Below the pieces are notes generated by a model, which searched no databases, was not told where the DNA came from, and saw only the letters and a list, made by a program, of their open reading frames with translations. From Roseibium suaedae (GTDB lineage Bacteria; Pseudomonadota; Alphaproteobacteria; Rhizobiales; Stappiaceae), in the NCBI RefSeq assembly GCF_900142725.1, contig NZ_FRBW01000001.1, positions 1,364,001-1,428,000 on the forward strand: 64,000 nt of DNA. The letters run 5' to 3'. The number at the start of each line of letters is the position of its first letter. The first letter of the stretch is position 1. This document shows, one piece after another, positions 1 to 64,000 of the stretch. The position numbers and the translations under genes are program-made.

Positions 1-187
1 GCTGGTGCGAAGGAAGGGAAGGGGTTCGATCCTCCGGAAACAGCAAGACATATGCCGAAACATGATCTGCGGTCACTTCAATGGCTTGCAGATCAGATAT
101 CTGGACCAGACCCAAGAGCCTGCGGGATTTGCCGGGCAGATTGTGCCTCATGGAAAGACCTGCCCTTAGGGGTGGGGAGAGGGGCGG

Positions 188-706
188 TCAGGGATAGGGC
201 GGCAGGTCGAGAGTTGCTGCGATAAAGTCCGCAATGGCCGGAATGTCATCGATCCGGAAGGAGGGGAGACGGTCGTCGCTGATGTCGTGATCGGCTGCAA
301 TGGCGAGGATAGCCGGGTCGGTATCGCTGAGCGGCCCGCGCTCCCTTGCTTCAAGGCGCCGAACTTCAAGCTTGGGATGTCCCTCCCGCTTGTAGCCTTC
401 GATCAGGACGAGATCGCAAGGGGCAAGACGGGTGAGCACGTCCTCAAGGGACGGCTCTTCTTCGTTGCGCAGCTCATGCATGAGGGCCCAGCGGGTACCC
501 GAGACGATCGCAACTTCTCCCGCACCGGCTTCGCGGTGGCGGAAACTGTCAGTGCCTTCGTGATCGATGTCGAAGGCATGGTGAGCATGCTTGATCGTGG
601 AGACGCGCAGACCCCGGCGGGTGAACTCGCTCACCAGCCGGGTGAGAAGCGTGGTCTTGCCGGAGTTCTTCCAGCCGGTGACGCCAAAGACTTTTACACC
701 GTTCAT
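188..706 (-). CDS. mobB: Molybdopterin-guanine dinucleotide biosynthesis adaptor MobB
   Basis: MobB is a small GTP-binding partner of MobA in the last step of molybdenum cofactor synthesis, where GMP is attached to Mo-molybdopterin; it acts in the cytoplasm. The 172-residue product has the family's usual length and a Walker A loop near its N-terminus (GWKNSGKTT, residues 11-19), followed by the IKHAHH and EGYKREGHPK segments typical of MobB. The ATG overlaps the TGA of mobA by four bases (ATGA), so the pair is translationally coupled. I am confident of the assignment; GTP dependence is known for the family rather than shown here. Confidence 0.95.
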   Translation of the reverse strand: MNGVKVFGVTGWKNSGKTTLLTRLVSEFTRRGLRVSTIKHAHHAFDIDHEGTDSFRHREAGAGEVAIVSGTRWALMHELRNEEEPSLEDVLTRLAPCDLVLIEGYKREGHPKLEVRRLEARERGPLSDTDPAILAIAADHDISDDRLPSFRIDDIPAIADFIAATLDLPPYP

Positions 707-1365
707 GCGGTGGCCTGGCTGAGGGCCTGCCGGGCGGTCTCAAGATCCTCGGGCCGGTTGGCGTTGAAGAAGGGATCCAGTCCAGTCAGGGGATCGGGGC
801 CAAAGTCTATCTCGATGCTATCATGCCGGTCGACCCAGGCCAGGACCTTGCCGTTCTGACCGCTGGCCAGCCAGAAGGCCAGATCATCGGCCAGTTCCAC
901 CGGCCACAGGCCGAAGACAGGATGCAGGCGGTCACTGGATGTGGCCAGGGCAATCACCGGCTTGTCCCGGGGCACTGCTGCCTTCATCCGGGCAATCAGG
1001 TCTCTTGGAAAAAAGGGTGTGTCCGCTGCGACTGAGACGATGGAGCGCACCTGCGGGAAGAATTGCCGGGCATGGAGCATGCCGGTGAGAATGCCGGCAA
1101 GAGGACCGCCGAACCCTGCGATACTGTCTGGAATGATCGGTAGGCCGAAGCCGGAAAACCGCTCCGGATTGCCATTGGCGTTCAGGATTGTGCGGGCGCT
1201 CTGGCCCTCGAGGCGTTCCAGAATATGAGAAAGCATCGGTTTGCCACCGAGCGGCAGCAGGGTCTTGTCGCCGCCGCCCATGCGCCTTGATTGCCCGCCT
1301 GCGAGGATCAGGGTCAGAAGCTCGTCTTCTCCGTCTGAGGGAGGTCGCTGCGCGCCACGGATCAT
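703..1365 (-). CDS. mobA: Molybdenum cofactor guanylyltransferase MobA
   Basis: MobA transfers GMP from GTP to Mo-molybdopterin to give the guanine dinucleotide form used by DMSO-reductase-family enzymes. The nucleotidyltransferase signature LAGGQSRRMGGGDK is at residues 20-33, followed by the PLGGKPML segment and a VAADTPFFP motif that supplies a metal-binding Asp. The frame stays open to 1455, but I place the start at the ATG at 1365 because GGGAGG lies seven bases upstream and the signature then sits where the family has it. This gives 220 residues. It is the first gene of a mobA-mobB operon, and moaA of the same pathway lies about 8 kb away on the same strand. Confidence 0.94.
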   Translation of the reverse strand: MIRGAQRPPSDGEDELLTLILAGGQSRRMGGGDKTLLPLGGKPMLSHILERLEGQSARTILNANGNPERFSGFGLPIIPDSIAGFGGPLAGILTGMLHARQFFPQVRSIVSVAADTPFFPRDLIARMKAAVPRDKPVIALATSSDRLHPVFGLWPVELADDLAFWLASGQNGKVLAWVDRHDSIEIDFGPDPLTGLDPFFNANRPEDLETARQALSQATA

Positions 1366-1532
1366 GAAAGCCTCCCGTGCCGGAGGGGTGTCTCGCCAAG
1401 AGGGGAGAGAGGCAGTCGTCTGCTTGGTGGTTCGTCGCAGTTTGAGGGCGAGCAACTGTCAGGCAATGCCGACTCCCTGAAAGATCCTTTCCAAAAAAGG
1501 TAGGCGTCGCAGTGTCCTAACGCAAGTGCGAA

Positions 1533-1553
1533 GGGGCGGGTTGCGCCCGCCCT
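1533..1553 (-). terminator. GC hairpin after the GNAT gene
   Basis: GGGCGGG (1534-1540) and CCCGCCC (1546-1552) form a 7-bp stem with a 5-base loop, about 20 bases past the stop codon of the GNAT gene on the minus strand. There is no clear U-run after it, so it may be a weak terminator or only an mRNA 3' end structure. Confidence 0.35.
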
Positions 1554-1572
1554 GTCGCGTTTGCCCGCAGTT

Positions 1573-2166
1573 TCAGCGCGGTTTTTCCATTTGCCAGGTC
1601 AGATGATTGCGCACCGTCAGCCATTCGCTAGCAATGATGGAATAGACGCAGGTGTCCCGAAGGGAGCCATCGGGAAGCTGCTGGTGGGAGCGCAGGATGC
1701 CATCCAGCTTTGCGCCCAGCCGTTCGATCGCGGCCCGGCTCTGGCGGTTCATGAAATGGGTGCGGAACTCCACGGCAATGCAGCCCAGTGTCTCGAAGGC
1801 ATGGCGCAGCAACATAAGCTTGCATTCGGTGTTGAGGCCGGTGCGCTGCACGGCAGGCCGGTACCAGGTTGAGCCGATCTCCACCCGCTTGTTGGCGGCG
1901 TCGATGTTCATATAGGTCGTCATGCCGACCGCCTTGCCGGTTTCCGAGGAAATAATGGTAAAGGCGAGCATGGACCCTGCTTCCTGAAGCTTGAGCCGGC
2001 GCTCGATTTCGGCGGGCACCTTTTCCGGTGCAGGGACCGCCGTGTACCACAGACGGTGAACCCCGCCCTCCGCCGCTGCTTCCGCCAGCTCTCCGGCATG
2101 TGCCTGTGTCAGGGGAACGAGGGTCGCAAGCTTGCCTTCCAGGGTAACGGGCTCGGGCCAGGGCAT
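1573..2166 (-). CDS. GNAT family N-acetyltransferase (RimJ/RimL-like)
   Basis: The product is a 197-residue acyltransferase of the GNAT superfamily, close to the RimJ/RimL-like proteins that acetylate amines, often protein N-termini or small molecules; the substrate cannot be read from sequence. Visible features are the N-terminal LVPLTQAHAGEL segment, a strand with VGMTTYMNID, and the RTGLNTECKLMLLRHAFE stretch, which corresponds to the acetyl-CoA pyrophosphate-binding loop and helix. I chose the ATG at 2166 because GGAGAG precedes it; an earlier in-frame start at 2229 would overlap the SDR gene. It lies 35 bases downstream of the SDR gene on the same strand, so the two are probably co-transcribed. 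Confidence 0.85.
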   Translation of the reverse strand: MPWPEPVTLEGKLATLVPLTQAHAGELAEAAAEGGVHRLWYTAVPAPEKVPAEIERRLKLQEAGSMLAFTIISSETGKAVGMTTYMNIDAANKRVEIGSTWYRPAVQRTGLNTECKLMLLRHAFETLGCIAVEFRTHFMNRQSRAAIERLGAKLDGILRSHQQLPDGSLRDTCVYSIIASEWLTVRNHLTWQMEKPR

Positions 2167-2201
2167 CAGATATCTCTCCGGAACTAAAGGACAGACAATT
2201 T

Positions 2202-2879
2202 CTAGAACGGCCTTTCCTCGCCCGTCCACTTGAAGAATGTGCCGGTGACAGAAATGGTTAGCTCGTCCGCGATTGCCAGAATGCCCTCTGCGACCCGTGC
2301 CGGATCATTGTCTGCTGCAGAGCCGCCCATGTCGGTCTTGACCCAGCCCGGATCGATAACCACGACCGGAATGCGGTCGGGTGTAAGATCGGTGGCGAGG
2401 CCTTGCATGACCTTGTTCAGGGCTGATTTGGAGGCCCTGTAGGCAATGCGGTCGGAGGCCCGATAGCCCATCCAGGACATCTGGCTCGAAACGCTGAGAA
2501 TTCGGCCGGAGCCGGACGCCTTCAGTTTGGGCAGGAACGCCTGGGCGACGGCGAGCGGGGCAACCGTATTGACCTCAAGGGTTTTCAGGAAGCCGTCGAA
2601 ATCCATATCGAGGGTGGATTGGCGGGAAGGGCCGATGATGCCTGCATTGTTGATCAGGATATCCAGACTGCCATCCACCTGCGCGGCGGCTGCGGCAATT
2701 GCGGCGCGGTCGGTCACGTCAAAGACGAGCGGGGTCAATCCCGGCAGGTCCTTGGCCATGATTTCCGCCTGATCTGCGGAACGGGCAGAGCCATAAACGG
2801 TCCATCCCCTGGCAAGGGCTGCTTTGGCAAGGGCAAAGCCGATGCCCCGGTTTGCGCCGGTGATCAGTATGGACGTCAT
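2202..2879 (-). CDS. Short-chain dehydrogenase/reductase
   Basis: This 225-residue protein is a classical SDR: a cytoplasmic NAD(P)H-dependent oxidoreductase of unknown substrate. The Rossmann motif TGANRGIG is at residues 7-14, NNAG at 77-80, and the catalytic YxxxK (Tyr147, Lys151) follows a SVSSQ strand. An Arg after the TGAN motif together with an early SAR segment suggests NADPH preference, which is inference. The ATG at 2879 has AGGAG seven bases upstream and is preferred to a start at 2900. It is the first gene of a likely two-gene unit with the GNAT acetyltransferase. A strong terminator from cpdB precedes it. Confidence 0.9.
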   Translation of the reverse strand: MTSILITGANRGIGFALAKAALARGWTVYGSARSADQAEIMAKDLPGLTPLVFDVTDRAAIAAAAAQVDGSLDILINNAGIIGPSRQSTLDMDFDGFLKTLEVNTVAPLAVAQAFLPKLKASGSGRILSVSSQMSWMGYRASDRIAYRASKSALNKVMQGLATDLTPDRIPVVVIDPGWVKTDMGGSAADNDPARVAEGILAIADELTISVTGTFFKWTGEERPF

Positions 2880-2900
2880 CTGGATGGCTCCTGTTTGCAC

Positions 2901-2932
2901 ATAAAAACACCGCCGGAGAGGCCCCGGCGGTG
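2901..2932 (-). terminator. Rho-independent terminator of cpdB
   Basis: A perfect 9-bp stem, CACCGCCGG (2908-2916) with CCGGCGGTG (2924-2932), has a 7-base loop. On the minus strand it is followed by TTTTTAT (2907-2901). It starts 25 bases after the cpdB stop codon, so it separates cpdB from the SDR-GNAT unit. Confidence 0.85.
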
Positions 2933-2956
2933 CGAAACAATGGGGTGTGAACCTAC

Positions 2957-4936
2957 TTAGAGCGTGATGCGGTAGCGGGCAAATCCGCCTTCGCCGTCAC
3001 CAGCCGGTTCGATCTTCACACCCTTGACCGAAGAGGCATAGCCCTTGCCGCCAGGGCCCGTGTCGAACAGCACCGTGGTGCCTTCCATTGGCTTGAAGGT
3101 CCAGTTGTTGTCGGCGGACGGGTTCACCGTGCCCTGTTCGACGATGTAGCGGACGAGAACGTCCCGGTTGGTATCCGGGCCGACGAAGACGATCACGCTG
3201 TCGTTGATGCCGGGGAAGTTGCCGCCGCCGCCCGCGCGGTAGTTGTTGGTGGCAACCACGAACTTGGCGTTCGGATCGATCGGCTGGCCGTTGAACTTGA
3301 GGTCGATGATCCGGCTCGCGCTCTCATTCAGGACCTCGCCCTTGGGGCCGTATTTCGACGGCTGGCTCAGGTCGATCTGATAGGTCACCCCGTCGATGAC
3401 GTCGAAATTGTAGCTCGGGAAATCCGGGTTGATCAGCGGCTGATCGGCCTTGCCCGGTTCGACCTGCAGGAACATGCCGGCAGACCGCTCCAGCCATTCC
3501 TTGACGGTTGCGCCGGTGATGGCGACCGCGCGGACGGTGTTCGGATAGAGATAGAGGTCCGAGACGTTCTTGATGGCAACGTCACCGGCCGGAACGTCGG
3601 TGTAATAGTCCGGGCCGCCGCGGCCGCCAGCCTTGAAGGGAGCCGCAGCCGACAGGATCGGCAGGCCTTCCCATTCGGTGCCCTTCATCATCTGCTCGAT
3701 GTACCAGGTCTGGGCCTTGGAGACGATCTGGACGCTCGGGTCATCGGCCACCAGCGCAAAGTAGGAATAGAGCGGCGCGGAGGTCTTGCCGACCGGGCGG
3801 CGGACATAGGCAAGCGTCGCCTCGTGGTCTTCCTTCACCGCATCCAGAACGTCCTGCTGGCTTTCCACCAGCGGCTTCACGGTGCGGCCTTCCTTTTCAT
3901 AGATCGGGCGCGCTTCGGTGGTGAAGCCGGCGATCTTCCAGCCATTGCCTTCCCGCTCCAGCATCAGGTCGATGACGCCGAGATGCGAGCCCCAGAAGCC
4001 GCCCATGGCTGCGGGCTTGCCGAAGAGCGTGCCCTTTTCGACGTCCACTTCCGGCACGTCCTTGAAGTCCGGGCCCGGGAAGACAAGGTGCTGGTGACCG
4101 GTGAAGACCGCATCGATGCCGTCGACTGCGGCAAGATGCAGGGAGGCGTTTTCCATGCCTTCCGCATAGGTGGAGCCATCAATGCCCGAGTGGGAGAGGG
4201 CTACAACAAGATCACAGCCCTGTTCGCGCATTTCCGGCACAAAGGCCTTGGCCGCGGCGACGATGTCGCGGGTGTTGACCTTGCCTTCCAGGTGGCCGCG
4301 GTCCCAGTTCATGATTTGCGGCGGCACGAAGCCGATGAAGCCGATCTTGATCGGATAGCTCTTGCCCGCACCGTCCTGGATCGTCTTTTCAACGATGACA
4401 TAGGGTTTCAGGAACAGGCTGTCGTCCCGGGCATTGGCTGCCAGGTCGCCCTTGGCCAGGTTGGCGCAGACAACGGGGAAGTTAGCGCCAGCCAGCACCT
4501 TGCTCATGAACTCCAGGCCGTAATTGAACTCGTGGTTGCCCAGAGTGCCGGCGTCGAAGCCGAGCACGTTCATGCCCTTGATCACCGGATGCAGGTCGCC
4601 GTCCTTCATGCCGCGCTCATAGGCGATGTAGTCGCCGAGCGGATTGCCCTGAAGGAAGTCGCCGTTGTCGACCAGAACCGAGTTGGTCGCCTCGTTGCGG
4701 ATGGCTCGGATCAGGCTGGCTGTTCGGGCAAGACCGGCGGTATCGATGGGCTTGTCGGCATAATAGTCATAGGGAAACACATGGACGTGCAGATCCGTGG
4801 TTTCCATCAGCCGCAAATGGGCGGTGCCTTCGGCGGCGCGCAGGGAGTAGGGGTGAAGGAAGGCGGCAAAGCCGGTTGCCGCTGCCCCTCTCAACAGAGT
4901 GCGGCGGCTAAGGGAAGTGCTTGAAAACAAAGACAT
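2957..4936 (-). CDS. cpdB: 2',3'-cyclic-nucleotide 2'-phosphodiesterase/3'-nucleotidase
   Basis: CpdB-type enzymes hydrolyse 2',3'-cyclic nucleotides and then 3'-nucleotides in the periplasm, salvaging phosphate and nucleosides. The 659-residue product begins with a twin-arginine signal (SRRTLL at residues 10-15, then a hydrophobic stretch ending near SLRAAEG), so it is folded and metal-loaded before export. The metallophosphatase domain follows with TTDLHVH, NGDFLQGNPLGDY, LGNHEFNYG and TGHQHLVFPG. The C-terminal half is the 5'-nucleotidase substrate-binding domain with TNNYRAGGGGNFPG. The ATG at 4936 is preferred because CCGGAG precedes it and the Tat motif is then N-terminal. It is a single-gene unit closed by its own terminator. 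Confidence 0.94.
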   Translation of the reverse strand: MSLFSSTSLSRRTLLRGAAATGFAAFLHPYSLRAAEGTAHLRLMETTDLHVHVFPYDYYADKPIDTAGLARTASLIRAIRNEATNSVLVDNGDFLQGNPLGDYIAYERGMKDGDLHPVIKGMNVLGFDAGTLGNHEFNYGLEFMSKVLAGANFPVVCANLAKGDLAANARDDSLFLKPYVIVEKTIQDGAGKSYPIKIGFIGFVPPQIMNWDRGHLEGKVNTRDIVAAAKAFVPEMREQGCDLVVALSHSGIDGSTYAEGMENASLHLAAVDGIDAVFTGHQHLVFPGPDFKDVPEVDVEKGTLFGKPAAMGGFWGSHLGVIDLMLEREGNGWKIAGFTTEARPIYEKEGRTVKPLVESQQDVLDAVKEDHEATLAYVRRPVGKTSAPLYSYFALVADDPSVQIVSKAQTWYIEQMMKGTEWEGLPILSAAAPFKAGGRGGPDYYTDVPAGDVAIKNVSDLYLYPNTVRAVAITGATVKEWLERSAGMFLQVEPGKADQPLINPDFPSYNFDVIDGVTYQIDLSQPSKYGPKGEVLNESASRIIDLKFNGQPIDPNAKFVVATNNYRAGGGGNFPGINDSVIVFVGPDTNRDVLVRYIVEQGTVNPSADNNWTFKPMEGTTVLFDTGPGGKGYASSVKGVKIEPAGDGEGGFARYRITL

Positions 4937-5333
4937 GACGGCTACTCCGGAGAGGCTGGAACCCATTGAACCGACAGCAGGCTGCCTCACCCGGACGTCT
5001 GGCGCAAGCGTCCCTTACGGCAGGGGCGGTCAAGAGCGAGAGGCCGGAGTGGAACAGCTCACGGTTGGTGGATCCTCTGCCCCAGCGGTATGAACGCCGT
5101 GTGACAGCCGGGCCCTGCCAGGGCGTCTTGCCGCTTCGACTGCGCCCTTCCAGCTGCGATGGGCTGGGGAAAACCGGAAAGGCGGCAGAGGGGGAGGCGA
5201 AAGGTCTCTCCCGCTGCGATTGACGCTTGCCGATCCATGACTACGTTAGTCGCCTGAGTTTTGTCCGGCGCCCTGCCGGATCAGCGGATGCGAACCAAGG
5301 CGCCGCATGGAAGGCGCAAGGAAGGCGCAAGGT
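4937..5333. other. Intergenic region between divergent cpdB and mrp
   Basis: About 400 bases without a convincing gene. It must hold the promoters of cpdB (minus) and mrp (plus). A modest sigma-70-like pair faces mrp: TTGACG at 5220-5225, a 16-base spacer and TACGTT at 5242-5247. I see no riboswitch consensus. Short GC hairpins, for example TCCGG/CCGGA around 5268-5283, are present. Confidence 0.4.
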
Positions 5334-6512
5334 ATGAGCGAAACTGTCAAGAAGGCCGTTCTTGAGCGGCTGTCCACGATCAAGGGACCGGACCTGGAAG
5401 GAGACATTGTCTCCCTCGGCCTGATCTCCGATGTGTTTGTGTCCGATGGCCGTGTGGCCTTTTCCATCACTGTTCCGGCCGAACGGGCACGTGAGCTTGA
5501 GCCGCTGCGTCAGGCTGCGGAAAAGGTCGTGCGCGAGGTTCCGGGCGTCGAGACGGCCATGGTCGCCCTGACTGCAGAACGGGCCGCCGGAAGCGGTGCT
5601 GCCCGTGCTCCCGCGCCGGCAGCACCAAGGGCCTCCATCGGAGCGCCTGTCCAAGGGGGGCGGGCGACCGCTCCGGAAAAGCCGGGCCAGAAGCCGGGCG
5701 TGCCGGGCGTCAAGCACATCATCGCGGTTGCCTCGGGCAAGGGCGGTGTCGGCAAGTCGACGACAACGGCGAACCTTGCCCTGGCCATGCAGGCCAACGG
5801 GCTGAAGGTCGGCGTGCTGGATGCGGACATCTATGGCCCTTCCGTGCCGCGGCTGTTCAAGGTTTCCGGACGGCCGGAGCCTGTTGATCCCGCCAACAGC
5901 AGGATCCTGAAGCCGCTCGAAGGCTATGGCGTCAAGGTCATGTCCATCGGTTTCATGGTGGAAGAAGACACGCCGATGATCTGGCGCGGGCCGATGGTGA
6001 TTTCCGCCCTGACCCAGATGCTGCGGGAAGTCGCCTGGGGCGAGCTGGATGTTCTGGTGGTCGACATGCCCCCGGGAACCGGTGACGCCCAGCTGACCAT
6101 GGCCCAGCAGGTGCCGCTGGCAGGGGCCGTGATCGTCTCCACCCCGCAGGACCTTGCCCTGATCGATGCCCGCAAGGGTCTCAACATGTTCAAGCGGGTG
6201 GATGTGCCTGTCCTCGGCATCGTCGAGAACATGAGCTACTTCATCTGTCCGGACTGCGGCGGACGTCACGACATATTTGGTCATGGCGGCGCGCGTGCGG
6301 AAGCGGAAAAGCTCGGCTCGCCGTTCCTGGGCGAAGTGCCGCTCGACATCCGTATCCGCGAGACCTCCGATGCCGGAACGCCGATTGTCGCCAGCGAACC
6401 GGAGGGCGTCCACGCAAAGGTCTACCGCGAGATCGCGGCAAAGGTGATGGATGAGGTGCGTCAGAACGAAGAAGGCGGCCAGAGAGCGGCCCCCAAAATC
6501 GTCTTCGAGTGA
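5334..6512 (+). CDS. mrp: Iron-sulfur cluster carrier protein Mrp/ApbC
   Basis: Mrp/ApbC proteins are homodimeric P-loop ATPases that hold an Fe-S cluster between subunits and pass it to apoproteins in the cytoplasm. The 392-residue product has an N-terminal DUF59 (MIP18-like) domain over roughly residues 1-85, an Ala/Pro-rich linker, and the deviant Walker A loop SGKGGVGKSTT near residues 134-144. DADIYGPSVPR and DMPPGTGD follow, and the cluster-binding CPDC pair is near residues 305-308. The ATG at 5334 fits the DUF59 N-terminus; an earlier ATG at 5307 is in frame but less likely. A separate DUF971 gene lies at 12664; in plant HCF101 that domain is fused to the same architecture. Confidence 0.95.
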   Translation: MSETVKKAVLERLSTIKGPDLEGDIVSLGLISDVFVSDGRVAFSITVPAERARELEPLRQAAEKVVREVPGVETAMVALTAERAAGSGAARAPAPAAPRASIGAPVQGGRATAPEKPGQKPGVPGVKHIIAVASGKGGVGKSTTTANLALAMQANGLKVGVLDADIYGPSVPRLFKVSGRPEPVDPANSRILKPLEGYGVKVMSIGFMVEEDTPMIWRGPMVISALTQMLREVAWGELDVLVVDMPPGTGDAQLTMAQQVPLAGAVIVSTPQDLALIDARKGLNMFKRVDVPVLGIVENMSYFICPDCGGRHDIFGHGGARAEAEKLGSPFLGEVPLDIRIRETSDAGTPIVASEPEGVHAKVYREIAAKVMDEVRQNEEGGQRAAPKIVFE

Positions 6513-6631
6513 TGCCTCAGCGCTGACAGGGCTGGGATTTATATTAAATTCCAACCATTTATCCGGTTCGTTTGAATCAATCCGCAAGGTGGTTGAATCA
6601 GATTTTCAACGGACCTGATTTGGTGCTAAAC

Positions 6632-6675
6632 GCACTTGCCGGAACGGGCCGCATGGCGGAGGCTCCGGCAAGTGC
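6632..6675 (+). other. Large stem-loop downstream of mrp
   Basis: GCACTTGCCGGA (6632-6643) is exactly complementary to TCCGGCAAGTGC (6664-6675), a 12-bp perfect stem with a 20-base loop that can form a smaller GCC/GGC stem. It lies 120 bases past mrp and 125 bases before the transporter gene in a 287-base gap. There is no U-run, so it may be a processed 3' end, a Rho-type boundary or a single-copy palindrome. Confidence 0.5.
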
Positions 6676-6799
6676 CTGCATGATTGGCGAAGGGGATGGA
6701 CAAGCCTCCCGAACGCCGCTTCAAGCCGGAAACTCGAGAGATTATGAAAAGCCCGGCAGGCAACCCTGACCGGGCCGGTGCCCTGCTGGGAGAGCGACC

Positions 6800-7681
6800 T
6801 TGGATTTGATGGGGAACGGCCGTGCGATCTCGGCCATGCTGGTTGCCAATGCAGCCTTCATCATCAATGACAGCCTGGTGAAGGTGGTCGCCGATGAGCT
6901 TCCGCTCGGCCAGATCATCTTCCTGCGCGGGGTCATGACGGCCTTGATCATGGCCGTTGTCTGCCACTTCACCGGCGTGTTCCGGAATTGGCGCGGGCTG
7001 GTGCATCCGCTGGTTCTGCTGCGCACCTTCGCGGAAGTGGGCTCCACCGTCCTCTACCTGACAGCCCTGATGCAGATGCCGATCGGCAACATCACGTCGA
7101 TCCTTCAGGCCCTGCCGCTGGTGGTGACGGCGGCCGCTGCGATTTTTCTCAAGGCTCCGGTGGGCTGGCGGCGCTGGACGGCCATCCTCGTCGGCTTTTG
7201 CGGTGTCGTGCTGATCGTGCGGCCGGGCTTGGAGGGCTTCAACGCCTGGTCACTGCTGGCTCTGGCTGCGGTCATGTTCATGGCCCTTCGGGATCTGGCG
7301 ACCCGGCAGATGCCGGCCACCGTGCCGACCTTCGGCGTGGCGCTTGCCACCAGCATCGGTGTGGCGGCCCTGGGCGGCACCATGTCCCTCACCGAGGGCT
7401 GGGCTGCCTTGAACGTTACCTCCCTGGCACTGCTGCTCGGGGCAACGGGCTTTGTCACCGTCGGCTACATCTTCATCATTCTGGCCATGCGCTCCGGCGA
7501 TATTTCCGTCGTTGCCCCCTTCCGTTATTCATCGGTTCTCTGGGCGCTGGGCCTTGGCTATTTCATCTGGCGCGAGGTGCCGGATCTGATGACGGTCGCC
7601 GGCACGATCATCGTCGTGCTGACAGGCATCTATACCTTCCTGCGCGAGCGGCGGTTGTCGCGTCTTCCGGCCAAGGCCTGA
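6800..7681 (+). CDS. DMT superfamily (EamA) transporter
   Basis: This 293-residue integral inner-membrane protein has ten predicted hydrophobic segments in two EamA-like repeats, as in drug/metabolite exporters. The first repeat includes IIFLRGVMTALIMA and YLTALMQMPIGNITSILQALPLVVT; the second ends with FRYSSVLWALGLGYFIWREVPD, the typical motif before the last two helices. The start codon is TTG at 6800 with GGGAGAG seven bases upstream; an ATG three codons on is the alternative. It sits alone between mrp and the Bcr/CflA gene with a 136-base gap. The substrate is unknown; exporters of this subtype often act on amino acids or drugs. Confidence 0.88.
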   Translation: MDLMGNGRAISAMLVANAAFIINDSLVKVVADELPLGQIIFLRGVMTALIMAVVCHFTGVFRNWRGLVHPLVLLRTFAEVGSTVLYLTALMQMPIGNITSILQALPLVVTAAAAIFLKAPVGWRRWTAILVGFCGVVLIVRPGLEGFNAWSLLALAAVMFMALRDLATRQMPATVPTFGVALATSIGVAALGGTMSLTEGWAALNVTSLALLLGATGFVTVGYIFIILAMRSGDISVVAPFRYSSVLWALGLGYFIWREVPDLMTVAGTIIVVLTGIYTFLRERRLSRLPAKA

Positions 7682-7817
7682 CAAACCACCGGCAATCGGT
7701 CTGGTTGCGCTGCGGCGCAAGTGATGACTTGTAAGGGAAACGAACTGTTTCTAGGGTGAGGGGCTGGCTCTGCCGCCGTTTTCTCAGTCTCATTGTTCGC
7801 CGCCTTTAAAGAAGATC

Positions 7818-9047
7818 ATGTTGCAGCCGTCCCCTACCGCTCAGGCAAGTGCGCCCTCCATTCCGGTTCTGGTCGCCATTTCGACCCTTTCGCCCTTGTC
7901 CATGAACATTTACCTGCCGTCCCTTTCAGGCATGATGCAGGCCTTCGAGGCGACGGCTGCCGAAGTGCAGCTGACCATGTCCCTGTCCTTCGTGGCCATT
8001 GCCCTGTCCCAGATCGTGCTGGGGCCCTTGTCCGACCGCTATGGACGGCGTCCGGTGGTGCTGATCGGCCTGAGTTTCTACGTGCTGGGCAGCGTCCTGT
8101 GCCTTCTGGCGCCCACGATTGAAGCGCTGATTGCCGCCCGGATCATTCAGGCCGTCGGCGGCAGCGCGGGCATGGTGCTTGCCCGCGCCATCGTGCGCGA
8201 CCTCTATGACCGGGATCAGGCAGCCAGCATGATCGGCTATGTCACCATGGGCATGACGGTCGGCCCCACTTTCGGCCCGGCGATCGGTGGCTTTCTGGAT
8301 GCCAGCTACGGCTGGCGTGGCGGATTCTGGCTCATGCTGATCCTGGGCATTTCCGTGCTGGCGGTCGCCTATCTGACCCTGCATGAGACCAACAAGTTGC
8401 GCGGCCAGGCCTCCGGAGGCGTTCAGGGTCTTGTGCGCAATTACAAGTCTCTCGTCAGCGAACCGGTGTTCTGGGCCTTTGCCCTGACGGCTTGCTTCAC
8501 CTCTTCTGTCTATTTCGCCTATCTCGGCGGAACGCCCTTCATCGCTGCCGGGCAGCTGGGCATGCTGCCTGAGGAAATGGGCTTCTATTTCATGTTCGTG
8601 GGCCTTGGCTATTTCGTCGGCAACGGCATATCCGGCCGGGTTGCCTCAAGGGTTGGGCTGGTGCCGATGGTGGTTGCCGGAACGGTGTTCCCAAGCCTTG
8701 CCATCGCCTGTCTGGTGATCGGAACCATGGGGATGGGCATCCGTTCCGAACTCATGCTGTTCCTGCCCATGGTTCTGGTCGGTCTCGGCAATGGCCTGTG
8801 CCTGCCGAGCGCCCTGTCCGGTGCCGTCAGTGTGCGCCCGGATCTGGCAGGCTCCGCCTCCGGTCTCAGCGGCTCGCTTCAGATCGGGATGGGCGCGGTC
8901 AGCAGCACGATTGTCGCCTGGCTCCTGTCCGATGCCATGTATCCGCAGGATACCTGGCCGATGATCGCGGTCATGGCCGTCTATATCCTGCTGACATGGT
9001 TCGGAATTCTCGGGATTTTTTCCAGAGAGCGGCAGCCTGAAGCCTGA
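7818..9047 (+). CDS. Bcr/CflA family MFS efflux transporter
   Basis: A 409-residue major facilitator of the Bcr/CflA drug-resistance subfamily, a proton-coupled exporter with about twelve membrane helices. The family opening STLSPLSMNIYLPSL is at residues 22-36. The motif A loop GPLSDRYGRRPV lies between helices 2 and 3, and the antiporter motif C region (MTVGPTFGPAIGGFL) follows in helix 5. The ATG at 7818 follows AAGAAGATC, a modest ribosome site. Family members pump bicyclomycin, chloramphenicol or sulfonamides, but the substrate here is not knowable from sequence. A tandem palindromic repeat region follows directly. Confidence 0.9.
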   Translation: MLQPSPTAQASAPSIPVLVAISTLSPLSMNIYLPSLSGMMQAFEATAAEVQLTMSLSFVAIALSQIVLGPLSDRYGRRPVVLIGLSFYVLGSVLCLLAPTIEALIAARIIQAVGGSAGMVLARAIVRDLYDRDQAASMIGYVTMGMTVGPTFGPAIGGFLDASYGWRGGFWLMLILGISVLAVAYLTLHETNKLRGQASGGVQGLVRNYKSLVSEPVFWAFALTACFTSSVYFAYLGGTPFIAAGQLGMLPEEMGFYFMFVGLGYFVGNGISGRVASRVGLVPMVVAGTVFPSLAIACLVIGTMGMGIRSELMLFLPMVLVGLGNGLCLPSALSGAVSVRPDLAGSASGLSGSLQIGMGAVSSTIVAWLLSDAMYPQDTWPMIAVMAVYILLTWFGILGIFSRERQPEA

Positions 9048-9065
9048 GGGCTGCTCAGCAGAATT

Positions 9066-9418
9066 CCCTCAACCCAGCCCTCTCCCTGAGGGAGAGGGGG
9101 CAGGCTGTGCCATGAGAATGTGCTGAGTTCCGAAAAGCAGGATACCGTGAGCGTTGGAGTGGTCCCAATCATCCGCGGCAAGCGCCACCTCTCCCCTGGG
9201 GAGAGGTCGGACCGAAGGTCCGGGTGTGGGGGATTTGCAGAGAAAGCGGTCCCTCACCCCAGCGCTCTCCCTGACGGAGAGGCTGCGGGCTGTGCCGTGA
9301 AGGGCTGCCAAGTGTCTGAAGGCAGGATGCCGTGAGCGTCGGAGTGGTCCCAAACACCCGCGGCAAGCTCCACCTCTCCCCCTGGGGAGAGGTCGGACCG
9401 AAGGTCCGGGTGAGGGGG
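9066..9418. repeat. Tandem pair of ~185-bp palindrome-bearing repeat units
   Basis: Two related units lie head to tail, about 9066-9232 and 9250-9418. Each starts with a palindromic CCCTC-ACCC...GCTCTCC...GGAGAGG element and ends with CACCTCTCCCC-GGGGAGAGGT followed by CGGACCGAAGGTCCGGGTG. The sequence between them is also conserved (GGCTGTGCC, GTGAGCG, GGAGTGGTCCCAA, CGCGGCAAG). The second unit abuts the moaA stop codon. Related units occur at 17170-17350 and 41839-42240. This 372-base gap holds no gene. Confidence 0.85.
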
Positions 9419-9419
9419 C

Positions 9420-10505
9420 TTAGCCGCCTGTGACGCTCATGTGGCGGGAGACGGCGGGCTGGCGGGTGCGGCGGTCGATGACGAAGTCGTGGCCCTTGGG
9501 CTTGCGGCCGATGGCCTCGTCAATGGCGTCGCTCAAGAGCTCATTGCCTTCGGATGCCCGGAGCGGGGCACGAAGATCCGCCATGTCGTCCTGGCCGAGG
9601 CACATGTAGAGCTGGCCCGTGCAGGTGACGCGCACCCGGTTGCAGCTCTCGCAGAAATTATGGGTCATCGGCGTGATGAAGCCGATCCTCCCGCCGGTTT
9701 CCTCCACCTTGGAATAGCGGGCCGGGCCGCCGGTCTTGTAGGGGATGTCCGTCAGGGTAAAGCGGTCGGCCAGCCGGCTGCGGACCAGCGACAGGGGCAG
9801 ATACTGGTCGGTGCGGTCGCCGTCGATCTCGCCAAGCGGCATGGTCTCGATCAGGGTCAGGTCATGGCCGTTGGCATGGCACCATTCCATCATCGGAATG
9901 ATCTCATGCTCATTGACGCCCTTGAGCGCGACCATGTTGATCTTGATCTGCAGTCCGGCTTCCTTGGCAGCGCGGATGCCGTCCATCACCTTGCCCAGCT
10001 CTCCCCAGCGGGTGATCGCCTTGAAGCGCTGCTCGTCCAGCGTATCCAGCGACACATTGATCCGTCGCACGCCCGCATCATAAAGCTCATTGGCGAGGCG
10101 GGCGAGCTGGGAGCCGTTGGTGGTGATCGTCAGCTCTTCCAGAAGGCCGCTGTCCAGATGGCGCGACAGGCCACGGATCAGGGTCATGATGTTCTTGCGC
10201 ACCAGGGGTTCGCCGCCGGTCAGCCGCAGCTTGCGCACGCCCTTCTCGATGAAGGCGGTGCAGAGCCGGTCCAGCTCTTCCAGCGACAGAACCTCGCGCT
10301 TGGGCAGGAAGGTCATGTCCTCCGCCATGCAATAGACGCAGCGGAAATCGCAACGGTCTGTCACGGAGACCCTGAGATAGGTCACGGCACGGCCGAAGGG
10401 GTCGATCATCAGCGGGGAAGGGCTGGTGGCCGCATTGGCAGGCTCGGCTGGGCGCATTGCTGCGCTCGCGGCCAGGATCGGCTGCCCGGTTTCACCATTG
10501 CTCAT
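9420..10505 (-). CDS. moaA: GTP 3',8-cyclase MoaA
   Basis: MoaA is the radical-SAM enzyme that, with MoaC, turns GTP into cyclic pyranopterin monophosphate, the first step of molybdenum cofactor synthesis. The 361-residue product has the radical-SAM cysteines CDFRCVYC (Cys52, Cys56, Cys59), the [15 protein letters not shown]-binding segment, the second cluster's [11 protein letters not shown] region about two thirds along, and the C-terminal GG (SVTGG) that enters the active site. The frame stays open to 10679, but the ATG at 10505 has GGGAG seven bases upstream. That still leaves a 30-residue N-terminal extension before the usual MIDPFGR opening. It is transcribed divergently from the photolyase. 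Confidence 0.96.
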
Positions 10506-10717
10506 TGCATGCTCCCTCATACCCGCCGGTTTGGCCCGGCGCGTCATCATGACTGCAATATGTCTCCTAACGTGACCGGCTTCAAGGCGGGCATATGCGT
10601 AGAGGGCATCACAAATGTGCGGATTTGCGTCATCTGGCAATCTGTTCACGTGATCCGATCGCGCCATATGCCGTATCACCTATCTGATCTTGCTAGATGA
10701 TTTGGACCGCTGATCTC

Positions 10718-12151
10718 ATGACCACCCTTGTCTGGTTCCGCCAGGACCTGCGCCTTGCCGACAATCCCGCCCTTTGTGAAGCCGCCGCAAAAGGCAAGGT
10801 CCTGCCGCTCTTCATTCTGGAAGACGCAAAGGCCGTGGGGGACACCCATCCGCTGACGGGGGCGAGCCACTGGTGGCTGCATCACTCTCTGGCCGCCTTG
10901 AAAAAGGCGTTGCCCGGTCTGGTGCTGCGCAAGGGCGATCCGCGGCTGATCCTGCCTCATCTCGTGGAGGAGATGGGGCTTGAGGCCGTCTATTGGAACC
11001 GGTGCTATGAGCCTCATGCCATTGCCCGTGACAGCGACATCAAGGCGGATCTGAAGGCAAAGGGCATCGAGGTGCGCAGCTTCAAGGCGGCGCTGCTGCA
11101 TGAGCCCTTCGAGCTGAAGACCAAGACCGGTGGCCCCTACAAGGTCTATTCGCCCTTCTGGCGCGCCGCGAAGGAGATCGAGGTTCCCGAGGCCTTGCCG
11201 AAGCCGGAAACCATCGAGGTCGTATCCGGTTGCGGCAGCGACGATCTGGAGAGCTTCTCTCTGCTTCCGAAGCGTCCCGATTGGGCAAAGGGCTGGGACG
11301 TCCTCTGGTCACCGGGCGAGGAGGGGGCGTCCCGCCGCCTGTCCGGGTTCCTGAAAGATGGCTTGACGGGCTATGGCGAGCTGCGCAACCGGCCGGATCT
11401 GCCAAATGTCTCGCGCCTTTCGCCCCATCTCCATTTCGGCGAAATCTCGCCGCGGCAGGTCTGGCACGAGACCCTGCGCCATCTGGAACAGGCTCCGAAG
11501 GACGAGGGCGATGGCTGGAAGTTCCTGAGCGAACTGGCCTGGCGGGAATTTTCCTATCATCTGCTCTATCACTTCCCCAAGCTGCCGGAAGAAAACTGGA
11601 AGCCAACCTTCGATGCCTATCCCTGGCGGGACAGCGCGGAGGACCTGAAGGCCTGGCAGCTTGGCCAGACCGGCTATCCGATCGTGGATGCCGGCATGCG
11701 CGAGCTCTGGCAGACCGGCTGGATGCACAACCGGGTGCGCATGATCGTGGCCAGCTTCCTGATCAAGCATCTGCGCCTTCACTGGCACCATGGCGAGGAG
11801 TGGTTCCGCGACACGCTGGTGGATGCGGATCTGGCCAACAACTCGGCCAGCTGGCAATGGGTGGCCGGCAGCGGCGCGGATGCCGCGCCCTATTTCCGGA
11901 TCTTCAATCCCATGACCCAGGGCGGGAAATTCGATCCGGAAGGAGATTACGTGCGCAAGTGGGTGCCGGAACTGGCAAAGCTCGACACGGCCTATCTCCA
12001 TGCGCCGTTTGATGCTCCGGAGGCTGCATTGCGCAAGGCGGGGGTCGAGCTTGGCAAGACCTATCCGAAGCCCATCGTCGACCACACCAAGGCCCGCCAG
12101 GCTGCTCTCGACGGCTATGAGGCGGTAAAGGAGGCCGGGCAGGACGGGTGA
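10718..12151 (+). CDS. phrB: Deoxyribodipyrimidine photo-lyase
   Basis: This enzyme uses blue light and FAD to split cyclobutane pyrimidine dimers in DNA. The 477-residue product has an N-terminal Rossmann-like photolyase domain (MTTLVWFRQDLRLADN) that binds the antenna cofactor. Its C-terminal helical FAD-binding domain carries FLSELAWREFSYHLL, MRELWQTGWMHNRVRM and DADLANNSASWQWVAGSG, all family signatures. I choose the ATG at 10718 because it begins the canonical domain; an ATG at 10697 is in frame. Neither has a strong ribosome site. It is divergent from moaA across about 210 bases. The class I CPD type is inferred from these motifs. Confidence 0.95.
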   Translation: MTTLVWFRQDLRLADNPALCEAAAKGKVLPLFILEDAKAVGDTHPLTGASHWWLHHSLAALKKALPGLVLRKGDPRLILPHLVEEMGLEAVYWNRCYEPHAIARDSDIKADLKAKGIEVRSFKAALLHEPFELKTKTGGPYKVYSPFWRAAKEIEVPEALPKPETIEVVSGCGSDDLESFSLLPKRPDWAKGWDVLWSPGEEGASRRLSGFLKDGLTGYGELRNRPDLPNVSRLSPHLHFGEISPRQVWHETLRHLEQAPKDEGDGWKFLSELAWREFSYHLLYHFPKLPEENWKPTFDAYPWRDSAEDLKAWQLGQTGYPIVDAGMRELWQTGWMHNRVRMIVASFLIKHLRLHWHHGEEWFRDTLVDADLANNSASWQWVAGSGADAAPYFRIFNPMTQGGKFDPEGDYVRKWVPELAKLDTAYLHAPFDAPEAALRKAGVELGKTYPKPIVDHTKARQAALDGYEAVKEAGQDG

Positions 12152-12202
12152 TGCACCTTCCATGAGCCGCAGTCACTTGGAGACCTCTCCGCACCCAACC
12201 AC

Positions 12203-12505
12203 GTCACCCCGGGCGAGCATGGCGAGACCCGGGGCCCACTTGCTTGTCCGGGAGCGCAAGCGGTCAAGGGACGCTGCAGCAGTTCTGCCGAAACGGCATT
12301 CTGAGTCCTTTGGACTGCGAGCCGTTGGTGCTCCAAGACAAGCTCTGCGAACGAGTGGATCCCGGATCTCCGCTCCGCTTCGTCCGGGACGACGGATTGC
12401 TGGGTTCGGGACGGGAGAACTAGCGAAATCAGCCTCCTGAAAGAGAAAGTCCCTCTCATCCGTCCTGCCAGGGCTTGACCATGGCATCCACGCAGTGACC
12501 TCTCC
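12203..12505. repeat. Composite intergenic repeat, copy 1
   Basis: The 512-base gap 12152-12663 contains no convincing gene but three repeat modules shared with 27051-27345. Module A (12203-12230) matches 27202-27229 in inverted orientation at 26 of 28 positions. Module B (12357-12393, a palindrome around ATCCCGGA) matches 27051-27085 inverted and also resembles 13061-13097. Module C (about 12403-12505, ending in a GGCTTGACCATGGCATCCA segment) matches 27237-27345 in the same orientation. Confidence 0.75.
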
Positions 12506-12663
12506 GGGCAGAATAGCCCAAATGGGAACGGCAGCGGGCTTTGGTTTCAGGGAGGGTATTTTGTTTGGAACAATACCAGTTCGTGCTTGCCGCTCATCCC
12601 CGTCTTGATCTTTGAAGTCAGGGGCTTATGGTCACGGGCTCTTGCTGCACCGGAGAATGAGAC

Positions 12664-13032
12664 GTGAGTGACGCGCAAAAGGCATGGCCGGTTGAAATCC
12701 GGCTGAAGTCCGACAAGAAGACCCTGACCGTTGGCTTCGACAATGGCGAGACCCACGATTACAGCGCCGAATATCTGCGCGTCTGTTCCCCTTCCGCCGA
12801 GGTGCAGGGGCATAATCCCTCCCAGAAGAGGACCATCCCGGGCAAGAGCAACGTGGAGATCATGGGGATCGATCCGGTCGGCAATTACGCCGTGCGCATC
12901 CATTTCGACGACATGCATTCCAGCGGCATCTTCACCTGGAACTATTTCCTGGAACTGGCCCATGAGAAGGACAAGCACTGGGGCGGGTATCTCAAGGAGC
13001 TCGGCGAGAAGGGCCTGAGCCGGGAGCGCTGA
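12664..13032 (+). CDS. DUF971 domain protein (GBBH-like N-terminal domain)
   Basis: A 122-residue stand-alone DUF971 protein (also called gamma-butyrobetaine hydroxylase-like N-terminal domain), recognised by WPVEIRLKSDKKTLTVGFDNGE, the YSAEYLRVCSPSAEVQGH segment and the C-terminal GIFTWNYFLELA motif. In other proteins the domain is fused to Mrp-type Fe-S carriers (HCF101) or to dioxygenases. Its role alone is not established, and an Fe-S or molybdenum enzyme link is inference from the nearby moaA, mobAB and mrp. The start is GTG at 12664, with GGAG eight bases upstream. It is flanked by repeat elements on both sides and has no operon partner. Confidence 0.88.
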   Translation: MSDAQKAWPVEIRLKSDKKTLTVGFDNGETHDYSAEYLRVCSPSAEVQGHNPSQKRTIPGKSNVEIMGIDPVGNYAVRIHFDDMHSSGIFTWNYFLELAHEKDKHWGGYLKELGEKGLSRER

Positions 13033-13060
13033 GGCGGGGAGCAGACAAACGCAACCGTTT

Positions 13061-13097
13061 GTCATCCCGGACGCAGCGAAGCGGAGATCCGGGATCC
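13061..13097. repeat. Palindromic repeat, module B
   Basis: A 37-base element between the convergent DUF971 and PPOX genes. ATCCCGGA (13064-13071) and TCCGGGAT (13088-13095) form a perfect 8-bp stem around a CGCAGCGAAGCGGAGA loop. The same element occurs inverted in 12357-12393 and in near-identical form at 27051-27085. Its position between convergent genes could make it a bidirectional 3' end. Confidence 0.8.
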
Positions 13098-13111
13098 AGT
13101 ATTCCGTGCCG

Positions 13112-13738
13112 TCACTCTCCTGGCGCCAGAAATGACTTCAGCTCGGCGTTTTCCTCTTCCAGCTGGCGGATATGCAGCAGGAGCCGGGAAATCTGGGCTT
13201 CAGCGGCCTGGCGGCTGACCTTTTGCGGAATATGCGAGGGGCAGTTCCAGTCATAGGTTTCCACGTCCAGCACCACGAGCCGTTCGGGCAGGGCGCGGTA
13301 GCCCTCCGGGATCAATCTGGCTGCCAGATCTTCATTGCCGGTAAGCGGCAGTTCCCGGACCTTTGCCCAGACCTTCATCCTGCGCCGGTTGGCATAATCC
13401 ATCAGGAACAGGAAGGCCCGGTCGTTCACCGTCAGATTGCCGGATGAGATATATTGCCGGTTGCCCCGGAATTCCGCGTAGCCAAGGGTGTGGCGATCCA
13501 GCACCTTCAAAAACCCCTGAGGACCGCCCTTGAACTGGGAATAGGGCCAGCCCGTCTCGGATACGGTCGACAGGTAGAACCCGTCGCGCGCCTCGATGAA
13601 CTCACGCTCTGCGTCACCCAGCACCGGCTTGCCCGGTACGAAATAAGCGCTGTCCGCATAGAGGCCGCTGACACCCTCTTCTTCCTGGCGGGCCTTCACG
13701 GCGGGGGTGAAGGCAATATCGGCGAGACCTTGAGACAT
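13112..13738 (-). CDS. Pyridoxamine 5'-phosphate oxidase-family flavoprotein
   Basis: A 208-residue protein of the PPOX split-barrel superfamily, which binds FMN or F420 and reduces or oxidises varied small molecules. The barrel region spans roughly residues 45-165 (FYLSTVSETGWPYSQFKGGP, YISSGNLTVNDRAFLFLMDY, MKVWAKVREL). The last 35 residues (RLLLHIRQLEEENAELKSF) look like a short coiled coil that could support dimers. The specific substrate is unknown, and it is not likely to be the vitamin B6 enzyme PdxH because it lacks that family's C-terminal RR-P motifs. It lies 45 bases downstream of the DUF1348 gene and is probably controlled with it by the divergent TetR regulator. Confidence 0.88.
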   Translation of the reverse strand: MSQGLADIAFTPAVKARQEEEGVSGLYADSAYFVPGKPVLGDAEREFIEARDGFYLSTVSETGWPYSQFKGGPQGFLKVLDRHTLGYAEFRGNRQYISSGNLTVNDRAFLFLMDYANRRRMKVWAKVRELPLTGNEDLAARLIPEGYRALPERLVVLDVETYDWNCPSHIPQKVSRQAAEAQISRLLLHIRQLEEENAELKSFLAPGE

Positions 13739-13783
13739 GGCTGGTTCCTTTTCAGGTTCCGGTTCTGGTGCTCCGGAGAGCTG

Positions 13784-14248
13784 TCAGAGACCGAGATCGG
13801 TCAGACCCGGATGATCGTCCGGGCGGCGGCCCTGCGGCCAGTGGAACAGGCGGTCACCTTCCTCGATAGGAAGATCATTGATGCTGGCGTAGCGCAACTC
13901 CATCAGGCCGTCGGCGTCGAACTGCCAGTTTTCATTGCCGTAGGACCGGTACCACTGGCCCGTCTTGTCCCGCCATTCATAGGCAAACCGCACGGCGATC
14001 CTGTTGCCGGTGAAGGCCCAGAGTTCCTTGATCAGGCGGTAGTCCTGTTCCTTTTCCCACTTGGCAGCCAGAAAGGCCTCGATCTCGCTCCGGCCCTTCG
14101 GAAACTCAGACCGGTTCCGCCATTGGCTGTCCGGCGAGTAGGCGAGGGCGACCTTGGCCGGATTCCGGCTGTTCCAGCCGTCTTCGGCGGTACGGACTTT
14201 CTGGCGGGCAGTTTCCTCGGTGAAGGGCGGCAGGGGCGGGCGGGACAT
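13784..14248 (-). CDS. DUF1348 (NTF2-like fold) protein
   Basis: A 154-residue member of DUF1348, small cone-shaped NTF2-like proteins with no proven reaction. Family features are the opening [21 protein letters not shown], the [15 protein letters not shown] strand, and the [21 protein letters not shown] segment. The ATG at 14248 follows AGGAGA at good spacing; a GTG one codon earlier is the alternative. It is the first gene of a two-gene operon with the PPOX flavoprotein. A palindromic TetR-type operator (14267-14283) lies about 20 bases upstream, which predicts repression. A role in removing or modifying a small toxic molecule is only inference. Confidence 0.87.
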
Positions 14249-14266
14249 CACAATCTCCTGTATATG

Positions 14267-14283
14267 AACTGATCTGTTCAGTT
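14267..14283. promoter_or_regulatory. TetR operator candidate O1
   Basis: AACTG (14267-14271), a 7-base spacer and CAGTT (14279-14283) form an inverted repeat 19 bases upstream of the DUF1348 start codon. The same AACTG-N7-CAGTT pattern recurs just before the tetR start. A degenerate third site (GACAG-N7-CAGTT, 14300-14316) lies between them. Confidence 0.7.
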
Positions 14284-14438
14284 TGATTGCTTATAAGTGG
14301 ACAGATCTCTACAGTTTGTCAATTGGTGAGCCAGAAAGTTTTTTCCGTCTGGAGCTGTCAGGGTCGCTTTGGTTTCGCTCAGAATGCGGATTAACAACAG
14401 AAAACCCGCCCTTCTTGCCAAGGGCAGGCCGGCTTGCT

Positions 14439-14455
14439 AACTGTACAGGTCAGTT
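14439..14455. promoter_or_regulatory. TetR operator candidate O2
   Basis: AACTG (14439-14443), a 7-base spacer and CAGTT (14451-14455) repeat the O1 pattern exactly. The site ends four bases before the proposed tetR start codon, where bound repressor would block tetR expression. This supports autoregulation together with control of the divergent operon. Confidence 0.7.
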
Positions 14456-14459
14456 CGGA

Positions 14460-15047
14460 ATGGGAAGAATGAGACCAAGCAAACGGGACGAGCTTGTCCG
14501 CAAGGCGCTGACGGTGTTCTACCGGGATGGCTTTCATGCCACAGGCATGGACACGCTGGTGCTGGAGACGGGCATTTCAAAGACCACCATGTTCAAGCAC
14601 TTCCGCACCAAGGAAGAGCTGATCCTGGCGGTCCTGCGTCTGCGCGACGAGAACTTCCGCAATTGGCTGATGCGGCGGATCGCGGACCTGTCTCCGTCAC
14701 CTGCCGGACAGCTGATCGCAGTCTTTGACGCCTTGGGAGAGTGGTTTGCCGAGCCGGATTTTCGCGGCTGCATGTTCATCAAGGCGGCCGGGGAATATCC
14801 GGAAGCCGGACATCCGATCCACGCCCAGTCTGCCGAGCACAAGCGGCTTCTGAAAAAGGATCTTGAGGCGATGGCCAGGGCAGCGGGTGCCACTGATCCC
14901 GGTCTGCTGGCCCGTCAGCTTCTGATCCTGAAGGAAGGGGCAATCGTTGCAGCCCACATGGGCTTTGATCCGGATCCGTCACAGGCGGCCAAGTCCGCCG
15001 CGCAAGCGCTTCTGGCTCAGGCGCTGGGCGCGGGAGCGGCCGGGTAA
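14460..15047 (+). CDS. TetR/AcrR family transcriptional regulator
   Basis: A 195-residue one-component repressor. The N-terminal helix-turn-helix covers about residues 8-52 (ALTVFYRDGFHATGMDTL, ETGISKTTMFKHFRTKEELI), and the C-terminal part is the helical ligand-binding and dimerisation domain (GCMFIKAAGEYP, LARQLLILKEGAIVAAHMG). The frame stays open to 14283, but the family start is MGRMRPSKRDEL at 14460 or MRPSKRDEL at 14469; the purine-rich GGGAAGA favours either. It is divergent from the DUF1348-PPOX operon, and two identical inverted repeats lie before both transcription units. The inducer is unknown. Confidence 0.92.
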   Translation: MGRMRPSKRDELVRKALTVFYRDGFHATGMDTLVLETGISKTTMFKHFRTKEELILAVLRLRDENFRNWLMRRIADLSPSPAGQLIAVFDALGEWFAEPDFRGCMFIKAAGEYPEAGHPIHAQSAEHKRLLKKDLEAMARAAGATDPGLLARQLLILKEGAIVAAHMGFDPDPSQAAKSAAQALLAQALGAGAAG

Positions 15048-15056
15048 CCAGGACGT

Positions 15057-15086
15057 CTGCGCCCCGCCAAAAGCGACGGGGCGCAG
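15057..15086. terminator. Bidirectional hairpin between tetR and ldt
   Basis: CTGCGCCCCG (15057-15066) pairs perfectly with CGGGGCGCAG (15077-15086) over a 10-base loop. It sits in the 58-base gap between the convergent tetR and L,D-transpeptidase genes, so it can end transcription from both sides. No long T-run follows on either strand. Confidence 0.65.
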
Positions 15087-15105
15087 GGACTTTGCGGTAA
15101 GAAGC

Positions 15106-15699
15106 TTAGCGCTTCACGATGATCTTCGAGCCGACCTGGACGTGATTGTAGAGGTGGATCACGTCGTCATTGGCAAGGCGGATGCAGCCGGAGGAAACGG
15201 CGCTGCCGATGGTCCAGGGCTGGTTGGTGCCGTGGATGCGGTACAGGGTCGAGCCGATATACATGGCGCGGGCGCCCAGCGGATTGTTCGGGCCGCCGAC
15301 CATGTGAGCCGGAAGGATCCGGCCCTTGGCGCGCTCACGGGCGCGCATCTGCGGCGGAGGTGTCCAGCCCGGCCATTCGGCCTTGCGGGAAATGCGGTTG
15401 GATCCGGCCCACTGGAACCCTTCCTTGCCAACGCCGATGCCGTATTTCATCGCCTTGCCGCCGGGCAGCACGTGGTAGAGGCGGCGCTCGGTGGTGTCGA
15501 CGATGATGGTGCCTGCGGAATAGGGGCCGTCGTAGCGGACAGTCTGCCGCTTGATCGGAGACTTGCCGCCGTATGCCGGGCCGAAATCCACCCACTTCTT
15601 CGTATTGGGATCAAAGAACTGGCCACCCGGGTTCGCGCTGGCAGTGGCTGTCAAGGCAGCCAAAGCAAGAATGGCGGCTGCAACTAGACCTTTCCGCAT
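15106..15699 (-). CDS. L,D-transpeptidase (YkuD domain), exported
   Basis: A 197-residue periplasmic L,D-transpeptidase of the family that makes 3-3 peptidoglycan cross-links or attaches proteins to the wall. Residues 1-22 are a signal peptide (RKGLVAAAILALAALTATASA). The YkuD domain fills the rest, with the catalytic His156 in HGTNQPW and Cys172 in SSGCIRL. A PGWTPPPQMRARE loop marks the subgroup common in rhizobia. It is divergent from a lytic transglycosylase across about 260 bases, so the two wall enzymes share a regulatory region. Cross-linking versus anchoring cannot be decided from sequence. Confidence 0.93.
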   Translation of the reverse strand: MRKGLVAAAILALAALTATASANPGGQFFDPNTKKWVDFGPAYGGKSPIKRQTVRYDGPYSAGTIIVDTTERRLYHVLPGGKAMKYGIGVGKEGFQWAGSNRISRKAEWPGWTPPPQMRARERAKGRILPAHMVGGPNNPLGARAMYIGSTLYRIHGTNQPWTIGSAVSSGCIRLANDDVIHLYNHVQVGSKIIVKR

Positions 15700-15966
15700 T
15701 CTGAAAGTCTCCTGAAGTGATCGATATTACAAGTTGGTCAAAGAATTACTCGGTCCAGCCTAGGGGTGTCGGATTGAGACAATATTAACATTGCGGAAGC
15801 TGGTCCCGAAGCTGGAGGTGCTCACGAAATCGTGAGGGCACGGTCAAGAAAGGCAGAAAAACTTCGCAAAACGGTGCGAAAGCCGTGGATGACTTGGTTT
15901 TGCCCCAATTGCGGCACTGCCACGTGACAGAATCACCTTTGATTTGAGCAAAATGCGGGGGTGACT

Positions 15967-17163
15967 ATGTTTGGCAGACGGCAAGCCTTGGGAACGGTAA
16001 CAGCAGCTTTTGCGGCTTTGGCCAGTGCAGAAGCCGTGGAAGCGTCTTCGATCGACCGGTGCGTTGCGGGGTTGAAGGAAGAGGCCATTTCCGCCGGTGT
16101 GTCCCAACAGGTGGCTGCCCGCATGCTGGATGGCGCCAAGTTCGATGAGAAGGTCATCCGCTTTTCCTCCTCCCAGCCCGAGTATGAAACCCCGATCTGG
16201 GACTACATGGCCTTCCTCGTGGATGAGCAGAGGATCAAGGACGGCAAGGCGCTGCTGAAGAAACACGCCAAGACGCTGGCTTCGGTTGAAAAGCGGTATG
16301 GGGTGGACCGGCATGTGGTGCTGGCGGTCTGGGGCATCGAGAGCGACTACGGCCAGTTCCGCGGCGACTTTTATACGCCCCATGCTCTCGCGAACCTTGC
16401 CTGTGCGGGCGGCAAGCGCGCCAAGTATTTCAAGGGCGAACTGATCACCACCATGAAGATCGCCTCCGCCGGTCACGTGCCGGTGGAAGGCTTTGTCGGG
16501 TCCTGGGCAGGTGCCTTTGGACAGACCCAGTTCATGCCCACGACCTACAACCGTCTTGCGGTCGACTTTGACGGCGACGGGCACCGGGATCTGGTGAACT
16601 CCGTGCCGGATGCATTGGCCTCAACGGCGAATTTTCTCAAGGATGCGGGCTGGAGCAACTCCCGCCCCTGGGGCATAGAAGTGAAGGTGCCTGATGGTTA
16701 TGACGGTCCGGAGGGGCGCACCAAGCGGGCAAACCTGACCACCTGGGCCAAGCGCGGCATGACCCGGATCGATGGCAAGGCACTGAGCGGCGGTCTTGAA
16801 ACCGGCCTGATCCGCCCGGCTGGCAACAAGGGTCCGGCCTTTCTGGTGACTCGCAACTTCGACGCCCTGCGGTCCTACAATGCCTCCCAGTCCTATGGTC
16901 TGGCCATCGCGCTCCTGTCGGAGCTGGTGAAAGGCAGCAAGCCGTTCCAGTCCCCGTGGCCGACCGATGATCCGGGCCTGTCCCGGGCCCAGCGGCTGGA
17001 ACTGCAGCATCTCCTCAACCGGAACGGCTTCAATGTCGGGGAACCGGACGGCAAGGTTGGTCCAGCAACCCGCAAGGCAATCGAACAGGCCGAGGCCCGC
17101 CACGGCCTGCCCGTTACCGGCCGTCCTGCCTACAAGGTCTATATGGCGCTGGGTGGCAAGTAA
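15967..17163 (+). CDS. Lytic murein transglycosylase, MltB family, with peptidoglycan-binding domain
   Basis: A 398-residue exported enzyme that cleaves the glycan strand of peptidoglycan, leaving 1,6-anhydro ends. The N-terminus has an arginine pair and a hydrophobic stretch (GRRQALGTVTAAFAAL), a possible Tat or Sec signal without a lipobox. The SLT_2 domain covers about residues 30-320, with catalytic Glu125 in WGIESDYGQFRG and the family motif FVGSWAGAFGQTQFMPTTY. A peptidoglycan-binding domain 1 ends the protein (LQHLLNRNGFNVGEPDGKVG). The ATG at 15967 is placed after GGGGG; a GTG two codons earlier is possible. It is divergent from an L,D-transpeptidase gene. Confidence 0.93.
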   Translation: MFGRRQALGTVTAAFAALASAEAVEASSIDRCVAGLKEEAISAGVSQQVAARMLDGAKFDEKVIRFSSSQPEYETPIWDYMAFLVDEQRIKDGKALLKKHAKTLASVEKRYGVDRHVVLAVWGIESDYGQFRGDFYTPHALANLACAGGKRAKYFKGELITTMKIASAGHVPVEGFVGSWAGAFGQTQFMPTTYNRLAVDFDGDGHRDLVNSVPDALASTANFLKDAGWSNSRPWGIEVKVPDGYDGPEGRTKRANLTTWAKRGMTRIDGKALSGGLETGLIRPAGNKGPAFLVTRNFDALRSYNASQSYGLAIALLSELVKGSKPFQSPWPTDDPGLSRAQRLELQHLLNRNGFNVGEPDGKVGPATRKAIEQAEARHGLPVTGRPAYKVYMALGGK

Positions 17164-17169
17164 GCGGTC

Positions 17170-17350
17170 AACCCTCACCCGGCGCTGCGCGCCGACCTCT
17201 CCCAGGCTTGGGAGAGGTGCGAGGAGGAGAGGCGTTGCCAAGTTAAAGGGGCAAAGCGGAGGGAGCTCCGCGATCGAGATTTGGAAATTGGTCTCTCACC
17301 ATGCCTGAGAAGATCCCCTCTCCCGATGGGAGAGGGCTAGGGTGAGGGGG
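17170..17350. repeat. Palindromic repeat units between mltB-like gene and aldo/keto reductase
   Basis: Two elements of the same family as at 9066-9418 and 41839-42240. One (17170-17219) holds ACCCTCACCCGGCGCTGCGC and a CCTCTCCC/GGGAGAGG palindrome. The other (17313-17350) has CCCCTCTCCC-GATGGGAGAGGG and ends GGTGAGGGGG. They fill most of the gap between the convergent genes. Confidence 0.75.
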
Positions 17351-17355
17351 CGGCG

Positions 17356-18330
17356 TTAGCCCTTCTGATCTTCCAGCCGGTCGTTGGCCGGCGGCGGGGT
17401 GCGGGAGAGGTTGGCGATTTCCTTGCGCAACTCCGCGGTCATTTGGATCTCTGCCGCTTTCAGGGCAGGAGCAAGCTGTTCGGGGTTTCTCGCGCCGATA
17501 ATGGGGGCGGTGATCGCGTCGTGAGCACCCACCCAGGCGACAGCCAGAGACACCGGGTGAACGCCCATCTCTTCCGCAAACACGGTAAAGCGCTCGGCGA
17601 CTTCATAGACCCAGTCCTCACCATAGCGGGCGGCATACATGCTGTTGTCTGAAAGCCGTGTGCCCTCCGGTTTCACGCCGGGGCGGAACTTGCCGGACAG
17701 AAGGCCGCCGCCGACGGGACTATAGGAAATGACGCCAAGACCCTCGGATTTCGCAAGCGGCAGGATTTCCGCTTCGGCCTGGCGCTTGACCAGATTGTAC
17801 ATGGGCTGAAGCACGTCGAACCGGCTCCAGCCGCGCCGCTCGCTGATGCCCAGGGCCTTGGCCACCTGCCAGGCGGCATAGTTGCTGGCGCCGAGATAAA
17901 GAACCTTGCCCGCCCGCACCACATCTTCAAGTCCGCGCAGGGTTTCCTCCAGCGGCAGGGTGTCGTCGAACCGGTGCACGAAATAAACGTCCAGCCGGTC
18001 GGTGTTCATCCGCTTCAAGCTGGCCTCGACGGCACGGGCCACGTGGCGGCGGTTGGTGCCTCCGGAATTGGCATCGCTCCCCATCTTGCCATGCACTTTT
18101 GACGTGATGACCAGCTCGTCCCGTTCATGGGCGATCAGCTTGCCGAGAATGGTTTCGGCCGCGCCTGAGGAATAGACATCGGCACAATCGAAGAAGTTGA
18201 TGCCAGCATCGCGGCAGGCGCCATAGAGGCGTCCGGACGTTGCCTCATCCGCATCCCCGCCAAAGGACATGGTGCCGAAGCAAAGCTGCGACACCTGGAC
18301 GCCGGTCTGTCCCAAAGGCTTGAGTCTCAT
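17356..18330 (-). CDS. Aldo/keto reductase
   Basis: A 324-residue NADPH-dependent oxidoreductase with the TIM-barrel aldo/keto reductase fold. Visible are the opening MRLKPLGQTGVQVSQLCFGTMSF (residues 1-23), the catalytic Asp and Tyr in FFDCADVYSSGAAE, the Lys in ITSKVHGK and the His in VYFVHRFD, which complete the tetrad. The Ser/Arg-containing cofactor region near the C-terminus (IIGARNPEQL) also fits. It resembles YajO/TAS-type reductases, and its substrate is unknown. It is a single gene between a repeat region and the divergent parA-like gene. Confidence 0.92.
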   Translation of the reverse strand: MRLKPLGQTGVQVSQLCFGTMSFGGDADEATSGRLYGACRDAGINFFDCADVYSSGAAETILGKLIAHERDELVITSKVHGKMGSDANSGGTNRRHVARAVEASLKRMNTDRLDVYFVHRFDDTLPLEETLRGLEDVVRAGKVLYLGASNYAAWQVAKALGISERRGWSRFDVLQPMYNLVKRQAEAEILPLAKSEGLGVISYSPVGGGLLSGKFRPGVKPEGTRLSDNSMYAARYGEDWVYEVAERFTVFAEEMGVHPVSLAVAWVGAHDAITAPIIGARNPEQLAPALKAAEIQMTAELRKEIANLSRTPPPANDRLEDQKG

Positions 18331-18491
18331 GAATTCCTCCCAGAACTTGAATTGCCAGTCTGGGCACAGCAGACCGGATCTGGAGAGGGCCGTCCAGTGC
18401 AGAAAAGGGCTTGTCTGTTCTGCCGCTGCGTGACCTGTTGTCAGCGGCGATATTGCGGCGCAATATGGGAGCCGGAAACAGGAGACACCGG

Positions 18492-19130
18492 ATGTCGGGA
18501 AGAATACTCACGGTTGCGCAGCAAAAGGGCGGCTCCGGCAAGACGACGCTCACGGCGCATATTGCAGTCGGCCTTGCCCGCCAGACCGGAAACCCTGTCG
18601 CCATTCTTGATGTCGATCCGCAGGGCTCGCTCGGAACCTGGTTCGAGGCCCGCGAGCAGATGCTTGGCGAAGATGAGACCGGTCTCGTCTTCCGCACGGC
18701 CTCCGGCTGGGGTGCCCGGCGCGAGGCCCGGTCTCTGGCGAGGGATCACGCCTATGTGATCATCGACACGCCGCCGAAAACCGATGTGGATGCCAAGCCT
18801 GCCATCGATGCGGCGGATCTTGTCGTGGTGCCGATCCAGCCGACGCCGGTGGATCTGTGGGCGACCAGCCAGACCATCCAGCTGGCGGCCAGGGAAGACA
18901 CTCCGGCCATTCTGGTGCTGAACCGGGTGCCGCCACGCGCAGCGTTAACTGTCGAAATGGCGCAGGCCATGGGCGAATCTGGTTACGAGGCCCTGGCTTC
19001 GCGCCTCGGCAACCGGACGGCCTATGCCGCCTCCATGGGCAGCGGGCGCACGGTTCTGGAAACTGATGCTTCAGGAAAAGCTGCGGCCGAGGTCAGTGCC
19101 ATGATTGCAGAGCTCGTCGGAAAACTCTGA
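18492..19130 (+). CDS. ParA family ATPase, orphan
   Basis: A 212-residue MinD/ParA-type ATPase. The deviant Walker A loop KGGSGKTT is at residues 12-19, DVDPQGSLGTWFEAR is the A' motif, and IIDTPPKTD is the Walker B region. No helix-turn-helix precedes the ATPase domain and no parB gene adjoins, so this is an orphan of the kind used to place protein clusters or chromosomal cargo rather than a plasmid partition system. The ATG at 18492 has AGGAG upstream; the frame is open to 18411. It lies 150 bases before the alpha-2-macroglobulin gene, too far to be sure of an operon. Confidence 0.88.
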   Translation: MSGRILTVAQQKGGSGKTTLTAHIAVGLARQTGNPVAILDVDPQGSLGTWFEAREQMLGEDETGLVFRTASGWGARREARSLARDHAYVIIDTPPKTDVDAKPAIDAADLVVVPIQPTPVDLWATSQTIQLAAREDTPAILVLNRVPPRAALTVEMAQAMGESGYEALASRLGNRTAYAASMGSGRTVLETDASGKAAAEVSAMIAELVGKL

Positions 19131-19280
19131 TTTCCGCGCTTCGGCGGCCAGCGAAAAAAGACTCGTTCAAGTGGTGAATTGAAATGGTTTTCCGCAACGC
19201 GGGAACTTTTGACCTTGAGCCGGGCGGCGTTCTCGTGTTCCGTTCCCCTGAAGTTTTTTTATTCAGTCTGGGAGGGCGTC

Positions 19281-22200
19281 ATGTTTTTACGCGCCACGAA
19301 CCTTTTGAGCCATTTTTCGAAAGCAGATCAGCCACATCGCAAGACGTCCGCGCGTTGGCGGAGTGTTCTTGCCCTCGCGGCAGTTTCGGCCGCCCTTTTG
19401 GGCGCAGATGCCCTTTCAACTGCCAGTGCCCAGCAGTCGGGCAAGGACCGGCGCATCGTCACGATCGATGATGCCGATTTCTTCGGATCCGACTATCGCA
19501 CGGTCAAGAATGTGGATCTGGACGGCTGCAAGCTGGCCTGCCTTGGCGACAATCAGTGCCGGGCCTTCACCTTCAACACCTCCGCTGGCTGGTGTTTCCT
19601 GAAATCGGACTACGGCCAGCTCCAGAGCTTTGGCGGCGCGATTGCCGGCCGTGTGGTGGAAGTGGCCCAGAGCCGCCCGAGCCAGGAAGCAGACCGCAAG
19701 GCGGAACTGACCTTCCTGAACAAGCCGCAGTTTGAGGCTGCCACCACCTACGCCAGGAAAGTGGAGAAGAATGGGGACCCGGGCGGCCGCACCGTTGAGC
19801 AATTGCGCGATGAGGCCGCGCAGGCTCTGTCGAGCCGCAGTTTCTCGACCGCTGAATCCCGCCTGATGTCCCTGCTTTCCCTTGCTCCCTCCGATCTGGA
19901 GGCCTGGCAAGGCATGGTCGTTGCCCTTGTGCAGCAGAACCCGGATGACTGGAACGAGCGCGTGCGCCTGCGCCGCGACGCCATCTCCGCTTCGATCAAC
20001 GCTTATCTGCGCTCGATCGAACCCAATGAGCGCGCCCGGTCTCTTGATCTGCTCGGAACAGCCCTGTCGAACGAAAGTCTCTGGAAGGTCGCCATCAAGT
20101 CCTGGCGGGCGTCTCTGGCCCTGAACGACAGCACCGCTGTCCGCAGCCGCTATGAGGATGCGGTCAACAAATACGGCTTCCGTATTGTCGATCACCAGGT
20201 GGATTCCGATGCCGCCGCGCCCCGGATCTGCATCATCCTGTCCGATACCCTGCCCAAGGGCGAGGACATGTCTCCCTATGTCTCCGTCACCGGCAAGGGC
20301 TCGGTTTCCGTCGAGACCGGCGATGCCCAGGTCTGCGTCGATGGCGTCCAGCATGGGGAACGCTACCAGGTGACCGTCCGTTCGGGTCTTCCCGCGGCCG
20401 ATGGTGAGGTTCTGGAAAAGTCGTCCGACCTGACCGTTTATGTCCGCGACCGGTCTCCGGCCGTGCATTTCCTTGGCCGGGCCTATGTGCTGCCCTCCGG
20501 CGGCGAGCCGACCATTCCGGTCGTCTCCGTCAACACTTCGAAGGTGAAGGCGGAAGTCTTCCGCATTGGCGACCGGTCCCTGGCCAGCGCCATCCGGGAT
20601 GACCGCTTCCTGAACCAGATCTCGAATTATGGCAGCGAACAGATCACCGATGAGCAGGGGGAGAAGGTCTGGACCGGCACGGTCGAGACGGAAAACCGCC
20701 TCAATGACGACGTGACCACGGCCATTCCGTTCAAGGACCTGGGCATCGAGATGAAGCCCGGCGTCTATCTCATGACTGCCCGCTCCGAACTCGACAAGGA
20801 TGAATGGGGCCTGATGGCGACCCAGTGGTTCATCGTGTCCGATCTGGGGCTGACCTCGCTCAGCGCGCCTGACGGGGTGGCCGTCAACGTCCGGTCGCTC
20901 AACACGGCCAAGGCCCTGGAAGGCGTGACCGTCCGTCTGGTCGCCATCAACAACGAGATTCTGGGCGAAGCGAAAAGCGACAGCGATGGTCTGGCCCGCT
21001 TTGCGGCCGGTCTCACCCGTGGCCGGGGCGGAATGGCGCCCGGTCTCGTGATCGCGGAGACGGCGGAAGGGGACTATTCCTTCCTAGATCTGCGCAAGCC
21101 CGCCTTCGATCTGTCCGACCGAGGCGTTGAAGGCCGTCCGGCTCCAGGTCCGCTTGATGTCTTCACCTGGACCGACCGTGGTATCTACAAGGGCGGCGAG
21201 ACCGTTCACGCCCAGGCCATGATCCGCACGGCCAAGGCCGTGTCGCAGGAAGGACTGCCGCTGACCTTCAAGATCATCCGCCCGGATGGGGTCGAGCACT
21301 CCCGTCAGGTGGTGCAGGATCAGGGCCTTGGCGGCTATGTTCTCGATGTGCCGCTGGCTTCCGGAACCCAGCAGGGCGTCTGGTCCTGGGAGGTCTATGC
21401 AGATCCCAAGGGCGCGTCCCTGTCGCAGGCGACGTTCCTCGTTGAGGACTACCAGCCGGAGCGCGTGGATTTCGCCCTGGAAACCGAAGCAAAGGTCTTC
21501 GACCGTCAGGCGCCGACGCCGATATCGCTTGAGGCCCGGTTCCTCTATGGCTCCCCGGCCAGCGGCCAGAGCCTTGAAGGGGATGTGATCGTGACCCCGG
21601 TGCGCAGCCTTGCGGCCCGCCCTGGCTATGTGTTCGGTCTTGCCGACAGCGAAACCTACCCGTCCCGCGACAGCCTGCCGGGCGGTCTCACGACCGATGA
21701 CGAAGGCAAGCTGAGCTTCAACGTCACCTTGCCGGAATTGCAGGAAACCACGGCGCTCTACAAGGGCCAGCTGGTTGCCCGTCTGGTCGAGGCCGGCGGC
21801 CGTTACGTCGAGCGCCGGCTGGATCTGCCGGTGACGGCTGATGGCCCGCGCGTCGGCATCCGTCCGCTGTTTGAAAGCGGAGTGGATGAAGGCGGACAGG
21901 CTGAATTCCAGGTGATCCTGGTAGACGCGGAAGGCAAGACGATTGCCGCCGATGGCCTCGCCTGGTCCCTGTCCAAGATCAACCGCCGTTATCAGTGGTA
22001 CCGCAGTGACGGGTCCTGGTCTTACGAGCCCATTACCTCCGTCTCCCGCGTTGCCAATGGCAAGCTGGATCTGGGGGCTGGTGAGCCGGCCCGCCTGGCG
22101 CTGCCTGTCGAATGGGGCCGCTACCGTCTGGAAATCCAGGCCCGGGGCGATATGCCGACGGCGACCAGCGTCGAGTTTTCGGCCGGCTGGTACAGCGCGG

Positions 22201-24848
22201 ACGCAACTTCCGAGACCCCGGACTATCTCGACGTCGGTCTCGACAAGAAGACTTACCGGGCCGGTGAAACAGCTGTTCTGCGGCTTGTTTCCCAGGAAGG
22301 CGGCATTGCGCTCGTCAACGTGGTCTCGGGCGGTCTGATCAGCTCGCGCACAGTGACGGTCGATGCAGGCACGGCGGAAGTTTCCCTGCCGGTCACCGAC
22401 GACTGGGGGGCAGGGGCCTATGTCACGGCCAGCCTTTACCGCCCGATGGATCTGGCGGAAAGACGGATGCCCAGCCGCTCTGTCGGCCTGACCTGGCTTC
22501 AGGTGGAGCCGGGCGACCGGGATCTGGATGTTCAGCTCGACACGCCGGATCATATCCTGCCGTCGACCACGCTGGACGTGCCGCTGCGCATTGCCAATCT
22601 GAAGGCGGGCGAGGAAGCCTATGTCACGCTTGCGGCTGTCGATGTGGGTATCCTGAACCTCACCGGCTTCGAGCCTCCGGCACCGGAAGACTGGTATTTC
22701 GGCCAGCGCCGTCTGGGCGCAGAGATGCGGGATCTTTACGGCCAGCTCATCGACCGGACCGTCGGAACGCTCGGCAAGGTCCGCTCGGGCGGGGATGGCG
22801 GTGCCATGCGCCTGAATGCTCCGCCGCCGGAAGAAGAGCCGCTTGCGCTGTTCTCCGGCCTGATCAAGGTGGATGATGAAGGCAAGGCGACGGTCAGCTT
22901 CGACATCCCGGCTTTCAACGGCAAGGTGCGGATCATGGCTGTGGCCTGGTCGGCCAAGGGCGTCGGCCACGGTGTGGCGGATGTGGAAGTGCGGGCGCCG
23001 GTGGTCATGACCTCCAGCCTCCCGGCTTTCCTTGCGCCTAGCGACACCTCCCGTATGCAGCTTGAGATCGACAATGTGGACGGGGCCGCCGGATCCTATG
23101 ACCTGACCCTGTCGGTGGAAGGACAGGCAGAGCTCGGGGAAGGGGCTGCCGAGGTCCGTCAGCTTGAGCTTGAGCCTGGCAAGAAAGCCCGTGTTCTGGT
23201 TCCGCTGGCTGCGGGCACGGAAACCGGCATGGCCACGGTCTATGCCGCATTGACGGCACCCGATGGCTCCGAGACGGTCAAGCGCATGTCGCTGCCGATC
23301 AAGGACACCCAGCCGGAACTGACGCGCCGCTCGCTCTTCTCGCTCAATGCGGGCAACAGCGTGACCCTGGACCGCGACCTTTATGAGGGCCTGCGTCCGG
23401 GCTCGGTGAAGGTAACTGTCACGGCGGGCGGGGCTGCCCGTATTGATGTGGCGGGTCTTCTGGATGCGCTGGACCGGTATCCCTATGGCTGCACGGAACA
23501 GACCACCAGCCGGGCCTTGCCGCTGCTTTATCTCAATGAAGTGGCAAGTGCGGCTGGCCTTGGGTCCGATCCGGAAATCCGGGAACGGGTGACAAAGGCC
23601 ATCGCCCGGGTTCTGGCCAACCAGTCTTCCAACGGCTCTTTCGGCCTCTGGAACAGCTATGGCAATGACGACCCATGGCTGGATGCCTATGTGGCGGACT
23701 TCCTGACCCGGGCCAAGGAAAAGGGCTATTCCGTTCCGGATCTGGCCTTTACCCAGGCGCTCGACAATCTGGAAAACCAGCTGTCCTATGCGTCCGACTT
23801 CCAGAATGGCGGTGAAGCGATTGCTTACGGGCTCTATGTCCTGTCCCGCAATGGCCGCGCCTCCATGGGGGACCTGCGCTATTATCTGGATGCCAAGCTT
23901 GCCCAGTTCGCAACGCCGCTTGCCAAGGCCCAGCTGGCCGCAAGCCTGTCGCTCTATGGGGAGCAGGCGCGTGCCAAGACCGGCTTTGACGCGGCGATCC
24001 AGGCTCTGGACATGATGCCGTCGCGCAACTACCGGGAAGACTACGGCACGCCGCTGCGCGACAGTGCCGGCGTCCTGACCTATGTGGCGGGATCAACTGC
24101 CGCTCTGGAAGCCGAACAGAAAGAGGCAAGCCAGATCGTCCAGCAGGAGCAGGAAGCGTCCAAGAGCTATTCCACACAGGATATGGCCTGGCTGCTGATG
24201 GCGGCTCAGGAGCTGAATGCCAAGGCGCAGGCGACGAGCCTTTCGGTCAATGGCACCATGTCGGATGGCCGGCTGGTCTGGTCCTTCGATGCGGCCAGCC
24301 TGGAAAATGACGGTGCGGTGATCCAGAATCAGGGCTCTTCGGCCTCGGATCTTCTGGTCAGCGTCGCCGGTCAGCCGGTGACGCCGGAACCCGCAGGCGG
24401 CAACGACTATACCATCGAGCGTCAGCTCTATGATCTCGACGGCAATCCGGTCGACCCGGATGCGGTTCCGGTCAACACGCGCATTGCCGTGGTGATCACC
24501 GTCCGGGCTCTGAGCGAAGTGCCGGGACGTCTGATGGTGGTCGACCGGATTCCGGCAGGCCTTGCCATCGACAACCCGCGGCTGGTGCGGTCGGGCAGCA
24601 TTGCGGCTCTGGACTGGCTGACCTCTGTGGATCAGCCCGAACATGCCCAGTTCCGGAACGACAGCTTTGAAGTGGCCATCAATGAATCGCGCATGGATGG
24701 GTCGGAGCACAGCTTCGTCTATCTGGCCCGTGCGGTGACGCCCGGCACCTATGCCCATCCGCCGGCAACGGTTGAGGACATGTACCGCCCCGAGCGCCAC
24801 GCGATTGGTGAAACCAGCCAGTTCACGGTTCTCGGACCGGTCCGCTAA
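19281..24848 (+). CDS. Alpha-2-macroglobulin family protein with N-terminal PAN domain
   Basis: Bacterial alpha-2-macroglobulins sit in the periplasm and trap incoming proteases through a thioester. This 1855-residue protein has a signal segment (residues about 22-50, ending TASAQQ) and a PAN/apple-like domain at about 60-115 (DLDGCKLACLGDNQCRAF, with a third Cys in GWCFL). A long series of macroglobulin domains follows, with the thioester motif CTEQ at Cys1404-Gln1407 inside PYGCTEQTTSRALPLLY, then an alpha-toroid region. The C-terminal DRIPAGLAIDNPR domain ends it. The ATG at 19281 has GGGAGG six bases upstream. It lies 14 bases before pbpC, the partner seen in E. coli yfhM-pbpC. The family model is trap and repair; the PAN domain may bind protein or glycan. 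Confidence 0.94.
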   Translation: MFLRATNLLSHFSKADQPHRKTSARWRSVLALAAVSAALLGADALSTASAQQSGKDRRIVTIDDADFFGSDYRTVKNVDLDGCKLACLGDNQCRAFTFNTSAGWCFLKSDYGQLQSFGGAIAGRVVEVAQSRPSQEADRKAELTFLNKPQFEAATTYARKVEKNGDPGGRTVEQLRDEAAQALSSRSFSTAESRLMSLLSLAPSDLEAWQGMVVALVQQNPDDWNERVRLRRDAISASINAYLRSIEPNERARSLDLLGTALSNESLWKVAIKSWRASLALNDSTAVRSRYEDAVNKYGFRIVDHQVDSDAAAPRICIILSDTLPKGEDMSPYVSVTGKGSVSVETGDAQVCVDGVQHGERYQVTVRSGLPAADGEVLEKSSDLTVYVRDRSPAVHFLGRAYVLPSGGEPTIPVVSVNTSKVKAEVFRIGDRSLASAIRDDRFLNQISNYGSEQITDEQGEKVWTGTVETENRLNDDVTTAIPFKDLGIEMKPGVYLMTARSELDKDEWGLMATQWFIVSDLGLTSLSAPDGVAVNVRSLNTAKALEGVTVRLVAINNEILGEAKSDSDGLARFAAGLTRGRGGMAPGLVIAETAEGDYSFLDLRKPAFDLSDRGVEGRPAPGPLDVFTWTDRGIYKGGETVHAQAMIRTAKAVSQEGLPLTFKIIRPDGVEHSRQVVQDQGLGGYVLDVPLASGTQQGVWSWEVYADPKGASLSQATFLVEDYQPERVDFALETEAKVFDRQAPTPISLEARFLYGSPASGQSLEGDVIVTPVRSLAARPGYVFGLADSETYPSRDSLPGGLTTDDEGKLSFNVTLPELQETTALYKGQLVARLVEAGGRYVERRLDLPVTADGPRVGIRPLFESGVDEGGQAEFQVILVDAEGKTIAADGLAWSLSKINRRYQWYRSDGSWSYEPITSVSRVANGKLDLGAGEPARLALPVEWGRYRLEIQARGDMPTATSVEFSAGWYSADATSETPDYLDVGLDKKTYRAGETAVLRLVSQEGGIALVNVVSGGLISSRTVTVDAGTAEVSLPVTDDWGAGAYVTASLYRPMDLAERRMPSRSVGLTWLQVEPGDRDLDVQLDTPDHILPSTTLDVPLRIANLKAGEEAYVTLAAVDVGILNLTGFEPPAPEDWYFGQRRLGAEMRDLYGQLIDRTVGTLGKVRSGGDGGAMRLNAPPPEEEPLALFSGLIKVDDEGKATVSFDIPAFNGKVRIMAVAWSAKGVGHGVADVEVRAPVVMTSSLPAFLAPSDTSRMQLEIDNVDGAAGSYDLTLSVEGQAELGEGAAEVRQLELEPGKKARVLVPLAAGTETGMATVYAALTAPDGSETVKRMSLPIKDTQPELTRRSLFSLNAGNSVTLDRDLYEGLRPGSVKVTVTAGGAARIDVAGLLDALDRYPYGCTEQTTSRALPLLYLNEVASAAGLGSDPEIRERVTKAIARVLANQSSNGSFGLWNSYGNDDPWLDAYVADFLTRAKEKGYSVPDLAFTQALDNLENQLSYASDFQNGGEAIAYGLYVLSRNGRASMGDLRYYLDAKLAQFATPLAKAQLAASLSLYGEQARAKTGFDAAIQALDMMPSRNYREDYGTPLRDSAGVLTYVAGSTAALEAEQKEASQIVQQEQEASKSYSTQDMAWLLMAAQELNAKAQATSLSVNGTMSDGRLVWSFDAASLENDGAVIQNQGSSASDLLVSVAGQPVTPEPAGGNDYTIERQLYDLDGNPVDPDAVPVNTRIAVVITVRALSEVPGRLMVVDRIPAGLAIDNPRLVRSGSIAALDWLTSVDQPEHAQFRNDSFEVAINESRMDGSEHSFVYLARAVTPGTYAHPPATVEDMYRPERHAIGETSQFTVLGPVR

Positions 24849-24862
24849 GAGCTGTCACCCAG

Positions 24863-27007
24863 ATGAAAGACAAGGCGCGGGACGGGAGACGGGCAAGCTG
24901 GCGGCGGCGCATGCGCTATGCCGCCGGCGGGACTGCTCTCTGTCTCGCGCTGGCCATCGGGGCGGGCGCGAAGATCGCCTATGATGTCTCGAGCCTGCCG
25001 CCCTTGGCGGGTGCCGCAGGCATTACCCTGTCGCCGGTCGTTCTCGACCGGAATGACAGGCTGCTCAGATCCTTTACGAGCAAGGATGACAAGTGGCGGC
25101 TGCCGGTCGAGCTCGCCGACGTCGATCCACTCTATATCCGGATGCTGCTGGCCTATGAGGATGGCCGCTTCCATGAGCACCACGGCGTGGATCCTCTGGC
25201 CGTTCTGCGCGCAAGCGGTCAGATGCTCACCTCCGGCCGGATCGTATCCGGTGGCTCGACCCTGACCATGCAGGTTGCCCGCCTGCTCCGGGAAGGCTCC
25301 ACACGCTCCCTCCAGGCCAAATATGATCAGGCCATCACGGCGCTGAAGCTGGAGGAAACCTATTCCAAGGAAGAGATCCTTCATCTCTATCTTCTCAGGG
25401 CTCCTTTCGGGGGCAATCTGGAAGGTGTCCGCGCCGCCAGTCTCGTCTGGTTCGGCAAGGAGCCGTCGCGCCTGACACCGGCAGAGGCCGCCTTGCTTGT
25501 CGCCTTGCCCCAATCGCCTGAGGCCCGCCGGCCGGACCGGTTTGCGGACAATGCTCGCGCTGCCCGTGACCGGGTGCTGGCCCGGGCTGCCGGAGCTCTT
25601 GTCATCAGTGCCGAGGAAGCAGAGGCTGCGAAGAAAGACAGTGTTCCGGCTGCACGGCGGGACATGCCCTTCCTGGCAGCCCACGCCGCCCGGCAGGCCG
25701 TGACCAGTAATCCGGAGGCGACGGTCCATCGTCTGACGCTTGAGCGGGACCTTCAATCAAATCTCGAAGCGCTGGTGCGGCGCTATGTGCAGAGCCTCGG
25801 GCCGCGCATCTCTGCCGCCGTTCTGGTGGCCGACCATGCCACGGGCGAGATTCTCGCCTCCGTCGGTTCGCCCGGTCTTCTGGATGAGGCGCGTCTTGGC
25901 CATGTAGACATGACCGAGGCGCTGCGGTCTCCGGGCTCGACGCTCAAGCCCTTTATCTATGGCCTGGCCTTTGAAGAGGGCATTGCCCACCCGGAAAGCT
26001 TCGTTGATGACCGGCCGATCGACATTGCCGGCTACCGTCCGACCAACTTCGACATGGGCTATCAGGGGCGGGTCACGGTTCGTGAAGCGCTGCAGATGTC
26101 GCTGAACACGCCGGCCATCCAGTTGCTCGAAGCTGTCGGTCCTTCCAAGCTGATGGCGCGAATGAAGCGGGCAGGGGTGTCGCCGGCAATGTCCGGGGAC
26201 AAGGCTCCGGGCCTCGCCATTGGTCTCGGCGGACTGGGGCTCAGCCTCAAGGATCTGGTGACGCTCTATTCGGCGTTGGCGGAAGGGGGGCGGATCCGCC
26301 CCTTGAGCCTCTATCGCGATTCTCATGGTCTGCCCGTGCGCCCGGACAGGGGCGGGCAAGATCCGCTGCTGCCGCTGCTTGACCCGATTGCCGCATGGCA
26401 TGTGGGCGACATTCTGACCGGCCTGCCCCAGCCCTGGGCGGCCGGAGCTGCCAAGATCGCCTACAAGACCGGCACATCCTATGGCTATAGAGACGCCTGG
26501 GCCGTGGGATTCGACGGGCGGCATGTCATTGCGGTGTGGACAGGGCGGGCGGATGGGACCCCGGTTCCGGGGCAGACTGGTGCCTTGAGTGCGTCTCCGC
26601 TTCTGTTCGAAGCCTTTCAGAGACTGAAGGGCGAAAGGCAGCCCTTGAAAGAGCGCCCAGCGGGAGTGCTTGCCATGACCACGGGCGAGTTGCCGATCCC
26701 GCTTCGCCATGCCCGCGTTGCTCAGCCGGAGAGCACTGCCCAGTCCCGTCCGCTCAAGATCACCTATCCGCCGGATGGCGCATTGGTGGATCTCGGGCTT
26801 GCCCAAGGCCCTCAGGAGCAGCATGCCCTGACCGTGAAGCTGGAAGGCGGGCGGCGTCCCTATACCTGGTTCGTCAACGGCGCGCCGGTCGAAACGGCAT
26901 TGTTCCGCAAGGAGCTGGTCTGGACACCGGACGGGGCAGGATTCGCGAGTGTCTCGGTGCTGGATGCGGACGGTCAGGCGTCCAGGATCGATATCTCCCT
27001 GAAATAG
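24863..27007 (+). CDS. pbpC: Penicillin-binding protein 1C
   Basis: PBP1C is a bifunctional class A penicillin-binding protein in the inner membrane facing the periplasm. The 714-residue product has a basic N-terminus and one membrane anchor (residues about 19-38). The GT51 glycosyltransferase domain follows, with AYEDGRFHEHHGVDP and GGSTLTMQVARLL. The transpeptidase domain has SxxK at Ser359-Lys362 (GSTLKPF), SLNTPA, and KTGTSYGYRDAW. A C-terminal BiPBP_C beta domain (about 640-714) is typical of PBP1C. The gene follows the alpha-2-macroglobulin gene by 14 bases, so the two are co-expressed. The proposed division of labour is protease trapping plus wall repair, inferred from the conserved pairing. 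Confidence 0.95.
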   Translation: MKDKARDGRRASWRRRMRYAAGGTALCLALAIGAGAKIAYDVSSLPPLAGAAGITLSPVVLDRNDRLLRSFTSKDDKWRLPVELADVDPLYIRMLLAYEDGRFHEHHGVDPLAVLRASGQMLTSGRIVSGGSTLTMQVARLLREGSTRSLQAKYDQAITALKLEETYSKEEILHLYLLRAPFGGNLEGVRAASLVWFGKEPSRLTPAEAALLVALPQSPEARRPDRFADNARAARDRVLARAAGALVISAEEAEAAKKDSVPAARRDMPFLAAHAARQAVTSNPEATVHRLTLERDLQSNLEALVRRYVQSLGPRISAAVLVADHATGEILASVGSPGLLDEARLGHVDMTEALRSPGSTLKPFIYGLAFEEGIAHPESFVDDRPIDIAGYRPTNFDMGYQGRVTVREALQMSLNTPAIQLLEAVGPSKLMARMKRAGVSPAMSGDKAPGLAIGLGGLGLSLKDLVTLYSALAEGGRIRPLSLYRDSHGLPVRPDRGGQDPLLPLLDPIAAWHVGDILTGLPQPWAAGAAKIAYKTGTSYGYRDAWAVGFDGRHVIAVWTGRADGTPVPGQTGALSASPLLFEAFQRLKGERQPLKERPAGVLAMTTGELPIPLRHARVAQPESTAQSRPLKITYPPDGALVDLGLAQGPQEQHALTVKLEGGRRPYTWFVNGAPVETALFRKELVWTPDGAGFASVSVLDADGQASRIDISLK

Positions 27008-27019
27008 GGGTTTCGATTC

Positions 27020-27040
27020 AGAGGTTGATACCAAACCTCT
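27020..27040 (+). terminator. Hairpin after pbpC
   Basis: AGAGGTT (27020-27026) pairs perfectly with AACCTCT (27034-27040) across a 7-base loop, 12 bases past the pbpC stop codon. It lacks a T-run (CAAACC follows). It may be a weak terminator or a 3' protecting structure for the A2M-pbpC mRNA. Confidence 0.45.
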
Positions 27041-27050
27041 CAAACCGTCT

Positions 27051-27345
27051 TCCCGGACGCAGCGAAGCAGAGATCCGGGACCCACTCATTTGCAGAGTTT
27101 CAGCACAGACACACTCAGCTGAACTTTTACACCGAAGTGCAATTCTCAGCGTCGGGCGATATCCTGTAGCTCTCTCGCGAAAAGCTAGGCGAGCAGGCCC
27201 CGGGTCTCGCATTGCTCGCCCGGGGTGACAAGCGGATGGGTTTGCAAGGGGAGCTGGCCAAGTCAGCCTTTCCGCATGAGAAGTCCCATCCGTCTTCGTC
27301 CTGCCATGGCTTGACCATGGCATCCATGCCGTAACCTCACCCCAC
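27051..27345. repeat. Composite intergenic repeat, copy 2
   Basis: It carries the same three modules as 12203-12505 in a rearranged layout. Module B is at 27051-27085 (TCCCGGA...TCCGGGA palindrome), module A at 27202-27229 (inverted relative to copy 1) and module C at about 27237-27345 (same orientation). Module C contains a perfect GCCATGG/CCATGGC hairpin around CTTGA. The unique stretch 27086-27201 has no counterpart in copy 1. Confidence 0.75.
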
Positions 27346-28044
27346 AGAAAAGCTGTGCCTTCAGGAGGCGGAACGGCATGGATGCCGGATCAAGCCCGGA
27401 TCGACGGCGAGAGGAAAGGCCGGTTTCTCTTTTCAACACTCTTGAGAACAGAGTTGATAAAAATCGAGATGTTGATTCCTTCCGCCGCCAGTCTCGCGAA
27501 TCCTTTCTGCGCCAAAGGCATGGAAGAGACGCGCCCGGGGTGATTCCGATCCGGTATTTCTTTCCGTTTGAGAATGAGGCCGGCCAAGGCCGGGATCAGA
27601 AAACCTTCCTGCCAACTGGCGCAAGGCAGAGGCTGGAAACTCGAATCGAGACCGGAATCGGGCGGAAATCTGCCCAAAGCACCGCCGGGTCCGGTTGGCT
27701 GAAACGGTTTGGGAGTCTCGTCTGTTGGAGCGAAAATCCCCGCCAAGTCCCTCAATTCCTAACGAATTCTTACTTTTGACCCTGATTTTGTGACATTCGG
27801 GCAACACCGGATTTTGAAAGGCCGTCTGGAGGCGTACTTGCCGCTTTTCGAGATTGCGCCGCCGGTGCGGATGCGTATGTTCGAACTGCGAGCGGCTTTC
27901 GGGTCGCGCTGCTTTGCCCGCCTCGGACGTCCAACCTCCGACCGGCGGCCAAGTCAGAGAATTTCGCGGGGAAACGATGACTACGGCAAGCGCCGGACCT
28001 CAGATGAGGAAGTCGTCAGTAACATGACTGTTTGGAGGTCAGAA
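27346..28044 (+). other. Long gene-free region and leader upstream of the porin
   Basis: About 700 bases with no convincing gene. The porin frame happens to stay open to 27790, but its codons there are unlike the porin's, and the true start has GGAGG and a signal peptide at 28045. A TTGACC at 27776-27781 could be a -35 element, but no good -10 was found. The length suggests a distal promoter, a regulated leader or an unseen small RNA. Confidence 0.4.
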
Positions 28045-29166
28045 ATGAACTTTAAGAGCCTTATGCTCGGCGCCGCCGCTGTTGCTGCTGCCACTTCTGC
28101 CCAGGCTGCCGACCTGCCGGTCGCTGCTGAGCCGGTTGATTACGTCAAGGTTTGCGACGCTTACGGCGCACGCTTCTACTACATCCCGGGCACCGACACC
28201 TGCCTGCGCGTCGGCGGCCGTATCCGCGCTGACTACCAGATCAACAACTTCGCTGACACCACCAAGGGCCTCAGCGCTTGGAACAACCACGCTGCCGATG
28301 GTTACCGTTTCCGCGCTCGCGGTTACATCTACCTCGATAGCCGCACCAACACCGAATTCGGTCTGCTGCGCACCTACACCTCGATCTACGGCACCAACAC
28401 CAATGGCGCTGAAGGCTTCGATCTGGACAAGGCGTTCATCCAGTGGGGCGGCCTGACCTTCGGTCATGCTACGTCGTTCTTCGACTACTTCACCGGTCAG
28501 GCATTCATGGGCGTTGTTGGCCGTAACTGGTCCGACACCACCGTTAACCTGGCAGCTTACACCGCTGCATTCGGCAACGGCTTCTCCGCTACCCTGTCTC
28601 TCGAAGACGGCGACTTCCGTGAAAACGGTGCATACGGCGGCAACCGTTACCCGGATATCGTTGCTAACCTGCGTGTTGACCAGGGTTGGGGTAACGCACA
28701 GCTGGCCGGTGCTCTGCACCACGTTAACCCGGCTGTTAACACCACCAAGGATCACACCGGCTACGCAATCCAGGGTGGCGTGACCATCAACCTGCCGATG
28801 CTGTCTTCCGGTTCGAACATTGCGTTCCAGGCTGCTTACGCAGACGGCGCTCTGAACTACCTCGGCACCGGCATTGCTGACTACAACGGCAACAAGACCA
28901 ACACCGGTTGGAACGTTGGCGCCGGCGTATACTTCCAGGCAACCTCGACCGTTGGTCTGGCCCTGGACGGCACCTACCTCGACGTAGACGTTGCTAACAG
29001 CAACAACGACGTCACCCGTTGGGCTCTTGATGGTTCCGTCGTGTGGGAGCCGGTTTCCGGCCTGCAGATCGGTGCTGACATGGGTTACGCTTCCACCGAC
29101 GTCAAGAACAGCAACGCCGACCTGGACGAGCTGCTCTTCGGTGTTCGCGTACAGCGCACCTTCTAA
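28045..29166 (+). CDS. Outer-membrane porin, Porin_2 (rhizobial Omp2/RopA) family
   Basis: A 373-residue trimeric beta-barrel porin for diffusion of small solutes through the outer membrane. Residues 1-22 form a signal peptide (FKSLMLGAAAVAAATSAQA), followed by the family opening DYVKVCDAYGARFYYIPG with the conserved cysteine pair (VCDAYG, TDTCLRVGGRIRADYQ). Alternating strands run to a terminal Phe (VQRTF), the signal for barrel assembly. The ATG at 28045 has GGAGGT upstream. Codon choice is sharply biased (GCT, GTT, AAC, TAC and CTG dominate), as in very highly expressed genes, and differs from all neighbours. It is a single-gene unit with a strong terminator. Confidence 0.95.
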   Translation: MNFKSLMLGAAAVAAATSAQAADLPVAAEPVDYVKVCDAYGARFYYIPGTDTCLRVGGRIRADYQINNFADTTKGLSAWNNHAADGYRFRARGYIYLDSRTNTEFGLLRTYTSIYGTNTNGAEGFDLDKAFIQWGGLTFGHATSFFDYFTGQAFMGVVGRNWSDTTVNLAAYTAAFGNGFSATLSLEDGDFRENGAYGGNRYPDIVANLRVDQGWGNAQLAGALHHVNPAVNTTKDHTGYAIQGGVTINLPMLSSGSNIAFQAAYADGALNYLGTGIADYNGNKTNTGWNVGAGVYFQATSTVGLALDGTYLDVDVANSNNDVTRWALDGSVVWEPVSGLQIGADMGYASTDVKNSNADLDELLFGVRVQRTF

Positions 29167-29194
29167 TTCATACCTTTCCTAAGGTTTGAATGAG

Positions 29195-29224
29195 AAAGCC
29201 CGGCGGAAACGCCGGGCTTTTTTC
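29195..29224 (+). terminator. Rho-independent terminator of the porin gene
   Basis: AAAGCCCGGCG (29195-29205) pairs with CGCCGGGCTTT (29210-29220) around a GAAA tetraloop, followed by TTTT. This is a textbook strong intrinsic terminator 28 bases past the stop codon. Confidence 0.95.
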
Positions 29225-29427
29225 TTGCCGTCTGTGATGTGAAGTTCGGCTTATGGTTTGTGCATGGTTCTGAATGTGGATTTTTCACCCCACTCATTCG
29301 GGCCCCTAAAGCCACAGCCCTGCTGCGCCTCGAAGTGAGGCGTGGATCTTCAGAATATCAGTCGGCTCAATGCGGAAATCCTGCGCCCTTGAGTAGTGCA
29401 GAGGCATTGCAACTCGGAGTGTGCTGC

Positions 29428-30381
29428 TCAGATCAGCCGCTCCAGGAAATCGCCAATGGCGTTCTGTGTTTGCTGATCCCACAAAAGTGGCGCGTGGCCT
29501 TCGCCTGAGACTTCGAGGCACTTTGTGTCCGGATGACGCAGACACATGGTCTGAGCGGTCTCAGCGGACAAAATGTCCGAGAGGGCACCACGGATGACCA
29601 GAACCGGAATGCGGCTTGAGGCTTCAAAGAGAGGCCAAAGGTCCGGAAACGCTCCGCCCTTGTCCCAGCCTTCCAGCGTCTTGCCAAGATTTGGATCGTA
29701 ATTCAGCGTCACGCCAGCCTCCGAAAGGGAGGCGAGCTGCATTGCAAGCTGCTCCCAGCCCGCGCTGTCGAGGTCTGGAAACTGACCTTTGAGCCCGGAC
29801 TTCAGGCTGGAGGCCAGAGATGCGAGGCTGTCATAGGTCATCTTTGAGCCAACAGAGCCTGAGATCCGTTTCAATCCATCGAACTCGATAACAGGTCCAA
29901 TGTCATTCAGGATCATTCCGGCCATCTGCTCGGGACCATAGGTTGCCGCCATTGCCATGGCATGCAGCCCGCCGCGTGAGGTGCCGAGGACTGCAAACCG
30001 CTCCAGCCCGAGATGCTTGATCGCGGCCGCGATGTCTTCTGCTTCCACTGGAATGGAATAGCTTTGCCAGTCGCTCGTCCAGGAGCTGGAACCGCGGCCG
30101 CGATAGTCGAGGGCTATGACCGGATGGCCTTTGGCTGCCATCGCCCGGGCTATAGCGTCGAAATCCCGGGTGTTTCTCGAAAGTCCGGGCAGGCAGAGGA
30201 GGGGGAGCTTTGCTGCGCGTTCCCAAAGATCGTCCAGCTGGCCTGAAATCTGGCCAGAGGCGCTGGTCTTCGCCGTCCAGCGCGTGCCGCTCAGAAGAAG
30301 TCCGCCAGACCCTGTCCAGGCAAAACGGCTGACATCCAGGGCAAGTGAGTCGGTGGTGAGAGAAGCGTGGGAAACGGACAT
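29428..30381 (-). CDS. Alpha/beta hydrolase
   Basis: A 317-residue cytoplasmic hydrolase of the alpha/beta fold. The oxyanion region [14 protein letters not shown] is near residues 61-74, [12 protein letters not shown] follows, the nucleophile elbow is GTSRGG, the acid lies in RGALSDILS, and the His is in GEGHAPLLW near the C-terminus. These give a complete Ser-Asp-His triad. There is no signal peptide. It stands alone, convergent with the porin and divergent from dapA across about 210 bases. Substrate and pathway are unknown; many relatives are esterases or C-C hydrolases. Confidence 0.9.
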
Positions 30382-30595
30382 CAGGAAGGCCTTTGAAAGG
30401 GATGCTTTCAGGCAGACTACTGCGTGGTTTGTCAGGTGGCCAGACGGGTTTCTGTTGCTTCGCTGCAGCCTTGATCAAGAACCTGATCTGGCGAAGGACT
30501 TCGCCATTGCTCCGGGCAATTCTGAGGATTATGGTGCCGGTCCAGCCTACCAAGACGGCAGGTGGAAACTGTCAGTACGATTAAGGAAACCAGAA

Positions 30596-31474
30596 ATGTT
30601 TAGCGGATCGATTCCAGCGCTTGTTACCCCGTTCACGAACGGAGCGCTTGATGAGAAACGGTTCCAGGATTTCGTCGACTGGCAGATAAAAGAGGGCTCT
30701 GACGGGCTTGTTCCGGTCGGGACGACCGGTGAGAGCCCAACGCTGACACATGATGAGCACAAGCGGATTGTCGAGCTTTGCATCGAGGCTGCCGGCGGGC
30801 GCGTGCCCGTCATGGCCGGTGCCGGTTCGAACAACACCGCGGAAGCGATCGATCTTGCCAAGTTTGCCGAAAAGGCCGGGGCAGATGGTCTTCTGATCGT
30901 CACGCCTTATTACAACAAGCCCAATCAGGCGGGCCTGAAGGCGCATTACCGGGCGATTGATGCTGAAGTCGGAATTCCGATCTTCATCTACAACATTCCG
31001 GGCCGTTCGGTGATCGACATGCTGCCGGAAACGATGGCGGAGCTTTACAAGAGCTGCAAGAACATCAAGGGCGTCAAGGATGCGACCGCAAACATGGCCA
31101 AGGCCAGCATGCAGCGCCATCATTGCGGACCGGATTTCGTGCAGCTGTCCGGTGAGGACATCACGGCTCTGGCCTTCAATTCCCATGGCGGTTCGGGCTG
31201 CATTTCGGTGACGGCAAACCTTGCGCCGCGCCTTTGTGCGGACATGCAGGCAGCCTGCAAGGCAGGGGACTATGCGAAGGCTCTGGAGATCCAGGACCGC
31301 CTCGCGCCTCTGCATCAGGCGCTCTTCATCGAGCCGAACCCGGCCGGGGTGAAATATGCCCTGTCGCTGATCGGCAAGATGGACAATGACCTGCGCTTGC
31401 CGCTGGTGCCTGTTGCCGAAAGCACCCAGGCCGAAATCCGCGCAGCCATGGTTCATGCCGGCCTGCTGAACTGA
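30596..31474 (+). CDS. dapA: 4-hydroxy-tetrahydrodipicolinate synthase
   Basis: DapA condenses pyruvate with aspartate semialdehyde, the committed step to lysine and to the diaminopimelate of peptidoglycan. The 292-residue TIM-barrel protein opens with [13 protein letters not shown], has the GTTGESPTL signature at 42-50, the catalytic Tyr132 in FIYNIPGRS and the Schiff-base Lys161 in KGVKDAT. The frame is open far upstream, but the ATG at 30596 follows AAGGAA and matches the family start. A tight inverted repeat follows the stop, then a rhizobial palindrome and smpB on the same strand. Confidence 0.97.
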
Positions 31475-31476
31475 CT

Positions 31477-31494
31477 GCCGCTTTAAAAAGCGGC
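31477..31494 (+). terminator. Inverted repeat after dapA
   Basis: GCCGCTTT (31477-31484) and AAAGCGGC (31487-31494) form a perfect 8-bp inverted repeat three bases past the dapA stop. The spacer is only two bases, so a real hairpin would open the innermost pairs. There is no T-run. Confidence 0.45.
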
Positions 31495-31508
31495 GAAGAG
31501 CACTATCT

Positions 31509-31562
31509 AGAGCCTGTCTCCCAAAAGTGGCTACCGGTTTTGGGACCAGGACATGCGCTAAA
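31509..31562 (+). repeat. Rhizobial intergenic palindrome
   Basis: An element with CCCAAAA (31520-31526) and TTTTGGG (31538-31544) arms, extended to 9 of 11 pairs through GTGG/CCGG, and the tail GACCAGGACATGCGCTAAA. The same consensus (CCCAAAAGTGG...CCGGTTTTGGGA...ATGCGC) is widespread between genes in rhizobia and Brucella. It lies between dapA and smpB, 77 bases before smpB, and may form part of its leader. Confidence 0.8.
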
Positions 31563-31638
31563 TGAATAGAGACACCATTGCCCGGCTCATTCCTGCGCCG
31601 GGCAATGTTTTTGAAACGAAGACCGAAGAGTAGAGACA

Positions 31639-32118
31639 ATGGCCCCGAAACGCGGAGATGCGCCCGGTCGGAAGATCATTTCCGACAACCGGAAGGCCCG
31701 GTTCAACTTCGAGATCGAAGACACACTGGAAGTGGGGATCGAGCTCAAGGGCACCGAGGTGAAGTCGCTGCGCAACGGCAAGGCGAATATCGCCGAGTCC
31801 TATGCCGCCGAATATCAGGGCGAGATCTGGATCTACAACGTCTATATCCCGGAATACCTTCAGGCCAACCGGTTCAACCATGAGCCCCGCCGTCCGCGCA
31901 AGCTGCTCCTGCACAAGCGCGAAATCGGCAAGCTGGCAGGCGCTGTCCAGAAGGAAGGCAAGACCATCGTTCCGTTGAAGCTCTATTTCAACGAGGTCGG
32001 CCGGGCGAAGATCGAACTGGCCCTTGCCAAGGGCAAGAAGCTGCATGACAAGCGCGAGACCGAGAAGCAGCGCGATTGGCAGCGGGAAAAGGCTCGGGTG
32101 TTCAAAACCTTCGGATAA
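31639..32118 (+). CDS. smpB: SsrA-binding protein SmpB
   Basis: SmpB binds tmRNA and delivers it to stalled ribosomes for trans-translation. The 159-residue product has all family marks: [18 protein letters not shown] near the N-terminus, [19 protein letters not shown], the [20 protein letters not shown] segment and the basic C-terminal tail [21 protein letters not shown], which folds into the decoding channel. The ATG at 31639 is the only sensible start. It is downstream of dapA, an order seen in many alphaproteobacteria. No ssrA gene is visible in the window. Confidence 0.98.
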
Positions 32119-32184
32119 GCTGTGGGGAGCCTGTGGATAGTTTTGGGATAATTCCCATGCTGTCCACTATGTTTGCACGGCTTT

Positions 32185-32640
32185 TCAACCAGCGGTCAAC
32201 AGGGTGAGCTTGTCCCGGGTTTCCTGCGGGATAGCCAGAGGTCTGCGCGTTTCACGGTCGACGTGAACATGTACGAACCGGCCTTGCGCTGCGGGCTTTT
32301 CCTTGCTCGCTTGAAACAGTCCGATCTGATAAATCACTGAAGACGAACCGATTTTCTCGATTCTGATGCCTGCCTCAACAGTTTCGGGGAAGATCAGTTC
32401 GGAGAAATAGTGGCAGCCGGTTTCGACCACGAGGAAGACCGTCGGTGAGCTGCGCGGATCAAGCAGCCCCTGGCTGACGTACCAGCCATTCACAGCCGTG
32501 TCGAAAAAGCTCAGATACTGGACGTTGTTGACGTGGCCGTAGATGTCGGCGTCCATCCAGCGGGTGGGGATATTCTGGAATGCCGGATAGGCGTCCCTGC
32601 CTAAGGGCAAGGGGCGCTCCGGCTTGGATGGGCTGGTCAT
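32185..32640 (-). CDS. Acyl-CoA thioesterase, hotdog fold (YbgC/FcbC-like)
   Basis: A 151-residue hotdog-fold thioesterase that hydrolyses acyl-CoA esters. The YbgC/FcbC signature is seen in TRWMDADIYGHVNNVQYLSFFDTA, where the Asp of DxxGHVN is catalytic, followed by VVETGCHYFSELIFPETVEAG and the RFVHVHVDRETRRPLAIP strand. The ATG at 32640 has AGGAC upstream and gives the usual length; a longer frame starts at 32685. It converges with smpB across 66 bases. The DUF2000 gene upstream on the same strand is 114 bases away, so co-transcription is uncertain. Chain-length preference is unknown. Confidence 0.92.
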   Translation of the reverse strand: MTSPSKPERPLPLGRDAYPAFQNIPTRWMDADIYGHVNNVQYLSFFDTAVNGWYVSQGLLDPRSSPTVFLVVETGCHYFSELIFPETVEAGIRIEKIGSSSVIYQIGLFQASKEKPAAQGRFVHVHVDRETRRPLAIPQETRDKLTLLTAG

Positions 32641-32754
32641 GAAGGGATGTCCTGCGGGCAGTCTGGAATTGGGATGAAGAACCATGCCTCTCCAGATTGG
32701 CCGCAGGAACTGCGTCCGTCGAGCGAAACTTGCGACCGGGAGAGTTTCCCCTGG

Positions 32755-33162
32755 TCAGGGGTGCATTTTCGCTCCCTTGGTGATCTTGTCTGCCAGCTTC
32801 TTGTCCGCATGAAAGGCAATGCCGGCGATCCTCGCGGTGCCGGGCGCGCATTTGCTGAAGACTTCCCGGTTGGCGGCGTCGTGGCTGGTGGAGAACATGT
32901 CGTCGATATAAAGCGCTGCGTCTACGCCGCGCGACAGGGCGCGTTCCTGGATCTTGTCCATGCCCGCTGCATCGGCGCTCAGAACGATGATTGGCTGGCG
33001 GCAAATGGCATAGTAATCATGACCGGCTGCATCCTTGTAGGGCTCGCCTATAAGCCCGAGTGTTCCGGCCGAAACGCCGGTGGCCAGAAACGCCGTAACA
33101 TTCAGTTTCTGCCAGGTGGCGAGATCCTCGCGGACCGTGATCACGAACTTGGTGTCGAACAT
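32755..33162 (-). CDS. DUF2000 family protein
   Basis: A 135-residue protein of DUF2000, a small alpha/beta family of unproven function related in fold to peptidyl-tRNA hydrolase II-like proteins. Family features are KFVITVREDLATWQKLNVTAF, the ICRQPIIVLSAD strand and the VDAALYIDDMFSTSHDAAN segment. The ATG at 33162 has AGGAG nine bases upstream and is preferred to one at 33180. The gene is divergent from an AraC regulator whose start lies within about 40 bases, so the regulator probably controls it. The link is inference from arrangement. Confidence 0.82.
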   Translation of the reverse strand: MFDTKFVITVREDLATWQKLNVTAFLATGVSAGTLGLIGEPYKDAAGHDYYAICRQPIIVLSADAAGMDKIQERALSRGVDAALYIDDMFSTSHDAANREVFSKCAPGTARIAGIAFHADKKLADKITKGAKMHP

Positions 33163-33199
33163 GAAGCATAACTCCTTCAAGGGCTTCCTGAATCCGGAA

Positions 33200-34099
33200 A
33201 TGGAGCGGACACTAGCAGCTGAGGATCAGGTCGATCTTGAACGTTTGTGCAAGCGGCCGGGTGACCGGATCCTGATGGCTGCGGAGGAGGGCGGCATTGA
33301 GCGGATCGACGCCCGTTTCAGCGGCAAGGGCTATGCGCCGCATCGCCATGATACCTATGCGCTGGGGCTGACCGTCCGCGGCGTGCAGACCTTTCACTAC
33401 AGGGGCGCGGCGCGGGCTTCCCTGCCGGGGCAGATCATCGTGCTGCACCCGGATGAACTTCATGATGGCGGGGCGGGCACAGACGAGGGGCTGAGCTACC
33501 GGATGCTCTATCTGCCGCCTGAGGATGTGGCGGAAGCAACTCTCAGCGCCGGACAGGCCTCGGAACTTCCCTTCGTGAGCACGCCGGTTATTTCCGATCC
33601 GGAGTTCCAGCTGGCACTGCGCGAAGGCTTGAGCGATCTTGATGAGCCGATTGGCAGCTTGCGGCGGGACAGTCTCATCGCTGCACTGACCCAATGTCTG
33701 CAGCGTCATGGCGGGCGGGCGAGGCTGCGCAAGTCCGTGCTGCACTGGCCCGGCCTGCAGCGTTGTGCGGAGCATCTGCGCGAGAATGCTGTAGGCAGTG
33801 TCCAGTCAGAGGAACTTGAGACCGTCGCCGAACTGGACCGGTTCACGCTCGCCCGGCAGTTCAAAAGAGCTTTCGGCACATCGCCCCACCGCTATCAGGT
33901 GATGCGCAGGCTGGAGCGGGCAAGGGCAGGTATCCGGTCCGGTGTGCCCTTGGCTTCCGCGGCGGTGGATGCGGGTTTTGCCGATCAGGCTCACATGAGC
34001 CGGCATTTCAAGAGAACTTACGGCATGACTCCGGGGCATTGGCAACGTCTGCTCCATTCGACAGATTGGCACACTAAGTCAGATCGAGGTTGCTCTTGA
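33200..34099 (+). CDS. AraC family transcriptional regulator
   Basis: A 299-residue regulator with an N-terminal cupin ligand-binding domain (about residues 25-150: YAPHRHDTYALGLTVRGVQTFHYR read in two parts, then HPDELHDGGAG). The C-terminal pair of helix-turn-helix motifs covers about 195-295 (LDRFTLARQFKRAFGTSPHRYQ, AAVDAGFADQAHMSRHFKRTYGMTPGHW). Start choice is uncertain: ATG at 33200 leaves 37 bases to the divergent DUF2000 gene, while ATG at 33161 would overlap it; neither has a good ribosome site. Its last 26 bases overlap the convergent glycosyltransferase-like gene. It likely senses a small molecule and controls its neighbour. Confidence 0.9.
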   Translation: MERTLAAEDQVDLERLCKRPGDRILMAAEEGGIERIDARFSGKGYAPHRHDTYALGLTVRGVQTFHYRGAARASLPGQIIVLHPDELHDGGAGTDEGLSYRMLYLPPEDVAEATLSAGQASELPFVSTPVISDPEFQLALREGLSDLDEPIGSLRRDSLIAALTQCLQRHGGRARLRKSVLHWPGLQRCAEHLRENAVGSVQSEELETVAELDRFTLARQFKRAFGTSPHRYQVMRRLERARAGIRSGVPLASAAVDAGFADQAHMSRHFKRTYGMTPGHWQRLLHSTDWHTKSDRGCS

Positions 34100-34919
34100 G
34101 GCGCCGCCAGCGCTTGAGCACGCTGCGTTTGAGCTTCTGCGGGAAGCTGAGCCGCTTATGCCTGTGGTGCACCAGAAGCTCGGGGTGAATGAATAATTTG
34201 CCGAAACCCGCTCTTCTCATGTGTTCATGCAGCCGAACATGCTCGCAGGTTTCATCGCAGATCTTCCCTATGGCAGAGTAGTTCGATCCATTGAGCGAGG
34301 AGAACTTGTAAATCCCGAGGCCCCCGAATGCGGAATTGACGGGGATCGGGTCGCCTTTCGGGGAAATCACTATCTGCCTGGCTTTGACATAGAGGTTGTA
34401 GGCATCGGCATCTGACATGAAAACAGGCTTGTCGCGCATCTCGGAAAAGCAATCCTCGGGGCACCACTGCGGATGCCTGAGCGCAAAGATATCGTAGTAG
34501 CAGCCAGCATTATTGGCGAAGAGCGCATCCCACTCAAATTCTGAGCCTTCAACAATGCTTTTCACATGTTGAAGGGAGAAGCCCCTGGAGACGTCATCGC
34601 AATCCAGAATGAGGAAAAGGTCGCTTGGCCTGTCCCAGCCAAGTTTTCGCGCCTCGTCGAGGCAAAGTTGCCTTCCGTGAGCAATCCGGGCAATTCGGTC
34701 GGGCAGGGTTTCAAGCAGTGACGGTAGGCGAAGGATTTTCCCATAAGGGTTCTTCGCCTGAAACCTTTCGAGTATTCGACCCGAATAATCTTTGGAGTCA
34801 TTCTCGATAAATATATATCGAAAGTCATCGAAAATATGGTGCCGGTTCTCGATCTCGGAGAACAAGGCCTGCAGATAGGGCTCACAATCTCGCACGCATC
34901 CGACGAGGCAAAGGCGCAT
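34074..34919 (-). CDS. Glycosyltransferase-like protein, paralog 1
   Basis: A 281-residue protein resembling GT-A-fold glycosyltransferases of the bacterial group distantly like fungal GT69/Cap59 alpha-mannosyltransferases. The opening MRLCLVGCVRDCEPYLQALF starts the fold, IFIENDSKD follows, and ILDCDDVS supplies a DxD-type metal site near residue 105. The central FANNAGCYYDIFALRHPQWCP, then NSAFGGLGIYKFSS and a CEHVRLHEHM stretch, complete the pattern. There is no signal peptide or membrane helix. About half its residues match the gene at 35191-36024. Base composition is more AT-rich than the surroundings. Donor and acceptor are unknown; a surface polysaccharide role is inference. Confidence 0.75.
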   Translation of the reverse strand: MRLCLVGCVRDCEPYLQALFSEIENRHHIFDDFRYIFIENDSKDYSGRILERFQAKNPYGKILRLPSLLETLPDRIARIAHGRQLCLDEARKLGWDRPSDLFLILDCDDVSRGFSLQHVKSIVEGSEFEWDALFANNAGCYYDIFALRHPQWCPEDCFSEMRDKPVFMSDADAYNLYVKARQIVISPKGDPIPVNSAFGGLGIYKFSSLNGSNYSAIGKICDETCEHVRLHEHMRRAGFGKLFIHPELLVHHRHKRLSFPQKLKRSVLKRWRRLKSNLDLT

Positions 34920-35190
34920 AAAATGGCTTTCCAGAAAATTGGATCAAAACAAATCTTGAAAGTCTCGAAGTTCTTTAATCGGCTGCTTTTAAACGTCCCC
35001 GGACGGCGATCCTGTCATTAATTCGCCCGGAGGCTTTCAAGATGTGGCCTGTCTGGTAGATCTCTAGATGTCTTGAAATGCGTCGAAGTAAGTGCTTGGA
35101 GGTCGGGTCCGTACAGATTTCATCAGGTTATGGAGGAAAATGAATTTTATATTGGTTATTTTCAATTTTCAGAATTTGATAAAATTCGAA

Positions 35191-36024
35191 CTACGACCGT
35201 ACTGTTTTGCGAAGTCTCTTGTTGATGCTTCTTTTTAGTCTTTGAATCCGGGTCAGGCGTTTTGTCTTTGGGTGGACCAACAGTTCAGGGTGGATGAAAA
35301 GCTTCCCATGCCCACTCTGACGCATCGTTTCATGTAGCCAGATATGCTCGCAGGTTTCGTAGTCGTTCACTTGCGACGGAGCATAGCTTGCGGAAGCCAG
35401 GGCATTCAGTTTGTAAATCCCAATTCCGCCAAAGGCCGAGATCACCGGAATTGGCGCCTGATCAGGGCTGATCGTTATACGTCTGGAGCGGATATATAAT
35501 CTGTGAGCATCGTCCCAGCTCATGAAAGACGGCCGTTGCTCAAGTTCCTGAAGTGGGTCGTTCGGGCACCAGACCGGATGTCGCAAGGCGAACAGATCGT
35601 AGTAAGCACCCTCGGTATTTGCAAAGAGCGCATGCCACTCGAAGGTCGAGCGCACAATGACATCACGTATCTTTTGAAGTGACAGTCCGTTTGTTACGTC
35701 ATCGCAATCGATGAGGATGAAATAGTCGTCCTCACGGGTCCAGTTCAGTTTGCGGGCTTCGTCCAGACAGAGCTGCCGCGTGTAGCCGATCCTGTCTGTG
35801 CGCTGGGGAAAACGCTCTTCCAGAGAGGGGAGTAGAAGAGCCTGGCCACATTGGAATTCCCTTGCAAAGCTTGCCAGGAGCTCCGCGGATCCATCGCTCG
35901 AGTCATTTTCGGCAAAGATAAAATGGAATTCATCGAAGATGTCTTTCTGTTCGCTTATTTCCGCAAACAGACCTGGCAGATAGGACGCGCAGTTCCGGAC
36001 ACTGCCTGCAAGACAAATACGCAT
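35191..36024 (-). CDS. Glycosyltransferase-like protein, paralog 2
   Basis: A 277-residue paralog of the gene at 34074-34919, sharing FAENDSSD, the DCDDVTNG metal motif, FANTEGAYYDLFALRHPVWCP, ISAFGGIGIYKL, CEHIWLHE and GKLFIHPELLVHPKTKRL. The first 60 residues diverge most, which may reflect donor specificity. The C-terminus is strongly basic (RIQRLKRSINKRLRKTVRS) in both copies and could bind membrane or nucleic acid, although membrane association is more usual for this type of enzyme. GAGGA precedes the ATG. It lies just downstream of parC on the same strand. The pair with its AT-rich spacer looks like acquired DNA. Confidence 0.75.
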   Translation of the reverse strand: MRICLAGSVRNCASYLPGLFAEISEQKDIFDEFHFIFAENDSSDGSAELLASFAREFQCGQALLLPSLEERFPQRTDRIGYTRQLCLDEARKLNWTREDDYFILIDCDDVTNGLSLQKIRDVIVRSTFEWHALFANTEGAYYDLFALRHPVWCPNDPLQELEQRPSFMSWDDAHRLYIRSRRITISPDQAPIPVISAFGGIGIYKLNALASASYAPSQVNDYETCEHIWLHETMRQSGHGKLFIHPELLVHPKTKRLTRIQRLKRSINKRLRKTVRS

Positions 36025-36058
36025 CTTTCCTCTTTTACTCGTGCTGCTTGGGGCGGTC

Positions 36059-38308
<2,250 letters not shown>

Positions 38309-38442
38309 GCTTCAAGAGCTAACGCGCTTGGGGCGCTGACACAATCAGAGGGGAGGGGAAATCGCGGAGTTCTGCGGGTTTTCCACGTTTTCAAAAGACC
38401 GGGAACGCCAGAAAGTCAGGCCAGATCATCAGGCCCGGATCG

Positions 38443-39222
38443 TCAGGTCATGAAATCCCAGGGCTGGGCCTCCCGGTAGCCCTTCTCGACAGCGCTGAGC
38501 ACGGGCGCGCGCAGAAGCGCCAGGGACGGGGCCTGAGGCAGGGTGTCGTGCCCGGCCTCGCGGATCCGCTCCAGAAAGAACGAGGTGAGCCTGAAGCCTT
38601 CCGCAATATCGGTAAAGCTGATCTCACCACCTTGCTGGCGCTGGCCTTCCACCAGAAAACCGGGCAGGGGCAAGAGCTTGTCGTGATAGGGCAGGCCCGC
38701 CTCCCGGCTTACCGCCCGGCCGGAATTGGGGGAGACATAGGCAAGGTCATCCATCCGCCCGGTTGCAGCGCAAGCGGTCAGATCCAGGCCGAAGCCCAGT
38801 TCGGCCAATAGTTCCAGCTCGAAGCGGACCAGAAGCGGGGCAGCCACCTGCGGGCTGTCCATGTGGTCGAGAACGACCGACAGGGCATGGAAAAGCCGCG
38901 GATGGGGATCGCGCTCGGGCATCAGGCGCAGGAGACCGGCAAGGTGCTGGACGGAATGGAGCCCGAGCGGTGTTTCCATCAATCGGGCGGCGCGTGACTT
39001 CACCGGATCGATGGCAAACTGGCCCATCTGGTCCGTGAGCCGCGCGCGCCAGGTCACCTGCACCTGATTGCCGGGCTGAAGCACCGGTTGAAGGCGGCGG
39101 GATTTCCCGCCGCGCACCACGCCTGCGTGTCGGCCATGGCTTTCGCTCATGATCTCGAGGATCACGTTGCTCTCACCCAGCCTGCGGGCCGTCAGAACGA
39201 TTGCTTCACCGGTCCATTCCAT
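38443..39222 (-). CDS. recO: DNA repair protein RecO
   Basis: RecO works with RecR and RecF to load RecA on gapped single-stranded DNA. The 259-residue product opens with MEWTGEAIVLTARRLGESNVILEIMSESHGRHAGVV (read in parts), the OB-fold domain that binds DNA and SSB. The helical domain with LLVRFELELLAELGFGLDLTACAATG follows, where most homologs have a zinc site of four cysteines; here only one cysteine is clear, so the site appears lost. It precedes parC by 134 bases. In relatives recO normally follows era directly, but here a GH64-like gene and repeats lie between. Confidence 0.93.
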   Translation of the reverse strand: MEWTGEAIVLTARRLGESNVILEIMSESHGRHAGVVRGGKSRRLQPVLQPGNQVQVTWRARLTDQMGQFAIDPVKSRAARLMETPLGLHSVQHLAGLLRLMPERDPHPRLFHALSVVLDHMDSPQVAAPLLVRFELELLAELGFGLDLTACAATGRMDDLAYVSPNSGRAVSREAGLPYHDKLLPLPGFLVEGQRQQGGEISFTDIAEGFRLTSFFLERIREAGHDTLPQAPSLALLRAPVLSAVEKGYREAQPWDFMT

Positions 39223-39328
39223 GGCGCTGTTTTAGCAGCACCGGTGGGCAATTGTCCTGCGGCTTGTCAGGTTGGGCGCGCTGTTTCCTCGAACGGGGTT
39301 GTATGCACGTTGTTGTTCTTTGAAAGGC

Positions 39329-41641
39329 TCAATTGTTGACGGCGATCGTGATCGATGTCGGCAAGGCCTTGCCAAAATTGATGTTGGTGGAAAAACTTCC
39401 CTGATCATCGAACGGATAACCGTAAACCAGGCCGTTGATGCTGATGCCGTTCACCGGGTCGGCCGAGACATTTTGGTGCAGGAAGGCTGAATAGAGATTT
39501 GAAAGCGGGGCCGTAACGCCGTCGAAGTCCGGGTAAAAGACAATTGCGGCCGGCCCCTTGCACGAAGTTCCGGTGTCTGTGTAGCTCGTTGCCTGATTTT
39601 CCCCGGTGTTCTCCAGTTCGGCAATCAAGACGTAAGAGCCGGAACCGCTACGCCGGTACACGAGGGCCTTTTCATAAAGTGCAGCAGATTGCGGCAACCA
39701 GGACAGCTCGACCGAACTGTCTGATGTCAACACAACGGTCTGTGTCCAGGACAGGGCCGTCTGCCCGCCCGCCTTGAGAACTCCGGCAAGGGCATAGGTG
39801 TAACGCCCTGCTGACAGTTGTGAAGTTCCTTTCGGTGCAGGCGTCACGATTGCGGCTTGAGAGAACTGAAACAAGGACGTGTACTGCATTGGCGCCAGCC
39901 AGCCCTGTTTGTCGGTTGCAAGGCCCCGGTTAAGACCAGAGACAATGACGTTTTCCAGGTTGGTCAGGGCGTTCACCGCCAGACCTGCGAAACTTGTTTG
40001 CTGCGCAGTCGCGTCCGGATCGTTGACCGTGGAAAAAACGCCATTGCAAGCGAAGACCTGTTCTGAGGGGCTGCTCGTTGCGTTTACTAGCCACGTAGGC
40101 GCAGTTGGTAGGGTATAAGGCGGGGAGGTAGGCGCGGGAAAAGGCATTTTCGTACGGCCAGTATTATCCTGGAAATAGGGGAAGTAGAGATTGATCACGG
40201 CGCCCTCATATTCCCCTTTCGTGAGGCTGCTTTTGCCGGCCAATTTGTGATTGCTCAGGTCGTTCTGATCATAGGCATTGCCGACAAGCTGGAGCACATA
40301 ATAGCTCTGTTTGCCGTCTCCCCATTGCCATGTGGCGGCGATGGACTTCTGCGTGCCGTCGCTTGAGACATATTGGGAGCTTGTGATCGGTTCTCCCTGA
40401 TCGGGTGTCACCAGCGTGACCTGTCCGGTCCACATGGTGCCGTTGCTGGTCCCATTCATTTGCGACGACTGATAGATCCAGAAAGTCTCTTTCATGTAAT
40501 GCGCGAAGAAGTTTTGCAGCGGTAAATCCAAGCAGGTTGACAATGGGCTGAAGCCGTAAGACGTCGTCTTCGGATTTTGCGACGGGCTTTTGACGCTTAT
40601 TGCTTCATCGACGTAGCAATAGTCATTCTGTTCGTTCCACGCCTTAATCGTCATTGAGGTGAGCAGACCGAACTCGGACAAGGCTGGCGTAGGTGGAACT
40701 TTGAAGGGCTGTCCAGGGAGCGGCGCATTCTGCGGTGCTACGGCTGCACGATAGATTTTAAGACCAGTAGCAAGGGGGTTTTCCGGAGTATAGGCCACCG
40801 GGGTGCCATCCTGTTGCCAGCCAAGCTTTATTTCTGAGGCTGCGGGGTCACCGCTGTCAGACAGCAAAGGCCCGCCAAAGACGTGGGTAGACGCGGCCGT
40901 CTCGCCCGAGGAGTTCGTTTCGCTGACCATGTAGAAGTAGCTGTGACTGAGAAATCCGGTTTTGGACCCCGGCGGCACCCCGCTCGGGGCTACATAGGAG
41001 AGTGTTTTGGGGGCGCGTACCGCATTAAGCACGTCCTGCGGCGCAATGAGCTGGTTGTTCGGAACATTCAAACAGTCGGAATAGGGAGAACTACCCGGAA
41101 ACCGCGTCTGATATTTGCTGACAAGCTCTCCGATCTTGAGGGGAATGCCAACGGTCTCCAGCGGGAAGGGGGCCGAGGAACTCGCCGCCGTGAAGGTCAG
41201 GCCGATCTGGTCGACGTTGGAGATATCGACGTCGAGAAGCGCACCGCTCCCATTTGAGGATGGGGCTGTATAGGTCAACTCGAACAGGGCAAAGTGGTCG
41301 TCCGGGTTCGACGATGGTGTTGGAGAGCTGGGTTTGCTGTCATGGACCGGGATGCCCTTTGTTTGACCGTGAAACATCACAACCACGCCGCTGTTCATAC
41401 TTGTGTCTGAGGGCAAGGACACGGTGAAGTTCGATCCGGGAGCTGTGTTCAGGCAATCGGTTTGGGGACTTGCTGCGCTGCTGAACTGTTCATAGGCGCT
41501 GTTCGCTGCACTCCAATAACTCCAGGGATCGTTTTCATGCGGACCTTGCCGGAAGAAAATCGCATAGCTGAAATCAGCTGGCTTGATACTTGCCGCAAGA
41601 CCGAACCGGAGACCTGGAAAAGCGTTTGCTGCATTGGTCAT
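39329..41641 (-). CDS. GH64/thaumatin-like (beta-1,3-glucanase-like) protein with fibronectin III-like insertions
   Basis: A 770-residue protein with split similarity to GH64 beta-1,3-glucanase-like domains. The N-terminal part has HFALFELTYT and LLDVDISNVDQIGLTF, like the GH64 ELTY...NISxVDxxGLP strands. The C-terminal part has ITINGLVYGYPFDDQG-like sequence (ISINGLVYGYPFDDQ after LYSAFLHQN), like the family's YxxFLH...DGxAYGFxYDD end. Between them lie two fibronectin III-like modules (SYFYMVSETNSSGETAAST; YTYALAGVLKAGGQTALSW and EKALVYRRSGSGSY). No signal peptide is seen. The ATG at 41641 has GGGG upstream. Codon use and composition are more AT-rich than neighbours. The catalytic status is unknown. 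It splits the era-recO block. Confidence 0.6.
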   Translation of the reverse strand: MTNAANAFPGLRFGLAASIKPADFSYAIFFRQGPHENDPWSYWSAANSAYEQFSSAASPQTDCLNTAPGSNFTVSLPSDTSMNSGVVVMFHGQTKGIPVHDSKPSSPTPSSNPDDHFALFELTYTAPSSNGSGALLDVDISNVDQIGLTFTAASSSAPFPLETVGIPLKIGELVSKYQTRFPGSSPYSDCLNVPNNQLIAPQDVLNAVRAPKTLSYVAPSGVPPGSKTGFLSHSYFYMVSETNSSGETAASTHVFGGPLLSDSGDPAASEIKLGWQQDGTPVAYTPENPLATGLKIYRAAVAPQNAPLPGQPFKVPPTPALSEFGLLTSMTIKAWNEQNDYCYVDEAISVKSPSQNPKTTSYGFSPLSTCLDLPLQNFFAHYMKETFWIYQSSQMNGTSNGTMWTGQVTLVTPDQGEPITSSQYVSSDGTQKSIAATWQWGDGKQSYYVLQLVGNAYDQNDLSNHKLAGKSSLTKGEYEGAVINLYFPYFQDNTGRTKMPFPAPTSPPYTLPTAPTWLVNATSSPSEQVFACNGVFSTVNDPDATAQQTSFAGLAVNALTNLENVIVSGLNRGLATDKQGWLAPMQYTSLFQFSQAAIVTPAPKGTSQLSAGRYTYALAGVLKAGGQTALSWTQTVVLTSDSSVELSWLPQSAALYEKALVYRRSGSGSYVLIAELENTGENQATSYTDTGTSCKGPAAIVFYPDFDGVTAPLSNLYSAFLHQNVSADPVNGISINGLVYGYPFDDQGSFSTNINFGKALPTSITIAVNN

Positions 41642-41838
41642 GATCGTTCCCCCCATTGCTTCCAGGCCCTGCGGATTTTGGCTTCGGCCGGCCGGAACTT
41701 GATGTCTTCCAGGAACTCCGCAGTCAGTTTCTTGTGCGGCACTCACGCGAACTATGATAAATTTAAATCATAAGTTGTAGAAAGCTTCAAGAGCCCTCAT
41801 TGAGGGAAGGGTAATCAGGATCTCAATTGGGTGGCGAA

Positions 41839-42240
41839 GCCTTGCGGCAGTGACGACCTCTCCCCGGTCGGGAGTAGCCGGACCGGAGGTCCGGGTGAGG
41901 GGGGGCTTGCAGAGAGAACTCGCCCTCACCCCAGCCTCTCCCTGAGGGAGAGGAAGCGCGCAGAGTGCCTGGAAAGGCTGCGGAGCTCTCGTGGTGTATT
42001 TGTCCCGAGCCTTGCGGCAGTGACTACCTCTCCTCGGTGGGGAGAGGCCGGACCGAAAGGTCCGGGTGAGGGGGGCTTGCAGAGAGATTTCGCCCTCACC
42101 CCAGCCCTCTCCCTGAGGGAGAGGAAGCGCGCAGAGTGCCTGGAAAGGCTGCTGAGTTTCCGCTGTGTGTGTCCCGAGCCTTGCAGCAATGGCGGCCTCT
42201 CCCCGTAAGGAGAGGCCCGACTGAAGGTCCGGGTGAGGGG
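41839..42240. repeat. Tandem array of ~170-bp repeat units
   Basis: Three head-to-tail units begin with GCCTTGC at 41839, 42009 and 42178 (periods 170 and 169); the third is truncated at 42240 next to the era stop codon. Each full unit has a CCTCTCC...GGAGAGG palindrome, CCGGACCG-AGGTCCGGGTGAGGGG, GCTTGCAGAGAGA, a CCCTCACCCCAGCC...TCTCCCTGAGGGAGAGG palindrome and GAAGCGCGCAGAGTGCCTGG. The 606-base gap 41642-42247 otherwise holds no gene. Confidence 0.88.
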
Positions 42241-42247
42241 AAAGCCC

Positions 42248-43327
42248 TCAGCGCGGGAATTCCAGGCCCATTTCGCGGTAGCGTTCCGGGTCGTCGGCCC
42301 AGTTCTCGCGCACCTTCACGAACAGGAACAGATGCACCGGCTGCTCGATGATCTCGGAGATCTCGTTGCGGGACAGCTGGGAGATGGTTTTGATCGTCTG
42401 ACCCTTGCGGCCGAGAACGATGCTCTTCTGGCTGTCGCGCTCCACGTAGATGGTCTGCTCGATGCGGACGGAGCCATCCTTGCGCTCCTGCCAGAGTTCC
42501 GTTTCCACGGTCGAGATGTAGGGCAGCTCCTGATGGAGCCGCTCGAACAGCTTTTCGCGGGTGATTTCGGCGGCGAGGATGCGAAGCGGCAGGTCCGAGG
42601 GCTGGTCCTCGGGGAAGAGCCAGGGACCTTCGGGCACTTTTTCGGAGAAATAGGACAGGATGTCGTCCGTGCCCGAACCGTTGAGGGCGGAGACCATGAA
42701 GGTGCGCTCGAACCGCAGCTTCTCATTGGCCGCCTGGGCAAGGTCCAGAAGCTTGTCCCGCTTGGTGATGTCGATCTTGTTGAGGATCAGCACCTTGGGC
42801 GTCTGGATGGCTTCCAGCTTTTCCATGATGGCTTCGGCTTCCTCGTCGATGCCCTTGCGGGAGTCGATCAGAAGCGCGATCACATCCGCGTCGCGGGCGC
42901 CGCCCCAGGCCGTGTCGACCATGGCCCGGTCAAGCCGACGCTTGGGCTGGAAGATGCCCGGTGTGTCGACGAATACCAGCTGCGCCTTGTCGTGCATGGC
43001 GATGCCGCGGACAATAGCGCGGGTGGTCTGAACCTTGTGGGTGACGATGGAGACCTTTGTGCCCACCAGCTGGTTGATCAGGGTGGATTTGCCTGCATTC
43101 GGGGCGCCGATCAGCGCGATGATGCCTGCGCGCGTGTCCTCGGGCATGGCCGCCAGAGGCTCGGGCAGGGGCATGTCGAAGCGCGGGGCGTCAAAGCCCT
43201 CATCCTCTTCGTCCTCATCATCAAGAAGCTCTTCCTCGTGAAGAGCATCTTCATGAAATTCATCATCTTCGCGGCCTTCACCGGCCGTGTTGCTGGTCTC
43301 GTTCAAGTCTGGTCCTATTCGTTCCAC
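42248..43327 (-). CDS. era: GTPase Era with acidic N-terminal extension
   Basis: Era is an essential GTPase that helps mature 16S rRNA and the 30S subunit. The 359-residue product has G1 GAPNAGKST at 74-82, the G3 DTPGIFQPKRRLD segment, G4 NKID and a C-terminal KH RNA-binding domain (VLGRKGQTIKTISQLSR). The N-terminal 60 residues are unusual: residues 16-45 are almost all Asp and Glu. The start is GTG at 43327, preceded by AAGG and overlapping the end of rnc by 13 bases, which supports coupling. A start at Met52 would remove the extension but has no ribosome site. Usual Era length is about 300. Confidence 0.95.
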   Translation of the reverse strand: MERIGPDLNETSNTAGEGREDDEFHEDALHEEELLDDEDEEDEGFDAPRFDMPLPEPLAAMPEDTRAGIIALIGAPNAGKSTLINQLVGTKVSIVTHKVQTTRAIVRGIAMHDKAQLVFVDTPGIFQPKRRLDRAMVDTAWGGARDADVIALLIDSRKGIDEEAEAIMEKLEAIQTPKVLILNKIDITKRDKLLDLAQAANEKLRFERTFMVSALNGSGTDDILSYFSEKVPEGPWLFPEDQPSDLPLRILAAEITREKLFERLHQELPYISTVETELWQERKDGSVRIEQTIYVERDSQKSIVLGRKGQTIKTISQLSRNEISEIIEQPVHLFLFVKVRENWADDPERYREMGLEFPR

Positions 43328-44022
43328 ACGCCTTCACGGCGCAAGACGGCTTCCGCCGCATTCTGTTCTGCAATCCGCTTGGATCCGCCGCGGCCTTCGC
43401 CCTGGGCAAGGCCCTGCACGGTCACGCCAACGACGAAGGTCGGGGCATGGTCGGGGCCATCCCGGCTGATCACGTCATAGCGCGGGGTTGGCAGGCCACG
43501 GGACTGGGCCCATTCCTGCAAAGTGGTCTTGGCATCGCGCAGCTGACCGCTCAAGGATAGCATACGCGGCGTCCAAAGGCGCTGCACGAATGCTTCGGCT
43601 GCCGGAAAGCCGCCATCGAGGTAAATCGCGGCAATCACGGCCTCGCAGATGTCGGCGAGAAGGGCGGTCTTCTTGCGCCCGCCGGTCTGCGCCTCGCTCT
43701 GGCCAATGCGCATGGCGTCGCCGATCTTCAGTTCCACGGCGATCTCGGCGCAGGTCTCGCGCTTGACCATATGGTTGAAACGGCGGGCCAGTTCGCCTTC
43801 GTCCGCATTCGGAAACTGCTTGTGCAGCATGGCAGCCACGACAAGGCCGAGCACCCGGTCTCCCAGGAACTCCAGCCGCTGATAGCTGCCATTGACGCTG
43901 TCCGATGGATCCAGCGCGCTGGCATGCGTCAGGGCTACGGTCAAAAGCTTAAGGTCGGCAAAGGTATGGCCGAGCCTCTGTTGAAGGCTGGCCATGATCC
44001 TCGCCGTATCGTCGCGCGACAT
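43315..44022 (-). CDS. rnc: Ribonuclease III
   Basis: RNase III cuts double-stranded RNA, including rRNA precursors. The 235-residue product has the signature QRLEFLGDRVLG near residues 48-59, the second acidic site in LLADICEAVIAAIYLDGG and a C-terminal double-stranded RNA-binding domain (LQEWAQSRGLPTPRYDV, GGSKRIAEQNAAEAVL). It overlaps the start of era by 13 bases, and lepB lies 37 bases upstream on the same strand: the standard lepB-rnc-era order. Confidence 0.97.
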   Translation of the reverse strand: MSRDDTARIMASLQQRLGHTFADLKLLTVALTHASALDPSDSVNGSYQRLEFLGDRVLGLVVAAMLHKQFPNADEGELARRFNHMVKRETCAEIAVELKIGDAMRIGQSEAQTGGRKKTALLADICEAVIAAIYLDGGFPAAEAFVQRLWTPRMLSLSGQLRDAKTTLQEWAQSRGLPTPRYDVISRDGPDHAPTFVVGVTVQGLAQGEGRGGSKRIAEQNAAEAVLRREGVWNE

Positions 44023-44059
44023 CGCTGCGTCCTTGATACGTTGTCAGTTACGGGTCCGG

Positions 44060-44824
44060 TCAGATGCCGGAGAGCAGGCGGCTCCAGCGGACCGACCACG
44101 GCCACTTCCAGAACATCCATGCGGCATTGCCTTCTTCGACGGAGAAGAAGATGACTTCGGCGCGGCCAACCAGATTTTCCAGCGGCACGAAGCCGACGCC
44201 ACCTTCCAGCGGCGATACGCGGCTGTCCGTGGAATTGTCGCGGTTGTCGCCCATCATGAAATACTGGCCCTGCGGGACTTCATAGACCCGGGTGTTGTCC
44301 AGGCTGCCGTTCTGGGTCAGATCCAGCGTGTCATAGGTCACGCCGTTGGGCAGGGTTTCGCGATAGCGGGCGACTCGTTGAACGCCATAGCCGGTGTTCT
44401 CGATATAGTCATCGATGCGTTCGCGCTTGACCGGCTCGTCATTGATGTAAAGCACGCCTTCACGGACCTGGATGCGATCGCCGGGCAGACCGACAACGCG
44501 TTTGATATAGTCGACAGACGTGTCGCGTGGCAGCTTGAAGACGACAACATCGCCACGCTCCGGCTCGGAACCGATGATGCGGCCATCGAACGGCACGAGC
44601 GAGAAGGGCAGGCCAAGGGACAGGCTGGAATAGCCGTAGCTGAACTTGGAGACAAACAGGTAGTCGCCAATGAGGAGCGTGTCCTTCATCGAGCCGGACG
44701 GAATGTTGAACGGCTGGAACAGGAAGGTCCGGACGATCAGGGCAAGAGCCAGGGCCTGAACGATGATCTTGACCGTTTCATAAAGGCCACCGTCTTCGTC
44801 CTTCTTGTTTTCCGTCGCGCTCAT
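44060..44824 (-). CDS. lepB: Signal peptidase I
   Basis: LepB removes Sec and Tat signal peptides at the outer face of the inner membrane. The 254-residue product has one N-terminal membrane helix (residues about 17-36), the catalytic Ser45 in IPSGSM and the general base Lys108 in DYIKRVVGLPGD. The conserved boxes GDVVVFKLP and MMGDNRDNSTDSR follow. GGACAG precedes the ATG. It lies between acpS (132 bases upstream) and rnc (37 bases downstream) on the same strand, as in most alphaproteobacteria. Confidence 0.97.
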   Translation of the reverse strand: MSATENKKDEDGGLYETVKIIVQALALALIVRTFLFQPFNIPSGSMKDTLLIGDYLFVSKFSYGYSSLSLGLPFSLVPFDGRIIGSEPERGDVVVFKLPRDTSVDYIKRVVGLPGDRIQVREGVLYINDEPVKRERIDDYIENTGYGVQRVARYRETLPNGVTYDTLDLTQNGSLDNTRVYEVPQGQYFMMGDNRDNSTDSRVSPLEGGVGFVPLENLVGRAEVIFFSVEEGNAAWMFWKWPWSVRWSRLLSGI

Positions 44825-44956
44825 GTCTGTCCTTGGATGAATTGCAGGGCCGGAAAGGGCCGTATTGGGTCAATGTATGGGTGCCGAATGCTGCGCCAGT
44901 CTTAGACGCTTGGGGCGCCATAGGCAATCAGAACCCGATGCCGGAGTTGCCTGAAT

Positions 44957-45382
44957 TTAGGCGGCATCATGCGGTTCGGGCCAGTCCGCAGGCCAGGCAC
45001 TTATGACGACAAAGGCCTGTGCGAGCGGATAGTCGTCGGTGATGGTCAGGTCGATCCGTGCCTTGAACCCGTCCGGGATCATTGAAGTGAGGCGTTCCGC
45101 CGCGCCGCCTGTCAGAGCCACAGTCGGCTTTCCCGACGGCAGATTGACGACACCCATCTCCCGCCAGGCAACGCCCATGCGGATGCCGGTGCCAAGGGCC
45201 TTGCAGCAGGCCTCCTTGGCGGCAAACCGCTTGGCATAGGACGCTGCACGTTCCTTGCGCTTGTCGGATTTGGCACGTTCAATCTCGGTGAAAACCCTGT
45301 TCGTGAACCGGTCTCCAAAGCGATCAAGGGTCTTTTCAATCCGCCTGATGTCGATCAGGTCGCTGCCGATACCTAGAATCAT
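44957..45382 (-). CDS. acpS: Holo-[acyl-carrier-protein] synthase
   Basis: AcpS transfers 4'-phosphopantetheine from CoA to acyl carrier protein. The 141-residue product starts [16 protein letters not shown] with the metal ligand Asp8; [14 protein letters not shown] carries Lys56 and Glu57 of the second motif. It is slightly longer than most AcpS proteins because of the C-terminal [16 protein letters not shown] tail. It sits in the pyrE-DUF2062-acpS-lepB gene run. Confidence 0.95.
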
Positions 45383-45503
45383 GACGGGGTTCCTGTCCGC
45401 GGATGGGCCAGATGTTTTGGCCCCACATGAGTGAGAAAGTTGTGTCGCGCACGTGGTAATTCAAGGTTCCGAGCAAGCATTGCAGGGTTCCTGGAGCCGG
45501 TTC

Positions 45504-46100
45504 TCACTCGGAAGATCTGCCCTGGTCTTCGCCGGGACCACCCAGGCAGCATCGGCGCTCGTCCATCGTCTTGCGGCGGCGGGCCTGATAGACCTCGACG
45601 CTCTTGCGGACGATTACATAGCAGATAGCCCCGCAGATCAGACCCAAGGGGACAGCGCCCACCATCATGGGTTTGAGCATGGGCAGAAGCACGTCGAGGG
45701 ACTTGGCCAGCAGACGCTGCTGGAACTGCTCGTGAACCTCTCCGCCATGGCCACGTGCCGCCTCCCCGTGCAGGATCCAGTTCCCGAGCTTGTAGGTCGA
45801 GGCCCATATGAACGGGAACGTAAGCGGGTTTCCAACGGACGTGCCGAGAGCGGAGGCAATCAGATTGCCGCCGATCACATAGGCAATGGCGAAGGAGATG
45901 ACGAAGTGGAACCCGATCAGCGGGGTGAAGGACGTGAAGGCCCCCGCTGCAAAGCCGAGGGCAATTGCATGCGGGGTGGCTGTCAGGCGCAAGACGCGTT
46001 TGCCGTAATAGCGCGTGGAGCGAACCCAGCTATGCCGCGGCCACACTGCAACCCGCAGGCTTTCAATCCGTGTTGGCTTTTGGCGGCGGCGGAAAAGCAT
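45504..46100 (-). CDS. DUF2062 inner-membrane protein
   Basis: A 198-residue DUF2062 protein. Residues about 43-75 (ATPHAIALGFAAGAFTSFTPLIGFHFVIS, read in parts) and LIASALGTSVGNPLTFPFIW are the diagnostic segments. A third hydrophobic helix near residues 150-175 (LKPMMVGAVPLGLICGAICYVIV) precedes a basic C-terminus. The function is unknown. It is a constant member of this cluster between pyrE and acpS in alphaproteobacteria, which is the main support for a housekeeping role in the membrane. Confidence 0.9.
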   Translation of the reverse strand: MLFRRRQKPTRIESLRVAVWPRHSWVRSTRYYGKRVLRLTATPHAIALGFAAGAFTSFTPLIGFHFVISFAIAYVIGGNLIASALGTSVGNPLTFPFIWASTYKLGNWILHGEAARGHGGEVHEQFQQRLLAKSLDVLLPMLKPMMVGAVPLGLICGAICYVIVRKSVEVYQARRRKTMDERRCCLGGPGEDQGRSSE

Positions 46101-46144
46101 TGCTGGGCCTTCGGTTAAAGATCAGGGATCCTGGCGCCAAAGGC

Positions 46145-46726
46145 TCAGGAGAGACCTCGGCTGCCGGGCTTCACAGCGGGAATGGCCGCCAGTTCCGGCG
46201 GAAGTTTGTCGGCCTCGTATGCGGGCACCTTGTACTGTGCCAGGGCGATGATTGGCACGCCGGCATCGGCTTCGCCAGCGGAGCGGTCGATCAGGCAGGC
46301 GACGGCCAGCACATTGGCACCAGCCTTGGTCAGCGCATCGACGGTTTCGCGGCTGGACAGGCCGGTCGAGACGATGTCCTCGACGACGATCACGCGGGCG
46401 CCTTCCGGCAATTCGAACCGGCGCAGGCGGAACTCGCCATCCTCGCGCTCGACCCACATGGCCGGAACCTTGAGGTGGCGGGCGGTTTCATAGCCCGGGA
46501 TCAGGCCGCCGAGGGCCGGCGAAACGATGTAGTCGATCTGGCCAAGACCCGAAGCGCTGATCTTCTCGGCGAGGGCCTTGCAGAGCACCTCGGTCCGGTC
46601 CGGATACATGAACACGCGGGCCTTCTGCAGGAAAATAGGGCTGCGCAGGCCGGAGGAAAGGATGAAATGCCCTTCCAGAATCGCACCTGAATCGCGGAAC
46701 TGCTGCAAGACTTCGTCGCGGGTCAT
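46145..46726 (-). CDS. pyrE: Orotate phosphoribosyltransferase
   Basis: PyrE joins orotate to phosphoribosyl pyrophosphate to make OMP in pyrimidine synthesis. The 193-residue product opens [26 protein letters not shown] (read in parts), typical of the alphaproteobacterial type, and has the PRPP motif [14 protein letters not shown] near residue 115 and the flexible-loop [13 protein letters not shown]. The ATG at 46726 is preferred; a GTG at 46762 directly next to the rsh stop is possible. It follows rsh by 36 bases and is probably in its transcript. Confidence 0.94.
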
Positions 46727-46762
46727 GAGTGTGGGGTGTCCTTCTTGTCCTGTCCGCGGCAC

Positions 46763-48997
46763 TTAACCGTTCACGCGGGAAACGCTCGATACATTCGGCT
46801 TGGATCTGAGCTGGTTGATGATCCGGTTCAGGTGTTTCAGATCCCATACCTCAAGATCAATGATCATCTCGTGAAAATCCGGTGCTTTACGCATCATTTT
46901 CACGTTGTCGATATTGCCGCTGTTCTCACCGATCACCTGGGCAATCGTCGCGAGGGAGCCGGGCTCATTGACCGCGTTGATGGCGAGGCGGGCCGGGAAC
47001 CGTTCCGGATTGTTTACATCGATATCCCAGCGCACATCCACCCAGAGATCTGTCTGGTCGTCGAATTCCTTGAGCGCCGGAGACTGGATCGGATAGATCG
47101 TCAGTCCGCCGGTCGGCATCAGGATGCCGACGATCCGGTCGCCCGGAACCGCGCCGCCATTGGGGGCAAAGGTTACGGGCACGTCGCCCGTCAGGCCGCG
47201 GATCGGCAGGGAGGCGCCATGAGTCTCATCATTCTCGCTTCCTTCCTGACCGACGTCGGTGGAGGGAATGCGGAACTTGAGGCCTGCACCCTTTTCCAGA
47301 TCGAACCAGCCATCCTCGGGCCGGGCTTCGATGTGATGGACGCGCTGGTCCTGGTAGTCCGGGTGTGCGGACTTCAGGACGGCCTGGGCGTTGATCTCGC
47401 CTCTGCCGACGGCCGCCAGAAGATCGGCGATCGTGTCCTGATGATGATCGTTCAGGGCGGTTTCGAGGAGGTCTTCCGAATAGGCCTTTTCAGCCCGGGA
47501 GAAAGCCCGCTTCAGAATATGCTCGCCAAGAGCGCCATATTGCTTGCGCACGGATTCGCGGGTTGCCCGACGGATCGCGGCGCGGGCCTTGCCGGTGACA
47601 GCGATGGATTCCCATGCCGGCGGCGGCGTCTGTGCCTGGGAGCGGATGATCTCGACTTCGTCGCCGTTCCGGAGCGCGGTCACCAGCGGCATGATCTTGC
47701 CGTTGACCTTGCAGCCGACACAGGTGTTGCCGACGCCAGTGTGAACCGCATAGGCAAAGTCGATCGGGGTGGCGCCGCGCGGCAGGGCAATCAGGCGGCC
47801 CTTCGGCGTGAAGCAGAAAACCTGGTCGTGGAAGAGCTCAAGCTTCGTGTTCTCCAGAAACTCTTCCGGAGTGTCGCCATCCGAGAGCATGTCGATGGTC
47901 CGCCGCAGCCATTCGAAGGCGCGGCTGTCATCGGTGTGCCGGGCAATGTTGCGCCCGCCCATCTCGCCGTCCTTGTAGAGGGCGTGGGCGGCAATACCGT
48001 ATTCGGCGACCCGGTGCATGGCGACCGTGCGGATCTGCAGTTCCACACGCTGGCGCGAGGGGCCGACGATCGTCGTGTGGATCGAGCGGTAGTCGTTCTG
48101 CTTCGGAGTGGAGATGTAATCCTTGAAGCGGCCCGGAACGGTCGGCCAGGCCGTGTGGATCACGCCGAGTACCCGGTAACAGGCCTCGACGGTGCCGACG
48201 ATGACCCGGAAGCCGTAGATATCCGAGAGCTGCTCGAAGCCGAGTGACTTCTGCTGCATCTTGCGGAAGATGGAGTAGGGGCGCTTTTCCCGGCCCTTGA
48301 CGCTGGCAGCCATGCCGCGCTCTGCGAGCCGTTCCGTCAGGGTCTCCTCGATCTCGTGGATCAGGTCCTTGTTGGTGGCGCGCTGTTCGTTGAGCCGCTC
48401 GGAAATCGTTTCGAATGCATCCGGATTGAGGGTGCGGAAGGCAATGTCTTCCAGCTCCTCGCGCATTTCATGCATCCCCATGCGGCCCGCCAGGGGCGCA
48501 TAGATTTCCATGGTCTCCTCCGCAATGCGTCCGCGCTTGTGCTCGGGCATGTGGTGGAGGGTGCGCATGTTGTGCAGACGGTCTGCAAGCTTGACCAGAA
48601 GAACCCGGACGTCATCGGCGATCGCCAGAAGCAGCTTGCGGAAGTTCTCGGCCTGCTTGGCCTGCTGGGAGACAAGGTCCAGCCGCTTGATCTTGGTCAG
48701 GCCCTCGACCAGCTTGCCGATCTCTTCGCCGAACAGCGTGTCGATTTCGGTGCGGGTCGCATCCGTGTCCTCGATCGTGTCATGCAGGAGTGCGACGGCA
48801 ATGGTCGCGTCGTCCAGGCGCATGTCCGTGAGGATGGCGGCCACTTCAAGCGGATGGGAGAAATAAGGGTCACCGGAGGCGCGGATCTGATGGCCGTGCT
48901 TCTGCATGGCGTAAACATACGCCTTGTTCAGAAGGGCTTCATCTGCCTCGGGATTGTAACGGGTTACTCGTTCAACGAGTTCATATTGGCGCATCAT
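46763..48997 (-). CDS. rsh: Bifunctional (p)ppGpp synthetase/hydrolase Rsh
   Basis: A long RelA/SpoT homolog that makes and degrades the stringent-response alarmone (p)ppGpp. The 744-residue product has an intact HD hydrolase site (HDTIED, His72-Asp77) and a synthetase domain (YGFRVIV, KDYISTPKQNDYRSIHT). The TGS domain is at about 390-450 (FTPKGRLIALPRGATPIDFAY), and a C-terminal ACT domain ends it (NEPGSLATIAQVIGENSGNI). Alphaproteobacteria usually carry a single such protein. It lies between rpoZ (upstream, 141 bases) and pyrE. Confidence 0.97.
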   Translation of the reverse strand: MMRQYELVERVTRYNPEADEALLNKAYVYAMQKHGHQIRASGDPYFSHPLEVAAILTDMRLDDATIAVALLHDTIEDTDATRTEIDTLFGEEIGKLVEGLTKIKRLDLVSQQAKQAENFRKLLLAIADDVRVLLVKLADRLHNMRTLHHMPEHKRGRIAEETMEIYAPLAGRMGMHEMREELEDIAFRTLNPDAFETISERLNEQRATNKDLIHEIEETLTERLAERGMAASVKGREKRPYSIFRKMQQKSLGFEQLSDIYGFRVIVGTVEACYRVLGVIHTAWPTVPGRFKDYISTPKQNDYRSIHTTIVGPSRQRVELQIRTVAMHRVAEYGIAAHALYKDGEMGGRNIARHTDDSRAFEWLRRTIDMLSDGDTPEEFLENTKLELFHDQVFCFTPKGRLIALPRGATPIDFAYAVHTGVGNTCVGCKVNGKIMPLVTALRNGDEVEIIRSQAQTPPPAWESIAVTGKARAAIRRATRESVRKQYGALGEHILKRAFSRAEKAYSEDLLETALNDHHQDTIADLLAAVGRGEINAQAVLKSAHPDYQDQRVHHIEARPEDGWFDLEKGAGLKFRIPSTDVGQEGSENDETHGASLPIRGLTGDVPVTFAPNGGAVPGDRIVGILMPTGGLTIYPIQSPALKEFDDQTDLWVDVRWDIDVNNPERFPARLAINAVNEPGSLATIAQVIGENSGNIDNVKMMRKAPDFHEMIIDLEVWDLKHLNRIINQLRSKPNVSSVSRVNG

Positions 48998-49138
48998 GGC
49001 CGGAACCGACTTAACTGAACCGACTCGTCTGACAGCCGGAGAACAGAGACCGGCAAGTCTCTAATTACGATCTTGAGGGAATGCAGGCGGTTTGTCACCG
49101 CCTGCCTCAAAGTCCGTGTGATCCGCAAGAATGCGGGA

Positions 49139-49537
49139 TCAGATGTCGTCGTTGCGCTCCGGCGGCACCAGGCCTTCCAGGCCGCGCAGCAGGTCTTCCT
49201 CGGACATGCGGTCGAATTCGACGGCGCTGTCGTCCACGGCGTTGACCTGGGTAACGGAGCTGTTGGAAGAGGGAACCAGCGGCACGGCTTCGGCTTCCGG
49301 CTCGTCCACTTCCACATACTTCTGCAGCGAGTGGATGAGGTCTTCCTTCATGTCTTCCGGGCTGACGGTCTGCTCGGCGATCTCGCGAAGGGCCACGACC
49401 GGGTTCTTGTCGTTGTCGCGGTCAACGGTAAGCGGCGAACCGCTCGAGATCATGCGAGCGCGATGAGCGGCCAGAAGTACCAGCTCAAATCGGTTCTCGA
49501 CCTTGTCGATGCAGTCCTCGACGGTCACGCGCGCCAT
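49139..49537 (-). CDS. rpoZ: RNA polymerase omega subunit
   Basis: Omega helps assemble RNA polymerase and is linked to (p)ppGpp response. The 132-residue product opens [20 protein letters not shown] and keeps the [14 protein letters not shown] helix and [14 protein letters not shown] motif. The C-terminal third is an acidic, low-complexity extension ([18 protein letters not shown]) common in rhizobial omega proteins. GGAGA precedes the ATG. It is the first gene of the block running on the minus strand to parC, directly before rsh. Confidence 0.96.
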
Positions 49538-50000
49538 ACGACGTCTCCATAAGTTAGGGATCCAGAACGACCAGCGTATACTGTTGGTCCGGTGCTAATG
49601 CAACCCCTCAGGTCATTGCTGATCAAGGGAATCATGCAGTCTTTGTTTACTGTGGCGTATATCTCGCGTTGCACGGATCGGCCACAATCTGTCATAACTC
49701 ACAGAATAGGTTATTTTCAGTTAGGTATGGAAGCCAAGCATTTGGGTGCTTAACTATCGTGAAGCACGGCGTCCTGCGGACTTTCCGATTGCGATAGTGC
49801 CGATTTCTAGTGTAGGGGCATTATCGCGAACTGTTAAAAACAAAAACAGACGCCGGGTAGAATGCAATATCGCCAGAGAGGGTCTTTCGACCCTCTTATA
49901 TAAGACTCCAATCGCAGGTTTCTGAGCATTGGTTGGGGATGAAGCTCTGTCCTGTAGCTTCGGGAAGTCTTAAGATACAATAAGAAAGGTTCCCAATAAT
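49538..50000. other. AT-richer gene-free region between divergent rpoZ and NYN genes
   Basis: About 460 bases with no convincing gene. It must hold both promoters. A hairpin AGAGGGTC-TTTC-GACCCTCT (49876-49895) lies about 105 bases before the NYN gene and is followed by TATATAAG. The stretch is visibly more AT-rich than the coding DNA around it. Its length leaves room for a long leader or small RNA, but I saw no match to tmRNA, 6S or RNase P consensus. Confidence 0.4.
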
Positions 50001-50585
50001 ATGTTTGATGCTAGGGAAAAGGTTGCTTTATTTATTGATGGTGCGAACCTTTATTCGACTGCTAAGGCAATCGGGTTCGACATTGACTATAAGCGTCTCC
50101 TGAAGGAATTTCAGGGGCAGGCCTATCTTCTTCGAGCTTATTATTACACGGCCTTGATTGAGGATCAGGAATACTCTTCGATCCGTCCGCTTATCGACTG
50201 GCTGGACTACAATGGCTACAAGGTCATCACCAAGCCGGTAAAGGAATTCGTCGACAGCTCGGGCCGCCGCAAGGTCAAGGGCAACATGGACATCGAGCTC
50301 GCCGTCGATGCGATGCAACTCGTTGATCATGTCGACCATATCGTTCTGTTCTCCGGCGACGGTGACTTCCGCTCCCTGGTCGAAGCGCTGCAGCGCAAGG
50401 GCCGCAAGGTGAGCGTCGTCTCCACGCTGAAGACACAGCCGCCGATGATCGCCGATGACCTGCGCCGTCAGGCCGACCATTTCATCGACCTTGCGACCCT
50501 TGCCAACAAGATCGGCCGCGACCCTTCCGAGCGTCCGGTTCGTCAGGCTCCGGTCGACAACGCTGACGAAGACGACGACTACTAA
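50001..50585 (+). CDS. NYN domain protein (LabA/DUF88 family)
   Basis: A 194-residue NYN-domain protein with a PIN-like fold, the family of predicted metal-dependent ribonucleases that includes LabA. Its acidic residues are in place: FIDGANLY near residue 12-19, NMDIELAVDAMQ in the middle and LFSGDGDFRSLVEAL near 117-131. The C-terminal tail is acidic and disordered (NADEDDDY). The RNA target is unknown. AAGAAAGG lies 11 bases before the ATG. The UDG gene starts within 20 bases of its stop, so the two form an operon. Confidence 0.93.
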   Translation: MFDAREKVALFIDGANLYSTAKAIGFDIDYKRLLKEFQGQAYLLRAYYYTALIEDQEYSSIRPLIDWLDYNGYKVITKPVKEFVDSSGRRKVKGNMDIELAVDAMQLVDHVDHIVLFSGDGDFRSLVEALQRKGRKVSVVSTLKTQPPMIADDLRRQADHFIDLATLANKIGRDPSERPVRQAPVDNADEDDDY

Positions 50586-50599
50586 GCCGTCTTTTGCCG

Positions 50600-51253
50600 A
50601 TGACCTCGACTCTGGTTACGGATCCGCCTCTGGATTGTCCCGTCTGCACTCGTCTCGTGGAATTCCGCGAGGGGCTGCAACGGGACTTTCCTGACTGGTT
50701 CAATGCTCCCGTACCCAGCTTTCTGGGTGAGAACCCGCGTCTGCTGGTGATTGGCCTTGCGCCGGGCATGCGTGGGGCGAACCGCACCGGCCGTCCGTTT
50801 ACCGGCGATTATGCCGGAGACCTTCTCTACGAGACCATGGTCGAGTTCGGCTTTGCGAAGGGGCAGTATCAGGCCCGTCCTGATGATGGCCTGACGCTGA
50901 CCGACGCGATGATCACCAATGCGGTGCGCTGCCTTCCGCCGGAGAACAAGCCGACCGGGCCCGAGATCAAGGCTTGCCGGCCCTATCTCATGGCGACGCT
51001 CGATGCGAACCCGCAGGTCCGTGCGGTCCTGGCCCTTGGCCGGATCGCCCATGACACATTCCTGACAGCATTGAACCTCCGCAAGGCGCAGTTTCCCTTT
51101 GCCCATGGCGCCCGCCATGATCTTGGAACGCGCAATCTGCTGATGTTCGACAGTTATCACTGCTCCCGCTACAACACGAACACGGGCCGTTTGACCCCGG
51201 AAATGTTCAAGTCCGTGTTCACGTCGATCCGGATCGATCTGCCGCGGGTCTGA
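50600..51253 (+). CDS. Uracil-DNA glycosylase, family 5 (UDGb-like)
   Basis: This enzyme removes uracil, and in family 5 also other deaminated bases, from DNA to start base excision repair. The 217-residue product has GLAPGMRGANRTGRPFTGD near residues 50-70, the family 5 active-site motif that lacks the catalytic Asp of family 1. The second motif lies in FDSYHCSRYNTNTGRL, in place of HPSxxN. CPVCTRL near the N-terminus could provide Fe-S cluster cysteines with later ones (AVRCLPP, EIKACRPY). ATG at 50600 or TTG at 50594 is the start. It is co-transcribed with the NYN gene. Confidence 0.92.
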   Translation: MTSTLVTDPPLDCPVCTRLVEFREGLQRDFPDWFNAPVPSFLGENPRLLVIGLAPGMRGANRTGRPFTGDYAGDLLYETMVEFGFAKGQYQARPDDGLTLTDAMITNAVRCLPPENKPTGPEIKACRPYLMATLDANPQVRAVLALGRIAHDTFLTALNLRKAQFPFAHGARHDLGTRNLLMFDSYHCSRYNTNTGRLTPEMFKSVFTSIRIDLPRV

Positions 51254-51270
51254 CCCGAGGTTGGTGCATT

Positions 51271-51533
51271 ATACCAACCTCAAGAAATAGCGACCTATTT
51301 GACCGCGTTTTCGGATTGTCCGGCAAGAAGCGTTTCGCAGGGCGATGCGGTGCATCTTCCAAGGGACGCGACGTAGCCCGGGCGGTTCGAAAACGCGGCC
51401 TCCGGTGGCCACTTCCGGCTCCCCGGACGTCGTTACGCTGCTTGCCCGATGCCCGGCATCGGGCGGCGCACCGCGCCTAGCCGGGAACCCGGCTGAGGCC
51501 ATCAAATAGGTCGTTATTTCTTAAGGTTGGTAT
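51271..51533. mobile_element. MITE-like element with 32-bp terminal inverted repeats
   Basis: The left end (51271-51302, starting ATACCAACCT) and the right end (51502-51533, ending AGGTTGGTAT) are inverted repeats matching at 30 of 32 positions. The 199-base interior is GC-rich and highly structured: CCGCGTTTTCG near the left end is complementary to CGAAAACGCGG at about 51390, and GCCCGATGC/GCATCGGGC and CCGGG/CCCGG hairpins follow. It has no coding capacity. The right end runs into the bpt stop codon. An extra AGGTTGGT copy at 51258-51265 could pair with the left end instead. Confidence 0.75.
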
Positions 51534-52288
51534 TACTTGTCCGGGGAGCTGATGGCCCAGCCATTGGGGCCGAGCTGTTCCTGTGGCTGGAACCTGGCCT
51601 TGTAGGCCATCTTCGGCGAGCCATCGACCCAGTATCCCAGATAGACATAGGGCAGGCCCATCTGCCGCGCCCGCTGGATGTGATCCAGGATCATGAAGGT
51701 GCCGAGGCTGAGGCCGGACACGTCCGGATCATAAAAGGAATAGACCATCGACAGGCCGTCGGCGAGCTGATCGGTCAAGGCCACGCCCATCAAGGGCCCT
51801 TCGCCAGCTCCAGTCAGGAAACTGTCCGGTCCCCTGCGGCGGTATTCGATGACCATGGTCTCCACATGGGTGTCCTCGATCATCATGGCATAGTCGAGGA
51901 CGCTCATTTCCGCCATGCCGCCGGTCTCGTGCCGGGCGAGCAGATAGCTGCGGAAGAGGTCATATTGTTCGGCAGACGGGGAGGCGGGCAGGCGCGCACC
52001 GACGAGTTCCTGACCAAGCTTCAGATGACGGCGGAAGGACTTGGTCCAGACGAAATCCCGCACCCTGACCCGGACCGATACGCAGGCCTTGCAGTCTTCG
52101 CAGGCGGGCCGGTAGGCGATGTTCTGACTGCGCCGGAAGCCCCCTTGGGTGAGGACGTCATTCAGGGCGCTGGCGTGCTGGCCGATGAGATGCGTGAAGA
52201 CCTTCCGCTCCTGACGGCCCTCCAGATAGGGGCAGGGGGCCGGAGCGGTCAGGTAAAACTGCGGATGATCGGTCGGGTGCCGTGTCAA
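51533..52288 (-). CDS. bpt: Aspartate/glutamate leucyltransferase Bpt (arginyltransferase family)
   Basis: Bpt adds Leu from Leu-tRNA to proteins starting with Asp or Glu, marking them for ClpS-ClpAP degradation by the N-degron route. The 251-residue product has [16 protein letters not shown] at 10-25, the cysteine-rich [16 protein letters not shown] at about 59-74, and the C-terminal GNAT-like half with [22 protein letters not shown]. The start appears to be TTG at 52288, with GGA eight bases upstream and no in-frame ATG near. Its stop codon lies at the edge of the MITE-like element. The SLC13 gene upstream is 27 bases away. Confidence 0.94.
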
Positions 52289-52315
52289 ATGCTGTTCCGG
52301 AATAAATGGGACCTT

Positions 52316-54154
52316 CTACAAACCATAATACCATGGAGCGACTAAAGAGAAGGTCAACCACAAAATCAGGGACAGCGGGGTTCCGGCTCTCAGAAAATCC
52401 GAGAAACGGTAATGGCCGGGGCCCATCACGATCAGGTTGGTCTGATAGCCGATCGGCGTGGCAAAGGACGCATTGGCCGCGAAGATCAGGCAGACCACGA
52501 AGGCTTCCGGCGACTGGCCGAGCTGATTGGCCATCTTGATCGCGATCGGGGTGAAGAGAACGGCTGCTGCGTTGTTCGACAGGAAGTTGGTCAGGATCAT
52601 CACGATCATGAACAGCGACGACAGGATCACCGTCGGCGAGGAACCGCGCAGGATCTCAACAAGTCCGTTGGCGATATAGGCCGCGCCGCCCGTTGCTTCC
52701 AGCGCGGCGGCGCCCGCTAGGGACGAACCCACCAGCATCAGGATGCGGCTGTCGATAGCGCGCAGCGCCTGACGGATGTTCAGGCAGCCGGAGGCAATCA
52801 TCGCGAAGGTGCCGGCGACGGCGGTGACGGCAATCGGTGCAATGCCGACGGCGGCAACCGCGACCACTGCGAGAAAGATTGCCAGGGCACGGGGGGCATA
52901 GCGGCGCCGTGGCACTTCGGCGGTCGACCAGTCCAGCAGCAGAACATCCCGGTTGCCGCGCAGGCTGGAGACCTGGGCGGAGGTCCCCGCGATCAGCAGC
53001 ACGTCACCGGCTTCCAGGCGGATATCGTTCATGGCCATGCGCGGCATGCGGCTGCGGCGCTGAATGCCCATGACCACGCAGCCGGTGTCCGCGTGAAATC
53101 CGGTCTGGACCAGCGTTCGCCCGGTCATGCGGGAGGCGGGCGCAACCACCACTTCGGCAAGGGTCATGGTGCCGGGCTGGGCGGAAGACGGGGCGGCATC
53201 CGCAGCGCTTGTCTGTCCGGACGGATCTGCCTCCAGAAGGGGCTGGCGGCGGGACAGGGCATTGGCGAGCGCGTTGCGGGTCGCAGCCACGATCACCGTG
53301 TCGCCGGGGGACAGGATGACATTCTCGAACGGGGGAAGCAGCGGCTGCTCGCCGCGCTGGACCAGGCGGACGGTCATGTCCTTGAGGGCCGGGAACATGC
53401 CGGAGATCGATTCCACGCCGACCAGCGGATGGCCATAGCCGATGTTGATCTGGGCAATGAACTGCTTGCCGGAGGAGTTCTGGATTTCCTCGGCCATCGT
53501 GCGGCGGGCCTTCAGGAGACGCGGCATGATGAAGAGCACATAGATCGAGCCGGCGGTGGCAAGGATCAGCGCGATGGGCGTGAAGCTGAAGAAGGTGAGC
53601 CTCAGGTCCGAAGTCTGCGCGGCATAATTGGCCACCAGCAGGTTGGTGGAGGAGCCGATCACAGTGGTCATGCCGCCCAGGATCGTCATGAAGGACAGAG
53701 GCATCAGGACCCGGGACGGGGAGGTGCCCATGGTGGCGGCGACGGCGCTCAGGATCGGCAGGAACATCACCACGACCGGGGTGTTGTTCAAAAAGGCGCT
53801 GAGGGCAGCCACGACCAGAAGAACCGGAATGGTCGCCATCTGGGACCGGCCACGGCTCCATTTGACGAGGGCCTGTGCAGGCTTTTCCAATGCGTCTGTC
53901 TGGAACAGGCCCTGGCCGATGATCAGCAGGCAGATAACCGTGACGACGGCCGGGTTGGAAAAGCCGGAAAGAAGAGACCCTGCGGTGATCGGTCCGTCCG
54001 GCCCGCTGGCCGGGAAGACCGCGAATAACACCATGAAGGCGACGACGGAACCGAGCGCGATCAGTTCAATGGAATAGCGCTCGGTCGCATAGAGAACCAC
54101 TGTCGCGGCAATGATCAGGAAGGTCATTGCCATTGGAATATCAAGTGCCTGCAT
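52316..54154 (-). CDS. SLC13-type anion permease with central TrkA_C domains
   Basis: A 612-residue inner-membrane transporter of the SLC13/ArsB-NhaD superfamily. It has an N-terminal membrane half (about residues 7-200), then two soluble RCK/TrkA_C-like domains (about 215-300 and 325-405; LKDMTVRLVQRGEQPLLP, GDVLLIAGT), then a second membrane half with FLSNNAAAVLFTPIAI and ANASFATPIGYQTNLIVMGP. These two hairpin motifs (NNAA, and SFATPIGYQTN with the first-half FLNNTPVVVMFLP) are the substrate and sodium sites. Candidates are sulfate or dicarboxylates; the substrate cannot be settled. It may be co-transcribed with bpt. Confidence 0.9.
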   Translation of the reverse strand: MQALDIPMAMTFLIIAATVVLYATERYSIELIALGSVVAFMVLFAVFPASGPDGPITAGSLLSGFSNPAVVTVICLLIIGQGLFQTDALEKPAQALVKWSRGRSQMATIPVLLVVAALSAFLNNTPVVVMFLPILSAVAATMGTSPSRVLMPLSFMTILGGMTTVIGSSTNLLVANYAAQTSDLRLTFFSFTPIALILATAGSIYVLFIMPRLLKARRTMAEEIQNSSGKQFIAQINIGYGHPLVGVESISGMFPALKDMTVRLVQRGEQPLLPPFENVILSPGDTVIVAATRNALANALSRRQPLLEADPSGQTSAADAAPSSAQPGTMTLAEVVVAPASRMTGRTLVQTGFHADTGCVVMGIQRRSRMPRMAMNDIRLEAGDVLLIAGTSAQVSSLRGNRDVLLLDWSTAEVPRRRYAPRALAIFLAVVAVAAVGIAPIAVTAVAGTFAMIASGCLNIRQALRAIDSRILMLVGSSLAGAAALEATGGAAYIANGLVEILRGSSPTVILSSLFMIVMILTNFLSNNAAAVLFTPIAIKMANQLGQSPEAFVVCLIFAANASFATPIGYQTNLIVMGPGHYRFSDFLRAGTPLSLILWLTFSLVAPWYYGL

Positions 54155-54272
54155 TCAGGGTCCGCTGCCGCCTTATCCGGATTCCTATCGGGGGCACTTT
54201 AGAACAGGGGCAAGCCCGATAGGAAGGATAATGAGCGCGTTAGCAGCCTGATTGTGGAAACGAATTTCCGTC

Positions 54273-54770
54273 TCAGGCGTGTCTTTGGCGAAGTGCTTCC
54301 GAATTCATCACGACTGTGCCCAGAACGAGGTCGTGCAGCAGGCGCTTGCGGTCGGCAAAAAGCGACACCAGCAGCACGAAGGGCGTCAGCAGCGAAACGG
54401 AAAACCAGAACAAAAGCACATGCATGGCGGCCAGAAGCGGGTAGGGGCGGGCCCCATGCCACAGGCGCATCTCCAGTCCCATGGCGCGCATGCCGGGGGT
54501 GGAGGCTGCCGGGCCGCCCAGGGTCACGGCCGTGTAGATCAGTGCGATGGCCTGGCCGAGAAACGCATAGAGGATCCAGGCGAGTCCGAAGGTGAAGATG
54601 CCGAGCAGAAACACCACGACGGCCGCACAGGCAGTCAGGATCGCGACCGCGATCACGTCGATGAAGAACGCGAAGATCCGCTTCGTGCGGACATTGTCGA
54701 AAAGATCCGGTTCGCTCAAGGGATCAAAACGATGTCCGGTCTGCATCATCGGCTCGGTCTGTGTGGTCAT
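54273..54770 (-). CDS. RDD family membrane protein
   Basis: A 165-residue RDD-family protein with three membrane helices (about residues 35-60, 68-90 and 118-140 from the chosen start). The family residues are Arg and Asp in RTKRIFAFFIDVIAV and the GMRAMGLEMRLW loop; a FADRKRLLHDLVLGTVV segment near the C-terminus holds the last conserved Asp. The function is unknown; some relatives affect ion homeostasis. The ATG at 54770 has GGAG eight bases upstream, and a longer start at 54788 is less likely. It lies downstream of ilvA on the same strand. Confidence 0.9.
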   Translation of the reverse strand: MTTQTEPMMQTGHRFDPLSEPDLFDNVRTKRIFAFFIDVIAVAILTACAAVVVFLLGIFTFGLAWILYAFLGQAIALIYTAVTLGGPAASTPGMRAMGLEMRLWHGARPYPLLAAMHVLLFWFSVSLLTPFVLLVSLFADRKRLLHDLVLGTVVMNSEALRQRHA

Positions 54771-54839
54771 TGGCAAGGCTCCAGCCATGGTTCAAGCGCA
54801 ATCCACATGTGGGGATTGCGCCTTGATGTTGCAAATGGC

Positions 54840-57208
<2,369 letters not shown>

Positions 57209-57313
57209 TCACAGGCCGTCGGGCTTTTGGAATTCGGCGAGACACTATCACGACAGGTCCTTCGCTCCAACTCCCGGTAATGCAACAGGAAAATATGATG
57301 AAAATGGCTCTGA

Positions 57314-57329
57314 TTGACGTTTACGTCAA
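57314..57329. promoter_or_regulatory. LiuR-like operator upstream of the valine-degradation genes
   Basis: TTGACGT (57314-57320), a TT centre and ACGTCAA (57323-57329) form a perfect 16-bp palindrome 75 bases before the acyl-CoA dehydrogenase start. It closely resembles the consensus of LiuR, the MerR-type regulator of branched-chain amino acid breakdown in proteobacteria (ACGTnnACGT core). The regulator gene is not in the window. Confidence 0.65.
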
Positions 57330-57404
57330 AACGCGCTAGCTCTATTTGCAATTGAAAACCAAGGCTTTGCCCCGGCTTTCGCCGGGGTGTCGGGAGGATG
57401 AGTC

Positions 57405-58544
57405 GTGGATTTTTCCCTGAATGAGGACCAGCGCGCGTTCCAGGACATGGCAGCGGCATTTGCCCGCGATGAAATGGAGCCCCATGCGCGGGAGTGGGAC
57501 GAGAAGAGCCATTTTCCGGCCGAGACCCTGCGCAAGGCTGCAAGTCTTGGCTTCGGCGGTATTTATGTGCGCGAGGATGTGGGCGGGTCTCAGCTGACCC
57601 GGCTGGATGCGGCGATCATCTTCGAAGAGCTTTCCAAGGGCTGCACGTCCACCTCGGCCTTCATCTCGATTCACAACATGGCCAGCTGGATGATCGACAG
57701 CTTCGGCTCGCAAGAGACCCGTCAGTCCTATCTGCCGGATCTGTGCACAATGGACCGCTTTGCCAGTTACTGCCTGACCGAGCCCGGCTCTGGCTCGGAT
57801 GCGGCCAGCCTCCGGACGTCTGCCAGGGACGATGGCGACCATTATATCGTCAACGGCTCCAAGGCCTTCATTTCCGGCGGCGGTGTCAGCGATGTCTATG
57901 TCACCATGGTGCGCACCGGCGGCAGTGGACCGGAGGGTATTTCCTGTCTGGTCATCGACAAGGACACGCCGGGTCTGAGCTTCGGCGCTCAGGAGGTGAA
58001 GCTCGGCTGGAAGAGCCAGCCAACCGCGCAAGTGAATTTCGAGGACTGCCGCGTGCCAAAGGCCAACCGGCTGGGGAATGAGGGCGACGGCTTCAAGATC
58101 GCCATGAAGGGGCTCGACGGCGGACGTCTCAACATCGGTGCCTGTTCCCTTGGCGCGGCGCAGACCTGTCTTGAGCGGGCAACGGCCTATCTCAAGGAGC
58201 GCAAGCAGTTTGGCAAGGCGCTGGCGGAATTCCAGGCGCTGCAATTCCGGCTGGCAGACATGGCGACAGAGCTGGAGGCTGCAAGGCTTCTCCTGCATAA
58301 GGCTGCCAGTCTGGTGGATGCCAAGGCACCGGATGCCACCATGATGGCGGCCATGGCAAAGCGGCTGGCGACGGACACGGGTTTCAAGGTGGTCAATGAG
58401 GCGCTGCAGCTTCACGGGGGTTACGGCTATCTGCGCGACTATCCGGTCGAGCGGTTCCTGCGCGATGTCCGCGTGCATCAGATCCTGGAAGGCACCAACG
58501 AGATCATGCGCCTCATCATCGCCCGCCAGCTCTTGCGCGGGTGA
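57405..58544 (+). CDS. Acyl-CoA dehydrogenase, probably isobutyryl-CoA dehydrogenase
   Basis: A 379-residue flavin acyl-CoA dehydrogenase. FAD and substrate segments include [15 protein letters not shown] at about 122-136, [13 protein letters not shown] and [16 protein letters not shown]. The C-terminal [19 protein letters not shown] is followed by the catalytic Glu in [12 protein letters not shown]. The opening [15 protein letters not shown] and the neighbours HibCH and HIBADH point to isobutyryl-CoA oxidation in valine breakdown, which is inference. The start is GTG at 57405 with GGGAGG eight bases upstream. A LiuR-like palindrome lies 75 bases upstream and a CCCCGGC/GCCGGGG hairpin at 57370-57387. 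Confidence 0.93.
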
Positions 58545-58627
58545 GAGGGGAGAGGGGGGAGGAGGATGCCACTCCTTCTGATGAGGCGTAAGCTTCCCAG
58601 ACCGCTTACAAAGCTGCCACCTCTCCA

Positions 58628-58706
58628 CCGTCATCCTCGGCCTTGAGCCGAGGACCTAAACAAGTCAATGGCTTGCAGATCCTCGGGTCAAGCCCGAGGA
58701 TGACGG
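58628..58706. repeat. Palindromic intergenic element inside the valine gene set
   Basis: Arms 58628-58654 (CCGTCATCCTCGG...) and 58680-58706 (...CCGAGGATGACGG) are inverted repeats matching at 25 of 27 positions, and each arm is itself a CCTCGG/CCGAGG hairpin. The loop is 25 bases. The pattern is a common palindrome in alphaproteobacteria. It sits in the 251-base gap between the acyl-CoA dehydrogenase and hydrolase genes and could uncouple their expression. Confidence 0.8.
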
Positions 58707-58795
58707 AGGAGAGGGGTGCGATCAATCTTCACCGGATCTCATCCGGTCCATTGTCACCTGCGCCCGGGAGAGGCGCCAGTTGGAGGAATGCCGGT

Positions 58796-59830
58796 TTGAC
58801 CGACGAGATTTTGTTTGAGCAGCGTGGGGCTGCAGGCTTCATCATTCTCAATCGTCCGAAGGCGCTCAATGCGCTCAATCACCCGATGGTCAAGGCCATG
58901 GCCGCCAAGCTGGATGAATGGGAGAAGGATGACAGCATCCGCCACGTGGTCATCACCGGTGCAGGAGAGAAGGCCTTTTGCGCCGGCGGCGACATCCGCA
59001 AGGTCTATGAGATGAAGAAGGCCGGAGAACCGGGACTGGCCGACTTCTTCGGTGACGAATATGTGCTGAATGCCCGGATCAAGGCCTATTCCAAGCCCTA
59101 TGTCTCCCTGATCGACGGCATTGTCATGGGCGGCGGCGTGGGCTTGTCCGTCCATGGGCGGTATCGGGTCGGATCCGAATTCACACTCTTTGCCATGCCG
59201 GAAACAGGCATCGGTTTCTTCCCGGATGTGGGCGGCGGCTATTTCCTGCCGCGCCTGCCGCAGTTCGTCGGAACCTATTGTGCGCTCAGCGCCGGCCGCC
59301 TGAAGCAGGCAGACTGTCTGGCCGCCGGCATCCTGACTCATGCGGTGCCGCGCGAGAAGATAGCGGAGCTCGCCAAGGCGCTCGAGACTGCCGGAGATGT
59401 AGACGCGCTGCTCGCGGCCTTCCATCAGGACCCGGGAGCCTCCGACCTCATGACCCATGCTGACCTGATTGAAAGTGTGTTCTGCGCGCCGACAGTTGCC
59501 GAAATCATGAGTCGTCTGGATGCGGCGGAAGGCGAATGGGCGCAAAAGACGGCGGCAGATATCCGTGCCAAGTCTCCGACCAGCGTGCATCTGGCCCTGG
59601 AGCAGGTGCGCCGTGGCGCCAGCCTCGACTTCAATGCCAACATGCGCATGGAGTACCGGATTGTCAGCCGGATCCTTCAGGGACATGACTTCTTTGAAGG
59701 GGTGCGGGCAGTGCTGGTCGACAAGGATCATGCACCGGACTGGAAGCCGGCACAGCTTGATCAGGTGGACAGCGCAGAGATTGCGTCGTATTTCCAAGAG
59801 CCTGAAGGGGGAGACTTGGCGCTCTCCTGA
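58796..59830 (+). CDS. 3-hydroxyisobutyryl-CoA hydrolase (enoyl-CoA hydratase superfamily)
   Basis: A 344-residue crotonase-fold protein matching 3-hydroxyisobutyryl-CoA hydrolase, which releases 3-hydroxyisobutyrate from its CoA ester in valine degradation. The oxyanion segment GEKAFCAGGDIRKVYE is near residue 60, IDGIVMGGGVGLSVHGRYRV near 105, and MPETGIGFFPDVGGGYFLPRL carries the Glu and Asp typical of HIBCH. The C-terminal EYRIVSRILQGHDFFEGVRAVL segment is specific to this subfamily. The start is TTG at 58796 with GGAGG nine bases upstream; a longer frame from 58643 would run through repeat DNA. Confidence 0.93.
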   Translation: MTDEILFEQRGAAGFIILNRPKALNALNHPMVKAMAAKLDEWEKDDSIRHVVITGAGEKAFCAGGDIRKVYEMKKAGEPGLADFFGDEYVLNARIKAYSKPYVSLIDGIVMGGGVGLSVHGRYRVGSEFTLFAMPETGIGFFPDVGGGYFLPRLPQFVGTYCALSAGRLKQADCLAAGILTHAVPREKIAELAKALETAGDVDALLAAFHQDPGASDLMTHADLIESVFCAPTVAEIMSRLDAAEGEWAQKTAADIRAKSPTSVHLALEQVRRGASLDFNANMRMEYRIVSRILQGHDFFEGVRAVLVDKDHAPDWKPAQLDQVDSAEIASYFQEPEGGDLALS

Positions 59831-59871
59831 GTGCTTTCCAGCACCCCAAGAACAGGGACCGGATATCGGCC

Positions 59872-60285
59872 ATGATTACCAGTTTCGAGGATATCGTTAA
59901 GACCCGTCCGCCCTGGAGCACGATTCTGGTCTGGTATCTGAGGGCCATGGCCATCCTGCTGATCGGTGGCGGCGTGATTCACTGGGCGCGGATCGTGGGC
60001 ATGGTGCCCTGGCGCGGCCAGTGGTTCTGGGACATGCCGGTGGAATGGCAGGCGGCAACCGTCTTCTTTGCGGTTCTCGACCTTGTGGCGGCAACGGGCC
60101 TCTGGCTGGCGGTCTCCTGGGGTACCGTGATGTGGCTGTTCCGGGCAATCAGCCAGATCGTCATGCACTCGCTGTTTTCCGACGTCTTCGGCCGCCGTCC
60201 CTACGAGATCGCCTTCTATCTGCTTACGATCGGGATCTATCTCCTGATCGTCTATCTGATGGAACGGGAAAACCGGAAGACCTGA
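59872..60285 (+). CDS. Small inner-membrane protein, unknown function
   Basis: A 137-residue protein with four hydrophobic segments (about residues 18-40, 60-83, 85-100 and 112-132), separated by short charged loops, ending MERENRKT. I recognise it only as a small membrane protein seen near ldtR-type regulators in Hyphomicrobiales; no catalytic motif is visible. The PWRGQWFWDMPVEWQ loop is Trp-rich and probably periplasmic. It starts 41 bases after the hydrolase gene and may be transcribed with it, although its function need not relate to valine. Confidence 0.75.
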   Translation: MITSFEDIVKTRPPWSTILVWYLRAMAILLIGGGVIHWARIVGMVPWRGQWFWDMPVEWQAATVFFAVLDLVAATGLWLAVSWGTVMWLFRAISQIVMHSLFSDVFGRRPYEIAFYLLTIGIYLLIVYLMERENRKT

Positions 60286-60414
60286 CGTCCAGCTTGTCTT
60301 TCCATGCAGGCGAAGGGCTTGGGGTGCGATTTCCGGGTGCATTTCTCCAAATGACGGGAAAAGAGACGTCTCGGCCGGTGAGGAATCGGCCAGGCCATTA
60401 AAAAAATGCAGCAG

Positions 60415-60456
60415 AAAAAAGTGTCCCGATCCGGTCCGCGTTACCGATTGGGACAC
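60415..60456 (-). terminator. Minus-strand intrinsic terminator without a matching gene
   Basis: GTGTCCCGATC (60421-60431) and GATTGGGACAC (60446-60456) pair at 10 of 11 positions. On the minus strand the stem is followed by TTTTTT (60420-60415), as in an intrinsic terminator. No minus-strand gene is visible upstream of it, so it may end an unannotated small RNA or antisense transcript. The 337-base gap 60286-60622 holds no other gene. Confidence 0.5.
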
Positions 60457-60622
60457 TGGCAAACCCCTCCCAACATGTCATCCGGTCGTGCGCTGGGCCA
60501 GATTGGGATGCTGCTGGAAAGGTTTGCTAACCATCAAAATCCCTTTTCAAGGGCTTTTGAGCCTTAATGTATACGTCCCGGGAGGGGACGGCGTGTCTTG
60601 AGTGCCATCGGGAGGAACTGAC

Positions 60623-61516
60623 ATGGCGAGCACTATCGGATTTATCGGTCTTGGAAACATGGGTGGCCCGATGGCGGCCAATCTGGTCAAGGCCGGGCAC
60701 ATAGTCTCCGGATTTGATCTTTCGGAAGCGGCCCTTTCCGCGCTTGAAGCAGCCGGCGGCAAGCGGGCGGCCTCGGTCCAGGAGCTTGCAGCGTCCAGCG
60801 ATGTGATCGTCACCATGCTTCCGGCAGGCGCCCATGTGCGCAAGGTCTACATGGGGGAGGGCGGTATTCTGGAGGCGGCCCGTCCCGGCACCTTGATGAT
60901 CGACAGTTCCACCATCGACGTCGACAGCGCCCGCGCTGTCGCGGAAGCGGCCAGCGCCAAGGGAATGCCCATGGTCGATGCGCCGGTTTCCGGCGGTGTT
61001 GGCGGCGCTGCAGCCGGCACGCTGACCTTCATGGTCGGCGGTCCTGAGGAGGCATTCGGCAAGGCAAAGCCTTATCTGGACGTGATGGGCAAGACCATCG
61101 TTCACACGGGCGATGCAGGCACGGGACAGGCAGCCAAGATCTGCAACAACATGATCCTCGGCATCTCGATGATCGGCGTCAGTGAAGCCTTCGTTCTGGC
61201 GGAAAAGCTGGGCCTCGACGCGCAGAAGCTGTTCGATATTTCCTCCACCGCATCCGGCCAGTGCTGGTCCCTGACATCCTATTGCCCGGTTCCCGGACCC
61301 TTGCCGTCCTCTCCGGCCAACCGGGACTATCAGCCGGGCTTTGCCGCGGAGATGATGCTCAAGGATCTGAAACTGGCCCAGGAGGCTGCAAGTTCCGCTG
61401 GAGCTGCCACTCCGCTGGGGGCGCAGGCGGCTGCCCTTTATGCGCTTTTCTGCAACTCAGGCGGGCGCGGCGTGGATTTCTCGGGCATCGTGAAGTACCT
61501 GCGCGGAACATCGTAA
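60623..61516 (+). CDS. mmsB: 3-hydroxyisobutyrate dehydrogenase
   Basis: MmsB oxidises 3-hydroxyisobutyrate to methylmalonate semialdehyde with NAD+, the third valine-specific step after acyl-CoA dehydrogenation and hydration. The 297-residue product opens with the beta-hydroxyacid dehydrogenase signature GFIGLGNMGGPMAANLVKAG (about residues 6-25), has DAPVSGGVGGAAAGTLTFMVGG in two parts near 118-139, and the catalytic Lys in GTGQAAKICNNM. The ATG at 60623 has GGGAGG upstream. The next enzyme, MmsA, is not in the window. Confidence 0.95.
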   Translation: MASTIGFIGLGNMGGPMAANLVKAGHIVSGFDLSEAALSALEAAGGKRAASVQELAASSDVIVTMLPAGAHVRKVYMGEGGILEAARPGTLMIDSSTIDVDSARAVAEAASAKGMPMVDAPVSGGVGGAAAGTLTFMVGGPEEAFGKAKPYLDVMGKTIVHTGDAGTGQAAKICNNMILGISMIGVSEAFVLAEKLGLDAQKLFDISSTASGQCWSLTSYCPVPGPLPSSPANRDYQPGFAAEMMLKDLKLAQEAASSAGAATPLGAQAAALYALFCNSGGRGVDFSGIVKYLRGTS

Positions 61517-61620
61517 ATCAATAGTTTCCGGGCGATCCCAAATTGTCCGGAAGCAATTTACCGTTGATTCAGTGTGTCTCTTAAGCGGTTCTTAGAAACG
61601 CTCCGGTAGTGTCGATCTCA

Positions 61621-61641
61621 AGGTGGGAAAAATATCCACCT
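61621..61641. promoter_or_regulatory. Palindrome upstream of ldtR, candidate autoregulatory site
   Basis: AGGTGG (61621-61626), a 9-base A/T-rich centre containing AAAAATAT, and CCACCT (61636-61641) form an inverted repeat 28 bases before the ldtR start codon. Upstream of ldtP, CCGCCAA-N13-TTGGTGG (62537-62563) also surrounds an AAAATAT core. MarR-type regulators usually bind such palindromes; binding here is inferred. Confidence 0.45.
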
Positions 61642-61669
61642 ACAGAACAGGCAAAAGAGGCGCAAACAA

Positions 61670-62182
61670 ATGATCACCGCAACAAGGGCAGTCGATGCAG
61701 TGTCACAAGTAGAGAATGAAGCGGAAATCAAGCCGCTTTATCTTGAAGCTTTGACGCTTGTAGAAAGACTTCACAGACGTCTTCTTGACGTTATCAAGGA
61801 TGAGTTCGACCGTATGGGCCGGTCCGACGTGAACAGTGTGCAGGCACTGCTTCTGTTCAACATCGGCGACTCGGAACTGACGGCCGGCGAGCTGCGGACC
61901 CGTGGTTACTACCTGGGCTCGAACGTGTCCTACAATCTGAAGAAGCTGGTCGAGACCGGTTACATTCACCATCAGCGTTCGCGCATGGACCGCCGTTCGG
62001 TTCGTGTCAGCCTGACGGAGAAGGGTCGCGACGTCGCTCAGATCGTCAATGATCTTTATGAGCGTCACATGCTGTCGGTTGAGCAGGTCGGGGAAATCGG
62101 GGCAGACGATTTCGTGACCCTGAACCGTTCGCTGCGCCGGCTGGAGCGTTTCTGGACCGACCAGATCCTTTACCGTCTCTGA
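61670..62182 (+). CDS. ldtR: MarR family regulator LdtR
   Basis: A 170-residue winged-helix regulator matching LdtR, described in Liberibacter and Sinorhizobium as controlling an L,D-transpeptidase and osmotic stress tolerance. The match spans IKPLYLEALTLVERLHRRLL, DVNSVQALLLFNIGDSELTAGELR, RGYYLGSNVSYNLKKLVETGYI (recognition helix) and the wing HQRSRMDRRSVRVSL. The C-terminal helices form the dimer and carry the QVGEIGADDFVTLNRSLRRLERFW segment. The target transpeptidase ldtP lies about 440 bases downstream on the same strand. Autoregulation is likely given the upstream palindrome. Confidence 0.92.
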   Translation: MITATRAVDAVSQVENEAEIKPLYLEALTLVERLHRRLLDVIKDEFDRMGRSDVNSVQALLLFNIGDSELTAGELRTRGYYLGSNVSYNLKKLVETGYIHHQRSRMDRRSVRVSLTEKGRDVAQIVNDLYERHMLSVEQVGEIGADDFVTLNRSLRRLERFWTDQILYRL

Positions 62183-62207
62183 TTTTCAGCGGCAGATCCA
62201 GATGAGA

Positions 62208-62237
62208 AACGCCGTCCCGGCCAACCGGGGCGGCGTT
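62208..62237 (+). terminator. Terminator-like hairpin after ldtR
   Basis: AACGCCGTCCCGG (62208-62220) pairs with CCGGGGCGGCGTT (62225-62237) around a CCAA loop, with one G-T pair, 26 bases past the ldtR stop. Only TT follows within the stem, so termination may be partial. It separates ldtR from the ldtP leader. Confidence 0.7.
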
Positions 62238-62618
62238 CGCATGTCTGGGCTCCGCATCTCCGACAATGTGGCAGCATCAACACACCGAAGCCCTGGAAAA
62301 CAGCGAGTCGGCTTTCCTTTCGGGTGCCGTTAGGATTTGCGGCACTGCGACATGATCTGGACACAATGGGATGGCTTACAATGCCTTATTCTGCGTGACT
62401 GGCTGGCCGAAGGGGGCAGTGCCGCTGCGTCAGAGACATCCGGGCCAGAACGTCACAATCGTCCGGCTGGATGTGTATGGACTGAGTATCAGGGCCTGAC
62501 CATGCAGAATGCGGACGGGCCAAACAGCCTTGTCTGCCGCCAAAATATTAATGACCTTGGTGGTAGAAGGTTTCCGGGGCCGCCTCTGGCCCCGTCTAAT
62601 TGATTGGTGATGTGCGCA
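62238..62618 (+). other. ldtP promoter and leader region
   Basis: About 380 bases without a convincing gene. It carries the CCGCCAA-N13-TTGGTGG palindrome (62537-62563), a nested ACCTT/AAGGT pair (62554-62572), and a GGGGCC-GCCTCT-GGCCCC hairpin (62576-62593) just before the ldtP start. The promoter and any LdtR operator must lie here. Confidence 0.5.
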
Positions 62619-63989
62619 ATGATTGTTTCGATGCCGACGTTGAACGCTCTCCTTCCGGCCGGGAAGTCTGTGAAGAGTGTCAAAGCCGCCTTGTCTCCGC
62701 TTGCCCTGTTCCTGAAGGGACGCACGCTTCTGGCTGGTGCCGTTGCGCTCGCCGCGCTGGCTGCCGCATCGCCCTCCATGGCACAGACGCCGCTTGAGGC
62801 GCTTCGCCAGTACAAGCAGCGGGTGGAATGGGAAGACAAGTTCGACCAGACCATGCAGAGCCTTCAGGCCATGCAGTCCTCGTCGCCGACCCTGTCGCCC
62901 GAGACCGCCGACCATATTGCTGCTGCCATCGATCAGTATTCGCGCATCGTTCAGAACGGTGGCTGGGGCACTGTCTCCGGCGACGGCAAGAACAAGCTGC
63001 GCATCGGTGCCCGTGACGGCCGCGTTGTCGAGCTGCGCCACCGCCTGATGGCTTCCGGTGATCTGGAGCAGACCGCCGGCATGTCCGACACGTTCGATTC
63101 CTATGTGGATGGTGGCCTGCGCCGCTTCCAGATGCGCCACGGCCTGCTGCCGGACGGTGTTCTGGGCGAGGGCACGCTGACCGCGCTGAACATTCCGGCA
63201 GATGTGCGCCTGCGCCAGCTGGAAACCAATCTGGTGCGTCTGCGCGCCATGTCCGGCTTCCTGGGCGACCGCTATGTGATGGTGAACATCCCGGCTGCCG
63301 AGATCGAGGCTGTCGAAAACGGCCGCGTGCGGTCGCGCCACACGGCGGTTGTGGGCAAGATCGACCGCCAGACGCCGATCCTGAACAGCAAGATCTATGA
63401 GCTGAACTTCAATCCCTACTGGACGGTTCCGGTCTCCATCATCCGCAAGGATCTGATCCCGAAGATGAAGCAGGATCCGCAGTACCTGGCGAAGAACAAG
63501 ATCCGTATCTTCGACTGGAAGGGCAATGAGCTGAACTGGCAGGACATCGACTGGAACACGGATGAAGCGACCCAGTACCGCTTCACCCAGGAGCCGGGCG
63601 AAGAAAACTCCCTGGGTTCGGTCCGCATCAACTTCCACAACACCCACCAGGTGTATCTGCACGACACGCCGTCCAAGACCCTGTTCGGCAGCGATTACCG
63701 CTTCCACTCGTCCGGCTGCGTGCGCGTTCAGAACGTCCGCGAACTGGTGACCTGGCTGCTGGAATCGACCACGCCAGACTGGAACCGCTCCAAGGTCGAT
63801 GACGTCATCCGCGTCGGCACCCGTGAAGACGTGAAGCTGAAGACCCAGATCCCGCTCTATCTGACCTACATCACCGCATGGGCCAATTCCGATGGCGTCG
63901 TGAACTTCCGCGATGACATCTATAACCGGGATGGCGTGTTCGGCGATGTTCCGGATCAGGGCGCATCCGCGGTTCAGGCTCGTCTGTGA
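62619..63989 (+). CDS. ldtP: L,D-transpeptidase LdtP (YcbB-like, with scaffold and peptidoglycan-binding domains)
   Basis: A 456-residue exported enzyme that forms 3-3 cross-links in peptidoglycan. The N-terminal signal is long (residues about 18-55, ending SPSMAQTP). A scaffold helix region, then a peptidoglycan-binding domain 1 (DGGLRRFQMRHGLLPDGVLG), precede the YkuD domain with VNIPAAEIEAVENGR, NPYWTVPVSIIRKDLIPKM and the catalytic Cys367 in FHSSGCVRVQNVREL. Domain order resembles E. coli YcbB/LdtD. The start is uncertain: the ATG at 62619 follows GGTGAT, but upstream GTG and ATG codons and an ATG at 62631 are in frame. It is the expected target of LdtR. Confidence 0.93.
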   Translation: MIVSMPTLNALLPAGKSVKSVKAALSPLALFLKGRTLLAGAVALAALAAASPSMAQTPLEALRQYKQRVEWEDKFDQTMQSLQAMQSSSPTLSPETADHIAAAIDQYSRIVQNGGWGTVSGDGKNKLRIGARDGRVVELRHRLMASGDLEQTAGMSDTFDSYVDGGLRRFQMRHGLLPDGVLGEGTLTALNIPADVRLRQLETNLVRLRAMSGFLGDRYVMVNIPAAEIEAVENGRVRSRHTAVVGKIDRQTPILNSKIYELNFNPYWTVPVSIIRKDLIPKMKQDPQYLAKNKIRIFDWKGNELNWQDIDWNTDEATQYRFTQEPGEENSLGSVRINFHNTHQVYLHDTPSKTLFGSDYRFHSSGCVRVQNVRELVTWLLESTTPDWNRSKVDDVIRVGTREDVKLKTQIPLYLTYITAWANSDGVVNFRDDIYNRDGVFGDVPDQGASAVQARL

Positions 63990-64000
63990 TCAAAAGCGCC

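Follow-up and report, generated by a model that had tools for sequence, protein, structure and literature searches.

In the window analysed here, a stretch of 64,000 nucleotides from the Roseibium suaedae contig NZ_FRBW01000001.1, the gap between the convergent uracil-DNA glycosylase (UDG) and bpt genes carries a non-autonomous transposable element (MITE). A preliminary description, made from the letters alone, had read it as a MITE-like element or as a structured RNA delivered by one. The MITE reading is now established by the inverted ends, the target duplication, the dispersed copies and the element-free orthologous gap. The best explanation, which we consider probable, is that the element belongs to a 'two-arm family', with the mover and the role of the arms that are proposed below. 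It is well supported that the conserved unit of this family is the pair of arms in the interior, and that the ends are exchangeable.

The borders were placed by the flanks of the copies and by an alignment of 54 full-length copies (Table 1). The true element is one base shorter on each side than the 51271-51533 first reported, the outer base being part of the TTA direct repeat. As the preliminary description had stated, 51271-51302 and 51502-51533 match in inverted orientation at 30 of 32 positions. Searches with exact and near-exact ends recovered these ends, and the reversed-pattern control gave zero in four of four genomes; a repeat search listed only the stem of arm 1 and missed the terminal repeat. 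The interior had been described as having no coding capacity, and the sole listed open reading frame (ORF) of at least 60 aa over most of the element (78 aa from a TTG start, 51269-51505 on the minus strand) gained no further support. One end lies at the bpt stop codon, also as described, with the same three bases serving as stop codon and right target duplication. The extra half-end AGGTTGGT is present outside the left border, where it faces the left end and forms a short palindrome with it. With a length of 8 bp, it may have arisen by chance or be the remnant of an older end.

Table 1. Parts of the element at the bpt locus and its neighbours (positions in the window).
Feature	Position	Strand	Basis and remarks
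Uracil-DNA glycosylase superfamily ORF, convergent neighbour	50594..51253	+	ORF; Pfam UDG; adjoins bpt in 27/29 relatives
Extra half-end AGGTTGGT outside left border	51258..51265	-	Sequence
Left target-site duplication TTA (TNA)	51269..51271	.	Direct repeat with 51533-51535; TNA rule in 35/56 Roseibium copies
Whole 261-bp element (MITE), TACC...GGTA	51272..51532	+	Flanks and 54-copy alignment
Left terminal inverted repeat, 31 bp, ends TTTGA	51272..51302	+	Sequence
Arm 1 ('GACC' arm), hairpin reading rightwards from left end	51301..51400	+	R2 93.5 bits, R1 74.7 bits; covariation
Arm 2 ('GATG' arm), hairpin reading leftwards from right end	51399..51503	-	R1 90.4 bits on minus strand; covariation
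Right terminal inverted repeat, 31 bp	51502..51532	-	Sequence
Right target-site duplication TTA = bpt stop codon	51533..51535	. (bpt on -)	Sequence and ORF
bpt, arginyl-tRNA-protein transferase family, stop codon = insertion site	51533..52288	-	ORF; Pfam ATE_N and ATE_C; matched in 41/41 genus genomes

Further copies, which the MITE reading required, were present both in the own genome and in related genomes. The own genome has six full-length copies including that of the window, the other five being at 97-98% identity, together with an internally deleted copy of 158 bp with both ends, one rearranged copy and two lone ends, one of which (C6:283306) has its start exactly on the stop codon that closes a 272-aa ORF. 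Two copies of this genome (L006 and L007) each carry a private change that recurs in both of their terminal repeats, as though one end were a copy of the other. Matches were found in 20 of the 41 genomes, namely the own genome, 18 of 24 further genomes from the genus and a single genome from a different family, some of them by the core only; in a scan of named contigs, all of the 21 matching stretches were from Roseibium. Because the closest relative by bpt (G202, 92% protein identity) has only a single match of 57 bp to the element, the present copies look recent. When lengths between 90 and 290 bp were allowed, 59 Roseibium pairings were parsed, and 56 copies remained after L090 and the second pairing of L102, which were false, and L065, a real copy with a mis-set right end, were dropped. 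Lengths outside the range taken as full-length (255-266 bp) were restricted to two deleted copies (158 and 168 bp) and two false pairings. The 54 copies other than the deleted ones made up the alignment; 53 of them are 260-262 bp long and one is 263 bp, with pairwise identity down to 57%.

The target duplications and the empty orthologous site expected of a MITE were both found. Exact 3-bp duplications flank 35 of the 56 two-ended Roseibium copies and are all TNA (15 TAA, 13 TTA, 4 TGA and 3 TCA). TNA stands at the left flank of 51 copies and at the right flank of 49; an exact 3-bp repeat is absent from 21 copies, including three of the six full-length ones in the own genome. In two genomes of other families, six of nine TACC copies also had TNA repeats. 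The plasmid collection gave a match only in Agrobacterium sp. MA01 (NZ_CP045856.1), where a TACC copy is flanked by TGA on both sides; two other queries had no match in that collection, and the phage collection had none to the element. For the empty site we examined 30 bpt loci, the own one and those of 29 of the 40 relatives with a bpt match. None of the 29 relatives had a match to the arm model beside bpt (one weak match in L232 lies away from bpt), and UDG adjoins bpt across a short or moderate gap in 27 of them, the other two having no UDG match. Among these loci the element is thus beside bpt only in the own one, and the insertion therefore happened in this lineage. As a separate observation, the gap is longer in the Roseibium loci L229, L237 and L240 and contains other repeat-like sequence there, either CCTCATCCTGAGGA-like or CTCAGGATG palindromic pieces, most clearly in L237. 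Repeats of more than one family may land in the UDG-bpt gap.

The arms extend well beyond the genus. Of 61 genomes drawn from the order, 14 (counting the own one) in 13 families were matched by a covariance model of arm 2 (R1), and 47 had no match; the matches per genome reached at least 60, these counts being lower bounds with up to 64 candidates of each genome scored. In a draw of 120 genomes from the phylum, three matched R1, namely the own genome and two genomes of one family, which we take to belong to another class. The matches in these two were weak (40-50 bits); of the four loci examined there, two (L212 and L214 in G172) have both arms and matching CTAGTG(T/C)CC ends, so R1 is no mere detector of GC-rich hairpins. 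Their ends represent a further end type. The 16 other genomes of the same order listed in the phylum draw had no R1 match, and the spread of the two-arm family is therefore patchy.

At least 53 two-arm elements were parsed from 68 loci, with 122 of the 132 arm matches used; two were cut by a contig end and eight were weaker overlapping matches on the opposite strand. Outside a TTTGA-like border, 30 of the 53 elements have TAGA-type ends on both sides, nine have TACC and five TAGTACC, eight have one end unclassed and one is a TACC/TAGA hybrid. The same arms were found behind TACC, TAGAGC/TAGACC and TAGTACC ends. The hybrid (L207 in G073:C46, arms at 492-695) combines one TACC end with one TAGAGC end, which is a hint of end exchange, and one genome of the genus (G017) holds both TACC and TAGAGC elements (L053-L064 and L108). 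The non-TACC elements sit in TA sites, often CTAG, where a TA duplication is indistinguishable from the repeat itself. In the single contig of G064 there are 19 TAGAGC-type end pairs within 5 kb, all of them 182-278 bp apart. We suggest that ends would be swapped by recombination between elements near the common TTTGA border.

The preliminary description had noted an interior packed with complementary segments. These proved to be two hairpin arms that read inwards and covary strongly. The region 51255-51536 (282 nt, ends included) folds far better than its dinucleotide shuffles, with z-scores of -9.85 on the plus strand and -7.70 on the minus strand, and none of 200 shuffles on each strand folded as well. 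The consensus fold of the 54-copy alignment consists of a terminal stem and the two arms, with double changes in 53 of 81 pairs. Among 19 non-redundant Roseibium copies, double changes occurred in 24 of 36 pairs of arm 1 and 21 of 35 of arm 2; none of 500 shuffles was as high on any measure and slid structures scored far lower, the arm structures being derived from the same alignments and so favoured on cells paired, and related sequences being able to exceed shuffles without any structure. Across the order, at least two Watson-Crick types were seen in 31 of 34 and 24 of 25 pairs. An internal loop has positions left unpaired in the Watson-Crick structure whose conservation is 95% or more on either side; they read AG and AC in one arm and AGG and ACG in the second. 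The arms start directly after a border like TTTGA and always read inwards, and 50 of the 53 elements have one GACC and one GATG arm. Among Rfam covariance models, no family reached its gathering score in the window, and in four loci with relatives the only match had an E value of 0.22 and lay outside the element.

The two strands of the arms are not equivalent. Pairs were picked by Watson-Crick complementarity alone, which is equal for both strands and so avoids a bias of RNA folding. In the 19 of 54 Roseibium copies kept at less than 90% identity, arm 1 had 35 G-U against 9 A-C combinations; arm 2 had 3 against 17 on the arm-1 strand, that is, 17 against 3 on its own inward strand, and the terminal repeats showed no clear preference (20 against 13). 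For the order-wide set, we dropped three of 106 arms because their start was neither GACC nor GATG, as well as a single Roseibium row of the GACC arm that the same filter removed, and rows at least 85% alike were collapsed, so that 38 of 104 and 36 of 106 were kept. The inward strand of these arms had 106 G-U against 27 A-C and 59 against 33. By pair, G-U was favoured in 28 of 39 (p 0.009; 18 against 5 in one arm and a weak 10 against 6 in the GATG arm). The inward strand had the lower minimum free energy in 31 of 38 arms of one kind and in 31 of 36 of the other (p ~1e-5), a measure not independent of the G-U count. These p-values are guides only, because the sequences are related. In the terminal repeats of 45 of the 53 elements, the eight with poorly matched ends being left out, the counts were 29 against 26 as found and 23 against 32 when oriented by arm. 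The asymmetry is seen in the arms and not in the ends, and it is therefore the arms that appear to be under selection, or to mutate, in the form of a folded strand, namely the one that starts from the nearer end. Selection on a hairpin in transcribed or single-stranded form is suggested by this, and a mutation bias of DNA that is transcribed or single-stranded could also produce the G-U preference.

Covariation and strand asymmetry favour the other reading in the preliminary description, in which a structured RNA would be delivered by a transposable element. We tentatively propose that each arm may be selected as a folded transcript, which we regard as possible rather than probable. A transcript entering from either side would first meet the arm in its better-folding orientation. 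It is possible, at a similarly modest level of confidence, that the element is a plain DNA-level MITE, in which the arms are a long palindrome whose halves stay matched through templated correction or gene conversion, with no function for the folded strand. The element shares 67% identity with its own reverse complement, some copies share a private change in both terminal repeats, the terminal repeats have no clear G-U preference, and templated correction of palindromes can mimic covariation, all of which agree with such a process. However, it does not account for the conserved unpaired positions of the internal loop, for the strand-specific G-U preference and stability, or for arms that remain distinct as GACC and GATG and do not converge. 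We consider it unlikely that the folded strand is single-stranded DNA and that replication or transposition involves recognition of the arms as hairpins. REP hairpins are recognised by RAYT proteins in this way, the asymmetry concerns the strand with its 5' end at each terminus, and G-T is tolerated over A-C in DNA folds as well. Nevertheless, the short target duplications fit double-strand DDE movement, which needs no single-stranded intermediate.

TNA includes TAA and TGA on either strand, and therefore an insertion at a stop codon rebuilds the stop. In Roseibium, the insertion point of 18 of the 56 copies coincides exactly with the stop codon of an ORF that is 100 aa or longer and has high third-position GC; for other TNA sites the corresponding figures were 69 of 1231 (up to 300 bp away) and 38 of 446 (up to 100 bp away). 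This would agree with an element that specifically seeks stop codons; however, against intergenic TNA sites within 200 bp, with genes called crudely by ORF and GC3, the excess was weak (15 of 48 at stops with 10.2 expected, P 0.029). Stop-codon targeting was strong against all nearby TNA sites and weak against intergenic ones, and it was dropped as a main claim; we now hold it to be improbable. The placement is mostly explained by the TNA target rule and by the loss of insertions inside genes. If the arms do act as folded transcripts, an insertion in either orientation would provide the mRNA upstream with a stable hairpin at its 3' end, and we propose that insertions at gene ends would therefore stay harmless or useful.

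An autonomous transposon with the same ends, which the preliminary description had envisaged, was not found for the TACC ends. By eye, the end listings of seven genomes (G000, G012, G014, G017, G018, G021 and G024) contained no TACC pair at the scale of an insertion sequence (IS), at a setting that would miss a partner sharing only the outermost bases. The own genome had no match to PF01609, PF13586 or PF13358. The PF13586 and PF13358 loci had no TACC-ended IS, and no IS5-type locus with its own TACC ends was seen among 24 PF01609 loci and 18 loci of PF01609, PF13586 or PF13358. An IS-sized TACC pair in G017, considered as a candidate partner, turned out to be a MITE copy with a nested IS5; the only inward-facing TACC pair in the scanned loci (L090/L245) is a MITE around a nested IS. 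From G017:C1:433518 onwards (L099, 998-2377), an IS5-type IS with a DDE ORF of 255 aa is nested in a MITE copy, within its right terminal repeat. We infer that a DDE transposase that chooses TNA targets, and that resembles IS5 in this rule alone, would move the MITE in trans, and that the TAGAGC-ended relatives would be moved by IS630-like transposases that choose TA or CTAG.

The IS1031 subgroup of the IS5 family makes a 3-bp TNA duplication, and the two-arm TACC elements follow the same rule, although no IS5-type locus scanned has TACC ends of its own. The IS630 family duplicates TA and uses CTAG targets, like the TAGAGC-ended relatives in TA and often CTAG sites. An IS630-family IS with CTAGAGC ends is present in the host genome G062 (L259), but only its outermost bases are common with the TAGAGC elements and the inner bases differ; this comparison applies to the TA-type relatives and not to the copy in the window. 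The element resembles other bacterial MITEs in being short and non-coding, with terminal inverted repeats, a target duplication, dispersed copies and an element-free orthologous gap. Unlike them, it has a two-arm interior whose structure is strongly conserved across an order and belongs to a family with several end types on one interior, and no parent transposon was found for its TACC ends. Repeated, partly palindromic intergenic sequences have been reported from the same order as RIME, AB/C and Sm repeats of rhizobia and as Bru-RS of Brucella (PMC2573895, PMC2267715, PMC2266754), Bru-RS being 103-105 bp long (PMC2267715). The 261-bp element resembles these by their published descriptions. In a literature search of partial coverage, judged by titles and the starts of abstracts, no description of this element was recognised and no paper joined 'MITE' and 'Roseibium'.

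The usual view of a bacterial MITE is that of a deletion derivative of a single IS, with an interior of no importance. In the two-arm family, conservation lies in the interior and the ends can be exchanged, and this holds over at least 13 families of one order. In its widest form, which we offer as a speculation with less than an even chance of being right, the conserved two-arm structured RNA would be the real unit, carried through the order and into another class by end-swapping MITEs, mobilised by unrelated transposases and, because one arm would fold correctly from either side, serving as a universal 3'-end cassette at any landing site. The covariance model of the arms can annotate many unlabelled repeats in Hyphomicrobiales. 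Because the interior is conserved and the ends are exchangeable, one can now test whether a selfish element persists through selection on a folded strand.
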